From: Bacteroidia bacterium | Lineage (GTDB): Bacteria; Bacteroidota; Bacteroidia; DATLTG01 | DNA length: 49,633 nucleotides | Assembly: GCA_039924845.1 (NCBI GenBank) | Contig: JBDTAC010000018.1 | Location: 1-49,633, forward strand | Direction of reading: 5' to 3' | In this document: piece by piece, positions 1 through 49,633 of the stretch | Position numbering within the stretch: the first letter of the stretch is position 1 | How the letters are laid out: every line of letters starts with the position of its first letter | Position numbers and translations under genes: made by a program | The notes under the pieces: generated by a model | The model's input: only the letters and a program-made list of their open reading frames with translations | Databases searched by the model: none | What the model was told of the DNA's origin: nothing

Positions 1-737
1 ATTCCGGACAACAAACAGCCGACGGGAAATTTATCAGCGCTGGATACACAGAAACCCGCTCCAACGGAAAGGATTTTTACCTTATCCGATGTGATATAAA
101 CGGAGATACTTTATGGACGGCTAAAAATGGAGGAACTATTGATGATGGTGCTTATTCTGTTACACAAACACCCAACGGTAATTTTATTTGCTTGGGATAT
201 AGCGAAAGCTTTGGAGCAGGAATGAAGGATTATCACTTTTATGAATTTGATAACAGTGGCTTTTATGTCAATTCCAGAGGCTATGGAGGTACAAATGATG
301 ACATTGGTTATTGCATCAACAATACAAAAGATCATGGTTTTATTATAACCGGACAAACCGCCAGTTATGGAAACGGTCCCGAAAATATTTACACAATAAA
401 AACCGACAGTAACGGCGATGCAACAGGAATTATTTTAGTAGGTATTGACGAAATAACTGGTATTCCTTCTGAAAAAAATATTTTTGCGTACCCAAATCCT
501 TGCACTAATTTTTGTCGTATTACATTCATAAATAAGACACCTGAAAAAAATATTTTTTTAACCCTTTACAATGTATTGGGCGAAGAAATAGAAAAAACAA
601 ATCCAACTTTCTCGCTTGATTCAAAAGGGTTAGAAACAATTTCTATTGCTACCGATGCACTCCCTTCCGGAATTTATTTAGCGAAAATAAGCAACGGAAA
701 TTTTATTCAGACACAAAAAATAATTGTTCAGCATTAA
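1..737 (+). CDS. Secreted protein with T9SS type A sorting domain (5' end outside window)
   Basis: The reading frame is open from base 3 to the TAA at 735-737 with no start needed inside the window, so this is the C-terminal ~244 residues of a larger protein. The visible part has repeats of the kind GG..DDGAYSVTQTPNGNFICLGYSES, seen again as GGTNDDIGYCINNTKDHGFIITGQTAS, which look like beta-propeller style 'DGG-Y' repeats found in Bacteroidota surface proteins. The last ~80 residues (FAYPNPCTNFCRITF ... LYNVLGEEI ... LPSGIYLAKIS ... QTQKIIVQH) fit a type A T9SS C-terminal sorting domain. It is therefore inferred to be exported across the outer membrane by the T9SS; its specific function is unknown. 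Two copies of the window's A/T palindrome lie in its coding sequence, encoding EKNIF in both cases. Confidence 0.8.
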   Translation, partial: SGQQTADGKFISAGYTETRSNGKDFYLIRCDINGDTLWTAKNGGTIDDGAYSVTQTPNGNFICLGYSESFGAGMKDYHFYEFDNSGFYVNSRGYGGTNDDIGYCINNTKDHGFIITGQTASYGNGPENIYTIKTDSNGDATGIILVGIDEITGIPSEKNIFAYPNPCTNFCRITFINKTPEKNIFLTLYNVLGEEIEKTNPTFSLDSKGLETISIATDALPSGIYLAKISNGNFIQTQKIIVQH

Positions 738-765
738 CTAAATAATTAATACTGAATCGACTCTT

Positions 766-825
766 CAAAAAAATATTTTTTCAACGCACAATTGATAAAA
801 TGTATCTTTGAAAAAATATTTTTTC
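766..825 (+). repeat. Two copies of the dispersed A/T palindrome before ccmB
   Basis: Copies at 766-782 (C-A7-TA-T6-C) and 810-825 (GAAAAAATATTTTTTC, a perfect 16-base palindrome) flank the candidate -7 box of the ccm operon. The second copy ends two bases before ATG 828. Confidence 0.75.
803..810 (+). promoter_or_regulatory. Candidate -7 box (TATCTTTG) upstream of ccmB
   Basis: TATCTTTG matches the Bacteroidota -7 consensus TAnnTTTG exactly. Its last G is also the first base of an A/T palindrome at 810-825 that ends two bases before the ccmB ATG, so the predicted leader is almost entirely the palindrome. No clear TTG -33 box was seen at ideal spacing; the T-run of another palindrome copy (766-782) lies about 20 bases upstream. 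Confidence 0.5.
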
Positions 826-827
826 GG

Positions 828-1490
828 ATGCCTCTTTTAAGCAGTGTAAAATACCTTATTGCAAAAGAAATAAAGCTGGAAATGCGCCAAAAATATGCCA
901 TTAACGGCATTATATTGTATTTGGTGGCAACGGTTTTTGTGGGTTATTTATGCTTTAAAACCATTGTAGATGCTGGAACCTGGGATGCGTTGTTTTGGAT
1001 TATTATGCTGTTTACATCCATTAACGCAGTTTCAAAAAGTTTTATGATGGAGAAACAAGGTCGCTTACTTTATTATTATACCATTGCCAGTCCGCAAGCA
1101 ATTATCCTCTCAAAAATTATTTATAATATTTTGATGATGATCGTGCTTTCCTTGATATGCTTTGCTTTTTACGCACTTTTTTTAGGAAGCATGGTTCAAA
1201 ATATTGGTTTGTTTTTATTCGTTATTTTAATCGGAAACACAGGTTTTGCAGCTATTTTAAGCATGACCTCCGCCATTGCGTCCAAAACAAACAACAGTTT
1301 TACCTTGATGGCAATTTTAAGTTTCCCTTTATTAATGCCCTTGTTATTGGCTTTGATGAAGGTTTCGAAAAATGCGATTGATGGTTTGGCATTGTCGGTG
1401 AGTTACAATTATATACTCGTTTTGGTACTTATAAATCTGATTATTGTCATACTTTCTTATTTATTATTTCCATACCTTTGGCGCGATTAA
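828..1490 (+). CDS. ccmB: CcmB, heme exporter subunit B for cytochrome c maturation
   Basis: This 220-residue protein is almost entirely hydrophobic with about six membrane segments and starts with a cytoplasmic stretch (LIAKEIKLEMRQKYAINGIILYL) typical of CcmB. CcmB is the membrane subunit of the CcmAB ABC complex that supports release of heme-loaded CcmE in the cytoplasmic membrane. I chose ATG 828: the longer frame from 792 would begin at a TTG and its extra residues are encoded by a palindrome copy lying on the promoter. It heads a tight ccmB-C-D-E-F run. No ATPase gene ccmA lies beside it in the window, so CcmA must be encoded elsewhere if present. Confidence 0.87.
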   Translation: MPLLSSVKYLIAKEIKLEMRQKYAINGIILYLVATVFVGYLCFKTIVDAGTWDALFWIIMLFTSINAVSKSFMMEKQGRLLYYYTIASPQAIILSKIIYNILMMIVLSLICFAFYALFLGSMVQNIGLFLFVILIGNTGFAAILSMTSAIASKTNNSFTLMAILSFPLLMPLLLALMKVSKNAIDGLALSVSYNYILVLVLINLIIVILSYLLFPYLWRD

Positions 1491-1504
1491 AAAAATATTT
1501 TTTT
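1489..1504 (+). repeat. A/T palindrome copy between ccmB and ccmC
   Basis: A7-TA-T7 begins inside the ccmB stop codon and ends one base before the ccmC ATG at 1506, so it fills the whole intergenic gap. Confidence 0.7.
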
Positions 1505-1505
1505 G

Positions 1506-2222
1506 ATGAGTAAAAATACGGCATCGACGCAAGAAAAAAATCCTTCTTTTCTCAAAAAAAATGGTTGGAAAATAATCACTGTTTTGCTTTTGTATTATGT
1601 GATTACGATGGGATTATTACACAAGGTTCCGCGTTTACCCATTCTTCACGAAACCATTCGAAACCTTTATTTTCACGTGTGTATGTGGTTCGGGATGATT
1701 TTTATTCTTTCTGTTTCGCTTGTGCAAAGCTTATTGTATCTTTCCAGTAATGATATTAAGAAAGACATTTTGGCTTCGCAAGCCGCTAATACGGGTATTT
1801 TATACGGTTTTTTAGGATTGGCAACCGGTTCTTTGTGGGCAAAATTTACGTGGGGCGCTTGGTGGATTAACGATCCGAAATTAGACGGAGCAGCTGTATC
1901 CATGCTTATTTACGTAGCGTATTTAATTTTAAGAAGTTCTATTGATGAAGAACAAAAAAGAGCCAGAATATCTGCCGTTTATAATATTTTCGCATACATT
2001 ATGTTGATTGTTTTTTTACTGATTTATCCGCGTATGCACAACGTGGATTCTTTGCATCCCGGAAACGGTGGAAATCCAGGATTTAATAAATACGATTTAA
2101 ACAGCGATATGCGCATCGTATTTTATCCTGCCGTTATCGGCTGGGTTATGCTGGCTTGGTGGATAACAACCATTCGCGTAAGAATAGAAAAAATAAAACG
2201 AAAATTGTATTACAATGATTGA
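1506..2222 (+). CDS. ccmC: CcmC, heme handling protein for cytochrome c maturation
   Basis: The product is 238 residues with six membrane segments. It carries the tryptophan-rich signature WAKFTWGAWWINDPKLDGAAV (about residues 117-137), the WWD-type heme-binding loop of the CcmC/CcmF/CcsA family, and conserved periplasmic-side histidines are visible (HKVPRLPILHET, YFHV). CcmC loads heme onto CcmE. The ATG at 1506 is preferred over an in-frame TTG at 1503. It overlaps the next gene by eight bases, which supports translational coupling. Confidence 0.92.
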   Translation: MSKNTASTQEKNPSFLKKNGWKIITVLLLYYVITMGLLHKVPRLPILHETIRNLYFHVCMWFGMIFILSVSLVQSLLYLSSNDIKKDILASQAANTGILYGFLGLATGSLWAKFTWGAWWINDPKLDGAAVSMLIYVAYLILRSSIDEEQKRARISAVYNIFAYIMLIVFLLIYPRMHNVDSLHPGNGGNPGFNKYDLNSDMRIVFYPAVIGWVMLAWWITTIRVRIEKIKRKLYYND

Positions 2223-2475
2223 TAAAAAACTTCGCTCGAAAAAATATTTTTTCACAACACTTTTTTTGATGTTCGTTGCATTTGCTGCTTTCGCACAAGA
2301 TAGTACAGCTACAGCGCCTGTCGAAATGGCTGATGGAATGCGGGCTTCAGGAAAAATTTACGTGGTGCTCGCCGTTATTTTAATTATTTTTACAGGCATT
2401 GTTATTTATTTAATCAGTTTAGATAAAAAAGTTTCGGAGATAGAAAAAGAATTAAAAAGTAAAGACAAAAAATGA
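2215..2475 (+). CDS. ccmD: CcmD-like small membrane protein
   Basis: An 86-residue protein with an N-terminal hydrophobic segment ending in AFAQ (possible signal peptide), a second membrane helix (YVVLAVILIIFTGIVIYLISL) and a lysine/glutamate-rich C-terminal tail (DKKVSEIEKELKSKDKK). Position between ccmC and ccmE, size and topology fit the CcmD family, which stabilises the CcmC-CcmE heme complex. Sequence identity within this family is always low, so the call rests mainly on context. It overlaps ccmC by eight bases and ccmE by four (ATGA). An A/T palindrome copy at 2238-2253 lies near its start and encodes part of KKYFF. Confidence 0.75.
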   Translation: MIDKKLRSKKYFFTTLFLMFVAFAAFAQDSTATAPVEMADGMRASGKIYVVLAVILIIFTGIVIYLISLDKKVSEIEKELKSKDKK

Positions 2476-2864
2476 AAAAAATTCACATCGCCGGCATTGC
2501 CATAATTGCCATTGCCATCGGAGTTATAATTACGTCACTTTCCAACAACAATACGTACGCCAATTTTACGGAAGCTTCTGCCAACGAAGGCTCTGTTTAT
2601 CACGTAGTCGGGAAATTGGACAAAAGCAAAGACATGGTTTACAATCCGCAGGAAAATCCAAATCAATTTACGTTTTACATGAAGGATGATAAAGGCGTGG
2701 AACGAAAAGTGATTCTTCATAAAAGCAAACCGCAAGATTTTGAACGCTCCGAACAAATTGTATTGATTGGAGAAGCGCAAGGCGCAGACTTTGTGGCGTC
2801 GGACGTGTTGATGAAATGTCCATCGAAATACAACGATGGAAAACCCCAAGAAGCGAGCAGATAA
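2472..2864 (+). CDS. ccmE: CcmE heme chaperone, C-x3-Y variant
   Basis: A 130-residue protein with one N-terminal membrane anchor (residues 5-22) and a periplasmic OB-fold-like domain (VYHVVGKLDKSKDMVYNP ... FTFYMKDDKGVERKVILHKSKPQDFERSEQIVLIGEA). CcmE carries heme from CcmC to CcmF. The classical heme-binding motif is H-x3-Y; here the equivalent position reads K-C-P-S-K-Y, with Cys116 and Tyr120, i.e. the C-x3-Y form known from some archaea and a few bacteria. The start overlaps the ccmD stop as ATGA and the stop lies eight bases before the ccmF ATG. Confidence 0.9.
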   Translation: MKKIHIAGIAIIAIAIGVIITSLSNNNTYANFTEASANEGSVYHVVGKLDKSKDMVYNPQENPNQFTFYMKDDKGVERKVILHKSKPQDFERSEQIVLIGEAQGADFVASDVLMKCPSKYNDGKPQEASR

Positions 2865-2872
2865 TTCATAAA

Positions 2873-5452
2873 ATGCAAAACATTCAGTACGTCGGAGAAC
2901 ATCTTTTAATAGGTAGAATAGGAAATGTATTTGTGCTACTTTCCTTTGTAGGCGCTTTATTGGCGGCTATTTGTTATTTCTTAGCGGAGAAAAATCAACT
3001 CGAAAAAGATTCTTGGAAACAAACGGCACGTATTGCGTTTCGCTTACATTCCTTAGGTGTAATCGGCATTATAGTTACTTTGTTTACGATGATTTTCAAT
3101 CATTATTATGAATATTATTATGTGTGGGAACATTCTAATAATATAATGCCGATGCGTTATGTGCTCTCCTGTTTTTGGGAAGGACAAGAAGGCAGTTTCT
3201 TGCTGTGGACTTTTTGGCAAGTGGTGTTGGGAAACATTTTAATTCGCACAGCTAAAGATTGGGAATCGTCTGTAATGGCAGTCATTGCGTTGGTTCAAAC
3301 ATTTTTGGCTTCCATGTTATTGGGTTTGTACATTCACGGAATTCACATCGGCAGTAATCCTTTTACTTCGCTGTTGCGCGAAAATTCGCAGTTTGCGAAT
3401 ATTCCTCTTTTTCAAAATCCCAATTATTTAAAACAATTGGACGGAAGAGGTTTAAATCCTTTACTCCAAAATTATTGGATGACGATTCATCCGCCTACAT
3501 TATTTCTGGGATTTGCCAGCACTGTTGTTCCTTTTGCATTTGCGATTGCTGGTTTGTGGAGAAAAAAATTAGGCGAATGGCAAGCGAAAGCCTTGCCTTG
3601 GGTCTTTTTCGGCGTAATGGTACTCGGCACTGGAACTTTAATGGGTGGCGCTTGGGCTTATGAATCCTTAAGCTTTGGTGGTTTTTGGGCTTGGGATCCA
3701 GTGGAAAATGCAGCATTGGTACCTTGGATTGTCTTAGTAGCTGCCGGACATATTCTCCTCATTTATAAAAATAGAAAGCAATCCTTATTGAGTACATTTT
3801 TGTTGCCAATGATCGCTTTTATATTGACTGTTTATGCTACTTTTTTAACTCGAAGTGGTATTCTCGGAAAAACCTCTGTTCACTCGTTTCCTGATTTAGG
3901 TTTATCCGGACAATTGCTCATTTATTTATTATTTTTTGTTTGGCTTTCTGCCTTGATGTTGATGCAAAATAAAAATTTACGGTTTTATTACGGCGTTGCT
4001 TCTGCATTTTTATTGGCTGCAGGCGCTACGTTTAATTTTAGCATTTACTCTTTTAATGTAAAAATAATTTCCTTACTTCTGTTTGGGCTTATTACCATTG
4101 TGTTGGTACTTTTCGGATTGGCGAAAAATTTCCCAAAAGAAACTGAAGAAGAAGCAATATGGTCTCGTGAATTTTGGATGTTTATTGGTGCTTTGGTTTT
4201 GTTGGTTTCGTGTTTTCAAATTATGACAACCACTTCCATTCCGGTTACCAATAAATTGTTTCACATGAACAAAGCGGAACCTGTAAACCGCATCGAACAT
4301 TACAATATGTGGCAAGTCCCATTTGCATTTTTAGTTACGTTATTGATAGGTGTCGGACAATTTTTTAAGTACAAAGAGACCGATCTAAAATCGTTTCTAA
4401 AAAAAATAAGTCCTTCGTTTTTCTTGTCTTTAGCAGTTTCGCTTTGCGCGATTTTATATTTACCCGTAACAAATGTTTTTTACGGCGCTTTACTTTTTTC
4501 TGCTACGTTTGCCGTACTTGCTAACTTCGATTATGTTATTCGAATCCTTGGTGGAAAAATTTCTAAAGCAGGATCTTCCATTGCTCACATCGGTTTTGCG
4601 CTTGTTATTTTAGGCGCTTTAATTTCTACTTCCAAACAAGAAGTTATTTCAGCCAATACTTCTGGAAAAAGTGTTGCGAGTTTAGGAAAAGATTTTTCCG
4701 ACAACAGCAATATTTTAATGACCGTTGGAGATACGCTTAAAATGGGAAATTATTTTGTAACCTATACAGGTAAGGAAAAAAATGGCGTAAATATTAAATA
4801 CCATGTACAATATTTTACGAAAGAAAATGGAAAGTACACATTGGCATTTTCGCTCGATCCTTTGATACAACTCAATCCGCAAATGGGAAATGTCGCGGAG
4901 CCTTCCACCAAACGTTTTTTGACGAGAGATATTTATACGCACATCACCTTTGCTGATTTGGACGACATTAACGCGCCCGTTAATACTGGTGAATTTAACG
5001 ATCCTAAAAAAAATACGGTAGCCATTGGTGATACCATGTTTTCGTCCAACGCAATGATTGTTTTAGATAGCATTGATGCACACATTGATAAGAAAAAATA
5101 TAATTTATCGGATTCGGATATTGTACTGGGCGTGAAATTAAAAATGTATGATTTTAATAAAAAGGTATATTATGCAGAACCGCTGTACATCATTAAAGGC
5201 GGCTATTTACAGGTTTCGGATACAACCGTAGAAAAACTTGGATTGAAATTTAGATTCCTGAATATAAATACCGAAAATGGGAAAATTGATATTTCCATCG
5301 CCGAAAAAAAATCAGTTGCCAAAGATTATATTGTGATGACGGCAATTATTTTTCCGTTCATCAATGTGTTGTGGATGGGCTGTATTATCATGGTTATCGG
5401 AACTATTATTGCCATTCGCGCTCGACTGAAAAGTAACAAGATCAAAAAATAA
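2873..5452 (+). CDS. ccmF: CcmF, cytochrome c heme lyase subunit
   Basis: The product is about 859 residues with many membrane helices. It contains the WWD heme loop (GGAWAYESLSFGGFWAWDPVENAALVPW, encoded around 3650-3720) and conserved segments such as NYWMTIHPPTLFLGF and FLTRSGILGKTSVHSF, all diagnostic of the CcmF family. CcmF transfers heme from CcmE to apocytochrome. I chose ATG 2873 rather than the ATG at 2816 because 2816 lies inside ccmE. The C-terminal third includes a soluble periplasmic region. The last codons and TAA stop lie inside an A/T palindrome-like sequence (5444-5458). CcmG and CcmH are not encoded nearby. Confidence 0.94.
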   Translation: MQNIQYVGEHLLIGRIGNVFVLLSFVGALLAAICYFLAEKNQLEKDSWKQTARIAFRLHSLGVIGIIVTLFTMIFNHYYEYYYVWEHSNNIMPMRYVLSCFWEGQEGSFLLWTFWQVVLGNILIRTAKDWESSVMAVIALVQTFLASMLLGLYIHGIHIGSNPFTSLLRENSQFANIPLFQNPNYLKQLDGRGLNPLLQNYWMTIHPPTLFLGFASTVVPFAFAIAGLWRKKLGEWQAKALPWVFFGVMVLGTGTLMGGAWAYESLSFGGFWAWDPVENAALVPWIVLVAAGHILLIYKNRKQSLLSTFLLPMIAFILTVYATFLTRSGILGKTSVHSFPDLGLSGQLLIYLLFFVWLSALMLMQNKNLRFYYGVASAFLLAAGATFNFSIYSFNVKIISLLLFGLITIVLVLFGLAKNFPKETEEEAIWSREFWMFIGALVLLVSCFQIMTTTSIPVTNKLFHMNKAEPVNRIEHYNMWQVPFAFLVTLLIGVGQFFKYKETDLKSFLKKISPSFFLSLAVSLCAILYLPVTNVFYGALLFSATFAVLANFDYVIRILGGKISKAGSSIAHIGFALVILGALISTSKQEVISANTSGKSVASLGKDFSDNSNILMTVGDTLKMGNYFVTYTGKEKNGVNIKYHVQYFTKENGKYTLAFSLDPLIQLNPQMGNVAEPSTKRFLTRDIYTHITFADLDDINAPVNTGEFNDPKKNTVAIGDTMFSSNAMIVLDSIDAHIDKKKYNLSDSDIVLGVKLKMYDFNKKVYYAEPLYIIKGGYLQVSDTTVEKLGLKFRFLNINTENGKIDISIAEKKSVAKDYIVMTAIIFPFINVLWMGCIIMVIGTIIAIRARLKSNKIKK

Positions 5453-5467
5453 TTTTATGTTCTTTCG

Positions 5468-6256
5468 ATGAAAAACGATTCAAACAAACAAGCTTTAAAA
5501 ATCGTGATGATTGGTTCCGGAAATGTGGCAACGCATTTGTCGGAAGCCTTTGTAGCGAAAGGTCATAAGATTGTTCAAGTATACAGTCGTACAAAAAAAA
5601 ATGCGGAAGCGCTTTCGAAAAATATTTTTTCAAGACCTATTTCTGATCTGAAAAAAATTACACCCGATGCAGATATTTACATTTTTGCAGTAAACGATGA
5701 TGCTGTAAAAGAGCTCAGCGAAAAAATAATTTTTCGAGACAAGATTTTTTTGCACACCAGCGGTAGCTTGCCTTTAAGCGTTTTGAAAAATAATTTTTCG
5801 GACTGTGGCGTTTTGTATCCGCTACAAACGTTTTCGAAAAATAGAAAAATAAACATGCAAAAAGTGCCTATTTGCGTGGAAGGTTCAAATAAAGCGACTG
5901 AAAAAATAATTTTTCAACTGGCAAAAAGCATTAGTAAAAAAGTTCAAAAAATAAATTCTGAGAAACGAAAAATACTCCATTTGGCGGCGATTTTCGTAAA
6001 TAATTTTCCAAATCATTTATTTTCAATTGCTGAAAAATTAACGACTTCTGAAAAAATAAATTTTTCACTTTTAATTCCATTAATGGAAGAAACTGTTTCA
6101 AAAATTAAAACCGGACAGCCGGCTGAAATGCAGACAGGCCCTGCTATCCGTAAAGACAAAAAAATAATGGATTCGCATTTGAAATTGCTGAAAAACAATC
6201 AAACAGCTAAAGAAATTTACACGATTATCAGCAAAAGCATTGCACAAAAAGAATAA
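5468..6256 (+). CDS. Rossmann-fold DUF2520 protein (NAD(P)-dependent oxidoreductase-like)
   Basis: A 262-residue protein. The N-terminus has a dinucleotide-binding motif (VMIGSGNVATHLSEAF, residues 13-28) followed by the family segments FLHTSGSLPLSVL and GVLYPLQTFSK, then a helical C-terminal half with HLAAIFVNNFPNHLFSIAEKL. This layout matches the DUF2520/F420-NADP oxidoreductase-like family common in Bacteroidota, usually beside kdsC as here; its substrate is not known. It contains five A/T palindrome copies within 450 bases (5617, 5720, 5785, 5900, 6050), encoding peptides such as EKIIF and KNIF, the densest coding occurrence in the window. Confidence 0.82.
   Translation: MKNDSNKQALKIVMIGSGNVATHLSEAFVAKGHKIVQVYSRTKKNAEALSKNIFSRPISDLKKITPDADIYIFAVNDDAVKELSEKIIFRDKIFLHTSGSLPLSVLKNNFSDCGVLYPLQTFSKNRKINMQKVPICVEGSNKATEKIIFQLAKSISKKVQKINSEKRKILHLAAIFVNNFPNHLFSIAEKLTTSEKINFSLLIPLMEETVSKIKTGQPAEMQTGPAIRKDKKIMDSHLKLLKNNQTAKEIYTIISKSIAQKE
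5617..6066 (+). repeat. Cluster of five A/T palindromes inside the DUF2520 gene
   Basis: Copies at 5617-5631, 5720-5735, 5785-5799, 5900-5915 and 6050-6066, all with the G-A5/6 ... T5/6-C ends. Three of the five have the TAA centre; the first has TA, the last TAAA. Reading frame is kept through all of them. Confidence 0.75.
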
Positions 6257-6277
6257 CAAATTCAGTATCTTCGTCTC

Positions 6278-6293
6278 GAAAAAATAATTTTTT
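6278..6293 (+). repeat. A/T palindrome in the kdsC leader
   Basis: GAAAAAATAATTTTTT ends two bases before the kdsC ATG. Upstream is TATCTTCG (6265-6272), one mismatch from the TAnnTTTG -7 box, so a transcript starting there would have this element as its leader. Confidence 0.65.
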
Positions 6294-6295
6294 AA

Positions 6296-6799
6296 ATGCA
6301 AAAAAACTTCAAACAATTATTACCGAAAATAACCACTATTATTTTAGATGTAGACGGCGTATTGACCAACGGAACCGTAACGCTGATGGCAGATGGAACA
6401 CAAGTACGAACGATGAATATCAAAGACGGTTATGCCATTGAATTGGCGATTAAAAAAGGAATGAAATTGGCAATTATCAGTGGTGGAAAATCTGAAGAAG
6501 TAAAAATTCGTTTGCAAAAATTAGGTGTAGAAAATATTTTTATGCAAGCAAAAAATAAAATGGAAGTTTTTTCTGATTACATAGCAGAACATAAAATTAA
6601 CCCAGAAACAATTTTATACATGGGCGATGATATGCCAGATTATGAAGTGATGCAAAAAGTCGGCGTACCTACTTGTCCTGTAGATGCGGCGTACGAAATT
6701 CAAGCTATTTCTATTTATGTTTCTACCAAAAAAGGAGGACACGGTTGCGTGCGAGATGTGATTGAACAAGTTTTGAAAGCACAAGATAAATGGCAATAA
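6296..6799 (+). CDS. kdsC: KDO 8-phosphate phosphatase, KdsC-type HAD hydrolase
   Basis: The 167-residue protein has the HAD motif I DVDGVLTNG (Asp18 nucleophile, Asp20), motif II AIISGG, and the C-terminal YMGDDMPDYEVM metal-binding motif, without a large cap domain. This is the KdsC subfamily, which removes phosphate from 3-deoxy-D-manno-octulosonate 8-phosphate in the cytoplasm for lipid A-core synthesis. Length fits the family. It lies 39 bases after the DUF2520 gene and 24 before the UbiA gene. Confidence 0.9.
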   Translation: MQKNFKQLLPKITTIILDVDGVLTNGTVTLMADGTQVRTMNIKDGYAIELAIKKGMKLAIISGGKSEEVKIRLQKLGVENIFMQAKNKMEVFSDYIAEHKINPETILYMGDDMPDYEVMQKVGVPTCPVDAAYEIQAISIYVSTKKGGHGCVRDVIEQVLKAQDKWQ

Positions 6800-6823
6800 T
6801 CCCTTATTTTTAATAATCCTAAA

Positions 6824-7786
6824 ATGATTTCCTTCTTTAAACTCATTCGTTTTCCTAATTTATTAATCATCGCATTTACACAGTACATGGTGCGCTGGTG
6901 CTTGCTATTTCCATTTCTAAAAGCAAAGGGCGTGGAACTCCAAATGAGCGGCTTTGATTTTTTTCTACTTGTGCTATCAACGTTAATGATTGCAGCTGCC
7001 GGATATATTATCAATGATTATTTTGACGGAAAAATCGATCGAATAAATAAACCAGAAGAGGTGGTAGTAGGCACAAAAATTAAAAGACGTGTTGCCATGG
7101 CAGCCCATGCAATACTTAATGTTGGAGGCATCGCTATCGGACTTTTTATTTCCTATAAAGTAGGTATTTGGAAACTCGGTTTGATTTATTTTATGTGTGC
7201 TGGTGGGCTTTGGTATTATTCCACTTCGTTTAAATATCAATTGTTTATCGGCAATTTTATTATTGCTTTATTTACTGCTTGTGTTCCTTTAATGGTAGGT
7301 ATTTACGAGTTATTGTTGGATTATAAAAAGTATCTTCCGCAGGGAGTTTCGGGAAAGGATTTTAACGATGTTTGGCATTGGATTTTCGGTTTTTCCGCTT
7401 TTGCTTTTATCACTACTTTATTGAGAGAAATTATAAAAGATATGGAAGATGTGGAAGGCGATAAAGAATATGGTTGCAATACCTTGCCTATTGCTTGGGG
7501 TATGAATGCTGCAAAATCAGTTGCCTTACTGATTATTTTCTTCTGTCTATTTTCAATTGCGTATTTACAAAAAATGCAATTTCAATCGAATGATTTATTT
7601 TCTTTTTATTATTTTTTAATTGCTTTACAATTACCATTTGTTTTTCTCGGATTTCAATTATTTTTCGCGAAAGAAAAAAAACAATTTCATTTTTCAGGCA
7701 ATGCCTTAAAAGGAATTATGCTGCTTGGAATAAGCTATTTATTTGTGTTTAGTTACATTTTGTTAAGTGCCATAAATGCTTTTTGA
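6824..7786 (+). CDS. UbiA-family prenyltransferase
   Basis: A 320-residue integral membrane protein with about eight helices. Both Asp-rich motifs of the UbiA superfamily are visible: NDYFDGKIDRINKPE after the second or third helix and DMEDVEGDKEYGCNTLP after the fifth or sixth. Members of this type in Bacteroidota are commonly annotated as geranylgeranylglycerol-phosphate geranylgeranyltransferase-like, but the true substrate here cannot be read from sequence; quinone or lipid prenylation are both possible. The 3' end overlaps the maf start by 11 bases, indicating one transcript. Confidence 0.85.
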   Translation: MISFFKLIRFPNLLIIAFTQYMVRWCLLFPFLKAKGVELQMSGFDFFLLVLSTLMIAAAGYIINDYFDGKIDRINKPEEVVVGTKIKRRVAMAAHAILNVGGIAIGLFISYKVGIWKLGLIYFMCAGGLWYYSTSFKYQLFIGNFIIALFTACVPLMVGIYELLLDYKKYLPQGVSGKDFNDVWHWIFGFSAFAFITTLLREIIKDMEDVEGDKEYGCNTLPIAWGMNAAKSVALLIIFFCLFSIAYLQKMQFQSNDLFSFYYFLIALQLPFVFLGFQLFFAKEKKQFHFSGNALKGIMLLGISYLFVFSYILLSAINAF

Positions 7787-8357
7787 TCAGCTAAAAAAAT
7801 ATAAAATTGTACTTGCTTCTAAATCTCCCAGAAGACAATTTTTATTAAAAGATTTGGGTTTAGAATTTGAAGTTCAAACAAAAGACGTGGACGAATCTTT
7901 TTCTGAAACGCTTCAGCGCGAAGAGATTCCTCTTTATTTATGTCAAAAAAAAGCAATTGCTTTTAAAAACGAATTAAAAGACAATACGCTTCTAATTACT
8001 GCGGATACGATTGTTTGGGTCGATCAACAAGTATTGAATAAGCCCGAAAATTTTGAAGATGCGCAACGAATGTTACGATTACTCTCCGGAAAAATGCACG
8101 AAGTAATTACTGGAGTTTGCGTACGAACAAAAAATAAATCGATTGATTTTTTTGTGAAGACAAATGTTTTTATGAAAAAACTATCGGAGACAGAAATAAA
8201 TTTTTACATCACGCATTATAAGCCTTACGACAAAGCTGGAGCTTACGGCGCACAGGAATGGATTGGCTATATCGGCATCGAAAAAATTGAAGGATCTTAT
8301 TTTAATGTGATGGGATTGCCATTAAAAGAATTGTACGAAGAATTAGAGAAATTTTAA
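7776..8357 (+). CDS. maf: Maf-like nucleoside triphosphate pyrophosphatase
   Basis: The 193-residue protein starts with LASKSPRRQFLLKDLGLEFEV, the SxRR signature of Maf proteins, and has the TADTIVWVD and KPYDKAGAYGAQEWIGYIGIEKIEGSYFNVMGLPL segments. The DKAGAYGxQ form points to the YhdE-type subgroup, which hydrolyses dTTP/UTP and modified pyrimidine triphosphates to monophosphates (house-cleaning). It overlaps the end of the UbiA gene. A 496-base gene-free stretch follows. Confidence 0.92.
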   Translation: MLFDQLKKYKIVLASKSPRRQFLLKDLGLEFEVQTKDVDESFSETLQREEIPLYLCQKKAIAFKNELKDNTLLITADTIVWVDQQVLNKPENFEDAQRMLRLLSGKMHEVITGVCVRTKNKSIDFFVKTNVFMKKLSETEINFYITHYKPYDKAGAYGAQEWIGYIGIEKIEGSYFNVMGLPLKELYEELEKF

Positions 8358-8692
8358 TACCTCCATATAGGATCCTCAAATAAAAGCGTACCGCTTTAGC
8401 TTATAAATATATAAGTTATCTGAATAACTGCACCTCTTTCCATTTTTATCCACATTGTTTCTAAAATTTCGTTTTAACACTTCAAATGTTTTTTATATTG
8501 TTATTGCTACTTTTAAATTATTTTCATTTTACAAGTCTTTATATCCCTAATAAGTCCCTGCCTACAAATTTATAAAATCTCCAACTGTAGTTAAATAATA
8601 ACCTATAGAAAAAGATATTTTACCAATTGTATTTCAACAAAAAGGTAGAAATTATGAATCTATTTTCTATATCGTTCTGGTAATAAAAACGA

Positions 8693-8716
8693 AAAATATG
8701 TTTTTAATCATATTTT
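8693..8716. promoter_or_regulatory. Inverted repeat, possible operator
   Basis: AAAATATG and CATATTTT form perfect 8-base arms around an 8-base centre. It ends 17 bases before the candidate -7 box, i.e. it covers the expected -33 position of the ceramide operon promoter. Confidence 0.4.
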
Positions 8717-8733
8717 ATAATTTATTTATAAAA

Positions 8734-8741
8734 TAGTTTTG
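8734..8741 (+). promoter_or_regulatory. Candidate -7 box (TAGTTTTG) of the ceramide operon
   Basis: Exact match to TAnnTTTG, about 112 bases before the ATG at 8854, giving a leader of roughly 100 bases. A hairpin AACCTT-tgt-AAGGTT (8768-8782) lies in that leader. No good TTG -33 box is visible, as the place is occupied by the inverted repeat. Confidence 0.45.
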
Positions 8742-8844
8742 CCGCAATAGTTGAGTATTAGTGAAAGAACCTTTGTAAGGTTTGATTTCCTTATGTTCAA
8801 CCAAATTGCCAATTGTAGATATCCTTTTAAATAAAATCCAATAA

Positions 8845-10059
<1,215 letters not shown>

Positions 10060-10060
10060 A

Positions 10061-11185
10061 ATGATAACTATAAAAAAAGTAATTAATCCAAAGGGATTAA
10101 AACAATTTATTGATTTTCCACATCACTTATATAAGGATGATCCAAACTATGTGCCCGAACTTTTCATGGCACAAAAAGAACTTTTAGACCCAAAAAAACA
10201 TCCGTTTTTCAAACATTCTAAACTTGATTTGTTTCTTGCCTTTAAGGGAACTAAAATCGTTGGACGAATTGCTGCAATAAGAAATAATAATCATATTAAG
10301 TACACAGAGGAAAAAGAAGGATTTTTTGGTTTCTTTGATGTTGTGAACGATTTTGAAGTTGCTGAGAAATTACTGGATTCTGCTTCTGATTGGGTGAAAG
10401 AAGAAGGGCTTCTTTCAATAGTTGGTCCTGTCAATCACTCAACCAATGAAACCTGTGGAGTACTTATAGAAGGAACGGATTCTGCTCCATTTGTTATGAT
10501 GACCTATAACAAAGCGTATTATCCAGCCTTTTTGGAAAAATATGGATTCAAAAAGAAAATGGATCTAATAGCCTATCATTTATTAACAAAGGATTTATCG
10601 GACAAAACAGTAAGGTTATTAACCACTTTGGAAAATAGGTTACAACTAAAGGATATCATGATACGTACCGTTAACATGAAAAAATTTGATGAGGAGATTG
10701 AAAAAATAAAACTTATTTATAATACAGCTTGGGATAAAAACTGGGGATTTGTACCAATGACAGATGACGAATTTCGATTTATGGCAAAAGACATGAAGAT
10801 GATTATAGACCCTGACTTTTGTTATATTGCCGAGTACAAAGGAAAAGGAATTGGGTTCTCTCTTTGTATTCCAGATTTGAACCAGATATTAAAAACTATT
10901 AAAAACGGACGACTATTTCCCACAGGTATTTTTAAACTATTATTAAATAAAAGGAAGGTGAATGCTGTTCGTGTTCTTACTTTAGGGGTAATTGAAGGTT
11001 ATCGAAAGCTCGGTATTGAAGCTTGTTTTTACGGTAGGAATATTATTACAGCGAAAAAGAAAAATATCATAGCAGCAGAAGCATCTTGGATTCTCGAAAA
11101 TAATTTTCTTATGAACCAAGCCATGCTCAATATTAAGGGTACCCCTTATAAAAAGTATAGGATATATGAAGCAGAGCTGAAATGA
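10061..11185 (+). CDS. GNAT-fold acyltransferase, candidate bacterial ceramide synthase
   Basis: A 374-residue protein with a GNAT-like layout: LFLAFKGTKIVGRIAAIRNN (about residues 57-76) and the segment LSIVGPVNHSTNETCGVLIEGTDSAPFVMMTYNKAYYPAFLEKYGFKKKMDLIAYHL (115-172), then a second half with CYIAEYKGKGIGFSLCIPDLN and LTLGVIEGYRKLGIEACFY that resembles another GNAT acyl-CoA-binding half. Proteins of this kind are usually annotated as hypothetical or GNAT. In Caulobacter a GNAT-related protein (bCerS) N-acylates the sphingoid base, and the location between an SPT and an SDR supports the same role here. This is an inference from context. It overlaps the next start as ATGA. Confidence 0.68.
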   Translation: MITIKKVINPKGLKQFIDFPHHLYKDDPNYVPELFMAQKELLDPKKHPFFKHSKLDLFLAFKGTKIVGRIAAIRNNNHIKYTEEKEGFFGFFDVVNDFEVAEKLLDSASDWVKEEGLLSIVGPVNHSTNETCGVLIEGTDSAPFVMMTYNKAYYPAFLEKYGFKKKMDLIAYHLLTKDLSDKTVRLLTTLENRLQLKDIMIRTVNMKKFDEEIEKIKLIYNTAWDKNWGFVPMTDDEFRFMAKDMKMIIDPDFCYIAEYKGKGIGFSLCIPDLNQILKTIKNGRLFPTGIFKLLLNKRKVNAVRVLTLGVIEGYRKLGIEACFYGRNIITAKKKNIIAAEASWILENNFLMNQAMLNIKGTPYKKYRIYEAELK

Positions 11186-12174
11186 AAAAAATACTAATAA
11201 CTGGAGCTACGGGGTTTATCGGCGGATTTTTGGTTGAAGAAGCACTGAAAAAAAATTACGAGGTATATGCAAGCGTCAGAAAATCGAGTAATACGCAATA
11301 TCTTCATGATAAGCGGATAAAACTAATTGAATTGGATTTTTCTAATCCCGTTTCGCTGAATCAAAAAATGTCAGAAGCTTCTCGGTTTGATATTGTTATT
11401 CATAATGCAGGACTCACCAAAGCAAAAACAAGAACAGATTACTCTCTTGTTAATTATCACTACTCAAAAAATTTAATTGATACGCTTATTCATCTGAATA
11501 AGATACCTGAAAAATTTATTTACATGAGTAGCCTATCTGCTTTTGGTCCAGGTAACCCCACTTCACTATCTGTTGTTAAAACAACAGATACTCCTTACCC
11601 TATTACTTCATACGGAAAAAGTAAATTAGAAACGGAGAAATATTTATCTGGCTTACAAGAGTTTCCTTTTATTATTATCAGGCCCACCGCGGTATATGGA
11701 CCAAGAGACAAGGATATGCTAACTATTTTCAAATTAATTAATAAAAATATTGAGATGCTCATCGGCTTCAAAAAGCAATACTTTACTTTTATTTACGTAA
11801 AAGATCTTATCAACGTAGTATTTCAATTAATAGAATCAAATATTAAAAACAAAAGTTATTTTATTTCCGACGGAAGCTTTTACGATGGAAGTGTGCTTGG
11901 AAATATTATTAAAACGCAGCTCAAAAAAAAAACGATCAAAATGCGATTACCAGTAAGTATAGTCAAACCTCTTGCATTCCTTTCTGAGTCTACAAAATTT
12001 ATTACAGGTTTTACTCCGATTTTTAATTTAGAAAAGGTGAATGAACTGGAAAGTATTAACTGGAAATGCGATATTCAACCATTGATAGACGATATTCATT
12101 TTAAAGCAGATTATAATTTAGAAAATGGTATCCGTGAAACCATTGAATGGTACAAAAAAGAAAAATGGTTGTAA
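11182..12174 (+). CDS. NAD(P)-dependent epimerase/reductase, candidate ceramide reductase CerR
   Basis: A 330-residue extended SDR protein. It has the cofactor motif GATGFIGGFLVEEAL (residues 7-21), the catalytic YGKSK (Tyr and Lys of YxxxK), a preceding SSLSAF serine region, and RPTAVYGPRDKDM typical of extended SDRs. In Caulobacter and Bacteroides an SDR of this type (CerR) reduces the 3-keto group of the ceramide precursor. The four-base overlap with the GNAT gene and the SPT gene upstream favour the same function, but a sugar-nucleotide epimerase cannot be excluded by sequence alone. Convergent with the nitroreductase gene; no strong terminator hairpin was seen in the 110-base gap. Confidence 0.75.
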   Translation: MKKILITGATGFIGGFLVEEALKKNYEVYASVRKSSNTQYLHDKRIKLIELDFSNPVSLNQKMSEASRFDIVIHNAGLTKAKTRTDYSLVNYHYSKNLIDTLIHLNKIPEKFIYMSSLSAFGPGNPTSLSVVKTTDTPYPITSYGKSKLETEKYLSGLQEFPFIIIRPTAVYGPRDKDMLTIFKLINKNIEMLIGFKKQYFTFIYVKDLINVVFQLIESNIKNKSYFISDGSFYDGSVLGNIIKTQLKKKTIKMRLPVSIVKPLAFLSESTKFITGFTPIFNLEKVNELESINWKCDIQPLIDDIHFKADYNLENGIRETIEWYKKEKWL

Positions 12175-12284
12175 AATATATTTCCATTTACTAAAAGCGA
12201 GTCGTCCTCTTTCTTTTAAAGACAGATATCCTCTACCTAAATCTCAATAGTTATCTATCCATTTTTGATTCGTTAGAGTAAAAT

Positions 12285-12854
12285 TTATTCTACAGAAGCC
12301 TGATTGAAAAAAATTTCTTCCACATTTTTTCTGGCTCTCGGATTTTTTGCTCTATCCAACATGGCGCCAGATAATTGATTGATATCTCCTGGATAACCCA
12401 TTGCAATCATGCTTGCCGGCTGAAAACTTTCGCCCAAACTAAAAACCTGTTTCGCTTTTTCCACATCGTAACCACCCATTTGATGAATGGCAAGCCCCAT
12501 CGAAGAAGCTTGAATAGAAAGGCTGCTCACCGCTTGTCCTAAATCATACATAGCAAACGGATTTGGTTTTTCGTTATAAGTAAAGTTTTTTTTCGCAATG
12601 CTCAACATCAATACAGGAGCGCTCACAACCCATGCTTTATTAAAATCCGCTAAGCAATCAAATAGTTTTGAATACAATTCAGTTTGATGTTTATGCGCGT
12701 AAATAAATCGCCACGATTGTTCATTGTTGCAGGATGCAGCCCATCGAGCAGCCTCAAAAAGAAGTTCCATTTTTTCTTTTTCGATGTCTTTGTTTTCAAA
12801 AATAATCGGGCTGTAACGATTTTTTATTGGATCAATTAAATGCATTTCTTTCAC
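12285..12854 (-). CDS. Nitroreductase-family FMN oxidoreductase
   Basis: A 189-residue protein with the nitroreductase N-terminus (IKNRYSPIIF ... AARWAASCNNEQSWRFIYA) and the later AMYDLGQAVSSLSIQASSMGLAIHQMGGYD segment. These FMN enzymes reduce quinones, nitro compounds or flavin substrates using NAD(P)H. It ends a minus-strand run marR-doxX-osmC-nitroreductase, six bases after osmC, which suggests use in electrophile or oxidative stress. The exact substrate is unknown. An alternative start is the second ATG three codons in. Confidence 0.85.
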   Translation of the reverse strand: MKEMHLIDPIKNRYSPIIFENKDIEKEKMELLFEAARWAASCNNEQSWRFIYAHKHQTELYSKLFDCLADFNKAWVVSAPVLMLSIAKKNFTYNEKPNPFAMYDLGQAVSSLSIQASSMGLAIHQMGGYDVEKAKQVFSLGESFQPASMIAMGYPGDINQLSGAMLDRAKNPRARKNVEEIFFNQASVE

Positions 12855-12860
12855 GTTTTT

Positions 12861-13298
12861 TTAAATTATAGATGTGTTTATTTTTATTGGATTACTCAAG
12901 ATTTTGTGCACAGGACAAGCATTTGAAATAGTTAAAAGCCTTTGTTTTTGCTCTTCTGTCAAATTTCCTTCGAAAGAAATTAAACGTGTTATCGTGGTTT
13001 CATTTCCTTTTAAACGCGTTATCGTAGTTTCTTTTCCTTCCGTTACTGTTTCTAAATTCAATGCTACATTTATTTTTTCAACGTCCCATTGTTTTCGGTC
13101 GGCGTACATACGTAGCGTGATGGCGGTGCAAGATCCCAATGCAGCTAATAAATATTCTATCGGACCTGCTGCTGTATCGCTTCCGCCATGCGATTCAGGT
13201 TCGTCAGCAGAAAATGTATGTTTTCCGCTCGTGATAACTGTTTTGTAATGTTCCTGTCCGATAGAAACAAGCAACTCTTTCTCTAAATATGTGCTCAT
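12861..13298 (-). CDS. OsmC-family peroxiredoxin-like protein with an internal duplication
   Basis: A 145-residue OsmC-family protein. GGSDTAAGPIEYLLAALGSCTAITLRMYADRK carries the first conserved cysteine and ISNACPVHKILSNPIKINTSI the second, the Cys pair used for hydroperoxide reduction in Ohr/OsmC proteins. Between them the sequence EGKETTITRLKGNETTITRLISFEGN contains a 10-residue tandem repeat, encoded by two 30-base copies (12982-13041). The usual family has one copy, so this is a local in-frame duplication, and the frame remains open on both sides. Located between the DoxX-like and nitroreductase genes under a MarR regulator. Confidence 0.88.
   Translation of the reverse strand: MSTYLEKELLVSIGQEHYKTVITSGKHTFSADEPESHGGSDTAAGPIEYLLAALGSCTAITLRMYADRKQWDVEKINVALNLETVTEGKETTITRLKGNETTITRLISFEGNLTEEQKQRLLTISNACPVHKILSNPIKINTSII
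12982..13041 (-). repeat. 30-base tandem duplication inside osmC
   Basis: Two adjacent 30-base units begin at 12982 and 13012 (AAACGtGTTATCGTgGTTTC and AAACGcGTTATCGTaGTTTC at their starts). They differ at only a few positions, several of them silent, and encode the repeated (G)(K/N)ETTITRL. Divergence shows it is not a sequencing artefact from yesterday, yet still recent. Confidence 0.85.
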
Positions 13299-13324
13299 AA
13301 TTTTTGAATTTAATTGTTTGGTTT

Positions 13325-13338
13325 AAAAATTATTTTTC
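13325..13338 (-). repeat. A/T palindrome at the DoxX stop codon
   Basis: On the minus strand GAAAAATAATTTTT spans the end of the DoxX-like gene and its central TAA is the stop codon. Confidence 0.65.
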
Positions 13339-13701
13339 AGAAGCTGTTCCGGCTATCAATAAAGAAGCACCAAGTAAAGCCAAATCTTTTAGTGTTTCCA
13401 TAACAGCCATTTGCGCCATTTGTGGATTCGGATTAGTCAACATTGGCAAGTGCATTGTCAAAATCATCACTAATAAATAGGCTGCGAGTAAAAGTCCGGT
13501 AAGTTTCACCTTTTTGTTGATGATAAGCGCGATACAAGCTGCCAACATAGCGATTCCAGTTAAATAAATCCAGAAAATTCCGCCTGGAATATACGACGGA
13601 ATCATACCTTTCATGTTATTTGCCATCATCAAATGACTAATTCCAAAAATACCAAATGGCAACGCGAAAATAATTGTTCCAATTCTTTTTAAATTTTTCA
13701 T
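13330..13701 (-). CDS. DoxX-like small membrane protein
   Basis: A 123-residue protein with four hydrophobic segments (FALPFGIFGISHLM, GIFWIYLTGIAMLAACIALII, LLLAAYLLVMILTMHL, LKDLALLGASLLIAG) and short loops. The pattern and the terminal AxLGASLLIAG segment fit the DoxX/DoxX-like family, whose members sit in the cytoplasmic membrane and often travel with oxidative-stress and thiol genes. Function is uncertain. Its TAA stop lies at the centre of an A/T palindrome copy. Confidence 0.7.
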   Translation of the reverse strand: MKNLKRIGTIIFALPFGIFGISHLMMANNMKGMIPSYIPGGIFWIYLTGIAMLAACIALIINKKVKLTGLLLAAYLLVMILTMHLPMLTNPNPQMAQMAVMETLKDLALLGASLLIAGTASEK

Positions 13702-13740
13702 GTGTTGATTTTTAAGGTTTATTTTGTTTTTATTTATTTC

Positions 13741-14190
13741 TTATTTTCTAAGTTTATCGAGAATCCTGTTGAGTTCCGAAGCTTCTTTTTCGCTGATGTG
13801 CGAGAATTTTTTTTTCATTTCTTTTTCTCCTTTTTCCAATTCGATTAATAAATCTAATCCTTTTTTTGTGATGAGAATATTTACCGAGCGCCTGTCTGCA
13901 TCACAAATAACGCGTTCTAAATATTTTTTTTGACGTAATTTTTCTACCAATCTCGAAGCATTCGAATTTTTATCCAACATGCGTTCTATCAATAAATTTA
14001 CCGATGCTGGCTTAGGATGTTGTCCGCGCAAAATTCGTAAAATATTGTATTGTTGTGGTGAAATTCCGTATGGTTTAAAGCGTTTAATACTGGAATTATT
14101 CAACCAACTTCCGGTGTAAATAATGTTTAAAAGCATTTTGTGATGTTCACTTTTAAATTTAGATTGTTTGATTTCCTTTTCCAATTCCAT
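13741..14190 (-). CDS. MarR-family transcriptional regulator
   Basis: A 149-residue winged-helix protein. ISPQQYNILRILRGQHPKPASVNLLIERMLDKNSNASRLVEKLRQKKYLERVICDADRRSVNILITKKGLDLLIELE contains the recognition helix and the DxRR wing motif of MarR proteins. These dimers repress their own operon until a ligand or oxidised cysteine releases them. No early redox cysteine like that of OhrR was seen, only one cysteine in the wing (RVICDADRR). It heads the minus-strand run with DoxX, OsmC and nitroreductase, which it probably controls. Confidence 0.88.
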   Translation of the reverse strand: MELEKEIKQSKFKSEHHKMLLNIIYTGSWLNNSSIKRFKPYGISPQQYNILRILRGQHPKPASVNLLIERMLDKNSNASRLVEKLRQKKYLERVICDADRRSVNILITKKGLDLLIELEKGEKEMKKKFSHISEKEASELNRILDKLRK

Positions 14191-14211
14191 GACTGATAAT
14201 TAAATCGAATA

Positions 14212-14219
14212 CAAATGTA
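14212..14219 (-). promoter_or_regulatory. Candidate -7 box of marR (TACATTTG on minus strand)
   Basis: CAAATGTA on the plus strand reads TACATTTG on the minus strand, an exact TAnnTTTG, 21 bases before the marR ATG. Confidence 0.55.
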
Positions 14220-14230
14220 CGTATAAACAT

Positions 14231-14248
14231 TATATGTCCATACATATA
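14231..14248. promoter_or_regulatory. Palindrome overlapping marR promoter, candidate MarR operator
   Basis: TATATGT-ccat-ACATATA has perfect 7-base arms and lies 11 bases upstream of the -7 box, over the -33 zone. An 18-base palindrome of this size in front of a marR gene is the usual arrangement for autorepression. Confidence 0.55.
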
Positions 14249-14299
14249 ATTTAAAATAAATGATAGGTAGTTGATTTTCAATAAAATAAAAACGCGTTT

Positions 14300-14428
14300 G
14301 AAAAATTATTTTTTTGGAAGTCGAATTCTAAACCATTTTTTTATGCTTCGAAAAATTATTTTTTCAAAGCCAATAAATTTCACCAAAAATAAAATGTTAA
14401 TTTTACACATCTGAAAAATAATTTTTTA
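14300..14428. repeat. Three A/T palindromes between marR and the RelA/SpoT gene
   Basis: Copies at 14300-14315 and 14350-14365 have the TTA centre; the copy at 14413-14428 has the TAA centre and ends nine bases before the ATG at 14437. The second copy is the core of a longer imperfect hairpin (GCTTc-GAAAAA ... TTTTTTC-aAAGC). Upstream of the third lies TAATTTTA, a weak -7-like sequence. Confidence 0.7.
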
Positions 14429-14436
14429 CTGACCTT

Positions 14437-16650
14437 ATGCCACAAACAGAGCCGATTATCGATATTGAACAAGAAAAAAAAGAAATTCTAAAACGTTACC
14501 GTGGCTTGTTGCGCGCATCCAAACGCCGACTCGAAAAAGGTGATAAATTACTCATTCGAAAAGCTTTTGATATAGCCTTAGAAGCGCACAAAGACATGCG
14601 CCGAAAGTCGGGCGAACCCTACATTTATCATCCAATTGCTGTTGCCGTAATTGCGGCAGAAGAAATTGGTTTGGGCACTACTTCCGTGGTCTGCGCGCTC
14701 TTGCACGATGTGGTGGAAGATACGGATATGAGTCTGGAAGACATCAGAGGTTTGTTTGGTGATCGTGTTACGAAAATTATTGACGGACTTACAAAAATTT
14801 CGGGCGTTTTTGATCAAACTTCTTCTTTACAAGCGGAAAATTTTAGAAAAATGTTACTCACGCTTTCGGACGATGTGCGTGTGATTTTGATAAAGCTTGC
14901 CGATCGTTTGCACAACATGCGCACGCTCGATTCCATGGCGCGACAAAAACAATTAAAAATTGCTTCTGAGACACTTTATTTATACGCCCCTTTGGCGCAT
15001 CGCTTGGGTCTAAATGCCATCAAAACAGAAATGGAAGACCTCGGATTAAAATACACCGAGCCGGAAATATTTGATTCTATCTCCAAAAAATTAAAAGATA
15101 CACAGCCCGAACGTACACGTTTTATCAACAAATTTATTGTTCCGATTAAACAAGAATTGGAAGCGCAAGGCTTGAAATTTAAAATTATCGGTCGCCCGAA
15201 ATCCATTTATTCCATTTGGAATAAAATGAAAAATAAAAGTGTGCCTTTCGAGGAAGTGTATGATTTATTTGCGATTCGAATTATTTTACACGCTCTTCCA
15301 GAAGATGAAAAAACTGATTGTTGGCGGGCGTATTCCATTGTTACAGATTTTTATCATCCAAATCCAGATCGTCTCAGAGATTGGATTTCGACACCGAAAG
15401 CAAATGGTTATGAATCCTTGCACACCACGGTAATGGGACCTTTGGGACGTTGGGTGGAAGTTCAAATTCGTTCCGAGCGTATGGATGAATTGGCAGAAAA
15501 AGGATATGCTGCGCATTGGAAATACAAGGGTTCCGGAATCGAAACACAATTGGATGATTGGATTCGCAGAATTCGTGAGTTGTTGGAAAGTCCGGAAGAA
15601 AATGCGATGGATTTTATTGATGATTTTAAACTGAATTTATTTGCCGAAGAAATTTTTGTTTTTACACCGAAAGGAGAAATGAAAACCCTTCCAGCGAATG
15701 CCACTGCGCTCGATTTTGCTTTTGACATTCACACGAAAGTGGGAGAAAAGTGTATTGGTGCAAAAGTAAATCACAAACTCGTTCCGCTTAGTTACAAGCT
15801 AAAAAGCGGTGATCAAGTGGAAATAATAACTTCTAATAAACAAACAGCAAAAGAAGATTGGCTGCAATATGTAGTTACGGCGCGCGCCAAATCAAAAATT
15901 AAAAATGCACTCAAAGAAGTAAAGCGAAAAATTGCAGAAGATGGAAGAGAAATATTGGAACGAAAATTCAATCATGTGAAATTGGATTTTACCGTACAAA
16001 ATATTAATGCTGTTGCGAATTATTATAAATTACAGAGTAGTCAGGAGCTTTTTTATCGTGTAGCCAAAGAAAGTATTGATTTAAAATTACTGAAAAATTT
16101 TACTAAAAATAAAGACAAACAAATTCCGCTTCCAAGCGCTAAAAAAACAGAAAATACCTTGGAGCAATTGGTTACCACTGCTCGAGGAAAATCAGATTTA
16201 TTGGTGTTGGGCGAAAACATGGAGAAGATTGATTACAAGCTTTCTCCTTGCTGTACACCGATTCCGGGCGATGACGTGTTCGGATTTATTACGGTGGGTG
16301 AAGGCATAAAGATTCATCGCGTTAATTGTCCGAACGCCATTCAATTAATGTCGAATTATGCATACCGAATTGTAAAAGCGAAATGGACGAGCCAAGAATT
16401 AATTTCGTTCCTTGCCGGAATAAAAATTACGGGAATCGACGAAGTGGGAATTGTAAATAACATCACAAAAATTATATCTAACGAGCTAAACGTAAATATG
16501 CGCTCCATCAGTTTCGACTCTAACGACGGCACTTTCGAAGGAACGGTGATGGTTTTTGTACACGACACCAATCACCTTACGGCATTGATGAAAAAATTAA
16601 CAAAAGTTAGTGGCGTGCATCACGTAACGCGTATGGATAGTAATCAATAA
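14437..16650 (+). CDS. rsh: Bifunctional (p)ppGpp synthetase/hydrolase, RelA/SpoT family
   Basis: The 737-residue protein has the full long-RSH layout: an HD hydrolase domain (PYIYHPIAVAVIAAEEIGLG, CALLHDVVEDTD, KLADRLHNMRTLDSM), a synthetase domain (KIIGRPKSIYSIWNKMKNKSVPFEEVYDLFAIRIIL, NGYESLHTTVMGP), a TGS domain (IFVFTPKGEMKTLPANATALDFAFDIHTKVGEKC), a conserved Cys-rich segment (KLSPCCTPIPGDDVFGF) and a C-terminal ACT domain. The HD active-site residues are present, so both making and breaking (p)ppGpp are expected. Single long RSH proteins like this run the stringent response in Bacteroidota. Confidence 0.95.
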   Translation: MPQTEPIIDIEQEKKEILKRYRGLLRASKRRLEKGDKLLIRKAFDIALEAHKDMRRKSGEPYIYHPIAVAVIAAEEIGLGTTSVVCALLHDVVEDTDMSLEDIRGLFGDRVTKIIDGLTKISGVFDQTSSLQAENFRKMLLTLSDDVRVILIKLADRLHNMRTLDSMARQKQLKIASETLYLYAPLAHRLGLNAIKTEMEDLGLKYTEPEIFDSISKKLKDTQPERTRFINKFIVPIKQELEAQGLKFKIIGRPKSIYSIWNKMKNKSVPFEEVYDLFAIRIILHALPEDEKTDCWRAYSIVTDFYHPNPDRLRDWISTPKANGYESLHTTVMGPLGRWVEVQIRSERMDELAEKGYAAHWKYKGSGIETQLDDWIRRIRELLESPEENAMDFIDDFKLNLFAEEIFVFTPKGEMKTLPANATALDFAFDIHTKVGEKCIGAKVNHKLVPLSYKLKSGDQVEIITSNKQTAKEDWLQYVVTARAKSKIKNALKEVKRKIAEDGREILERKFNHVKLDFTVQNINAVANYYKLQSSQELFYRVAKESIDLKLLKNFTKNKDKQIPLPSAKKTENTLEQLVTTARGKSDLLVLGENMEKIDYKLSPCCTPIPGDDVFGFITVGEGIKIHRVNCPNAIQLMSNYAYRIVKAKWTSQELISFLAGIKITGIDEVGIVNNITKIISNELNVNMRSISFDSNDGTFEGTVMVFVHDTNHLTALMKKLTKVSGVHHVTRMDSNQ

Positions 16651-16703
16651 ACGAAGTTTTAAGTTTATATGTTCTACGTTTTTTTGAATCATAAATAGTC
16701 ATT

Positions 16704-16720
16704 CAAAAAAATAATTTTTC
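16704..16720 (+). repeat. A/T palindrome upstream of the DnaJ-domain gene
   Basis: C-A7-TAA-T5-C ends six bases before a TATTTTTG box (16727-16734), so here the element would lie in the -33 to -14 part of the promoter and not in the leader. Confidence 0.65.
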
Positions 16721-16726
16721 AAACCG

Positions 16727-16734
16727 TATTTTTG
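16727..16734 (+). promoter_or_regulatory. Candidate -7 box (TATTTTTG) of the DnaJ-domain gene
   Basis: Exact TAnnTTTG match 18 bases before the ATG at 16753. Confidence 0.5.
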
Positions 16735-16752
16735 AAATCTTAAAAAAACACA

Positions 16753-17646
16753 ATGCCAAAAGATTATCATAAAATATTAGGCATTTCTCCTCATGCTTCT
16801 CGCGAAGAAATCGTGAAAGCCTTTCGAAAAAAGGCTTTGGCGTACCATCCAGATAAAAATTCTTCGGCAGATGCTAAAGAGAAATTTCAGGAAATTTCTC
16901 TTGCATATCGGATATTATTGAAAAATACGCGTGTAAATTCAGGAATTTCAACCTCTTCGGATTTTGACCCTCCAAAAAATAATTTTTCGGAAGCTAAAAA
17001 ACACCGAGGCTATCAAGCTCCTAAAACAAGCGAAGAACGTTCTGAGCGCATCAAAAAAGCGAAACAACTAGCAAAAGAAAAAGTTGAAAAAGAGCGCGTC
17101 GATGAACTAATTTACCATCAACAATTTAAGAAAAGTATTCGCTATAAAATTTCTGTTATTTGCGCTGTATTGTGCATTTTAACAGGTACTTTACTCACTA
17201 TTGATTATGTGATGCCTTATGCAAAACAGAAAACAATTATTGAAGAACAATTGTTAAAAGTAGAAAAGTCAAAAACGCTAGAAGGCTTGCAATCAGAGTA
17301 TCAAAATACGATTGTTATTAATAAACAAAAGCTGATTTTAAATGGTATGGATTTCTTTTTTGTACAAAAAGGAGATTCCGTTATCGTAGAAAAAACACAT
17401 TTTTTTCATGATATTATGAATGTTTCTGTGCTCAATAATGGAAAAATAATTGCGGAAGAACGACCTTCCGAAAGTGTTTATTCCGTAGCAGCTTTATTGC
17501 TACTATTGCCTTTTTTCAATTTTATATTGGAAGGACCAACGATGCGCTATCATTTTGTTGTTATTTTTAATCTCATTGTTCCGAACATCGCATTAATATA
17601 CGCTTTGCTCGAGAATAACAGGCTTTTCAGATTATTCGGAGGCTAA
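16753..17646 (+). CDS. Membrane-anchored J-domain protein
   Basis: A 297-residue protein with an N-terminal J domain (DYHKILGISPHASREEIVKAFRKKALAYHPDKN, HPD at residues 32-34), which stimulates the ATPase of a DnaK partner. A Lys/Glu-rich linker (residues 80-130) follows, then a membrane helix (ISVICAVLCILTGTLLTIDYV), a small extracytoplasmic domain and two further C-terminal hydrophobic segments (SVAALLLLLPFFNFIL, FVVIFNLIVPNIALIYALL). No G/F region or zinc centre, so it is not canonical DnaJ. The J domain faces the cytoplasm and may recruit DnaK to the membrane. The linker has an A/T palindrome copy at 16973-16988 that encodes KNNFS. Confidence 0.85.
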   Translation: MPKDYHKILGISPHASREEIVKAFRKKALAYHPDKNSSADAKEKFQEISLAYRILLKNTRVNSGISTSSDFDPPKNNFSEAKKHRGYQAPKTSEERSERIKKAKQLAKEKVEKERVDELIYHQQFKKSIRYKISVICAVLCILTGTLLTIDYVMPYAKQKTIIEEQLLKVEKSKTLEGLQSEYQNTIVINKQKLILNGMDFFFVQKGDSVIVEKTHFFHDIMNVSVLNNGKIIAEERPSESVYSVAALLLLLPFFNFILEGPTMRYHFVVIFNLIVPNIALIYALLENNRLFRLFGG

Positions 17647-17682
17647 ATACTGTTTCGTTAAAAAACCGTAATTTTAACTTCT

Positions 17683-17697
17683 CAAAAATAATTTTTC
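17683..17697 (+). repeat. A/T palindrome in the glutathione peroxidase leader
   Basis: CAAAAATAATTTTTC ends five bases before the ATG at 17703 and follows a TAATTTTA sequence, the same order as seen before the RelA/SpoT gene. Confidence 0.65.
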
Positions 17698-17702
17698 AAA
17701 CG

Positions 17703-18191
17703 ATGAAAACATTTCATGATTTTAAAGTCCTTGATAACAAAGGAAAAGAAATAAATTTAGCTATTTACAAAGGAAAAAAAGTATTGGTTGTCAATACAGC
17801 TTCTGAATGCGGATACACGCCACAATACGCTCCGATGCAGCAATTGCACGAAAAATACAAAGATAAAAACTTAGCAGTAATTGCTTTTCCATCGAACGAT
17901 TTTGGCGCGCAAGAACCTGGAACTAACGATCAAATTGCAACGTTTTGTCAGAAGAATTACGGCGTTACTTTTCCGGTGATGTCGAAAATTATCGTAAAAG
18001 GGAAAGATGCTCATCCTTTGTACCATTGGCTTACAGAGAAATGTCAAAATGGATTAATGGACAGCGAAGTAAAATGGAATTTTCAAAAATACTTAATTGA
18101 CGAGAACGGAAAATTGGTGGACATGGCTCCCCACAATGAAGATCCGCTTTCTGAAAGAATCGTAAACTGGGTTAAAAAAAATAATTTTTAA
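17703..18191 (+). CDS. Glutathione peroxidase-family thiol peroxidase
   Basis: The 162-residue protein has the family segments VNTASECGYTPQY (Cys36, peroxidatic, in place of selenocysteine), AFPSNDFGAQEPGTNDQIATFCQKNYGVTFPV and VKWNFQKYLID, which supply the Cys, Gln/Asn and Trp residues of the active site. A second cysteine in ATFCQKNYG suits the thioredoxin-dependent type, so the reductant may be thioredoxin and not glutathione. Bacillithiol could also take part, since the bacillithiol enzyme gene bshB1 begins three bases after its stop. Soluble, cytoplasmic; no signal peptide seen. Confidence 0.9.
   Translation: MKTFHDFKVLDNKGKEINLAIYKGKKVLVVNTASECGYTPQYAPMQQLHEKYKDKNLAVIAFPSNDFGAQEPGTNDQIATFCQKNYGVTFPVMSKIIVKGKDAHPLYHWLTEKCQNGLMDSEVKWNFQKYLIDENGKLVDMAPHNEDPLSERIVNWVKKNNF
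18174..18190 (+). repeat. A/T palindrome at the gpx stop and bshB1 start
   Basis: A8-TAA-T5-A forms the last codons of gpx (KKNNF) and ends a few bases before the bshB1 ATG at 18194, so one copy serves as the tail of one gene and leader of the next. Confidence 0.6.
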
Positions 18192-18193
18192 AT

Positions 18194-18910
18194 ATGAAAT
18201 TAGATATTTTAGCATTTGGCGCGCATCCTGATGACGTGGATTTATCGTGCGCTGGCGTACTTTTAAAACACGCAGCAATAGGAAAAAAAACAGGTATTGT
18301 GGATTTAACGATGGGTCAATTGGGAACACGCGGAAGTGCCGAACTGCGCTTGATAGAAGCTGAAAATGCTCGAAAAATATTAAAGGCAAGCGTACGCGAT
18401 AATTTAAAAATGGAAGATGGTTATTTTGTAAATGATAGCAAACATCAACTCGAAATCATTAAAAAAATAAGACAATACCAACCTGAAATTGTATTGGCGA
18501 ATGCTATTTACGATCGTCATCCCGATCACGGAAAAGCTTCCACACTTGTTTCTGAAGCTTGTTTTTATTCCGGCTTACGAAAAATTGAAACTGAATTAAA
18601 TGGTCAGCAACAACAAGCCTGGCGACCAAAAGCAGTGTATCATTACATTCAATATAAAAATATTGAGCCACATTTTGTAGTAGATATAAGTGATTTTATC
18701 GATCAGAAAATGGAAGCAATTAAAGCATTTTCTTCTCAGTTTTACGATCCAAAATCAAAGGAGCCAGAAACTGTTATTTCATCAAAAGATTATTTGGAAC
18801 ACATTTATCAACGCGCTGCAGATATGGGCAGAATTATCAATGTGAAATATGCAGAAGGCTTTACGGTAGAGCGTTATCCGGGTGTTGAAAATTTATTTCA
18901 TCTTAGCTAA
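18194..18910 (+). CDS. bshB1: Bacillithiol biosynthesis deacetylase BshB1
   Basis: A 238-residue LmbE/PIG-L-family zinc deacetylase. The metal motif AHPDDVD is at residues 10-16 and a second site is seen at IYDRHPDHGKAS, with the family sequence TMGQLGTRGSAELRLIEAENARKIL typical of BshB1. It removes the acetyl group from GlcNAc-malate in the cytoplasm to make GlcN-malate, a step in making the thiol bacillithiol used by many Bacteroidota. The gene lies directly downstream of a thiol peroxidase gene. Confidence 0.93.
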   Translation: MKLDILAFGAHPDDVDLSCAGVLLKHAAIGKKTGIVDLTMGQLGTRGSAELRLIEAENARKILKASVRDNLKMEDGYFVNDSKHQLEIIKKIRQYQPEIVLANAIYDRHPDHGKASTLVSEACFYSGLRKIETELNGQQQQAWRPKAVYHYIQYKNIEPHFVVDISDFIDQKMEAIKAFSSQFYDPKSKEPETVISSKDYLEHIYQRAADMGRIINVKYAEGFTVERYPGVENLFHLS

Positions 18911-18930
18911 AGTTAGAAAAAACACTTCGC

Positions 18931-18946
18931 GAAAAAATATTTTTTC
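18931..18946 (+). repeat. A/T palindrome upstream of the LptF/G gene
   Basis: GAAAAAATATTTTTTC, a perfect 16-base palindrome, lies in the 52-base gap between bshB1 and the permease gene and ends 16 bases before its ATG. Confidence 0.7.
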
Positions 18947-18962
18947 AAAGTCCCAATGATTC

Positions 18963-20411
18963 ATGCGGATAAAAACACTTCATAAATTTATTTTAAAATC
19001 TTACTTAGGACCTTTTATCCTCACGTTTTTCATCACCAATTTTATTTTGTTGATGCAGTTTTTATGGCTCTATGTGGATGATTTAGTGGGAAAAGGCTTG
19101 GGCTGGATAGTAATTACAAAATTTATGGCTCTCGCTGCCATTACGCTTATTCCTTTGGGATTACCACTTGCCATCCTACTTTCCTCCATTATGACCTTCG
19201 GAACTATGGGCGAACATTACGAATTAGCAGCTATGAAATCGTCTGGACTTTCCTTGCAAAAAATAATGCAACCATTAATTATTACTTCTATTATCATTAG
19301 TGTTTCTGCTTTTTATTTTTCAAATAATGTACTGCCTTTCGTGAATTTAAAAATGGGATCTTTACTTTGGGATATTCGCCAATCCAAGCCTGCATTGAAT
19401 ATTCAAGAAGGCGTTTTTTACGATGGTATTAGTGGATACAGCATTCGCGTAGGAAAAAAAGATGCCGACGGACAAGGCATTCACGATGTAATGATTTACG
19501 ACCATACCACCAACGAAGGCAATTACAAAGTCATTTTGGCAAAGTCTGGAAAAATGGCACTTTCCGCAGATAAAAATTTTTTGATTTTAACTTTACGAGA
19601 TGGAAATAGTTACGAGGAAATTCGAAATTCTCAACAAGATAGAATCACGCATCCCATGCTAACACAGAAATTTGGCGAAGAAATTATTCGTTTCGATTTG
19701 TCTGGATTTAAATTAACACGTACCAACGAAGATTTATTTAAAAGTGATTATCAGATGTTAAACGTTCACCAATTGCAGGAATCCATTGATTCAATACAAA
19801 AAAAGCAAGTGAAACGCACGGATGAATTAGCAAAAGTATTGCGTACCGATTACCTCAGTAAAACCAATTTATTTATCAAATTAAATACGGATAAAAAAGA
19901 TAGTTTGCCTATTTTAACTTGTGAAAATTATTTTTCAAAACTTCCAAAAGGAGAACGATTAAAAATTTTAGAAACTTCTGCAAACATTGTCAGAAGCGCC
20001 AAGGCAACGCTCGAAGCAACACAACAAGAATTGAGTAATAACAACGATGCCGTGGTGCGCGATAAAATTGAATGGCACAAAAAATACACTTTGTCGTTTG
20101 CCTGTTTGGTCTTGTTTTTTATTGGAGCACCTCTTGGCGCAATCATCCGCAAAGGCGGGTTAGGTATGCCTGCTGTCGTTTCCATTATCTTCTTCGTAAT
20201 CTTTTGGGTGGTTTCTATTATTGGAGAAAAATTTGCAAAAGAACAAGTTTTACCAGTTTATCAAGGCATGTGGCTTGCATCTGCCGTTCTTTTACCAATT
20301 GGAGTTTTTCTTACTTACAAAGCTACAGCAGATTCTTCGCTCTTTGATATCGAAACATATATTGCTCCGATTAAGAGAATTTTTCAAAAGAAAATAAAAG
20401 TTTCGAAATAA
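18963..20411 (+). CDS. LptF/LptG-family lipopolysaccharide export permease
   Basis: A 482-residue YjgP/YjgQ-family protein: three N-terminal membrane helices (FILTFFITNFILLMQFLWLYV, FMALAAITLIPLGLPLAILLSSIMTFG, IITSIIISVSAFYF), a large periplasmic domain (about residues 125-370), and three C-terminal helices (FACLVLFFIGAPLGAIIRKGGLGMPAVVSIIFFVIFWV). The GAPLGAIIRKGG segment is typical. Such proteins form with LptB the ABC machine that extracts lipopolysaccharide from the inner membrane. Whether it is F or G is not decided. KdsC upstream also serves LPS. Confidence 0.9.
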   Translation: MRIKTLHKFILKSYLGPFILTFFITNFILLMQFLWLYVDDLVGKGLGWIVITKFMALAAITLIPLGLPLAILLSSIMTFGTMGEHYELAAMKSSGLSLQKIMQPLIITSIIISVSAFYFSNNVLPFVNLKMGSLLWDIRQSKPALNIQEGVFYDGISGYSIRVGKKDADGQGIHDVMIYDHTTNEGNYKVILAKSGKMALSADKNFLILTLRDGNSYEEIRNSQQDRITHPMLTQKFGEEIIRFDLSGFKLTRTNEDLFKSDYQMLNVHQLQESIDSIQKKQVKRTDELAKVLRTDYLSKTNLFIKLNTDKKDSLPILTCENYFSKLPKGERLKILETSANIVRSAKATLEATQQELSNNNDAVVRDKIEWHKKYTLSFACLVLFFIGAPLGAIIRKGGLGMPAVVSIIFFVIFWVVSIIGEKFAKEQVLPVYQGMWLASAVLLPIGVFLTYKATADSSLFDIETYIAPIKRIFQKKIKVSK

Positions 20412-20416
20412 AAATT

Positions 20417-21628
20417 ATGCGAATACTTCAGCTCTCCAACAAAATGCCTTTTCCGCCGAGAGACGGAGGTTGTTTGGGTATTCACAATTTTTCGATGGGT
20501 TTGTTGGAAGCTGGTCACGAACTGAAAATAATGGCCATTAATACACCTAAACATTTTACAAAAATAAATTCGCTACCAACAGAATATCTTCAAAAGACCA
20601 ATATTGAAGCTATATTCGTGGATACTGACGTAAAAACAATTCCTGCTTTTTTAAATTTGTTTAGCTCCAAATCTTACAACGTAACACGATTTTACTCTAA
20701 AGAATTAGAAGAGAAATTAAGCGAAGTACTTCAAAAAAACACATTTGATATTATTCAACTGGAAAGCATTTTTATGTGTCCGTATTTGGAAACAATACGA
20801 AAAAATTCAAAAGCAAAAATAATTTTGCGCGCACACAACGTGGAACATATTATTTGGGAACGATTGGCTGAAAACGAAAAAAACAGTTTCAAAAAAATAT
20901 ATTTACAATTGCTTTCAAAGCGATTAAAAAAATACGAGATGGAACAATTTAATCGTGTGGATGGAATTACGACTGTTACCTTGGATGATTTAGAAATTAT
21001 TAAAAAATCAGGATGCAAAAAATCAATTCAACATATTCCATTTGCCATTGATATTGAGCATTTAAAACCGAAACCAGAAGTTGCAGAACCTTTTTCCTTA
21101 TTCCATTTAGGCGCAATGGATTGGATGCCAAATCAAGAAGGAATTCGTTGGTTCATTGATCATGTTTGGGGAAAATTACATGAAAAAAATCCAACCTTAA
21201 AATTTTATATTGCCGGACGAAACATGCCTGATTGGCTTTTAAAATTAGCTAAAAAAAATATTTTTGTAGCAGGAGAAATTGAAGATTCAATTTCATTTAT
21301 ACAATCAAAATCCGTTATGATTGTTCCTTTGTTTTCAGGTGGCGGAATTCGTGTGAAGATTATAGAAGGTTTGGCACTCGGAAAAGCAATTATTGCTACA
21401 AGCATTGCTGCTGAAGGAATTTCATACGAGAATAAAAAAAATATTTTCATCGCTAATTTGCCAAAAGAATTTATTGAATGTATTGAAAAAATAATTTTTG
21501 ACGCCGATCTTTTAAAAAACACAGGCGAAAATGCGCGAAAATTGGCGGAAGAAATGTATGACATCAAAAAAATAATTTTTCGACTGACGCAATTTTATTC
21601 AGAGATTCTTAATCCAACGACAACGTGA
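20417..21628 (+). CDS. Glycosyltransferase, GT4-like
   Basis: The 403-residue GT-B enzyme has an N-terminal acceptor half (LQLSNKMPFPPRDGGCLGIHNFSMGLLEAGHELKIMAINTPKH) and a C-terminal nucleotide-sugar half with GAMDWMPNQEGIRWFIDHVW, FYIAGRNMPDWLLKLAKKNIFVAGEIED and PLFSGGGIRVKIIEGLALGKAIIATSIAAEGI, the family's E-x7-E region. Probably adds a sugar to a surface glycan or LPS core; donor and acceptor are unknown. It overlaps the next glycosyltransferase start by three bases. Three palindrome copies lie near its 3' end (21251, 21485, 21565). Confidence 0.87.
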   Translation: MRILQLSNKMPFPPRDGGCLGIHNFSMGLLEAGHELKIMAINTPKHFTKINSLPTEYLQKTNIEAIFVDTDVKTIPAFLNLFSSKSYNVTRFYSKELEEKLSEVLQKNTFDIIQLESIFMCPYLETIRKNSKAKIILRAHNVEHIIWERLAENEKNSFKKIYLQLLSKRLKKYEMEQFNRVDGITTVTLDDLEIIKKSGCKKSIQHIPFAIDIEHLKPKPEVAEPFSLFHLGAMDWMPNQEGIRWFIDHVWGKLHEKNPTLKFYIAGRNMPDWLLKLAKKNIFVAGEIEDSISFIQSKSVMIVPLFSGGGIRVKIIEGLALGKAIIATSIAAEGISYENKKNIFIANLPKEFIECIEKIIFDADLLKNTGENARKLAEEMYDIKKIIFRLTQFYSEILNPTTT

Positions 21629-22809
21629 AATTACTGATTGTTTTGTCGAGAGTGCCCTACCCGCTTGAAAAAGGTGATAAATTGCGTGCATACAATCAGC
21701 TAAAAGAATTAGCTAAAAAAAATGAAATTATTCTATTTGCCATTAATGACGGTACTTTGCACAAAGATGCAATCCATGAATTAAAAAAATATTGCAGCAA
21801 AATAAAAATCGTTTCGCTCTCAAAGCCTCAAATAGTTTGGAATTTAGTGCGTGGATTTTTTACTGGATTACCTTTTCAAGTAGCATATTTTTATTTCAAA
21901 AAAGCGCAGATAGAATTCGATTCATTCATTCAAAAAGAAAAACCGGAACATATTTATTGTCAATTAATCCGCACCAGTGAATATGTAAAAAATTATTCAA
22001 ACATTCCGAAAACATTGGATTATATGGATATTTTTTCAAAAGGAATGGAACGGCGAAAAGAAAAAGCATCTGTTTTTCTAAAACCTTTTTTTGGAATAGA
22101 ATACAAACGATTAATGAAGTATGAAAAAAATATTTTTGATTCGTTCGATCAAAAAATTATTATTTCGGAGCAGGATAAAAACTTCATTCCTCATTTCGAA
22201 AAGCAAGCTATACAAGTAATTCCGAACGGAGTAGATTTTTCTTTTTTTAAGCCTTCTGAAGAGAAAAAGAAATTTGAAATTTTATTTAATGGCAATATGA
22301 ATTATCCACCAAACGTAGAAAGCGTGGATTATTTAGTAAAAAAAATCCTCCCTTTAGTTCATCAAAAATTACCGAAAACAAAATTACTTATTTCGGGAGC
22401 TTCGCCTTCCTCTAAAGTACTTGCATTGCAATCTCCATTTGTTTTTGTAAGTGGCTGGACGAACGATATTCGCAAAAATTTCGCAAAATCAAAAATATTG
22501 GTCGCGCCGATGCAAATTAGTATTGGCTTGCAAAATAAATTATTGGAAGCGATGGCAATGCAAATTCCGTGTGTTACTTCTTCACTTGCTAATAATGCGC
22601 TGGGCGCAAAAAACGGGACTGAAATTTTAGTTGCCGATGAACCAGAAGAATACGCCAAACATATTTTATATTTACTCGAAAATCCTGAAAAAGCAGCAGA
22701 AATTGCGCTTAACGGATTTCAATTTGTTGTAAAAAAATACAATTGGGAAAATAGCGTTGCTCAATTACAATTTATTTTTGAACGCGAAAAAAGCACTTCG
22801 AAAAAATAA
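21625..22809 (+). CDS. Glycosyltransferase, GT4-like (GTG start)
   Basis: A 394-residue GT-B glycosyltransferase starting with GTG inside the previous gene's stop (GTGA overlap). N-terminus: LLIVLSRVPYPLEKGDKLRAYNQLKELAKKNEIILFAI; C-terminal half: NGVDFSFFKP, ILFNGNMNYPPNVESVDYLVKKILPLV, LLISGASPSSKVLALQSPFVFVSGWTNDI and VAPMQISIGLQNKLLEAMAMQIPCVTSSLANNALGA. The N-terminal hexapeptide-like pattern resembles sugar transferases linked with exopolysaccharide systems. Coupled to the upstream paralogue, so the two probably act on the same glycan. Its TAA stop is the centre of a palindrome copy (22800-22815). Confidence 0.87.
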   Translation: MKLLIVLSRVPYPLEKGDKLRAYNQLKELAKKNEIILFAINDGTLHKDAIHELKKYCSKIKIVSLSKPQIVWNLVRGFFTGLPFQVAYFYFKKAQIEFDSFIQKEKPEHIYCQLIRTSEYVKNYSNIPKTLDYMDIFSKGMERRKEKASVFLKPFFGIEYKRLMKYEKNIFDSFDQKIIISEQDKNFIPHFEKQAIQVIPNGVDFSFFKPSEEKKKFEILFNGNMNYPPNVESVDYLVKKILPLVHQKLPKTKLLISGASPSSKVLALQSPFVFVSGWTNDIRKNFAKSKILVAPMQISIGLQNKLLEAMAMQIPCVTSSLANNALGAKNGTEILVADEPEEYAKHILYLLENPEKAAEIALNGFQFVVKKYNWENSVAQLQFIFEREKSTSKK

Positions 22810-22826
22810 TTTTTCAACGTGCTTTT
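22787..22826. terminator. Hairpin between convergent genes with the A/T palindrome as its core
   Basis: AAAAGCAC at 22789-22796 pairs with GTGCTTTT at 22819-22826, and between them the palindrome GAAAAAATAATTTTTC (22800-22815) makes the upper stem, with three non-pairing bases on each side. It overlaps the stop codons of both the plus-strand glycosyltransferase and the minus-strand cca gene, as expected of a bidirectional terminator. Confidence 0.65.
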
Positions 22827-24231
22827 ATAAGCCCATTTCTTTTCCTTTTGAAAGCATAAATTGGAACGCTGCTTCACGTTCATTCGGAATCAAACCATCT
22901 AAAATAGCCTCTCGTATCAAGGTTTTTAAAACGCCTACTTCTCTTCCTGGTTTCAAATTAAACGTATTGATAATATCTTCTCCAGAAACGGGCGGCTGCC
23001 AATTTCTAATTTTATCTTTCTCTTCAATTTCTTTTATTTTCTCGCGAACAATTTCAAAATTTTTGAGATAACGTTTTACCTTATTTTCATTTTTTGAAGT
23101 GATGTCGGCTTCGCACAATGTCATCAAATCGTCCATTTCTTCACCTGCTTCAAAAAGCAATCTGCGTACAGCACTATCCGTTACAATTTCTTTGGAAAGC
23201 ACAATTGGTCGAAGATGTAGCAAAACCATTTTCTGAACATATTTCATTTTTTCGTTCAAAGGAAGTTTCAAATCAGCGAAAATTTTTGGTACCATTCGCG
23301 CACCTTTGTCTTCGTGTCCGTGAAAAGTCCAGCCGTGTTCTTTTTCAAAACGTTTAGTTGCTGGTTTTGCAATATCGTGTAAAATGGCAGCCCAACGTAG
23401 CCAAAGGTTATCCGTGTTTTTAGAAATATTATCCAACACTTCCAAAGTATGATAAAAATTATCTTTGTGTGATTTTCCGTCAATGGTTTCAACGCCGTAC
23501 AACAAAGTCATTTGTGAAAAAATAATTTTCAAGAGACCCGAATCAAACAATAATTTGAAGCCTACCGAGGGTTTCGGAGAAAGAATAATTTTATTCAGTT
23601 CATCCGCAATCCGCTCTTTCGAAACAATTTTAATCCGAAAGGCATTTTTCGCAATCGAGTCCAACGATTTTTTTTCTATTTCAAAATTTAATTGCGAAGA
23701 AAAACGAATGGCGCGCATCATCCGCAAAGGATCGTCAGAATAAGTAATATCTGGGTCAAGCGGCGTACGAATAATTTTATTTTCGATGTCGTTTACACCG
23801 CCAAATGAATCCAATAAATTCCCAAATGTTTTTTTATTCAAACTAATTGCCAAGGCATTAATCGTAAAATCTCTGCGGTTTTGATCGTCCTCCAAAGTGC
23901 CTTGTTCCACCAGAGGATTTCGTGATTCTGCTCGATAGGATTCCTTGCGAGCACCCACAAATTCTACTTCAAAATCTGGCGTTTTTAATTGAGCTGTTCC
24001 AAAATTTTTAAAAAAATGCACTTCTGGTTTGGGCGAAAATTTCTCGGACACTTTATGCGCTAAATCAATGCCATTGCCAATTACTACCACATCAATATCT
24101 CTACAGGGTCGTTGCATAATGGCATCCCGCACGTATCCGCCCACCACGTAAACCTCTGCGTGCATTTCGTCGGCAGCTTCTGAAATGGCTTTAAAAACAG
24201 GTTGTTGGAGATATTCTGTGAATGCTTTCAA
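22825..24231 (-). CDS. cca: CCA tRNA nucleotidyltransferase with HD domain
   Basis: A 468-residue protein. The N-terminal polymerase domain shows [26 protein letters not shown] (GGxVRD and DxD), then [13 protein letters not shown] and [20 protein letters not shown], the class II polyA-polymerase/CCA signature. The C-terminal HD domain shows [34 protein letters not shown], the metal-binding HD for phosphohydrolase activity. It adds or repairs the CCA 3' end of tRNA in the cytoplasm. The start is four bases after the upstream threonylcarbamoyl-AMP synthase stop, so both form a tRNA-processing operon. Confidence 0.93.
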
Positions 24232-24234
24232 TTT

Positions 24235-24804
24235 TTATTTTCTCAAAATTTTTATTTCACCGTGAAGCCCTAACTGAATGATAGCAGAGGCTTGCGTATT
24301 TCTTTTTTCGGAATGCGAATGTACCACATAATCTACGCCGTTCAAAATAGCCGAAGAAATTTCCGAAAAAGATGCGGGCGAAGGTTCTCCGCTAATGTTG
24401 GCAGATGTTGATACTATTGGCTTTCCGAGCCGTTGAATTAATTTTCGGCAAAAATCATCTTTCGTAATTCGAATCCCGATGCTACCATCTTCGGCAAGCA
24501 CATTGGGTGCAAAACCGCGCGCTTTCGGATAAATAATCGTAAGCGGTTTTTCTGTGAATTCGATTAAATCCCACGCGAGTGCTGGCACATCCAAAATATA
24601 TTTATTCAAATTTTCGGGGCGATCAAGTAACACGATTAAACTTTTAGATTCATTTCTTTTTTTTACAAAAAAAATTTTTTCGACTGCTTTCTTGTTGGTT
24701 GCATCACAGCCAATTCCCCAAATTGTATCCGTCGGATATAAAATAGTTCCGCCTGATTTCAACGTTTTTACGGCTTCCTGTAAAGCAATTTCATCTACGC
24801 TCAT
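24235..24804 (-). CDS. tsaC: L-threonylcarbamoyladenylate synthase (Sua5/YrdC/TsaC family)
   Basis: The 189-residue protein is a single YrdC domain: GGTILYPTDTIWGIGCDATNKKAVEKIFFVKKRNESKSLIVLL, then SIGIRITKDDFCRKLIQRLGKPIVSTSANISGEPSPASFSEI. These include the KxRxxxKs nucleotide site and the STSANxSG motif. It makes threonylcarbamoyl-AMP from threonine, bicarbonate and ATP for the t6A37 modification of tRNA. The long C-terminal Sua5 domain is absent, so it is the short form. In operon with cca. Confidence 0.92.
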   Translation of the reverse strand: MSVDEIALQEAVKTLKSGGTILYPTDTIWGIGCDATNKKAVEKIFFVKKRNESKSLIVLLDRPENLNKYILDVPALAWDLIEFTEKPLTIIYPKARGFAPNVLAEDGSIGIRITKDDFCRKLIQRLGKPIVSTSANISGEPSPASFSEISSAILNGVDYVVHSHSEKRNTQASAIIQLGLHGEIKILRK

Positions 24805-24808
24805 TTTA

Positions 24809-24816
24809 CAAAAGTA
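24809..24816 (-). promoter_or_regulatory. -7 box (TACTTTTG on minus strand) immediately before the tsaC start
   Basis: CAAAAGTA on the plus strand reads TACTTTTG on the minus strand, an exact TAnnTTTG, and ends only four bases before the ATG, so the transcript would begin at or inside the start codon if this box is used (leaderless-like). Confidence 0.4.
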
Positions 24817-24898
24817 GTTTTAATCTTCGAAAAGAAATTTCAAAAGCATTCTTTTTTTTTAAAAAAAATTCACTTGAAATTGATTAAAAAAAACCTAT

Positions 24899-24906
24899 TA
24901 TCTTTG
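24899..24906 (+). promoter_or_regulatory. -7 box (TATCTTTG) before the GT-C-like membrane protein
   Basis: Exact TAnnTTTG; a TTG at 24874-24876 lies 22 bases upstream and another at 24880-24882 lies 16 upstream, near the usual -33 spacing. ATG is at 24951; an A4/T7 near-copy of the palindrome lies in the leader. Confidence 0.55.
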
Positions 24907-24950
24907 ACTCTGGCTCGAAATCAAAATATTTTTTTGCACAAATACTCTCA

Positions 24951-26228
24951 ATGAAATCATTCTTCGGAAAAGTTTTTATTTTTTTGCTCCTTCCTATTAC
25001 AATTTTCTTGACTTTTAATATCCAAAATCGGCATAAATACAACGATTATCACAGTGTGATTTTTGCAGATGCTGCTGGTTATTATGTTTATTTACCGATG
25101 TGGTACATTTACGGAAACAACGCGAAAGCCTTTCCAAATGGCGAAGATACAATTACCGGAAATGGTTTTCATTTTGATAAAGTGAGTAATAAAATAGATA
25201 CAAAATATTTGTGTGGCGTAGCTTTAATGCAAACTCCTTTTTTTTTGACAGCCAATTATTTGGCTCCAAGTTTCGGATTTAAAGCAGACGGTTTTTCAAA
25301 AATATATTATTGGGCAATTATGATGGCTGGTGTTTTTTACGCTTGTTTCGGACTGCTTTTACTATATCATTTTCTTAGCAGATTCTATCGCCCAATCGAA
25401 TCGTTTATTACAACACTTGCCTTTTTTTTAGGTACTAATTTATATTTCTATTCTATCTCGCGGCAAGGAATGTCACACGTTTATACGTTTTTTTTATTTT
25501 CTCTTTTTCTGTATTTAATTCCATTTTTTTACGAAAAACAAACAGTAAAAAATTGTATCGGAATTGCCTTTACGTTTGCACTGATCGTTTTTATTCGTCC
25601 AACTAATTTTATTCTTTTATTTTTCTTTTTATTGTACGATGTAAACTCTCTAAAAAAGCTGCGCGAAAAAATATTTTTTTGGAGCACTCATTTTCAGATT
25701 TTTTTCTGGATGCTTTTAGCAGCAATTCTTGTAGCGATCCCACAGTTTATTTATTGGAAAGAAACGTTTCATCGTTTCATTACGTATTCGTACTCCAACG
25801 AATCTTTTATTTATTGGAAAAATCCGCAAATTTTAAAACTTTGGTTTAGTACCAACAACGGGCTATTTTTGTTCGCTCCACTCCTACTCATCAGTATCTT
25901 CGGTATTTTTTGGATGATCAAAAAATCAGCACTAAACGGCTGGCTCATCGGAATTTTATTTCTTTTCGCAACTTATATTTTTGCCAGTTGGTGGTGTTGG
26001 TGGTTCGGTTGCTCTTTGGGTTCACGCAGTTTCATTGACTTTTATCCGATTTTAGCGATTCCATTTGGATATTGCTTGCATCATTCCGAAAAAAAAATTT
26101 CCAAAGCCTTAATTTTCATCTTGATTATTTTATGCATTATCCTCAATATGAAAATGACGTATTACTACGATGGCTGCTTCAACGGAGGAATCTGGGATTT
26201 TAATGCATACTTAAAACTGATTCATTAA
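24951..26228 (+). CDS. Polytopic membrane protein, GT-C glycosyltransferase-like
   Basis: A 425-residue protein with about ten membrane helices. The first extracytoplasmic loop contains FADAAGYYVYLPMWYIYG, an early acidic residue followed by YYxYLP, as in GT-C mannosyltransferase-like proteins (dolichyl/undecaprenyl-phosphate-sugar users). The C-terminal region has FASWWCWWFGCSLGSRSFIDFYPILAIPFGY, also seen in this group of Bacteroidota hypothetical membrane proteins. It stands alone between divergent and convergent neighbours. I infer envelope glycan or lipid glycosylation, but no enzyme activity can be assigned. Confidence 0.7.
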   Translation: MKSFFGKVFIFLLLPITIFLTFNIQNRHKYNDYHSVIFADAAGYYVYLPMWYIYGNNAKAFPNGEDTITGNGFHFDKVSNKIDTKYLCGVALMQTPFFLTANYLAPSFGFKADGFSKIYYWAIMMAGVFYACFGLLLLYHFLSRFYRPIESFITTLAFFLGTNLYFYSISRQGMSHVYTFFLFSLFLYLIPFFYEKQTVKNCIGIAFTFALIVFIRPTNFILLFFFLLYDVNSLKKLREKIFFWSTHFQIFFWMLLAAILVAIPQFIYWKETFHRFITYSYSNESFIYWKNPQILKLWFSTNNGLFLFAPLLLISIFGIFWMIKKSALNGWLIGILFLFATYIFASWWCWWFGCSLGSRSFIDFYPILAIPFGYCLHHSEKKISKALIFILIILCIILNMKMTYYYDGCFNGGIWDFNAYLKLIH

Positions 26229-26243
26229 AATTATTTTTTCATT

Positions 26244-26285
26244 AAAAAAGGGCTTTGAAAAATTAATTTTTCAAAGCCCTTTTTT
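26244..26285. terminator. Perfect 42-base palindrome, bidirectional terminator
   Basis: A 21-base arm and its exact reverse complement meet at 26264/26265. From the outside inwards an arm reads A6, GGGC, TTTG, A5, TT, so on each strand a GC stem with a T6 tail is formed. It lies between the convergent GT-C-like gene and the porP/sprF-like gene. Its core GAAAAATTAATTTTTC is a variant of the dispersed A/T palindrome. Confidence 0.85.
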
Positions 26286-26318
26286 AGAATAAAATTTTGT
26301 CAGAAAATAAAAAACAAT

Positions 26319-27368
26319 TTACAATTTAGCTTTAGAACCTCTGTGGGTGTAATGTGTTAAGGTTGGAACAATGTATTTTAATGATATTTCCAAACCGCCC
26401 ATTCCAAAAGGAGATGGCATTTCATAATCAGAAAAATTAAAATCATAGCTTACACCGAAACCAATATTTTTAAGTTCTAACTGAGTAAGAAAAATGAAGG
26501 AATCACCTATTCGATAATAACCGGCAAACATCAAAGAGGATTCTCGCACGTAACCCGTGTAAAGGGATTTCATTTTTAATTGTGTTTTAATTCCTGTACC
26601 AATGGTTAATTCCGTTGATGGACCTTGACTGGCATAATAAAATGCAGGAACAAGAGAACCGTTGGAATTTTTGAAGTCGAACGTAGCTGTACCGTGTACC
26701 ACTAATTTTGGATAAAGTGTTTCGTTGGGAGAAGAATAAAAACTGATGTTGGGCTTATTAAAATGCGAATACGAAATTCCTAAATTAGCACTCAAAGCGT
26801 CGTGAGAAGTAGAGTTATAAGCCGGTTTGTAAAAACGCCAATCTAAGCCAGTTCCAAAATCTAAATAATTAAGTGCAGCAGCAGTCAAATGCTCACCAGA
26901 AGGAAGCAGGGAATTGTATTTCACGCCATCAAATTGATTATCCCAAGTAAGGCTGCCCAAGGAAAGACTTCTTTGTGCAAATCCACCCTCAAAACCAAGT
27001 GCTAAATCATTGTGTAAATCCAAATGAATACCGCTTGCTAAACTTAAATTAGCTTGCATTAAACCCAATTGTGCATCGCCGGCTTTATCATCATAAATAG
27101 ATAAACCTGGTGCTAAAAAAACACGCGGAGAATTTTGTAATAAGTTTTTAAAATCGAAAGAAGCAGCATACGTGGTATAAGGTAACCATTGCTGTTTGTA
27201 ATTGATGATGGCTCGAAATTGTCCGTCAAAATCGCCCGTAAGCGCAGGATTCATAGACAATGGCGCATTGTTGAATTGCGAAAAGTGGATATCCTGAGCA
27301 ACAACATTTGTTACCATTAAGAACACTCCAGAAGTAAGCAACAACTTTATTTTTCTAAGTATCACCAT
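26319..27368 (-). CDS. PorP/SprF-family T9SS outer-membrane protein
   Basis: About 349 residues from ATG 27368. A signal peptide (ILRKIKLLLTSGVFLMVTNVVAQ) is followed by DIHFSQFNNAPLSMNPALTGDFDGQFRAIINYKQQW, the start signature of the PorP/SprF family, and a beta-rich body ending in FGMGGLEISLKYIVP. These outer-membrane beta-barrels support T9SS export and are often specific partners for type B cargo, as SprF is for SprB. A frame from 27395 was rejected because that TTG is part of a -7 box. It lies about 3.5 kb from a type B adhesin gene (30890), a plausible cargo. Confidence 0.88.
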   Translation of the reverse strand: MVILRKIKLLLTSGVFLMVTNVVAQDIHFSQFNNAPLSMNPALTGDFDGQFRAIINYKQQWLPYTTYAASFDFKNLLQNSPRVFLAPGLSIYDDKAGDAQLGLMQANLSLASGIHLDLHNDLALGFEGGFAQRSLSLGSLTWDNQFDGVKYNSLLPSGEHLTAAALNYLDFGTGLDWRFYKPAYNSTSHDALSANLGISYSHFNKPNISFYSSPNETLYPKLVVHGTATFDFKNSNGSLVPAFYYASQGPSTELTIGTGIKTQLKMKSLYTGYVRESSLMFAGYYRIGDSFIFLTQLELKNIGFGVSYDFNFSDYEMPSPFGMGGLEISLKYIVPTLTHYTHRGSKAKL

Positions 27369-27392
27369 ACATTTATGGTAGTTATTTGCATG

Positions 27393-27400
27393 CAAATATA
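27393..27400 (-). promoter_or_regulatory. -7 box (TATATTTG on minus strand) of the porP/sprF-like gene
   Basis: CAAATATA on plus reads TATATTTG on minus, 24 bases before ATG 27368. A TTG lies about 15 bases upstream and a TTTC a little further. The box settles the start choice, since a longer ORF would begin inside it. Confidence 0.55.
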
Positions 27401-27518
27401 AAAATAGCGTTTGTACAATTGAAACATTTGAGGCGAAATATCTGAAAAATTTTCTAATAAACCCATTTTTTTGTTTATTTTTTTTGAAGTCCTAAAAAAT
27501 AAGATGTTTAATAGTGTT

Positions 27519-27637
27519 CAAAAAAATATTTTTTCAGCAGGTAGTTTCTTCGTCCCTTATGAAAAAAAATTTACTTTATATATTTGCTTTTCAAGATAAA
27601 AGAGCTTACTTTTAAACGCTCGAAAAAATAATTTTTC
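27519..27637 (+). repeat. A/T palindromes between porP/sprF-like gene and S8 protease gene
   Basis: Copies at 27519-27535 and 27622-27637. The second (GAAAAAATAATTTTTC) ends two bases before ATG 27640 and follows TACTTTTA (27607-27614), again the box-element-ATG order. Confidence 0.7.
27579..27586 (+). promoter_or_regulatory. -7 box (TATATTTG) upstream of the S8 protease
   Basis: Exact TAnnTTTG, 53 bases before the ATG. No clear -33 TTG was seen. The alternative TACTTTTA at 27607 is nearer but imperfect. Confidence 0.4.
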
Positions 27638-27639
27638 AC

Positions 27640-30513
27640 ATGACAAAAAATACCTTTAGCAAAATTGTAGGCGCTTTTATCATCTTGTCTACCACAGTTA
27701 CAGCACAAAACAAATCGTTGCTGATGAAACCTGCCAAAAAATATTTTTCGATGCCTGCTGGCGTTTACCAAAGCGATTATACCGCCAATACCTTGATGGC
27801 TGCCGTAAAACCGCAATATCGTTCCTTGTGTACAAGCAACGCTATCAACAATCATTATTTGAATCAAATGCTTTCGCAGATAGGCGTAAGCGCAGTTGTG
27901 AAACAGTTTCCAAATGAGCTTCCGCCTGAAAGAGCGGTGAATAAATTAGGGCAAAAATATGCGGATTTATCACTTACCTATCGCATCACATACACATCCA
28001 ATTTGCCAATTGAAGACATTATAAATCATTTATATGCTGTCGGAATTTTTGAATACGTACAGCCACATTATATCCCGAAGTTATGCGACATTATTCCAAA
28101 CGACCCCGATTACAGTTCGCAATATGCCTTACCTCAAATCAAAGCGCCACAAGGTTGGGGAATTGAAGAAGGTGATACTAATGTAGTCATTGGTATTGTG
28201 GATACTGGCGTAGAACTGACACATTCGGATTTAAAAAGTAATATTAAAATAAATTATGCTGATCCTATTGATGGTATCGACAATGATGGTGATGGTTATA
28301 TTGATAATCATTACGGTTGGGATGTAGCAGAAAACAATAACAATCCTACTTGGCAATCCAATCCTCACGGAGTACACGTTTCTGGGATAGCGGATGCTGC
28401 TACTGATAACTCAAATGGTATTGCAGGAGTTGGTTTTAAATGTAAATTTTTGCCTGTTAAAATTTCGGATGCCAGCGGAACTTTAATTGCTGCTTACGAA
28501 GGAATACAATATGCAGCAGCTCACGGTTGTGCCATTATTAATTGTTCTTGGGGTGGAGTCGCAGGTGGCCCATACGGACAAAGTATTGTAGATTATGCAA
28601 CCATCAACAAAAATGCTTTAGTAGTAGCAGCTGCTGGCAACGATGGCTTAAACGAAGAATTTTATCCTGCTTCCTATCAATATGTAATGGATGTAGCTTC
28701 GGTAGGAAATACAGATGCAAAATCCAGTTTTTCCAATTATGGATATCAAATTAATGTATGCGCTCCTGGTGAAAATATTTATTCCACTTGGCCTGGAAAT
28801 TCTTATTCGTATGATTCGGGAACATCTATGGCTTCGCCTTGTGCCGCAGGAGTAGCAGCCATTATAAAATCCTATTTCCCCAGCTATTCTGGTTTGCAAG
28901 TGGGTGAGCAATTAAAGGTTACCTGTGATACTATTTCGGCTGACAATCCCTCCTATCCTAATGAATTGGGATATGGCAGAGTAAATATGTATAAAGCGCT
29001 CACACAAACAAGTTCTCCTTCGGTAGAATTTAGCAACCAAGCGATAACCGATAATAATGACAATGTATTTACTGCCAACGATACGTTGCGCATTACCGGA
29101 AACTTTACTAATTACTTAGCGCCTGCTACTAATTTAATTGCAACCCTTACGGATGGATCATCTCCTTACGTAACGATTCTTTCCAACACAGCTACGCTTG
29201 GCGCGATACCTACACTGGGCGTAAAAAATAATTTTTCAAACCCTTTTGAAGTGCTTATTAAACCGAGTGCCCCACTCAATCAAGTTATTAATTTTATCAT
29301 TAATATGAAGGATGGAATGTATAGCAGCAATTATTATTTTTCCGTTATTGTGAATGTAGATTACATCAATGTTACCATCAATGATATTGCTACAACTATT
29401 ACCAGCAAAGGACTTATTGGTTATGATGGAAACAATCAAACACAAGGACTTGGTTTTACTTATAACGGCAGTCGCCCTTTATTATACGAGGCAGGTTTGA
29501 TGATTGGCGATTCTGCTACTACGCCAAATGTGTCAGATATGGACAGAGGCACAGGAAGCTCGATTGACAATGATTTTCAATCCATGGTAGCGGTACACAA
29601 CATTATTCCTACTCAAGTGTCTGATTTTGATTTAGACGGAACATTTAATGACAATGGAAATTCTACTCCATTACCAGTGTTAGTACATCACAATGCTTAC
29701 GCATGGAGTACTCCTGGAAATCTGAAATATGTGATTGTTCAATATAAAATTAAAAATACGGGAACGGCTCCTTTACAAAATATGTTTGCAGGTATTTTTG
29801 CCGATTGGGATATTACAGATAGTACTTATAATCAAGACAGAGCGCAATTTGATTCCATCGAAAAAATGGGTTATGCGTATTATGTAGGAGCGCATCCTAT
29901 TTACACAGGAATAAAATTACTCAGCCATTCAGCACCTGTGATGCATTACGCAATTGATAATGATAGTAGTGGATCAGGCGGCGTAAATATCTACAATGGT
30001 TTTACCATTTCTGAGAAATACAAAGTATTGTCGAGCAATCGTGCTAAAGCTGGCATGCAGCCTACTGGAGACGACATTGCAGATGTTGTTAGTTCTGGAC
30101 CTTTTAATTTAAATCCGGGAGATACTGCCGTTGTGGCATTTGCCTTAATCGCTGGAGATAGCTTAGCTGATTTAGAAGCAAGCGCTGACAGCGCACAAGT
30201 AAAATACATGACGTCTGTGCCATTGAGTGTAACCGAATATCAATCCAGCAAAAGTGTCGTATTAGAACAGAATTTTCCGAATCCAGCAACACAGACGACT
30301 AGCATTATTTTCAATTTACCACAAAAATCCTTGGTTGATTTAAGTGTATATGATTTGTACGGCAGAATAATTGCTATTATTGCGCATGGAGAAGAGCTAT
30401 CGGGAAGTCATCAATATAATTTCAATATTGGCGGCTTGAGTAGTGGTATTTATTATTATCGCCTTTCTACAGAAACGGTATCTTTGACAAAAAAAATGAT
30501 GGTGATAAAATAA
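27640..30513 (+). CDS. Subtilisin-like (S8) serine protease with T9SS type A sorting domain
   Basis: A 957-residue secreted protein. Residues 1-22 form a signal peptide ending in VTAQ; residues ~60-150 look like an S8 propeptide. The catalytic triad is complete: Asp188 (GIVDTGVELTHSDL), His243 (NPHGVHVSGIAD) and Ser396 (GTSMASP), with the oxyanion Asn334 (AAGND). A Ca-binding-like stretch DGIDNDGDGYIDN is at 211-223. After ~450 residues of beta-rich modules the last ~85 residues (VLEQNFPNPATQTTSIIFNL ... VYDLYGRIIAII ... LSSGIYYYRLST ... KKMMVIK) form a type A sorting domain for export to the cell surface or medium. The TAA stop lies in a palindrome near-copy. Confidence 0.92.
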   Translation: MTKNTFSKIVGAFIILSTTVTAQNKSLLMKPAKKYFSMPAGVYQSDYTANTLMAAVKPQYRSLCTSNAINNHYLNQMLSQIGVSAVVKQFPNELPPERAVNKLGQKYADLSLTYRITYTSNLPIEDIINHLYAVGIFEYVQPHYIPKLCDIIPNDPDYSSQYALPQIKAPQGWGIEEGDTNVVIGIVDTGVELTHSDLKSNIKINYADPIDGIDNDGDGYIDNHYGWDVAENNNNPTWQSNPHGVHVSGIADAATDNSNGIAGVGFKCKFLPVKISDASGTLIAAYEGIQYAAAHGCAIINCSWGGVAGGPYGQSIVDYATINKNALVVAAAGNDGLNEEFYPASYQYVMDVASVGNTDAKSSFSNYGYQINVCAPGENIYSTWPGNSYSYDSGTSMASPCAAGVAAIIKSYFPSYSGLQVGEQLKVTCDTISADNPSYPNELGYGRVNMYKALTQTSSPSVEFSNQAITDNNDNVFTANDTLRITGNFTNYLAPATNLIATLTDGSSPYVTILSNTATLGAIPTLGVKNNFSNPFEVLIKPSAPLNQVINFIINMKDGMYSSNYYFSVIVNVDYINVTINDIATTITSKGLIGYDGNNQTQGLGFTYNGSRPLLYEAGLMIGDSATTPNVSDMDRGTGSSIDNDFQSMVAVHNIIPTQVSDFDLDGTFNDNGNSTPLPVLVHHNAYAWSTPGNLKYVIVQYKIKNTGTAPLQNMFAGIFADWDITDSTYNQDRAQFDSIEKMGYAYYVGAHPIYTGIKLLSHSAPVMHYAIDNDSSGSGGVNIYNGFTISEKYKVLSSNRAKAGMQPTGDDIADVVSSGPFNLNPGDTAVVAFALIAGDSLADLEASADSAQVKYMTSVPLSVTEYQSSKSVVLEQNFPNPATQTTSIIFNLPQKSLVDLSVYDLYGRIIAIIAHGEELSGSHQYNFNIGGLSSGIYYYRLSTETVSLTKKMMVIK

Positions 30514-30534
30514 TTTTTCAAGAGCAAAAAAATT

Positions 30535-30542
30535 TATCTTTA
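30535..30542 (+). promoter_or_regulatory. Near-consensus -7 box (TATCTTTA) of the Cys-rich protein gene
   Basis: Matches TAnnTTTG except the last base, 22 bases before the ATG at 30565. Confidence 0.35.
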
Positions 30543-30564
30543 CGAAAAAATAAATTCTACAATT

Positions 30565-30807
30565 ATGAAAAAAATATTGTTAATTCTCGCGCTTTCAGCA
30601 ATGATTGGAAGCATTTCAGGACATACTATTACTCCTGTTTATACGCTGCATGCAGTTACCCAAACAGTAGGCGACAAAACAACTACAAAAGACACTAAAA
30701 CAAAAGCTTGTTGCTCCGACAAAAAAGGAAAGTGTTGCAGCAAAGGGAAATGCTGCTCGAAAGAAAGTAAAAAAACAAATGTTGCGAAGACGAATAATAC
30801 TAAGTGA
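30565..30807 (+). CDS. Small secreted Cys/Lys-rich protein, possible metal binder
   Basis: An 80-residue protein of unknown family. It starts with a signal peptide (MKKILLILALSAMIGSISG). The mature part has a Thr/Lys-rich linker and then three CC pairs in a basic stretch, KACCSDKKGKCCSKGKCCSKESKK, i.e. CC-x6-CC-x3-CC, and ends in an Asn/Thr/Lys tail. Paired cysteines at such density suggest metal binding, like small metallothionein or copper-binding proteins, but no characterised motif was recognised. It stands alone with a strong terminator behind it and sits between two large T9SS cargo genes. Confidence 0.7.
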   Translation: MKKILLILALSAMIGSISGHTITPVYTLHAVTQTVGDKTTTKDTKTKACCSDKKGKCCSKGKCCSKESKKTNVAKTNNTK

Positions 30808-30815
30808 AGCACTGA

Positions 30816-30832
30816 CAAAAAATAATTTTTTA
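30816..30832 (+). repeat. A/T palindrome after the Cys-rich gene
   Basis: C-A6-TAA-T6-A lies nine bases behind the stop, framed by GAAGC and GCTT that could extend it to a weak hairpin, just ahead of the strong terminator. Confidence 0.6.
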
Positions 30833-30842
30833 GCTTATTTTA

Positions 30843-30874
30843 AAAACCTCTTTGATATCTCTCAAAGAGGTTTT
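30843..30874 (+). terminator. Intrinsic terminator after the Cys-rich gene
   Basis: AAAACCTCTTTGA and TCAAAGAGGTTTT form a perfect 13-base stem around a six-base loop, with a T-rich tail (TTTTATTTA). Confidence 0.85.
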
Positions 30875-30877
30875 ATT

Positions 30878-30885
30878 TATCTTTG
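30878..30885 (+). promoter_or_regulatory. -7 box (TATCTTTG) four bases before the adhesin ATG
   Basis: Exact TAnnTTTG ending only four bases before ATG 30890, which predicts a leaderless or near-leaderless transcript. A TTTG at 30851-30854, 23 bases upstream and inside the terminator stem, could act as -33. Confidence 0.45.
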
Positions 30886-30889
30886 AACC

Positions 30890-33800
30890 ATGAAAAAAGC
30901 AACTGTACTCCTTTCTATCCTTCTATCTGTAATATACACTACTTTGCTGGCACAGCCTGGTAAAAGCGGGGCTTTCACTGTTTCGACAGCCAATACCATT
31001 GTGAATGAATATACCACACTTACTGCAAATGCTACTGCCGGAAATACTTCTATAACCGTTGCAAATAGTGCTTTAAATAGTAATGGACGATTTTCTTCTT
31101 CGCTTTCTCAAGGCGATTTAATTATGATTATTCAAATGCAAGGCGCGAGTATTGAAGGCACATTGCAAGCTCCTCCCGGCAATCCTATTGGACTACCTAT
31201 TGATAGCACATGGGGATCAATAACAGCTTATAACAATGCTGGAAACAATGAGTTTTTACAAGTAACAAGTGTACCAAATGGCACTACCATCAACGTAAGT
31301 TGTGGATTAAAAAATAATTATACTGTTACTGGAAAAGTACAAATTGTACGCATGCCAAGGTATTCTACGTTAACAATAAACAACGCCTCCGTGCTCTCCT
31401 GCGATCCATGGAACAGCAAAACAGGAGGTATTGTTGCGGTAGAGGTTTCAGGCAATACAACGATTAATACAGGTGGAGAAATTAACACAACTGCTTTAGG
31501 TTTTAGAGGTGGTTTGATTCCGAGCGATTCATCCGTTTATGGAATTGTTTTATACGCTTGTCAGAGTACGAATGTAGGAGGTGCGAGAGGAGAAGGCATT
31601 GCTGGTTACGCCAGTGATTACGACCCCAATGGTGGCAGATATTGCAGAGGTGCCGCAGCGAATGCAGGTGGTGGTGGTAATTCTTGGAATTGTGGCGGTG
31701 GTGGCGGTTCTAACTCTGGTAATATTGCACAGTGGTCTGGAAAAGGAAATCCAGATATATCAACAGCTAATTATATTGCAGCTTGGAATTTGGAATATTT
31801 CAATTTTTCTTCACTTACTTCTTCTGGAGGTGGTCGCGGAGGTTATTCATGGTCAGGATCGAACCAAAATCCGATTACGATGGGTCCGAGTAATTCAAAC
31901 TGGGGAGGAGATCAGAGAAGGCCTAATGGAGGATTAGGTGGAAGACCACTTGATTATTCCACAGGAAGATTGTTTTTAGGCGGTGGCGGTGGCGCAGGAC
32001 ACCAAGACAATAATTTTGGAGGTGTTGGAGGATATGGCGGTGGAATGATTTATGTACTTAGTTACGGGCAAGTATTAGGTGGCGGACAAATTATTTCGGA
32101 TGGAGCCAATGGACAAAATGCACAAGGAAATCCAGCATTTGGTTCTTACGCAGGTCAAGATGGAGCAGGTGGTGCAGGTGGTGGTGGAACAATTATAATC
32201 CAGTCAACTGGTACAATTGCTGGAGGAATTAGCGTTCATGCGGATGGAGGAACGGGAGGAAATCAAGTTATCTCAAAAAGTGGGACTTTTTTCGGATCGG
32301 TAAAAGAAGCAGAAGGTCCTGGCGGCGGTGGTGGTGGTGGCTATATTGCCACAACAAATGCAGTTACGGAAACAGTAGCGGGTGGTGCAAACGGTACAAC
32401 CAATTCTCCTCCTTTGGCACAATTTCCGCCAAATGGTGCTACGAAAGGCGGAGCAGGTATTATCAGTGTTATTAGTACCTATGCCATTACAGCGGATGAT
32501 ACTACAATATGCTCTGGAAATACAGTAACACTTACCGCGAAAGTAACAGGAACTTTACCTGTCGGAACTTCTGTAGCTTGGTTTACTACTACGGGAACAG
32601 AAATTACAACAGGCTTAAACTATACTCCTTCTCCTGCCTTGACAGTTACTACTACATTTTACGTAGGTTCTTGTCCAGGAACAAATATGATTCCTGTAAC
32701 AATAACGGTCGGACCAACTGCAAATACTACTATTACACCTGTTGGTCCATTCTGTCTTAGCTCGCCTGTTATTAATTTAACAGCTGCAACAAACGGTGGA
32801 ACATGGTCTGGGACCGGAATCACCAATACCTCAAATGGTACTTTTAATCCTGCTACAGCAGGCGTTGGTTCTCATATTATTAAATATAAAATATCAGGAG
32901 CTTGTGCAGATTCAAGTACTACAACGATTGTAGTCAATTCATCTGCCAATACAACAATTACACCTGCTGGACCGTTTTGTACCAATTCTCCAATTCTCAA
33001 TTTAACCGCAGCTACAAGCGGTGGAATATGGTCTGGAACTGGAATTACAAGTTCGACCAATGGCACATTTAATCCTGCCACAGCAGGAGTTGGATCATTT
33101 GTTATTAAATATAAAATAGGAGGAGCTTGTGCAGATTCAAGTACCACAACTATTATAGTAAATGCTGTTCCAAATACAACTATTACACCTGTTGGTCCAT
33201 TCTGTCTTAGCTCGCCTGTTATTAATTTAACAGCTGCTACAAACGGTGGAATATGGTCTGGTACTGGAATTACCAATACCTCAAATGGCACTTTTAATCC
33301 TGCTACAGCAGGCGTTGGTTCTCATATTATTAAATATAAAATATCAGGTGCTTGTGCAGATTCAAGTACCACAACGATTGTAGTCAATTCATCTGCGAAT
33401 ACAACCATTACACCTGCAGGTCCATTTTGTACCAATTCTCCAGTTCTCAATTTAACCGCTGCTACAAGTGGTGGAATATGGTCTGGGACTGGAATTACAA
33501 ATACCGCGAACGGCACCTTTAATCCTGCCACAGCGGGAGTTGGATCATTCGTTATTAAATATAAAATAGGTGGAACTTGTGCAGATTCGAGTACTACAAC
33601 AATTGTAGTAAATGCTGTTCCAAATACGAGCATTACACCTGCTGGACCATTTTGCCTTAGCTCGCCTGCCATTAATTTAACTGCTGCTACAAGCGGTGGA
33701 ACATGGTCTGGTACTGGAATCACCAATTCAACGAATGGAACCTTTAATCCTGCTACAGCAGGCGTTGGTTCTTATACCATTAAATATATAATTTCAGGAG

Positions 33801-35071
33801 CGTGTCCAGATTCAAGTACTACAACGATTGTAGTCAATTCATCTGCGAATACAACCATTACACCTGCCGGACCGTTTTGTTCAGATGCTTCTGCTATTAA
33901 TTTAACTGCCGCTACAAGCGGTGGAATATGGTCTGGGACTGGAATCACCAATACAGCGAATGGCACCTTTAATCCTGCTACAGCAGGCGCTGGCTCATTT
34001 GTTATTAAATATAAAATTTCAGGAGCGTGTGCAGATTCGAGCACTACAACAATTGTGGTAAATGCCGTTCCTAATACAACTATTAATGCAGTAGGAAATT
34101 TATGTACAAACGGTTCTTCAGTTAATTTAACTGCTGTAACACCCGGTGGAACATGGTCTGGAACAGGAATTACAAACACGTCTACAGGAGTATTTAACCC
34201 TTCTGTATCTGGAGCAGGAACCTTTACGATTACGTATAAAATAGGTGGCGCTTGCCCCGATTCGAGTATCACAACCATCACAGTTAGTCAAACACCTGTG
34301 GTTACTTTTAGCGTTTCTCCAACTTCTGGTTGTGCGCCGCTTTGTGTCAATTTTACAGATAATTCTGTTGGAAGTTGTACCTCAATTAATTGGACTTTTG
34401 GAGATGGCAATTCCTCTTCCAGTACCAATCCTTCGCATTGTTATTCTTCCGCTGGAGCGTATGATGTAACAATGACTTGTAACAATAACGGTTGCATCGG
34501 AACTAAAACAATTGATTCTATGGTTACCGTTAGTCCTTCACCGATAGCCAGCTTTACAATGAATCCTACTGGCGATGTATTGCCAAATACAACGGTCAAC
34601 TTCACAAATACTTCAACGGCAGGAAGTACCATTACTTGGAATTTTGGCGATCCTCTTTCTGGAGCACAAAATAATTCTATCCTTTCTTCTCCAATGCACA
34701 CGTATGCAGATACTGGAAGTTATTGCGTTACTCTTATCGCGCAAGCGGGCGGATGCACCGACAGCGTTAAACAATGTTTTGAAGTTATTGGACAAATTTC
34801 GCTAAACATTCCCAATGCTTTTACGCCTAATGGCGATGGTAAAAATGATTTGTTCTTTATAAGGACAACAGGAATCGTGAGTATGACCTGTGATATTTTC
34901 GATCGCTGGGGCATAAAAATTTACACCTTAAATGGCATTGGCGCAACTTGGAACGGACTTACCACAAGTGGAAACAAAGCCAATGCAGGAACCTATTATT
35001 ACATGCTGAAAGCCACTGGTGTCAATGGTACTGTTAAACAGGAAAAAGGATTTGTGGAATTAATTCGATAG
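30890..35071 (+). CDS. Large repeat adhesin with PKD domains and T9SS type B sorting domain
   Basis: A 1393-residue surface protein. After a signal peptide (ATVLLSILLSVIYTTLLAQ) comes a ~500-residue glycine-rich region (GGGGNSWNCGGGGGSNSG, GGGGGAGHQDNNFGGVGGYGGG and others) of beta-helix style. There follows one Ig-like module (ADDTTICSGNTVTLTAKV) and seven tandem 75-residue repeats (encoded at 32723-34297), each with N-T-T-I-T-P-x-G-P-F-C, GGxWSGTGITN and CADSSTTTIVVN. Two PKD-like domains (TPVVTFSVSPTSGCAPL ... WTFGDGN; SPIASFTMNPTGD ... WNFGDP) precede a C-terminal CHU_C/type B sorting domain (IPNAFTPNGDGKNDLFFIR ... ATWNGLTTSGNKANAGTYYYMLKATG). Probably a cell-surface adhesin. It contains no A/T palindrome. 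Confidence 0.9.
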   Translation: MKKATVLLSILLSVIYTTLLAQPGKSGAFTVSTANTIVNEYTTLTANATAGNTSITVANSALNSNGRFSSSLSQGDLIMIIQMQGASIEGTLQAPPGNPIGLPIDSTWGSITAYNNAGNNEFLQVTSVPNGTTINVSCGLKNNYTVTGKVQIVRMPRYSTLTINNASVLSCDPWNSKTGGIVAVEVSGNTTINTGGEINTTALGFRGGLIPSDSSVYGIVLYACQSTNVGGARGEGIAGYASDYDPNGGRYCRGAAANAGGGGNSWNCGGGGGSNSGNIAQWSGKGNPDISTANYIAAWNLEYFNFSSLTSSGGGRGGYSWSGSNQNPITMGPSNSNWGGDQRRPNGGLGGRPLDYSTGRLFLGGGGGAGHQDNNFGGVGGYGGGMIYVLSYGQVLGGGQIISDGANGQNAQGNPAFGSYAGQDGAGGAGGGGTIIIQSTGTIAGGISVHADGGTGGNQVISKSGTFFGSVKEAEGPGGGGGGGYIATTNAVTETVAGGANGTTNSPPLAQFPPNGATKGGAGIISVISTYAITADDTTICSGNTVTLTAKVTGTLPVGTSVAWFTTTGTEITTGLNYTPSPALTVTTTFYVGSCPGTNMIPVTITVGPTANTTITPVGPFCLSSPVINLTAATNGGTWSGTGITNTSNGTFNPATAGVGSHIIKYKISGACADSSTTTIVVNSSANTTITPAGPFCTNSPILNLTAATSGGIWSGTGITSSTNGTFNPATAGVGSFVIKYKIGGACADSSTTTIIVNAVPNTTITPVGPFCLSSPVINLTAATNGGIWSGTGITNTSNGTFNPATAGVGSHIIKYKISGACADSSTTTIVVNSSANTTITPAGPFCTNSPVLNLTAATSGGIWSGTGITNTANGTFNPATAGVGSFVIKYKIGGTCADSSTTTIVVNAVPNTSITPAGPFCLSSPAINLTAATSGGTWSGTGITNSTNGTFNPATAGVGSYTIKYIISGACPDSSTTTIVVNSSANTTITPAGPFCSDASAINLTAATSGGIWSGTGITNTANGTFNPATAGAGSFVIKYKISGACADSSTTTIVVNAVPNTTINAVGNLCTNGSSVNLTAVTPGGTWSGTGITNTSTGVFNPSVSGAGTFTITYKIGGACPDSSITTITVSQTPVVTFSVSPTSGCAPLCVNFTDNSVGSCTSINWTFGDGNSSSSTNPSHCYSSAGAYDVTMTCNNNGCIGTKTIDSMVTVSPSPIASFTMNPTGDVLPNTTVNFTNTSTAGSTITWNFGDPLSGAQNNSILSSPMHTYADTGSYCVTLIAQAGGCTDSVKQCFEVIGQISLNIPNAFTPNGDGKNDLFFIRTTGIVSMTCDIFDRWGIKIYTLNGIGATWNGLTTSGNKANAGTYYYMLKATGVNGTVKQEKGFVELIR
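32723..34297 (+). repeat. Seven 225-base tandem repeats in the adhesin gene
   Basis: Units begin at 32723, 32948, 33173, 33398, 33623, 33848 and 34073. The first six are very alike and alternate between two subtypes (units 1,3,5 with PFCLSSP, units 2,4 with PFCTNSP; unit 6 is related to the even type); unit 7 is the most divergent. The alternation means the growing unit was a 450-base pair. Confidence 0.88.
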
Positions 35072-35244
35072 AATGGACTGCATTTGTAAATTCGATTAGA
35101 CGAAAATAAATGCTGAAACTATTTCTCTATCAAGACCTATTTTTAGATAAATTATGTTATCCGTACCCAATAACGGAAGCTCAAAAATAAGCCTATCAAA
35201 TTTGGAGCGGGAAAAAGTTTTGAGCGAGAAACTATTTTCCGTTT

Positions 35245-35310
35245 CAAAAAAATAATTTTTCAAATGTGTTTTTCAAACATAAAATAATCTCTTCCAAAAA
35301 ATAATTTTTC
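35245..35310 (+). repeat. Two A/T palindromes upstream of the desaturase gene
   Basis: Copies at 35245-35261 (C-A7-TAA-T5-C) and 35295-35310 (C-A6-TAA-T5-C), 50 bases apart. Both lie upstream of the promoter. Confidence 0.7.
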
Positions 35311-35362
35311 AAGCTCGGATAAAAAAGATTCAGCGAACTTATTTCTACATCTGCCTAAATTA

Positions 35363-35394
35363 TTGAGCAAAATCAAAGAAATATTGTATTTTTG
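35363..35394 (+). promoter_or_regulatory. Promoter of the fatty-acid modification cluster
   Basis: TTG at 35363-35365 and TATTTTTG at 35387-35394 are separated by 21 bases, close to the Bacteroidota -33/-7 arrangement. The ATG follows at 35434, and a purine-rich AAAAAAAGGAGAAA lies just before it, an unusual Shine-Dalgarno-like sequence for this phylum. Confidence 0.65.
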
Positions 35395-35433
35395 TAGCCT
35401 CAGATAGATTTCAAAAAAAGGAGAAACGCTCTT

Positions 35434-36165
35434 ATGATTATATTAATATTTTTTCTGTCGCATTGGTTTTTATCATTGTTTTTTCAAACATTTTTTTTGC
35501 ACCGATATGCGTCGCATAAAATGTTTACAATGAGCAAAGGTTGGGAACGTTTTTTCTATTTTATGACGTTCATCACGCAAGGTTCTTCCTTCCTAAATCC
35601 TCGTGCTTACGCGATTATGCACCGCATGCATCACGCTTACAGCGACACAAAAAAAGATCCGCATTCACCCCATTTCTTTAAAGATGTTTTCGGAATGATG
35701 TGGGAAACAAAGAAAATTTATTTTGATTACGTCATGCACAAAATTGAGCCAGACAAAGCTTTTCAGGGTAATTATCCGGAATGGCCGCTTATTGATAAAA
35801 TTTCGGATATGTGGGTAACACGCATCGCTTTTGGAACTTTTTACACCTTGTTTTACATTCATTTCGCCACACATTGGTGGATGTTTTTGTTATTGCCGAT
35901 TCATTATTTAATGGGACCAATTCACGGAGCTATTGTAAATTGGTGCGGACACAAATACGGTTACAGCAATTTCGATAACGATGATCGTTCTAAAAATTCT
36001 TTGCCTTGGGATTTTTTAATGTTAGGTGAACTTTTCCAAAATAATCATCACAAAAGCCCGAACAGCTTGAATTTCGCTAAGAAATGGTTTGAATTCGATC
36101 CTTCGTACCCAGTTATAAGATTGCTCGGATTTTTGAAAATCATCAAAATTAGAAAAATAGAATAA
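35434..36165 (+). CDS. Fatty-acid (acyl-CoA/lipid) desaturase
   Basis: The 243-residue membrane enzyme has the three histidine boxes of di-iron desaturases: HRYASH (residues 23-28), HRMHH (63-67) and QNNHH near residue 205, in a four-helix membrane scaffold. It introduces a double bond, probably at delta-9, into a saturated acyl chain using O2. Short length is normal for the bacterial form. It opens the cluster 35434-42572; the double bond it makes would be the substrate for the Cfa-like methyltransferases downstream. Reverse orientation of neighbouring shadows was ignored. Confidence 0.88.
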
Positions 36166-36246
36166 TGATTCGTGCCGTCGTGCCGTTTTAACACTTAACT
36201 TTTGTGTTCAAAAAAACCTATTTTTACCTGATATAATTTTAGGTAA

Positions 36247-37038
36247 ATGACTCATCTTGTTTTCAAAATGCTTGGCTGCTCATTATTGGCAGCCTGTTTC
36301 GTGCTTTTTTTGGTTTGGTTGCTCCAAAAAAAACTCAAAAATGCTGGAATTGTAGATATTTTTTGGTCCTACAATTTTCCGATTATCGCACTCATTTATT
36401 TTTTTCTCGGAAACGGTTTTCAGCAACGAAAAATACTGATAATAATAATGGTTATTATATGGGGAGCACGACTCGGGACGTATTTACTAGTGCGTATTTT
36501 CAGTCATTTACATACGGAAGACGGACGTTACAAACAACTGCGCGAAGAATGGTCGCCAAATATAAATTTTCGCTTTTTTCTTTTCTTTCAGATACAAGCC
36601 ATTTCCAATGTCTTTTTGTCCATTCCTTTTTTAATTATTTGTATCAATCCCAATCCGAAAATTAATTTTTTAGAATATTTCGGAGCTTTACTTTGGATTA
36701 TTGCCATTATTGGCGAAAGTGTTGCAGACAGGCAACTGCAAGTCTTTAAAAACAATTTAGAAAACAAAGGAAAAGTGTGCGATAAAGGTTTGTGGAATTA
36801 TTCTCGTCATCCAAATTATTTTTTTGAATGGCTAATTTGGGTCAGTTATTTTGTGTTTGCATTAGGTTCGCCTTTCGGCTGGATTAGCATTATTTGTCCA
36901 CTTTCGATGCTATTTTTATTATTCAAAGTTACCGGAATTCCAATGACGGAAGAACAAAGTATTCGCTCGAAAGGCGATGCGTATCGAGCTTATCAGCAAA
37001 CAACAAGTTCATTTTTTCCACTTCCAAAAAGAAAATAA
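36247..37038 (+). CDS. DUF1295 membrane protein (steroid 5-alpha-reductase-like)
   Basis: A 263-residue protein with six or seven helices. The C-terminal half has the DUF1295 signature: GESVADRQLQVFKNNLENKGKVCDKGLWNYSRHPNYFFEWLIWVSYFVFALGSPFGW, including the SRHPNYFFE motif shared with steroid 5-alpha-reductases and isoprenylcysteine methyltransferases. Such proteins use NAD(P)H to reduce double bonds in lipids. Families of this kind recur beside cfa, FAD-oxidoreductase and DUF1365 genes in other bacteria, as here. Substrate unknown. Confidence 0.85.
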   Translation: MTHLVFKMLGCSLLAACFVLFLVWLLQKKLKNAGIVDIFWSYNFPIIALIYFFLGNGFQQRKILIIIMVIIWGARLGTYLLVRIFSHLHTEDGRYKQLREEWSPNINFRFFLFFQIQAISNVFLSIPFLIICINPNPKINFLEYFGALLWIIAIIGESVADRQLQVFKNNLENKGKVCDKGLWNYSRHPNYFFEWLIWVSYFVFALGSPFGWISIICPLSMLFLLFKVTGIPMTEEQSIRSKGDAYRAYQQTTSSFFPLPKRK

Positions 37039-37082
37039 AATCCACTTCGTCCTAATATTCGTATCTAAGAAAAACTTTTTAT

Positions 37083-38114
37083 ATGTGGTATAATTCTTTG
37101 CTCGAAAAAAATTTAATTCCTGATTTTCTTATCCGAAAAGGCATTCGCGATTTGCTGAAACAACGTTTGCAAGAGGAAAACAAAGGCGATACCGAGCTTC
37201 AACAAGAACATTTTAAGCAATTAATTGAAGAATTAAAAAACAGCCCAATCGCCATAAATACAATCGATGCAAACGAACAACATTACGAAGTTCCAACGCG
37301 GTTTTACGAATTGTGTTTGGGCAAAAATTTAAAATACAGCAGCGGTTATTGGAAAAATAATGTGCGTGACATTGATCAATCGGAAGACGATATGTTGCAA
37401 CTAACTTGCGAAAGAGCTGATTTAAAAAATGGACAACATGTGTTGGAGTTAGGTTGTGGTTGGGGTTCTCTTTCTTTGTTTATGGCGCATAAATTTCCAG
37501 AAAGTAATTTTACGGTTGTCTCCAATTCCAATACGCAAAAACTACATATTGACGGAGAAGCAAAAAAGCGAAATATCCTTAATTTACAAGTGATAACAGC
37601 CGATATGAATGTGTTTGAAATTGATAAAACATTCCATCGAATTATATCTGTTGAAATGTTTGAGCACATGCGAAATTATGAAAAATTGCTCGAAAAAATT
37701 AATCGCTTTTTAAAAGCTGACGGAAAACTTTTCGTGCATATTTTCACACACAAAGAATATGCTTATAAATTTGAAGTGAAAGATGAAAGTGATTGGATGT
37801 CAAAATATTTTTTCACAGGCGGAATTATGCCGAGCGATCATCTTTTATTTTATTTCAATTCACATTTAAAGGTTTGTAAACATTGGCACGTAAACGGAAA
37901 GCATTATCAAAAAACGTCAGAGGCTTGGTTGCAAAATATGGATAAAAACCAAACCGAAATTTTAGCACTTTTTTCTAACACTTATGGAAAAGAAAATGCT
38001 TTGAAATGGATTGTTTATTGGCGCATTTTTTTCATGTCTTGTGCCGAATTATGGGGATTTAATAATGGCAACGAATGGTTGGTGAGCCATTATTTGTTGG
38101 AGAAAAATAGTTAA
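37083..38114 (+). CDS. SAM-dependent methyltransferase, Cfa/coclaurine N-methyltransferase-like
   Basis: A 343-residue class I methyltransferase with NEQHYEVPTRFYELCLGKNLKYSSGYW, the SAM loop VLELGCGWGSLSLFMA, ISVEMFEHMRNYEKLL and the C-terminal WRIFFMSCAELWGFNNGNEWLVSHYLLEK. It belongs to the cyclopropane synthase superfamily but resembles the plant coclaurine N-methyltransferase branch, and lacks the extra N-terminal domain of Cfa. A lipid acyl chain or amine could be the acceptor. It is distinct from the second, Cfa-type enzyme at 41334, so the cluster has two methyl transfer steps. Confidence 0.82.
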   Translation: MWYNSLLEKNLIPDFLIRKGIRDLLKQRLQEENKGDTELQQEHFKQLIEELKNSPIAINTIDANEQHYEVPTRFYELCLGKNLKYSSGYWKNNVRDIDQSEDDMLQLTCERADLKNGQHVLELGCGWGSLSLFMAHKFPESNFTVVSNSNTQKLHIDGEAKKRNILNLQVITADMNVFEIDKTFHRIISVEMFEHMRNYEKLLEKINRFLKADGKLFVHIFTHKEYAYKFEVKDESDWMSKYFFTGGIMPSDHLLFYFNSHLKVCKHWHVNGKHYQKTSEAWLQNMDKNQTEILALFSNTYGKENALKWIVYWRIFFMSCAELWGFNNGNEWLVSHYLLEKNS

Positions 38115-38130
38115 TTCAGAAAAATAAATT

Positions 38131-39264
38131 TTGGGAACAACATTACTAATTATTTATGTAAGCATTTTATTTCTCGCGTCATTGCTTGTTATTTTTAACG
38201 CACCCACTTATTTTTTATGGAAAGTTTCCATCGCGGTAACGGAGTTTGGAAACCTTATTTTTATTATACTGATATTTCCTGTTTGTATTCTCTTTTGTTT
38301 TCAAAAACATATTTCTGTTGAAGCTATTTACTTATTAATAGCAAGTGTTTTTTTACTTTCTTATCCTATTTTCAGTGCTTTTAAGATAAAAAAAACTATT
38401 TCGAAAAAATTAAAATTAGCCTTCGAAAAAGAAATCGCTTTATCATCAAAAATAATTTCTTTGAAAAAATATTTTTTCGGAACGCCTGTAAATGAAGTGT
38501 CTATAAAAACAATTACGTACAGCACAAAAGACGAAAAAAATTTACAACTCGATTTTTACGATTGCTCCTCTCTCACTCCATCGCCTTGCGTTGTAGTGAT
38601 TCATGGTGGTTCATGGAATAGCGGAGATAATAAACAAATTTCAGGATTAAATCATCGCTTGGCAAAAAAAGGATTTCAGGTAGCTGCTATTAATTATCGT
38701 TTAGCACCTGAAAATAAATTTCCGGCAGCCATTGAAGATACTAAAGAAGCGATTGATTTTCTGAAAAGAAATGCACAAGAATTAAATATGAATTCGTCTA
38801 ATCTTTTTTTACTCGGGCGTTCTTCGGGCGGTGAAATTGCGCTTTTAACCGCTTACACGAAAAAGGACGAAAATATAAAAGGAGTGATTTCCTTTTACGC
38901 TCCCGCAGATATGGTTTGGGGTTATTCGCTACCTGGAAATCCGTTGGTTATGGATTCCAGAAAAGTGTTGGAAGATTATATTGGCGGTACATTTGCAGCA
39001 CGCGAAAAAGATTTTTTTACTTCTTCGCCTATTGAATTTCTGGATGCAAAAACTCCACCGACTTTACTCATTCACGGAAAAAAAGATGTGTTGGTAGCTT
39101 ATCAACACAGCACACGACTTTCAAAAAAATTAACTGAAAATAACATTCCTCATTTTTTATTAAGCTTGCCTTGGGCAACACATGGCGCGGATTTTAACCC
39201 AAACGGATTGAGTGCGCAACTGAGCGATTACGCCATCGAACATTTCTTAAAATCATTTGCATGA
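38131..39264 (+). CDS. Membrane-anchored alpha/beta hydrolase (TTG start)
   Basis: A 377-residue protein. There is a stop codon two codons upstream and no ATG before the catalytic domain, so TTG 38131 is the best start. The first ~90 residues hold three hydrophobic helices. The catalytic domain has the oxyanion VVIHGGSWNSGD, RLAPENKFPAAIEDTKEAIDFL as in hormone-sensitive-lipase/esterase-type enzymes, the nucleophile GRSSGGE, and the acid and His in HGKKDVLVAYQHS and WATHGADF. This suits hydrolysis of lipid or acyl esters at the membrane. Its ATGA overlap with the next gene ties it to the cluster. One palindrome copy (38463-38478) encodes KKYFFG. Confidence 0.83.
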   Translation: MGTTLLIIYVSILFLASLLVIFNAPTYFLWKVSIAVTEFGNLIFIILIFPVCILFCFQKHISVEAIYLLIASVFLLSYPIFSAFKIKKTISKKLKLAFEKEIALSSKIISLKKYFFGTPVNEVSIKTITYSTKDEKNLQLDFYDCSSLTPSPCVVVIHGGSWNSGDNKQISGLNHRLAKKGFQVAAINYRLAPENKFPAAIEDTKEAIDFLKRNAQELNMNSSNLFLLGRSSGGEIALLTAYTKKDENIKGVISFYAPADMVWGYSLPGNPLVMDSRKVLEDYIGGTFAAREKDFFTSSPIEFLDAKTPPTLLIHGKKDVLVAYQHSTRLSKKLTENNIPHFLLSLPWATHGADFNPNGLSAQLSDYAIEHFLKSFA

Positions 39265-40514
39265 AAAAAATTGCCATTATAGGAACGGGAATTGCCGGAA
39301 TGGGTTGCGGACATTTATTGAAAGGAATTTTCGATATTACTTTCTTTGAACAGAACGATTACGTGGGCGGACACACGAACACTATAACAATAACTGAAGA
39401 CGGAAAAGACATTTTTATTGACACAGGATTTATGGTTTTCAATCACGTTACGTATCCGAATTTAACAGCTCTTTTTGCGGAATTAAATGTGCCAACAAAA
39501 AAAACAACAATGTCCTTTAGCGTTCAACACAAACCGACAAACTTAGAATATTGTGGTTCGAGTTTAAACGGTTTGTTTGCACAACGAAAAAATATTTTTT
39601 CTCCGCGCTTTATTAAAATGCTGTTGCAAATAAATCGCTTTAACGAAGAAAGTCTTAAACTACTTGATAGCAAAGATTCGGAACATATTACCTTGAAAGA
39701 ATATGCCGAAAGAAATGGCTATAAAAAAGATTTGTTGTACAAGTATTTAATTCCGATGAGTGCCGCAGTTTGGTCAACGCCTATTGATTCAATGCTTGAT
39801 TTTCCGGCTGCAACGCTTATTCGCTTTTTTAAAAACCATGGATTTCTGGGATTGAAAACGCAACATCAATGGTACACCGTTTGCAATGGCAGCAAATCTT
39901 ACAGAGATATTATAATGGCATCTTTCAAAAATAAAGTTTTCGTAAATAATGCGGTTGTAAAAGTAAAACGAGAAAACGATCAAGTTAAATTGACATTCAA
40001 AAATGGTGAAAATAAATTTTTTGATAAAGTTATTATTGCAGCTCACGCTAATCAGGCATTGAAAATACTGGAAAATCCAAGCGAAAATGAATTTCGTATA
40101 TTGAGTAATTTCAAGTACCAAAAAAATAAAGCTATTTTGCACACAGACGAATCGGTGATGCCAAAAAATAAAAAAATCTGGTCAGCTTGGAATTATCTAA
40201 TGGACGAAAAAAACAATCAAATTATGCCTTCAACCATTTATTACATGAACGCTTTGCAGCAAGTTTCGGACAAAAAAAATTATTTTGTTTCTATTAATGA
40301 TTCAGGAAATATCGCTGAAAATAAAATTCTGAAAACCATTGATTACGAACATCCTTTGTTTGATGTAGCTGCCATAAAGGCGCAAAAAGAGTTGTCGATT
40401 TTGAATCAAAGTGAACAAATTTATTTTTGTGGAAGTTATTTTAATTATGGTTTTCACGAAGATGCTTTTGCTTCAGCCATTCAAGTTGCAGACATTATTA
40501 AAAAAGAAAAATAA
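39261..40514 (+). CDS. FAD-dependent oxidoreductase (amine-oxidase family)
   Basis: The 417-residue protein begins with the FAD-binding IAIIGTGIAGMGCGHLL and continues with FFEQNDYVGGHTNTI, DTGFMVFNHVTYPNLTALFAELNVPTKKTTMSFSV and YLIPMSAAVWSTPIDSM, family segments of the NAD/FAD-binding proteins that travel with cfa and DUF1365. C-terminal IYFCGSYFNYGFHEDAFASAIQVADII closes the FAD site. In other bacteria, relatives oxidise or desaturate methylated acyl chains (branched, furan or cyclopropene fatty acids). Same reaction type is likely, but not proven. It overlaps the hydrolase gene as ATGA. Confidence 0.88.
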   Translation: MKKIAIIGTGIAGMGCGHLLKGIFDITFFEQNDYVGGHTNTITITEDGKDIFIDTGFMVFNHVTYPNLTALFAELNVPTKKTTMSFSVQHKPTNLEYCGSSLNGLFAQRKNIFSPRFIKMLLQINRFNEESLKLLDSKDSEHITLKEYAERNGYKKDLLYKYLIPMSAAVWSTPIDSMLDFPAATLIRFFKNHGFLGLKTQHQWYTVCNGSKSYRDIIMASFKNKVFVNNAVVKVKRENDQVKLTFKNGENKFFDKVIIAAHANQALKILENPSENEFRILSNFKYQKNKAILHTDESVMPKNKKIWSAWNYLMDEKNNQIMPSTIYYMNALQQVSDKKNYFVSINDSGNIAENKILKTIDYEHPLFDVAAIKAQKELSILNQSEQIYFCGSYFNYGFHEDAFASAIQVADIIKKEK

Positions 40515-40532
40515 AAGATTTATTTTAGCCAA

Positions 40533-41327
40533 ATGAACTCGTGTTTATATAAATGCAATGTAATGCACAACCGCATGGAACCTAAGCCAAATAGGTTTCA
40601 TTACAATGTGTTTATGTTTTATTTGGATTTAGATGAGATTGATTTTCTCAGCAAAAAATTGTTTTTTATAAGTCGAAATCGCTTTAACATTTTTAATTTT
40701 CGAGATAAAGATCATTTGCAATTACCAAAAGAAAATCCTGATAAAACAAAAAATACCAAACAACACATTTTAGCTTATTTAAAAGAAAATGGAATTGAAA
40801 ATGAGAACCTAAAAATAATGTTGCTCACTAATTTGTGCACCTTCGGATATCAATTTAATCCAGTTTCATTTTACTTCTGTTTCGATGCCGAAAACCAACC
40901 TATTTGTGCCGTTTCGGAAGTTGGAAATACATTTTTGGAAATGAAACCTTATTTTATCGGAACAGATAATTTAGAGAAAAATAAATTTCATTTGAATACA
41001 AAAAAGAACTTTTACGTTTCTCCTTTCATTGATTTAGACACTATTTTTGATTTTAATTTACAGATTCCGGATGAAAAATTAAACATCCGAATTGATGATT
41101 TTAAAAACGAAAAACGTATTTTTATCAGCACGCTTACTGGAAAAAAGAAAGTATTAAACAATCGAAATTTAATTTGGTATTCCATTCGATTTCCATTGAT
41201 AACAGTACAAATAATTGTATTAATACATTTTCATGCATTGGTTTTGTGGTTCAAAAAAATTAATTTTCATCGCAAAAAAGATTTTACGGAATTGCAACAA
41301 GGAGTTTATAAAACGCATAAAAAATAA
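40533..41327 (+). CDS. DUF1365 protein
   Basis: The 264-residue protein has the DUF1365 hallmarks: CNVMHNRMEPKPNRFHYNVFMFYLDLDEI, LLTNLCTFGYQFNPVSFYFCFDAENQPICAVSEVGNTF, KNFYVSPFI and LTGKK. The biochemical role of DUF1365 is not known. It is nearly always found between an FAD oxidoreductase like the preceding gene and a Cfa-type methyltransferase like the following gene, so a role in making the modified fatty acid is inferred. Confidence 0.88.
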   Translation: MNSCLYKCNVMHNRMEPKPNRFHYNVFMFYLDLDEIDFLSKKLFFISRNRFNIFNFRDKDHLQLPKENPDKTKNTKQHILAYLKENGIENENLKIMLLTNLCTFGYQFNPVSFYFCFDAENQPICAVSEVGNTFLEMKPYFIGTDNLEKNKFHLNTKKNFYVSPFIDLDTIFDFNLQIPDEKLNIRIDDFKNEKRIFISTLTGKKKVLNNRNLIWYSIRFPLITVQIIVLIHFHALVLWFKKINFHRKKDFTELQQGVYKTHKK

Positions 41328-41333
41328 ATCGCT

Positions 41334-42572
41334 ATGATAACAACTATCGCACTAAAAAAGGAACGTAGTTTTTACCGAACAATGATTTTAGAAGTACTCG
41401 GAAAAATGCCATACGGAAGACTCGAATTGTCGCTGCCGGATGGAGAAACCATCTACATTGGAAACGGAGAAAAAAACATACATGCGCAAGTAAATATTCG
41501 CGACAACCGATTTTTTAAACAATGTTTTTTGTTTGGCGACATTGGTTTTGGCGAATCTTATGTGAATGGTTATTGGGAAACTGACAACATTACCAATGTA
41601 ATTCGTTGGTTTTTGGTGAATGTAGAACACGCACCTTCAATGTCGGGTAGTAATTATAAATCTATTTTATTGAATCTTTTTAAGTTCGCGAACAAATTCA
41701 GTCATTTTTCGAAAGCCAATACAATCAATGGTTCTAAAGAGAACATACACGAACATTATGATTTGAGCAATGATTTTTTTAAATTATTTTTAGATAAAAC
41801 GATGACGTATTCGAGTGCTTATTTTACTTCTAAAAATCAATCTTTGGAAGAAGCTCAATTTGAAAAATACGACCGTTTGTGCCAACAATTAAAAATTACA
41901 GAAAACGATCACGTGCTTGAAATTGGTTCTGGCTGGGGCGGAAACGCCATTCACATTGCCAAAAATTATAATTGCAAAGTTACCACAGCCACTATTTCGG
42001 AAGAGCAATTTCAGTATACAACTGAAGCAATAAAACGTGAAAACTTAAGTGATAAAGTTACTGTTCTTTTAAAAGATTATCGTTTGATAGAAGGCAAATT
42101 CGATAAAATTGTCTCGATAGAAATGTTGGAAGCTGTTGGTCATAAATTTCTCGATGTGTATTTTAAAAAGTGTAATGATTTACTTAAAAAGGACGGTATT
42201 CTTGCTTTGCAAGTAATTACGTGTCCGGATGCGCGTTACGAACAATTGAAAAAAGGAATTGATTGGATTCAAAAATATATTTTTCCTGGTTCTTTATTGC
42301 CTTCGGTAGCTGTCATTAACAATGCCGTAAACGCCAGCAGTGATATGAGTTTGATTGATTTAAAAGACATCGGTTTGCATTATGCCGAAACGCTAAATCA
42401 ATGGAGCGAACGTTTTCATCACCAATTGGAAGAAGTGAAAAAATTAGGTTTCAACGATGCCTTTATCCGCAAATGGAATTATTATTTATCGTATTGCGAA
42501 GCGGCTTTCGAGATGCGTAACATTAGTGTGATGCAATTGGTTTACGCTCGCCCAAACAATCGGATTTATTAA
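41334..42572 (+). CDS. cfa: Cyclopropane-fatty-acyl-phospholipid synthase-type methyltransferase
   Basis: A 412-residue Cfa-family enzyme. The N-terminal domain (about residues 1-120: GRLELSLPDGETIYIGNGEKNIHAQVNIRDNRFFKQCFLFGDIGFGESYVNGYWE) precedes the catalytic part: NIHEHYDLSNDFFKLFLDKTMTYSSAYF, SAM loop VLEIGSGWGGNAIHIA, VSIEMLEAVGHKFLDVYFKKC and YIFPGSLLP. It moves a methyl(ene) group from SAM to a double bond in membrane phospholipid acyl chains. In clusters with FAD oxidoreductase and DUF1365 the product may be a methylated or furan acid and not a cyclopropane. Last gene of the cluster. Confidence 0.9.
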   Translation: MITTIALKKERSFYRTMILEVLGKMPYGRLELSLPDGETIYIGNGEKNIHAQVNIRDNRFFKQCFLFGDIGFGESYVNGYWETDNITNVIRWFLVNVEHAPSMSGSNYKSILLNLFKFANKFSHFSKANTINGSKENIHEHYDLSNDFFKLFLDKTMTYSSAYFTSKNQSLEEAQFEKYDRLCQQLKITENDHVLEIGSGWGGNAIHIAKNYNCKVTTATISEEQFQYTTEAIKRENLSDKVTVLLKDYRLIEGKFDKIVSIEMLEAVGHKFLDVYFKKCNDLLKKDGILALQVITCPDARYEQLKKGIDWIQKYIFPGSLLPSVAVINNAVNASSDMSLIDLKDIGLHYAETLNQWSERFHHQLEEVKKLGFNDAFIRKWNYYLSYCEAAFEMRNISVMQLVYARPNNRIY

Positions 42573-42636
42573 AAGATTCTATAAATATTTGTGCTAAAAA
42601 TAAAGGCATTCGTATTTCGTGTTGAAAAAAGGTATT

Positions 42637-42652
42637 AAAAAAATAATTTTTC
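42637..42652. repeat. A/T palindrome between convergent cfa and pyrF
   Basis: A7-TAA-T5-C lies at the 3' end of pyrF (minus) and 65 bases behind cfa (plus). No longer stem was seen around it. Confidence 0.6.
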
Positions 42653-43487
42653 AAACGCTTATTTCCTCCAACAAAATTTGCATTTCTTGCTGAATTTTTT
42701 CGGCTTCTATTTTTGCTTTTTCAGCGAAGGATTCATCGTTGGAGGCATAAATAATTCCGCGAGAAGAATTGACCAACAAACCGCAATATTTGTTCATTCC
42801 GTATTTCGCTACGTCAGCTAAACTTCCGCCTTGCGCGCCCACACCTGGAATTAATAAAAAATGTTCTGGAATGATTTCGCGTACTTTTTGCAACATTGTT
42901 GCTTGCGTAGCGCCCACTACATACATCATATTGTCGGAAGTTCCCCATTTTACAGAGGTTTTCAATACTTCTTCAAAAAAATAATTTTCATTTTTTGTTT
43001 TCAAATTTTCATTCAATTGAAAATCTTCCGCGCCCTTGTTGGATGTTAAAGCCAATAAAATAACCCATTTCGACGGATATTCTAAAAACGGTTTCACGGA
43101 ATCGCTTCCCATATAAGGCGCAACGGTGAGCGAATCAAAATTTAGTTGCGAAAAAAAAGTTTTCGCGTACATGCCGGAAGTATTACCAATATCGCCTCTC
43201 TTGGCATCAGCAATCGTAAAAATATTTTTATAATTGGCGTTGATATAGTCGATCGTTTTTTGCAAACTCTCCCACCCTTTTACTCCATAAGCCTCGTAAA
43301 ACGCCATATTCGGCTTAAAAGCGACAGCCACATGTTGCGTTGCATCAATAATGGCTTTGTTAAATTCAAAAATCGGATCGCTTGTTTTTAAAAGATGTTT
43401 CGGGATTTTAGTAAGGTCGGGGTCCAAACCAACGCAGAGAAAGGATTTTTTCTTGCGAATATTTTCAAACAATTCTTGTTTTGTCAT
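42651..43487 (-). CDS. pyrF: Orotidine 5'-phosphate decarboxylase
   Basis: A 278-residue protein of the type II PyrF group: [56 protein letters not shown] (Asp/Lys/Asp catalytic residues) and [19 protein letters not shown]. It makes UMP from OMP in pyrimidine synthesis. The start follows the prfA stop by 16 bases, and the gap is filled by a palindrome copy (43491-43506) read as TAA-centred on the minus strand; an operon with prfA is likely. Confidence 0.93.
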
Positions 43488-43490
43488 CTC

Positions 43491-43506
43491 GAAAAATTAT
43501 TTTTTA
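43491..43506 (-). repeat. A/T palindrome in the pyrF leader
   Basis: On the minus strand the element (T/A-A5-TAA-T5-C) ends three bases before the pyrF ATG and starts inside the prfA stop codon. Confidence 0.65.
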
Positions 43507-44583
43507 AGACACCATAATTCCGCCTTCTTTCAGTCGTTCCGCGTTTTCCGCTAACTGAAGCGCATCCATTACATCTTGAATATCTCCATTCATAAAAGTG
43601 GGCAAATTGTGCATAGAATAACCGATTCGGTGATCCGTAACACGACTTTGCGGATAATTATACGTCCGTATCTTTTCGGAACGATCGCCCGTAGCCACCA
43701 TTGTTTTCCGCTTCTTCGAACTTTCTTCCTGACGTTTATTAAATTCGATTTCATACAAACGCGAACGCAAAACCGACAAGGCTTTATCGAAATTTTTTAG
43801 TTGCGATTTTTGATCTTGACATTGCACCACAATTCCGGTAGAAATATGCGTCAATCGAATCGCTGATTTGGTTGTATTTACCGATTGTCCACCTGGTCCT
43901 GAAGAACAAAAAATATCTTTTCTATAATCGGCTTCTTTCAATTCAATATCCCACTCATCTGCTTCCGGCATCACAATTACCGTCGCTGCAGAAGTATGTA
44001 CTCTGCCCATCGTTTCCGTCTGCGGGACGCGCTGTACGCGATGTACGCCCGATTCAAATTTTAATTTTCCGTACGCATTAATGCCGGAAACATTGAAAAC
44101 AACTTCTTTAAAACCGCCCGCTGTTCCTTCCGAAACATCCACCAATTCTGTTTTCAAACCTACTGCATCGCAATAGCGACTGTACATTCGGTATAAATCA
44201 CCTGCAAAAATACTTGCCTCATCGCCACCCGTTCCAGCACGAATTTCCATTACCGCATTTTTCGCATCTTCCGGATCTTTCGGAATCAACATATTGCGGA
44301 TTTGTTCTTCCATTTTTTCTTTCTTCGGAAGTAATTCATCCAAATCCATTTTTGCCATTTCTTTCATTTCTTCGTCTTTTTCTTTGGCAAGAATTTCTTT
44401 GTTGAATTCAATATTTTGAACTGTATTTTTATACAAATGATACGCGTCCACAATTTCCGACAACTCCTTGTATTCCTTGTTGAGTTTGGTAAATAGCTTC
44501 ATATCCGACATCGATTTCGGATCCGAAAGTTTTAGCTCCACTTCCTCCCAACGCTTTTTTATGGCTTCTAATTTATCTAACAA
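43504..44583 (-). CDS. prfA: Peptide chain release factor 1
   Basis: The 359-residue protein has the class I release-factor layout: helical N-terminal domain, ERGE-like EIRAGTGGDEASIFAGDLYRMY, GVHRVQRVPQTETMGRVHTSAATV and CSSGPGGQSVNTTKSAIRL with the GGQ at residues 231-233 that triggers peptidyl-tRNA hydrolysis. The size and the RF1-type sequence around the GGQ (no frameshift as in prfB) mark it as RF1, which reads UAA and UAG. Located upstream of pyrF, probably cotranscribed. Confidence 0.95.
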   Translation of the reverse strand: MLDKLEAIKKRWEEVELKLSDPKSMSDMKLFTKLNKEYKELSEIVDAYHLYKNTVQNIEFNKEILAKEKDEEMKEMAKMDLDELLPKKEKMEEQIRNMLIPKDPEDAKNAVMEIRAGTGGDEASIFAGDLYRMYSRYCDAVGLKTELVDVSEGTAGGFKEVVFNVSGINAYGKLKFESGVHRVQRVPQTETMGRVHTSAATVIVMPEADEWDIELKEADYRKDIFCSSGPGGQSVNTTKSAIRLTHISTGIVVQCQDQKSQLKNFDKALSVLRSRLYEIEFNKRQEESSKKRKTMVATGDRSEKIRTYNYPQSRVTDHRIGYSMHNLPTFMNGDIQDVMDALQLAENAERLKEGGIMVS

Positions 44584-44611
44584 TTTTTTAGGATTTTATT
44601 TTTTTGATGTG

Positions 44612-44619
44612 CAAAGGTA
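44612..44619 (-). promoter_or_regulatory. -7 box (TACCTTTG on minus strand) of prfA-pyrF
   Basis: CAAAGGTA on plus reads TACCTTTG on minus, an exact TAnnTTTG, 28 bases before the prfA ATG. No TTG was seen at ideal -33 spacing. Confidence 0.5.
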
Positions 44620-44659
44620 ATGAAATCAAGGAATAAATTGTTTCGCAAAAAACAGCTTT

Positions 44660-44675
44660 GAAAAATTATTTTTTG
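44660..44675 (-). repeat. A/T palindrome between prfA and the BRCT-like ORF
   Basis: GAAAAATTATTTTTTG with an extended CTTT...AAAG flank, just behind the stop of the BRCT-like ORF on the minus strand. Confidence 0.55.
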
Positions 44676-44699
44676 GAAAGACTTTTTTTCGAATGATTT

Positions 44700-44873
44700 T
44701 TATTCAATCATTTTCAAAAAATCATCTTCCGAAATAATATTTATTCCGAGTTTAACGGCTTTTTCCAATTTCGCCGGATCGATATTTTCTTCTGCCAATA
44801 AATAAGTTGTTTTCGCAAAAGCACTTTGAAAAATTATTTTTTCAAACCTGTCTTTACAAAGTAAATCGCACAC
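44700..44873 (-). pseudogene. BRCT-like C-terminal fragment (ORF of 57 codons, possibly a remnant)
   Basis: A minus-strand frame ends at TAA 44700-44702 and reads, in its last part, KTTYLLAEENIDPAKLEKAVKLGINIISEDDFLKMIE. The KLEKAxKLGIxIISEDxFLxMI pattern and the preceding TTYLLAEEN are those of the C-terminal half of a BRCT domain, as at the end of NAD-dependent DNA ligase and related proteins. Upstream the frame runs over a palindrome copy (44828-44843, encoding EKIIF) into the end of sprA; the only plausible start is GTG 44871. The first half of a BRCT domain was not recognised, so a decayed remnant or a tiny BRCT protein are both possible. Confidence 0.55.
44828..44843 (-). repeat. A/T palindrome at the sprA 3' end
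   Basis: GAAAAATTATTTTTTC, read TAA-centred on the minus strand, lies 10 bases behind the sprA stop and inside the BRCT-like frame. TTTG and CAAA flanks extend the stem by three bases. Confidence 0.65.
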
Positions 44874-47800
44874 TGATTCCAGAGTTGGCGTTGGAGGTAG
44901 GATATGTGGACGAAATAAGTGGGTTGTTAATTATCTTGTCGAAAAAAGCACGCAAGGTGAGTCGTGTGCTCACCATATAATCTGCTGAAAATTTAATGGA
45001 AATAATATCTTGTCCAGACGTTACTTGGCTGACATTTTCAACAATATTGCGCATCACCGTTTCATTGTTTTGGAAAGCTAAATCTACTTTCAAATTCAAA
45101 TCACTTTTTACTGGTTTCCCAAAAATTTTAAAAGGTAATAGTACATTTTTTAGACGATAGCCACTGCCGATATCGTATTCGCTACCATCCACTTCAGTTA
45201 ATTGCTGACTGGAAATAGAAAGGGCAATATCTCGTGATTTTTTTATTTCGACATTGGCTAAAATACTATTTTTGAGAGTCATTTCTATTTTGATGAGCGG
45301 ACTAAATTGTTCGGAAATATCCACTAAGCTAATGAGATTTACGGGTTGAAAATTTTTGCTCGTGGAATCTATCGCAGATGAATATTGTCCACCTTGGTTT
45401 GTTGGAAATAAAAGGTTGGTGGTATAGGAGGCAACGCTGTATGTAGAACGGTAAGCACTGGACAAACTAAAAACATCAAAATATTTCTTAAAAATAGGAT
45501 AGCGCATTAAACCGGTATAGGTAATTCTCCAATTTGGCAAAGGGATACCAGGAAACGCACTCAATCCGACCTTATTAGCCGATTTTCCAGAATAAGCCGC
45601 CAAAAAGGAAGGAATTAACACATCTTGCGAATAAGCTCCATAACCTTTTCGGAAAACACCTGTGGTATCAAATCCAGTTCCACGAGCATTCGGATTTAGG
45701 GCTGCCTGCCGTTGAGAAATGGTGGCGCGATTATCCAAGAAATTTTGGAATACTTGCGAAAAGTTACTGGCGTTTGTTTTACTGAAAGCCGTTCGCCAAG
45801 AGAGGTAGGAAATGGTATAATTTCCTGTAATAAGAGGAGATTGCGCATCAAATGTATTTGACAAGGTATCCCACTTATAAAACTCGCTCAAACTCAGTGA
45901 TTGACTTTGGTTGGCAACCAATTCTATTTTTAAATCGCGTGCTGGTTCTAAATTTGCACGAAGATTCAGATTTTTTGACGTAGAGAGTGTAAACGGAATA
46001 TTTAATAATGGATTTTTGACGATCCAATCCTTACTTCCAGCGTATTCCGCAAAATTATGATTTTTCGGTCCGAAATTTTGTTGTCCAAACAAAAAGCCAA
46101 ATCCGGGCGACATCGTTTTCGGATCCATTCCCAGAACTTGAGTAGAATCATTATATCCCGGCAAAAGTGTTCCATGACTTTCGGAATAGGTAATTGCCAC
46201 CGTTTTTACGGTCATTAAAGCGCGTGCTATATATTCTACAATTTGAACCGGATTTTCGTCTTTTTTGGTTGTATCTGTTTTTGATTTACTGTTATTATTT
46301 TTTGTATTCAAAGAATTGCCTAACTTATTGTTAAGGGTATTTTTTTTCGGATTATTTTTCTTGTCACCTTCGTTTAGTTTTTTGAAATACGGAATTTTAT
46401 TGTAAAAAGTGAGCATATTCAATTGTCCGTTTACTTGTAACGTATTTGCATTTTGAATCGTATTTCCTAAACTATCCGCCGAGAAAGGTGCTCGCATCCA
46501 ATCGTAATTAGTGGAATAGCGGGCATTAGCAGTAATAAAATTAAACAAAGGAATTTTGTTAATCGGAATATCGTAATTCACATTCGTGCCGTGCCGGTAA
46601 TGAACATTCGTTCCGCCATCAAAAAAACTTTTTTCTACGCTGTCTCGTTTTTCCTGTGTGTTAATCATACCTTGAGGTTCCATCACACGCGATTCATTAT
46701 CTGCATTAAAATCGATAGAAAGCGATTTCGTTAAATCATATTTGAAATTATACAAACGCGACATGGTAAAGTTTTTCTGATAAGTAGGCTGAATATATAT
46801 ATCCGATGCGATAATATCTCTATTTAAAATTTCGGAATACTGCCGATTAATATCTGTAGTAAAACTTAATTGACTGGGAGCGGTATTGAAATTAAAATCT
46901 CGAATCAACATCAAAGATTTGTATTTCGACAGCCATTTATTTTTTTGGAGTGGACGAAGATTTTTCGGCTTAGGTGAAAATGCGTAAGTAAGCCCTCCTC
47001 TATATGATTTGGCTAAACTGTGATCTATATTTACATCTCGATGATAACTTTCTGTGTAAGCATAATTTAAGGAAAGGTTTTCGACGTCGTAGAAATGCGC
47101 CTTTTTGGCCGTTTTTGATCGCTCTTTTCTAACATTGGTAAAATTAAGACTTCGCTGTTTTGTGTAACTCAGCACGACTCGCTTGAGCGAATCTTTAGTG
47201 GCTAAAGAAACAGTTGGATCATTCGTAATACTACTCATTAAAATATCCGGATCAAGCGGATTGTATTCGGGTGTAATAAATGTTTCCGAAAGCCCGACAT
47301 ACATAGGAATTTGAATGCCCGATTTTTGTGGGAAAAATTTCCCAAGTTGCAAAGAAGAAGAAAGATTATAGCCTTCTGTATTTTGCATACTGCGTTCGCT
47401 TACCTTTTGTTCAATACTTCCAAAACCAGGAGTGCTAATATTACCCGAAAGTGTAACTGATCCTAAATCAGCCAATTGTGCGGTAACACGTGCATTAGAC
47501 GCCCAGCCTCCACTTTCATTAAAACCCGTTAAACGAAGTTCGTCTACCCATACTTGTGCACATTTCGGAAGTCCATCGTCTGGCTCATTTTCAGAGCCCT
47601 TTTTCGGATTGCGAACACCAATCATAATTGCTTTTACAGTACTTAAATTGGGCGATCCAACAATGGTTATCATAGCTCCGCTTGATACCATCACGGTATA
47701 AGGCGTGAGCAGTGTAATATTTTTATTATGAAGCATGGCAATATTCCGTTGCTCTTTAGCGGATTCTAAATCGGCGAAAGCAATATTTATTTGATTGGCA

Positions 47801-49633
47801 AGCGGCCATACTTTGTATTGATCACTTTGATTCGAAGTATTATAAAGCCCAGGAGCTGTTACTTGCAGCGGGAGATCGTATTCGTAATAGTTTTGATTGT
47901 AATCGCTTCCTAACCTGATAAATGTATGCACATCTCCATTGTTCAATGCTTGAGCAGGATTGCCAGCTTCGCAATGCACATACATTTGTAAATTTTTATA
48001 ACTTCGCACATCATAGCTGGTGTTACGATAAGCAGCGCGCGCATCTCCATCTTGTAAATTACATACACTTAATGACATAGATTGCTCGTTCATTTGAACC
48101 AAATTAGCCGATTGTACATTTACATCGCGAATAATACCTGGAGGCAATACGTAGTTAATGGGTACACGATTACCATTATTCTCAATACTTACAGCAGAAA
48201 TATCGAAGGAAGTTTGGTTGCCATCTCCAGCAATAATTTCACCCGGTGATTGCAAGGAAAAATTGTAGCCGCGCCATTCATCACGTATCAGTGATAAGTC
48301 GGCCAAACGGCAAACAATAGGTTTGTCAAATCCTTTAAAATACATGCGAATAAAGCGGATGGATTTAAAATCACTGATCCCTCCTACTACACTGTTATAA
48401 TTCTGGATAGGTATTTTTATTTGATACCATTTTACGTTCGCTGGTGTCCCATCAGCTTTTGTTCCTTGTCCCGGTTCAATATCTGTAATAAAGTTTTGTC
48501 CAACACCCATTGATGAAGGTGTTAAATTTACCTTGTATTCATAATATCCTTCATCTTGATTCATCGTATTGTCTCCATTTACATCCTCGTTGTTCGGTAA
48601 GGTGGTTCCAGTGGTGGGATAACCTCCACTATTGAGATTTTGGTACTGTGTTTGCGTTGGCGAATTGCCGTCCATCCCATTGTAATTGGCATAACGCGCC
48701 AAAACACTGGAATCTCCACTGTCATAATCGTCGCCTCGGTAATAATGATAGTCATCCGACGAAGGATCTTTATGAGCTTTTGTGTACGCAGCAGATCCTG
48801 TACCTCCAGTTAGTTTTCCTGCCAATGCAGAAAGAAAAGAGGCGAACTGCGTATCCTCATCCGCATCGGAAAGTCCGTCTAAACCAACATCTTGGAAAGG
48901 GCGTGCATTGGGATCACTTGAAAATGCATTAACCAAAGGCATATTATTCGGAACGCGCCCCCATACGGTAGTAGAATAAGGATTGTTCGGATTCGTTGGA
49001 TTTGCTGCATCTGCAGCATTGGTAGGCAATCCATTTTCATAACTCATCCGCGAATCTTTCAGAATATCTTCGGAAACATTTCCTAAATCTACATACAAAG
49101 CACCTGTTGTGTTCGGTTGTTTATTGTCACTATTAAAAGGGTCCATCACCCAAAATTGTATAAAATCGATATTGGCTGCTTCAAAATCATTTGTTTGAAT
49201 CGAGCGCATAATACCACCCCAACGCGACTCCGGATTGAGCAAATTTCCATTTACATCTACACCACTTGAAATGCCAGCAACTCCATTTACATCGTAATTA
49301 TAAGGACCTCTTTGGGAAGGATAATACGCCAAATCTAACGTAGGCAATGGCATGGGCTGCCCCGTAGCAGATTGAATATTGGGAAAAATCTCAGTTTGCA
49401 AAATCTGTCGTGTAAAATTATTGCTCATGGAAGCATTATTATTAAGACCACTTGGAGTAAGTCCGCTGGTGGATACTTGGAACAATGGATCAATGATGTA
49501 CCAAGCTAATTTGGCACGGTTATAACCATATTCTAAATTATTCGAAAGATTCCCCTCTGGAAAGGTACTGGGAGTACTCGCTAATGTCCATGCGTAGGAA
49601 GATTTTAAATCTATTTCTGTTTCAGCACCTTCA
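44854..49633 (-). CDS. sprA: SprA, T9SS outer-membrane translocon (5' end outside window)
   Basis: About 1592 C-terminal residues of SprA are present; the frame stays open to the window edge and begins beyond it (the in-frame TTG at 49485 is not a start). Recognisable pieces are AWYIIDPLFQ, EIFPNIQSATGQPMPLPTLDLAYYPSQRGPYNYDVNG, RWGGIMRSIQTNDFEAANIDFIQFWVMDPF, QVWVDELRLTGFNESGGWASNARVTAQLADLGSVTLSGN, LNPDILM-like and MSPGFGFLFGQQNFGPKNHN, all typical of SprA. SprA forms the very large outer-membrane channel through which T9SS cargo leaves the periplasm and is required for gliding in flavobacteria. An Asn/Lys-rich insert (NNPKKNTLNNKLGNSLNTKNNN) lies at about 46280-46370. No palindrome copy occurs in its coding region. 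Confidence 0.95.
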   Translation of the reverse strand, partial: EGAETEIDLKSSYAWTLASTPSTFPEGNLSNNLEYGYNRAKLAWYIIDPLFQVSTSGLTPSGLNNNASMSNNFTRQILQTEIFPNIQSATGQPMPLPTLDLAYYPSQRGPYNYDVNGVAGISSGVDVNGNLLNPESRWGGIMRSIQTNDFEAANIDFIQFWVMDPFNSDNKQPNTTGALYVDLGNVSEDILKDSRMSYENGLPTNAADAANPTNPNNPYSTTVWGRVPNNMPLVNAFSSDPNARPFQDVGLDGLSDADEDTQFASFLSALAGKLTGGTGSAAYTKAHKDPSSDDYHYYRGDDYDSGDSSVLARYANYNGMDGNSPTQTQYQNLNSGGYPTTGTTLPNNEDVNGDNTMNQDEGYYEYKVNLTPSSMGVGQNFITDIEPGQGTKADGTPANVKWYQIKIPIQNYNSVVGGISDFKSIRFIRMYFKGFDKPIVCRLADLSLIRDEWRGYNFSLQSPGEIIAGDGNQTSFDISAVSIENNGNRVPINYVLPPGIIRDVNVQSANLVQMNEQSMSLSVCNLQDGDARAAYRNTSYDVRSYKNLQMYVHCEAGNPAQALNNGDVHTFIRLGSDYNQNYYEYDLPLQVTAPGLYNTSNQSDQYKVWPLANQINIAFADLESAKEQRNIAMLHNKNITLLTPYTVMVSSGAMITIVGSPNLSTVKAIMIGVRNPKKGSENEPDDGLPKCAQVWVDELRLTGFNESGGWASNARVTAQLADLGSVTLSGNISTPGFGSIEQKVSERSMQNTEGYNLSSSLQLGKFFPQKSGIQIPMYVGLSETFITPEYNPLDPDILMSSITNDPTVSLATKDSLKRVVLSYTKQRSLNFTNVRKERSKTAKKAHFYDVENLSLNYAYTESYHRDVNIDHSLAKSYRGGLTYAFSPKPKNLRPLQKNKWLSKYKSLMLIRDFNFNTAPSQLSFTTDINRQYSEILNRDIIASDIYIQPTYQKNFTMSRLYNFKYDLTKSLSIDFNADNESRVMEPQGMINTQEKRDSVEKSFFDGGTNVHYRHGTNVNYDIPINKIPLFNFITANARYSTNYDWMRAPFSADSLGNTIQNANTLQVNGQLNMLTFYNKIPYFKKLNEGDKKNNPKKNTLNNKLGNSLNTKNNNSKSKTDTTKKDENPVQIVEYIARALMTVKTVAITYSESHGTLLPGYNDSTQVLGMDPKTMSPGFGFLFGQQNFGPKNHNFAEYAGSKDWIVKNPLLNIPFTLSTSKNLNLRANLEPARDLKIELVANQSQSLSLSEFYKWDTLSNTFDAQSPLITGNYTISYLSWRTAFSKTNASNFSQVFQNFLDNRATISQRQAALNPNARGTGFDTTGVFRKGYGAYSQDVLIPSFLAAYSGKSANKVGLSAFPGIPLPNWRITYTGLMRYPIFKKYFDVFSLSSAYRSTYSVASYTTNLLFPTNQGGQYSSAIDSTSKNFQPVNLISLVDISEQFSPLIKIEMTLKNSILANVEIKKSRDIALSISSQQLTEVDGSEYDIGSGYRLKNVLLPFKIFGKPVKSDLNLKVDLAFQNNETVMRNIVENVSQVTSGQDIISIKFSADYMVSTRLTLRAFFDKIINNPLISSTYPTSNANSGISVRFTL

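Follow-up and report, generated by a model that had tools for sequence, protein, structure and literature searches.

A stretch of 49,633 nucleotides from an uncultured member of the Bacteroidia (contig JBDTAC010000018.1; hereafter the window) carries seven genes that very probably, to judge from the enzyme families they encode, make up an operon for the synthesis of dimethyl furan fatty acids for the membrane. The furan pathway itself, which yields antioxidant membrane lipids, is already known from work in purple bacteria, and what is new is that FufM, a desaturase of the pathway's own and DUF1295 come together in a single operon outside Proteobacteria, and that the tie between DUF1295 and FufM is near-perfect. 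In the literature searched, no reports of furan acids were found for Bacteroidota; in dimethyl form they are now predicted for many of them, including the cultured Mucilaginibacter frigoritolerans ATCC BAA-1854. The operon is likely to protect the membrane against singlet oxygen and peroxyl damage by scavenging, and to do so outside sigma-E/ChrR control.

Layout of the locus

Seven open reading frames, all co-directional on the + strand, occupy positions 35434-42572:

35434..36165, + strand: membrane fatty acid desaturase (DES), 243 aa; PF00487 FA_desaturase, 2.2e-14
36247..37038, + strand: DUF1295 membrane protein with a reductase-like fold; PF06966, 8.9e-73; Steroid_dh, 1.7e-9
37083..38114, + strand: probable FufM-type SAM methyltransferase (second methyltransferase); CMAS, 3.8e-38; best PDB match 6gkv
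38131..39264, + strand: membrane alpha/beta hydrolase (HYD), TTG start, accessory; PF20434, 2.3e-46 (BD-FAE/Abhydrolase_3)
39261..40514, + strand: putative UfaD-type, FAD-dependent enzyme that would desaturate the methylated acyl chain; PF01593/PF13450 (Amino_oxidase, 1e-20)
40533..41327, + strand: putative UfaO-type DUF1365 oxygenase (furan ring formation); PF07103, 5.4e-71
41334..42572, + strand: putative UfaM-type SAM methyltransferase (first methylation); CMAS, 2.3e-86

Successive genes are separated by 81, 44, 16, -4 (an overlap), 18 and 6 bp. The small gaps and overlap described in the initial annotation are thus as described, and each of the domain names that it gave to the seven genes was confirmed by Pfam. 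The upstream neighbor encodes a 1393-aa repetitive protein, and downstream are PyrF-like and RF-1-like ORFs on the opposite strand (both named by eye), so the seven genes are taken as one unit.

The core sigma-E/ChrR regulon of proteobacteria includes furan genes. No sigma/ChrR pair adjoins the operon, as had been noted from the start, and the ChrR-type cupin (PF12973) was not found in the whole of the 99%-complete source genome either. The Bacteroidota promoter pattern is not in excess in the window, and the region upstream of the operon has no exact copy of it.

The predicted pathway

UfaO (DUF1365), an adjacent UfaD, an adjacent UfaM-type Cfa homologue and a FufM-type methyltransferase are all present, and the kinship with the proteobacterial furan cluster proposed earlier is supported. 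On the basis of domain, gene set and alphaproteobacterial relatives, the first three are judged to correspond to the enzymes of furan fatty acid synthesis published for Rhodobacter sphaeroides and Rhodopseudomonas palustris. Identity between the window proteins and relatives in Mesorhizobium, Ancylobacter and Thalassospira is 33-44%. UfaO has seven residues (H12, R14, N132, T133, K158, S163 and P164) that are invariant among 63 sequences; its structure model has a pLDDT of 94.7, and a fold search against the PDB for a known oxygenase gave no significant match, the best weak ones being nitrobindin/lipocalin-like barrels.

Experiments in R. sphaeroides and R. palustris, organisms other than the source here, have demonstrated that UfaM methylates a cis-monounsaturated acyl chain, that the FAD enzyme UfaD introduces a second, conjugated double bond, that UfaO uses oxygen derived from O2 to generate the furan and that FufM methylates the ring a second time (PMC7380195). 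The substrates of these reactions are acyl chains of phospholipids, and the oxygen comes from O2. In the window the membrane desaturase would supply the cis-monounsaturated chain, UfaM would move a methyl from SAM onto its double bond with migration of that bond, UfaD, using O2, would form the conjugated methyl-diene, UfaO would insert oxygen from O2 with closure of the furan ring, and FufM would put a second methyl on the ring. DUF1295, reductase-like in fold, may work together with FufM, and the hydrolase may serve acyl release or turnover. The initial annotation was right to suggest a possible complete route, though its 'reduce' and 'release' steps are not backed by any experiment. The product had been described there as not known; with FufM as the most likely identity of the second methyltransferase, it can be named as a putative dimethyl furan fatty acid. 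Since the major acids of Mucilaginibacter species are 16:1w7c and iso-17:1 (PMC12074574), the precursor chain in Bacteroidota is probably not C18:1 but C16:1 or iso-C17:1.

Conservation and co-occurrence

The taxonomic order of the source contains this genome alone, and comparison was made at the level of the class. In the loci retrieved the standard Bacteroidia order is DES-DUF1295-FufM-(HYD)-UfaD-UfaO-UfaM, and a scan of genome contigs gave 80 named loci. Identical order in many Bacteroidia families, which is far from chance, answers the earlier call for a search of other Bacteroidota, and M. frigoritolerans has exactly the seven in order together with a DUF1475 gene. Beyond the class, the set is also found in Verrucomicrobiota and on plasmids of proteobacteria. 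Chthoniobacter flavus (Verrucomicrobiota) has desaturase-UfaD-UfaO-UfaM followed by DUF1295-FufM and a hydrolase, and a Mesorhizobium plasmid has hydrolase-DUF1295-FufM and UfaD-UfaO-UfaM on either side of sigma/ChrR.

Across a sample of 247 Bacteroidia genomes, UfaO occurs in 27, spanning 14 genera. FufM is present in all 27 of these and in 2 of the 220 others (Fisher p ~5e-34, a value that, like the other counts, overstates the evidence because related genomes are treated as independent). UfaD is present in 26 of the 27 and in one other genome, the single UfaO-bearing genome without it being only 70% complete. The subfamily of DUF1295 close to that of the window (E <=1e-85, a cut set after the list had been viewed, within a gap running from 5e-88 to 3e-49) is found in 27 of 29 FufM-bearing genomes and in none of the 218 others. 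In Chlamydomonas, singlet oxygen acting through SAK1 jointly induces CFA genes, a coclaurine-MT-like gene, DUF1365 and DUF1295. Both observations mark DUF1295 out as a candidate for a component so far lacking from the dimethyl branch.

Cyclopropane, monomethyl furan or dimethyl furan

The closest PDB matches of the protein encoded from 41334 are cyclopropane synthases, and it might be supposed that, as in plant cyclopropane synthases, it makes ordinary cyclopropane acids, assisted by the FAD protein, and that no furan is involved. At the positions of the E. coli Cfa bicarbonate ligands C139, E239, H266 and Y317 it has S, E, Q and Y, and so the full ligand set is not retained. Every one of the 91 UfaM-type sequences that cover the H266 position has Q at it, and these also have A for H240 and E for G236 while keeping E239 and Y317; the characterised bacterial Cfa enzymes retain E239, H266 and Y317, which argues against a cyclopropane product. 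As proof against cyclopropanation the H266 substitution was nevertheless rejected, since cotton GhCPS1, an N-terminal FAD oxidase domain followed by a Cfa domain, shares the Q as well as the S at C139 and still makes cyclopropane acids (PMC3132707); the substitution marks a lineage and cannot alone decide the product. In yeast, however, the FAD and Cfa homologues from Agrobacterium yielded no cyclopropane acids, Halomonas UfaM in E. coli yielded a furan-pathway intermediate, and cyclopropane synthesis would leave the near-perfect co-occurrence with UfaO and FufM unexplained, all of which makes it highly improbable. In the tree the UfaM-type clade, including sequences from Mesorhizobium, Ancylobacter and Thalassospira, has a support of 0.77, with one divergent sequence from the source genome inside it.

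If furan is made, the pathway might still end at the monomethyl form, with the coclaurine-like enzyme and DUF1295 as a separate module that methylates another lipid. In 65 of the 80 FufM loci DUF1295 and FufM form a close pair by themselves, and in approximately 10 genomes this pair, with or without DES in front, lies on another contig or at another locus than UfaD-UfaO-UfaM; the operon therefore joins two modules. Yet FufM accompanies UfaO in every one of the 27 genomes, frequently without being linked to it, which argues that it depends on what UfaO produces, and fufM of R. palustris is likewise unlinked and acts on furan. A route ending at the monomethyl form is accordingly quite unlikely, and dimethyl furan is preferred.

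The protein that was earlier called coclaurine-methyltransferase-like is most likely FufM, an assignment made by family and co-occurrence. Its closest PDB match is a plant coclaurine N-methyltransferase (6gkv, E 1.6e-80). The 65 FufM-type sequences constitute one monophyletic clade with a support of 1.0, and they retain H266, E239, H240 and Y317 and have F at I268 (E. coli Cfa numbering). The family also includes plant N-methyltransferases, which counts against the furan reading. AT4G33110 of Arabidopsis is a member of the coclaurine-type family.

Desaturase, hydrolase and DUF1295

The His boxes of the desaturase are HRYASH, HRMHH and QNNHH, the third being in the Bacteroidota form with Q replacing the first His, and H23, H28, H63, H66, H67, H173, H205 and H206 are kept in >=95% of a 51-member alignment. 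The hydrolase has approximately three N-terminal TM segments and an HSL/BD-FAE domain, with a complete HSL-type site (HGG oxyanion motif at 158-160 and conserved triad S231, D319 and H351). The two had been seen as additions to the proteobacterial set, a view that does not stand in that neither is peculiar to the window cluster. The desaturase fronts most Bacteroidia clusters, and a different desaturase subfamily fronts those of Verrucomicrobiota and Acinetobacter; the membrane form of the hydrolase is near FufM in Chthoniobacter, and an HSL-type hydrolase is beside DUF1295-FufM in Mesorhizobium. The desaturase was considered as a cluster-specific enzyme and rejected, as it is present in 78 of the 247 genomes, including all 27 with UfaO. 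The hydrolase is optional within the cluster, and its use as a strict pathway marker was also rejected, since close homologues are orphans in other genomes.

The furan explanation could be extended by a repair arm: quenching of singlet oxygen would turn the furan into a reactive ene-dione, which DUF1295 would reduce, and the hydrolase would excise the spent chain from the lipid. DUF1295 tracks FufM, and its structure model (pLDDT 96) has sterol delta14-reductase, ICMT and steroid 5-alpha-reductase as best PDB folds, placing it in the sterol/steroid enone-reductase fold class, although none of these matches is below E 0.001 and so none is significant. The hydrolase has its intact triad on a membrane anchor, and the Mesorhizobium neighborhood fits such a role; its close homologues, however, occur in 5 of the 27 UfaO-bearing genomes and also, as the orphans mentioned, in 3 of the 220 without UfaO. 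In R. sphaeroides deletion of RSP1087-1089, three accessory operon genes, had no effect on furan synthesis, and so accessory genes may serve product turnover rather than synthesis, and they may be dispensable. On balance a repair arm is unlikely, as is the self-contained furan cycle that it would complete, with substrate desaturase, dimethyl furan synthesis and repair by DUF1295 and the membrane hydrolase all in one operon. Should it prove correct, DUF1295, until now unassigned, would act as an enone reductase on lipids, with its tie to FufM in Bacteroidota and its place in the shared singlet-oxygen regulon of algae.

Comparison with known systems

The same four enzyme families are those of R. 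sphaeroides and R. palustris UfaM, UfaD, UfaO and FufM (Lemke 2020, PMC7380195). In R. palustris ufaD, ufaO and ufaM are likewise adjacent, and the window order is that of the locus numbering RPA2571-2570-2569, whereas its fufM (RPA0924) is elsewhere and that of the window is in the same operon. The window operon also differs from those of both species in having the desaturase, DUF1295 and membrane hydrolase, and in being without the sigma-E/ChrR pair.

Arabidopsis AtUFAMD1, AtUFAO1 and AtFUFM1/LIME1, associated with lipid droplets, are the same functional set, their function in the plant being putative: AT3G23510 is a UfaM and UfaD fusion, AT1G30130 is UfaO and AT4G33110, with 38% identity to FufM, is FufM (PMC10940516). 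There, in contrast to the window, UfaM and UfaD are not separate genes and the set is not in an operon. With E. coli Cfa the window UfaM shares the CMAS family, E239 and Y317; it differs at H266, C139 and H240 (Q, S and A, respectively) and in having FAD and DUF1365 gene neighbors. The Acinetobacter plasmid pYUSHP14-1 (NZ_CP090068) has six of the seven in one row, in the order desaturase-UfaD-UfaO-UfaM-DUF1295-FufM, and differs from the window in that order, in its desaturase subfamily, in having no hydrolase and in the photolyase and lipocalin alongside.

Genes adjoining ufaM in other genomes

In 18 loci (L034, L048, that of Mucilaginibacter frigoritolerans, L126, and 15 others) a gene for an MFS_2 (sugar-symporter-like) transporter lies near ufaM, mostly in convergent orientation, and in the Thalassospira locus L139 an MFS_2 gene follows ufaM immediately; no MFS_2 gene adjoins ufaM in the window. 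In one Bacteroidia family (L042, L047, L050, L054, L057, L058 and L059) the gene immediately 3′ of ufaM is a Bcp-type peroxiredoxin-like gene, often with a clpX-like gene next after it, both being named by eye, an arrangement consistent with a role in oxidative stress. Several Bacteroidia clusters also have a DUF1475 gene, between the desaturase and DUF1295 genes or before the latter; the Pfam assignment is for L126 only, the members in L040, L044, L046, L048, L076 and L082 being related to it by clustering or position.

L126:5229-5564, small DUF1475 membrane protein (Pfam)

Surroundings and products of the window operon

Features of the window and of its own genome are as follows.

30890-35071, secreted-looking protein of 1393 aa, immediately upstream of the operon
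35247, 35296, 38461, 42638 and 37 other places, copies of the repeat TTGAAAAATTATTTTTT
Contig C52:5387-6415 (L169), the genome's third methyltransferase of the CMAS family

The upstream protein has repeated GPFCxxSPxINLTAATxGGxWSGTGI units and, at its C-terminus, a sorting-like domain. The short palindrome-like TTGAAAAATTATTTTTT, counted with no more than 2 mismatches, occurs in 41 copies where shuffling predicts 1, and is present on other contigs too; copies flank the operon and one further copy is within the hydrolase gene.

For UfaO (DUF1365; 40533-41327) the predicted model is confident, yet without match to any solved oxygenase fold, and its weak structural matches are nitrobindin/lipocalin-like barrels. 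The third methyltransferase is unlinked to the operon and has 27% identity to the window UfaM.

Relation to a singlet-oxygen regulon

In Chlamydomonas, SAK1 mediates the induction by singlet oxygen of CFA1, of the coclaurine-methyltransferase-like CPLD27/CFA2 and of genes for a DUF1365 and a DUF1295 protein (PMC4067076), and this SAK1-dependent set is the same gene set as that of the window operon.
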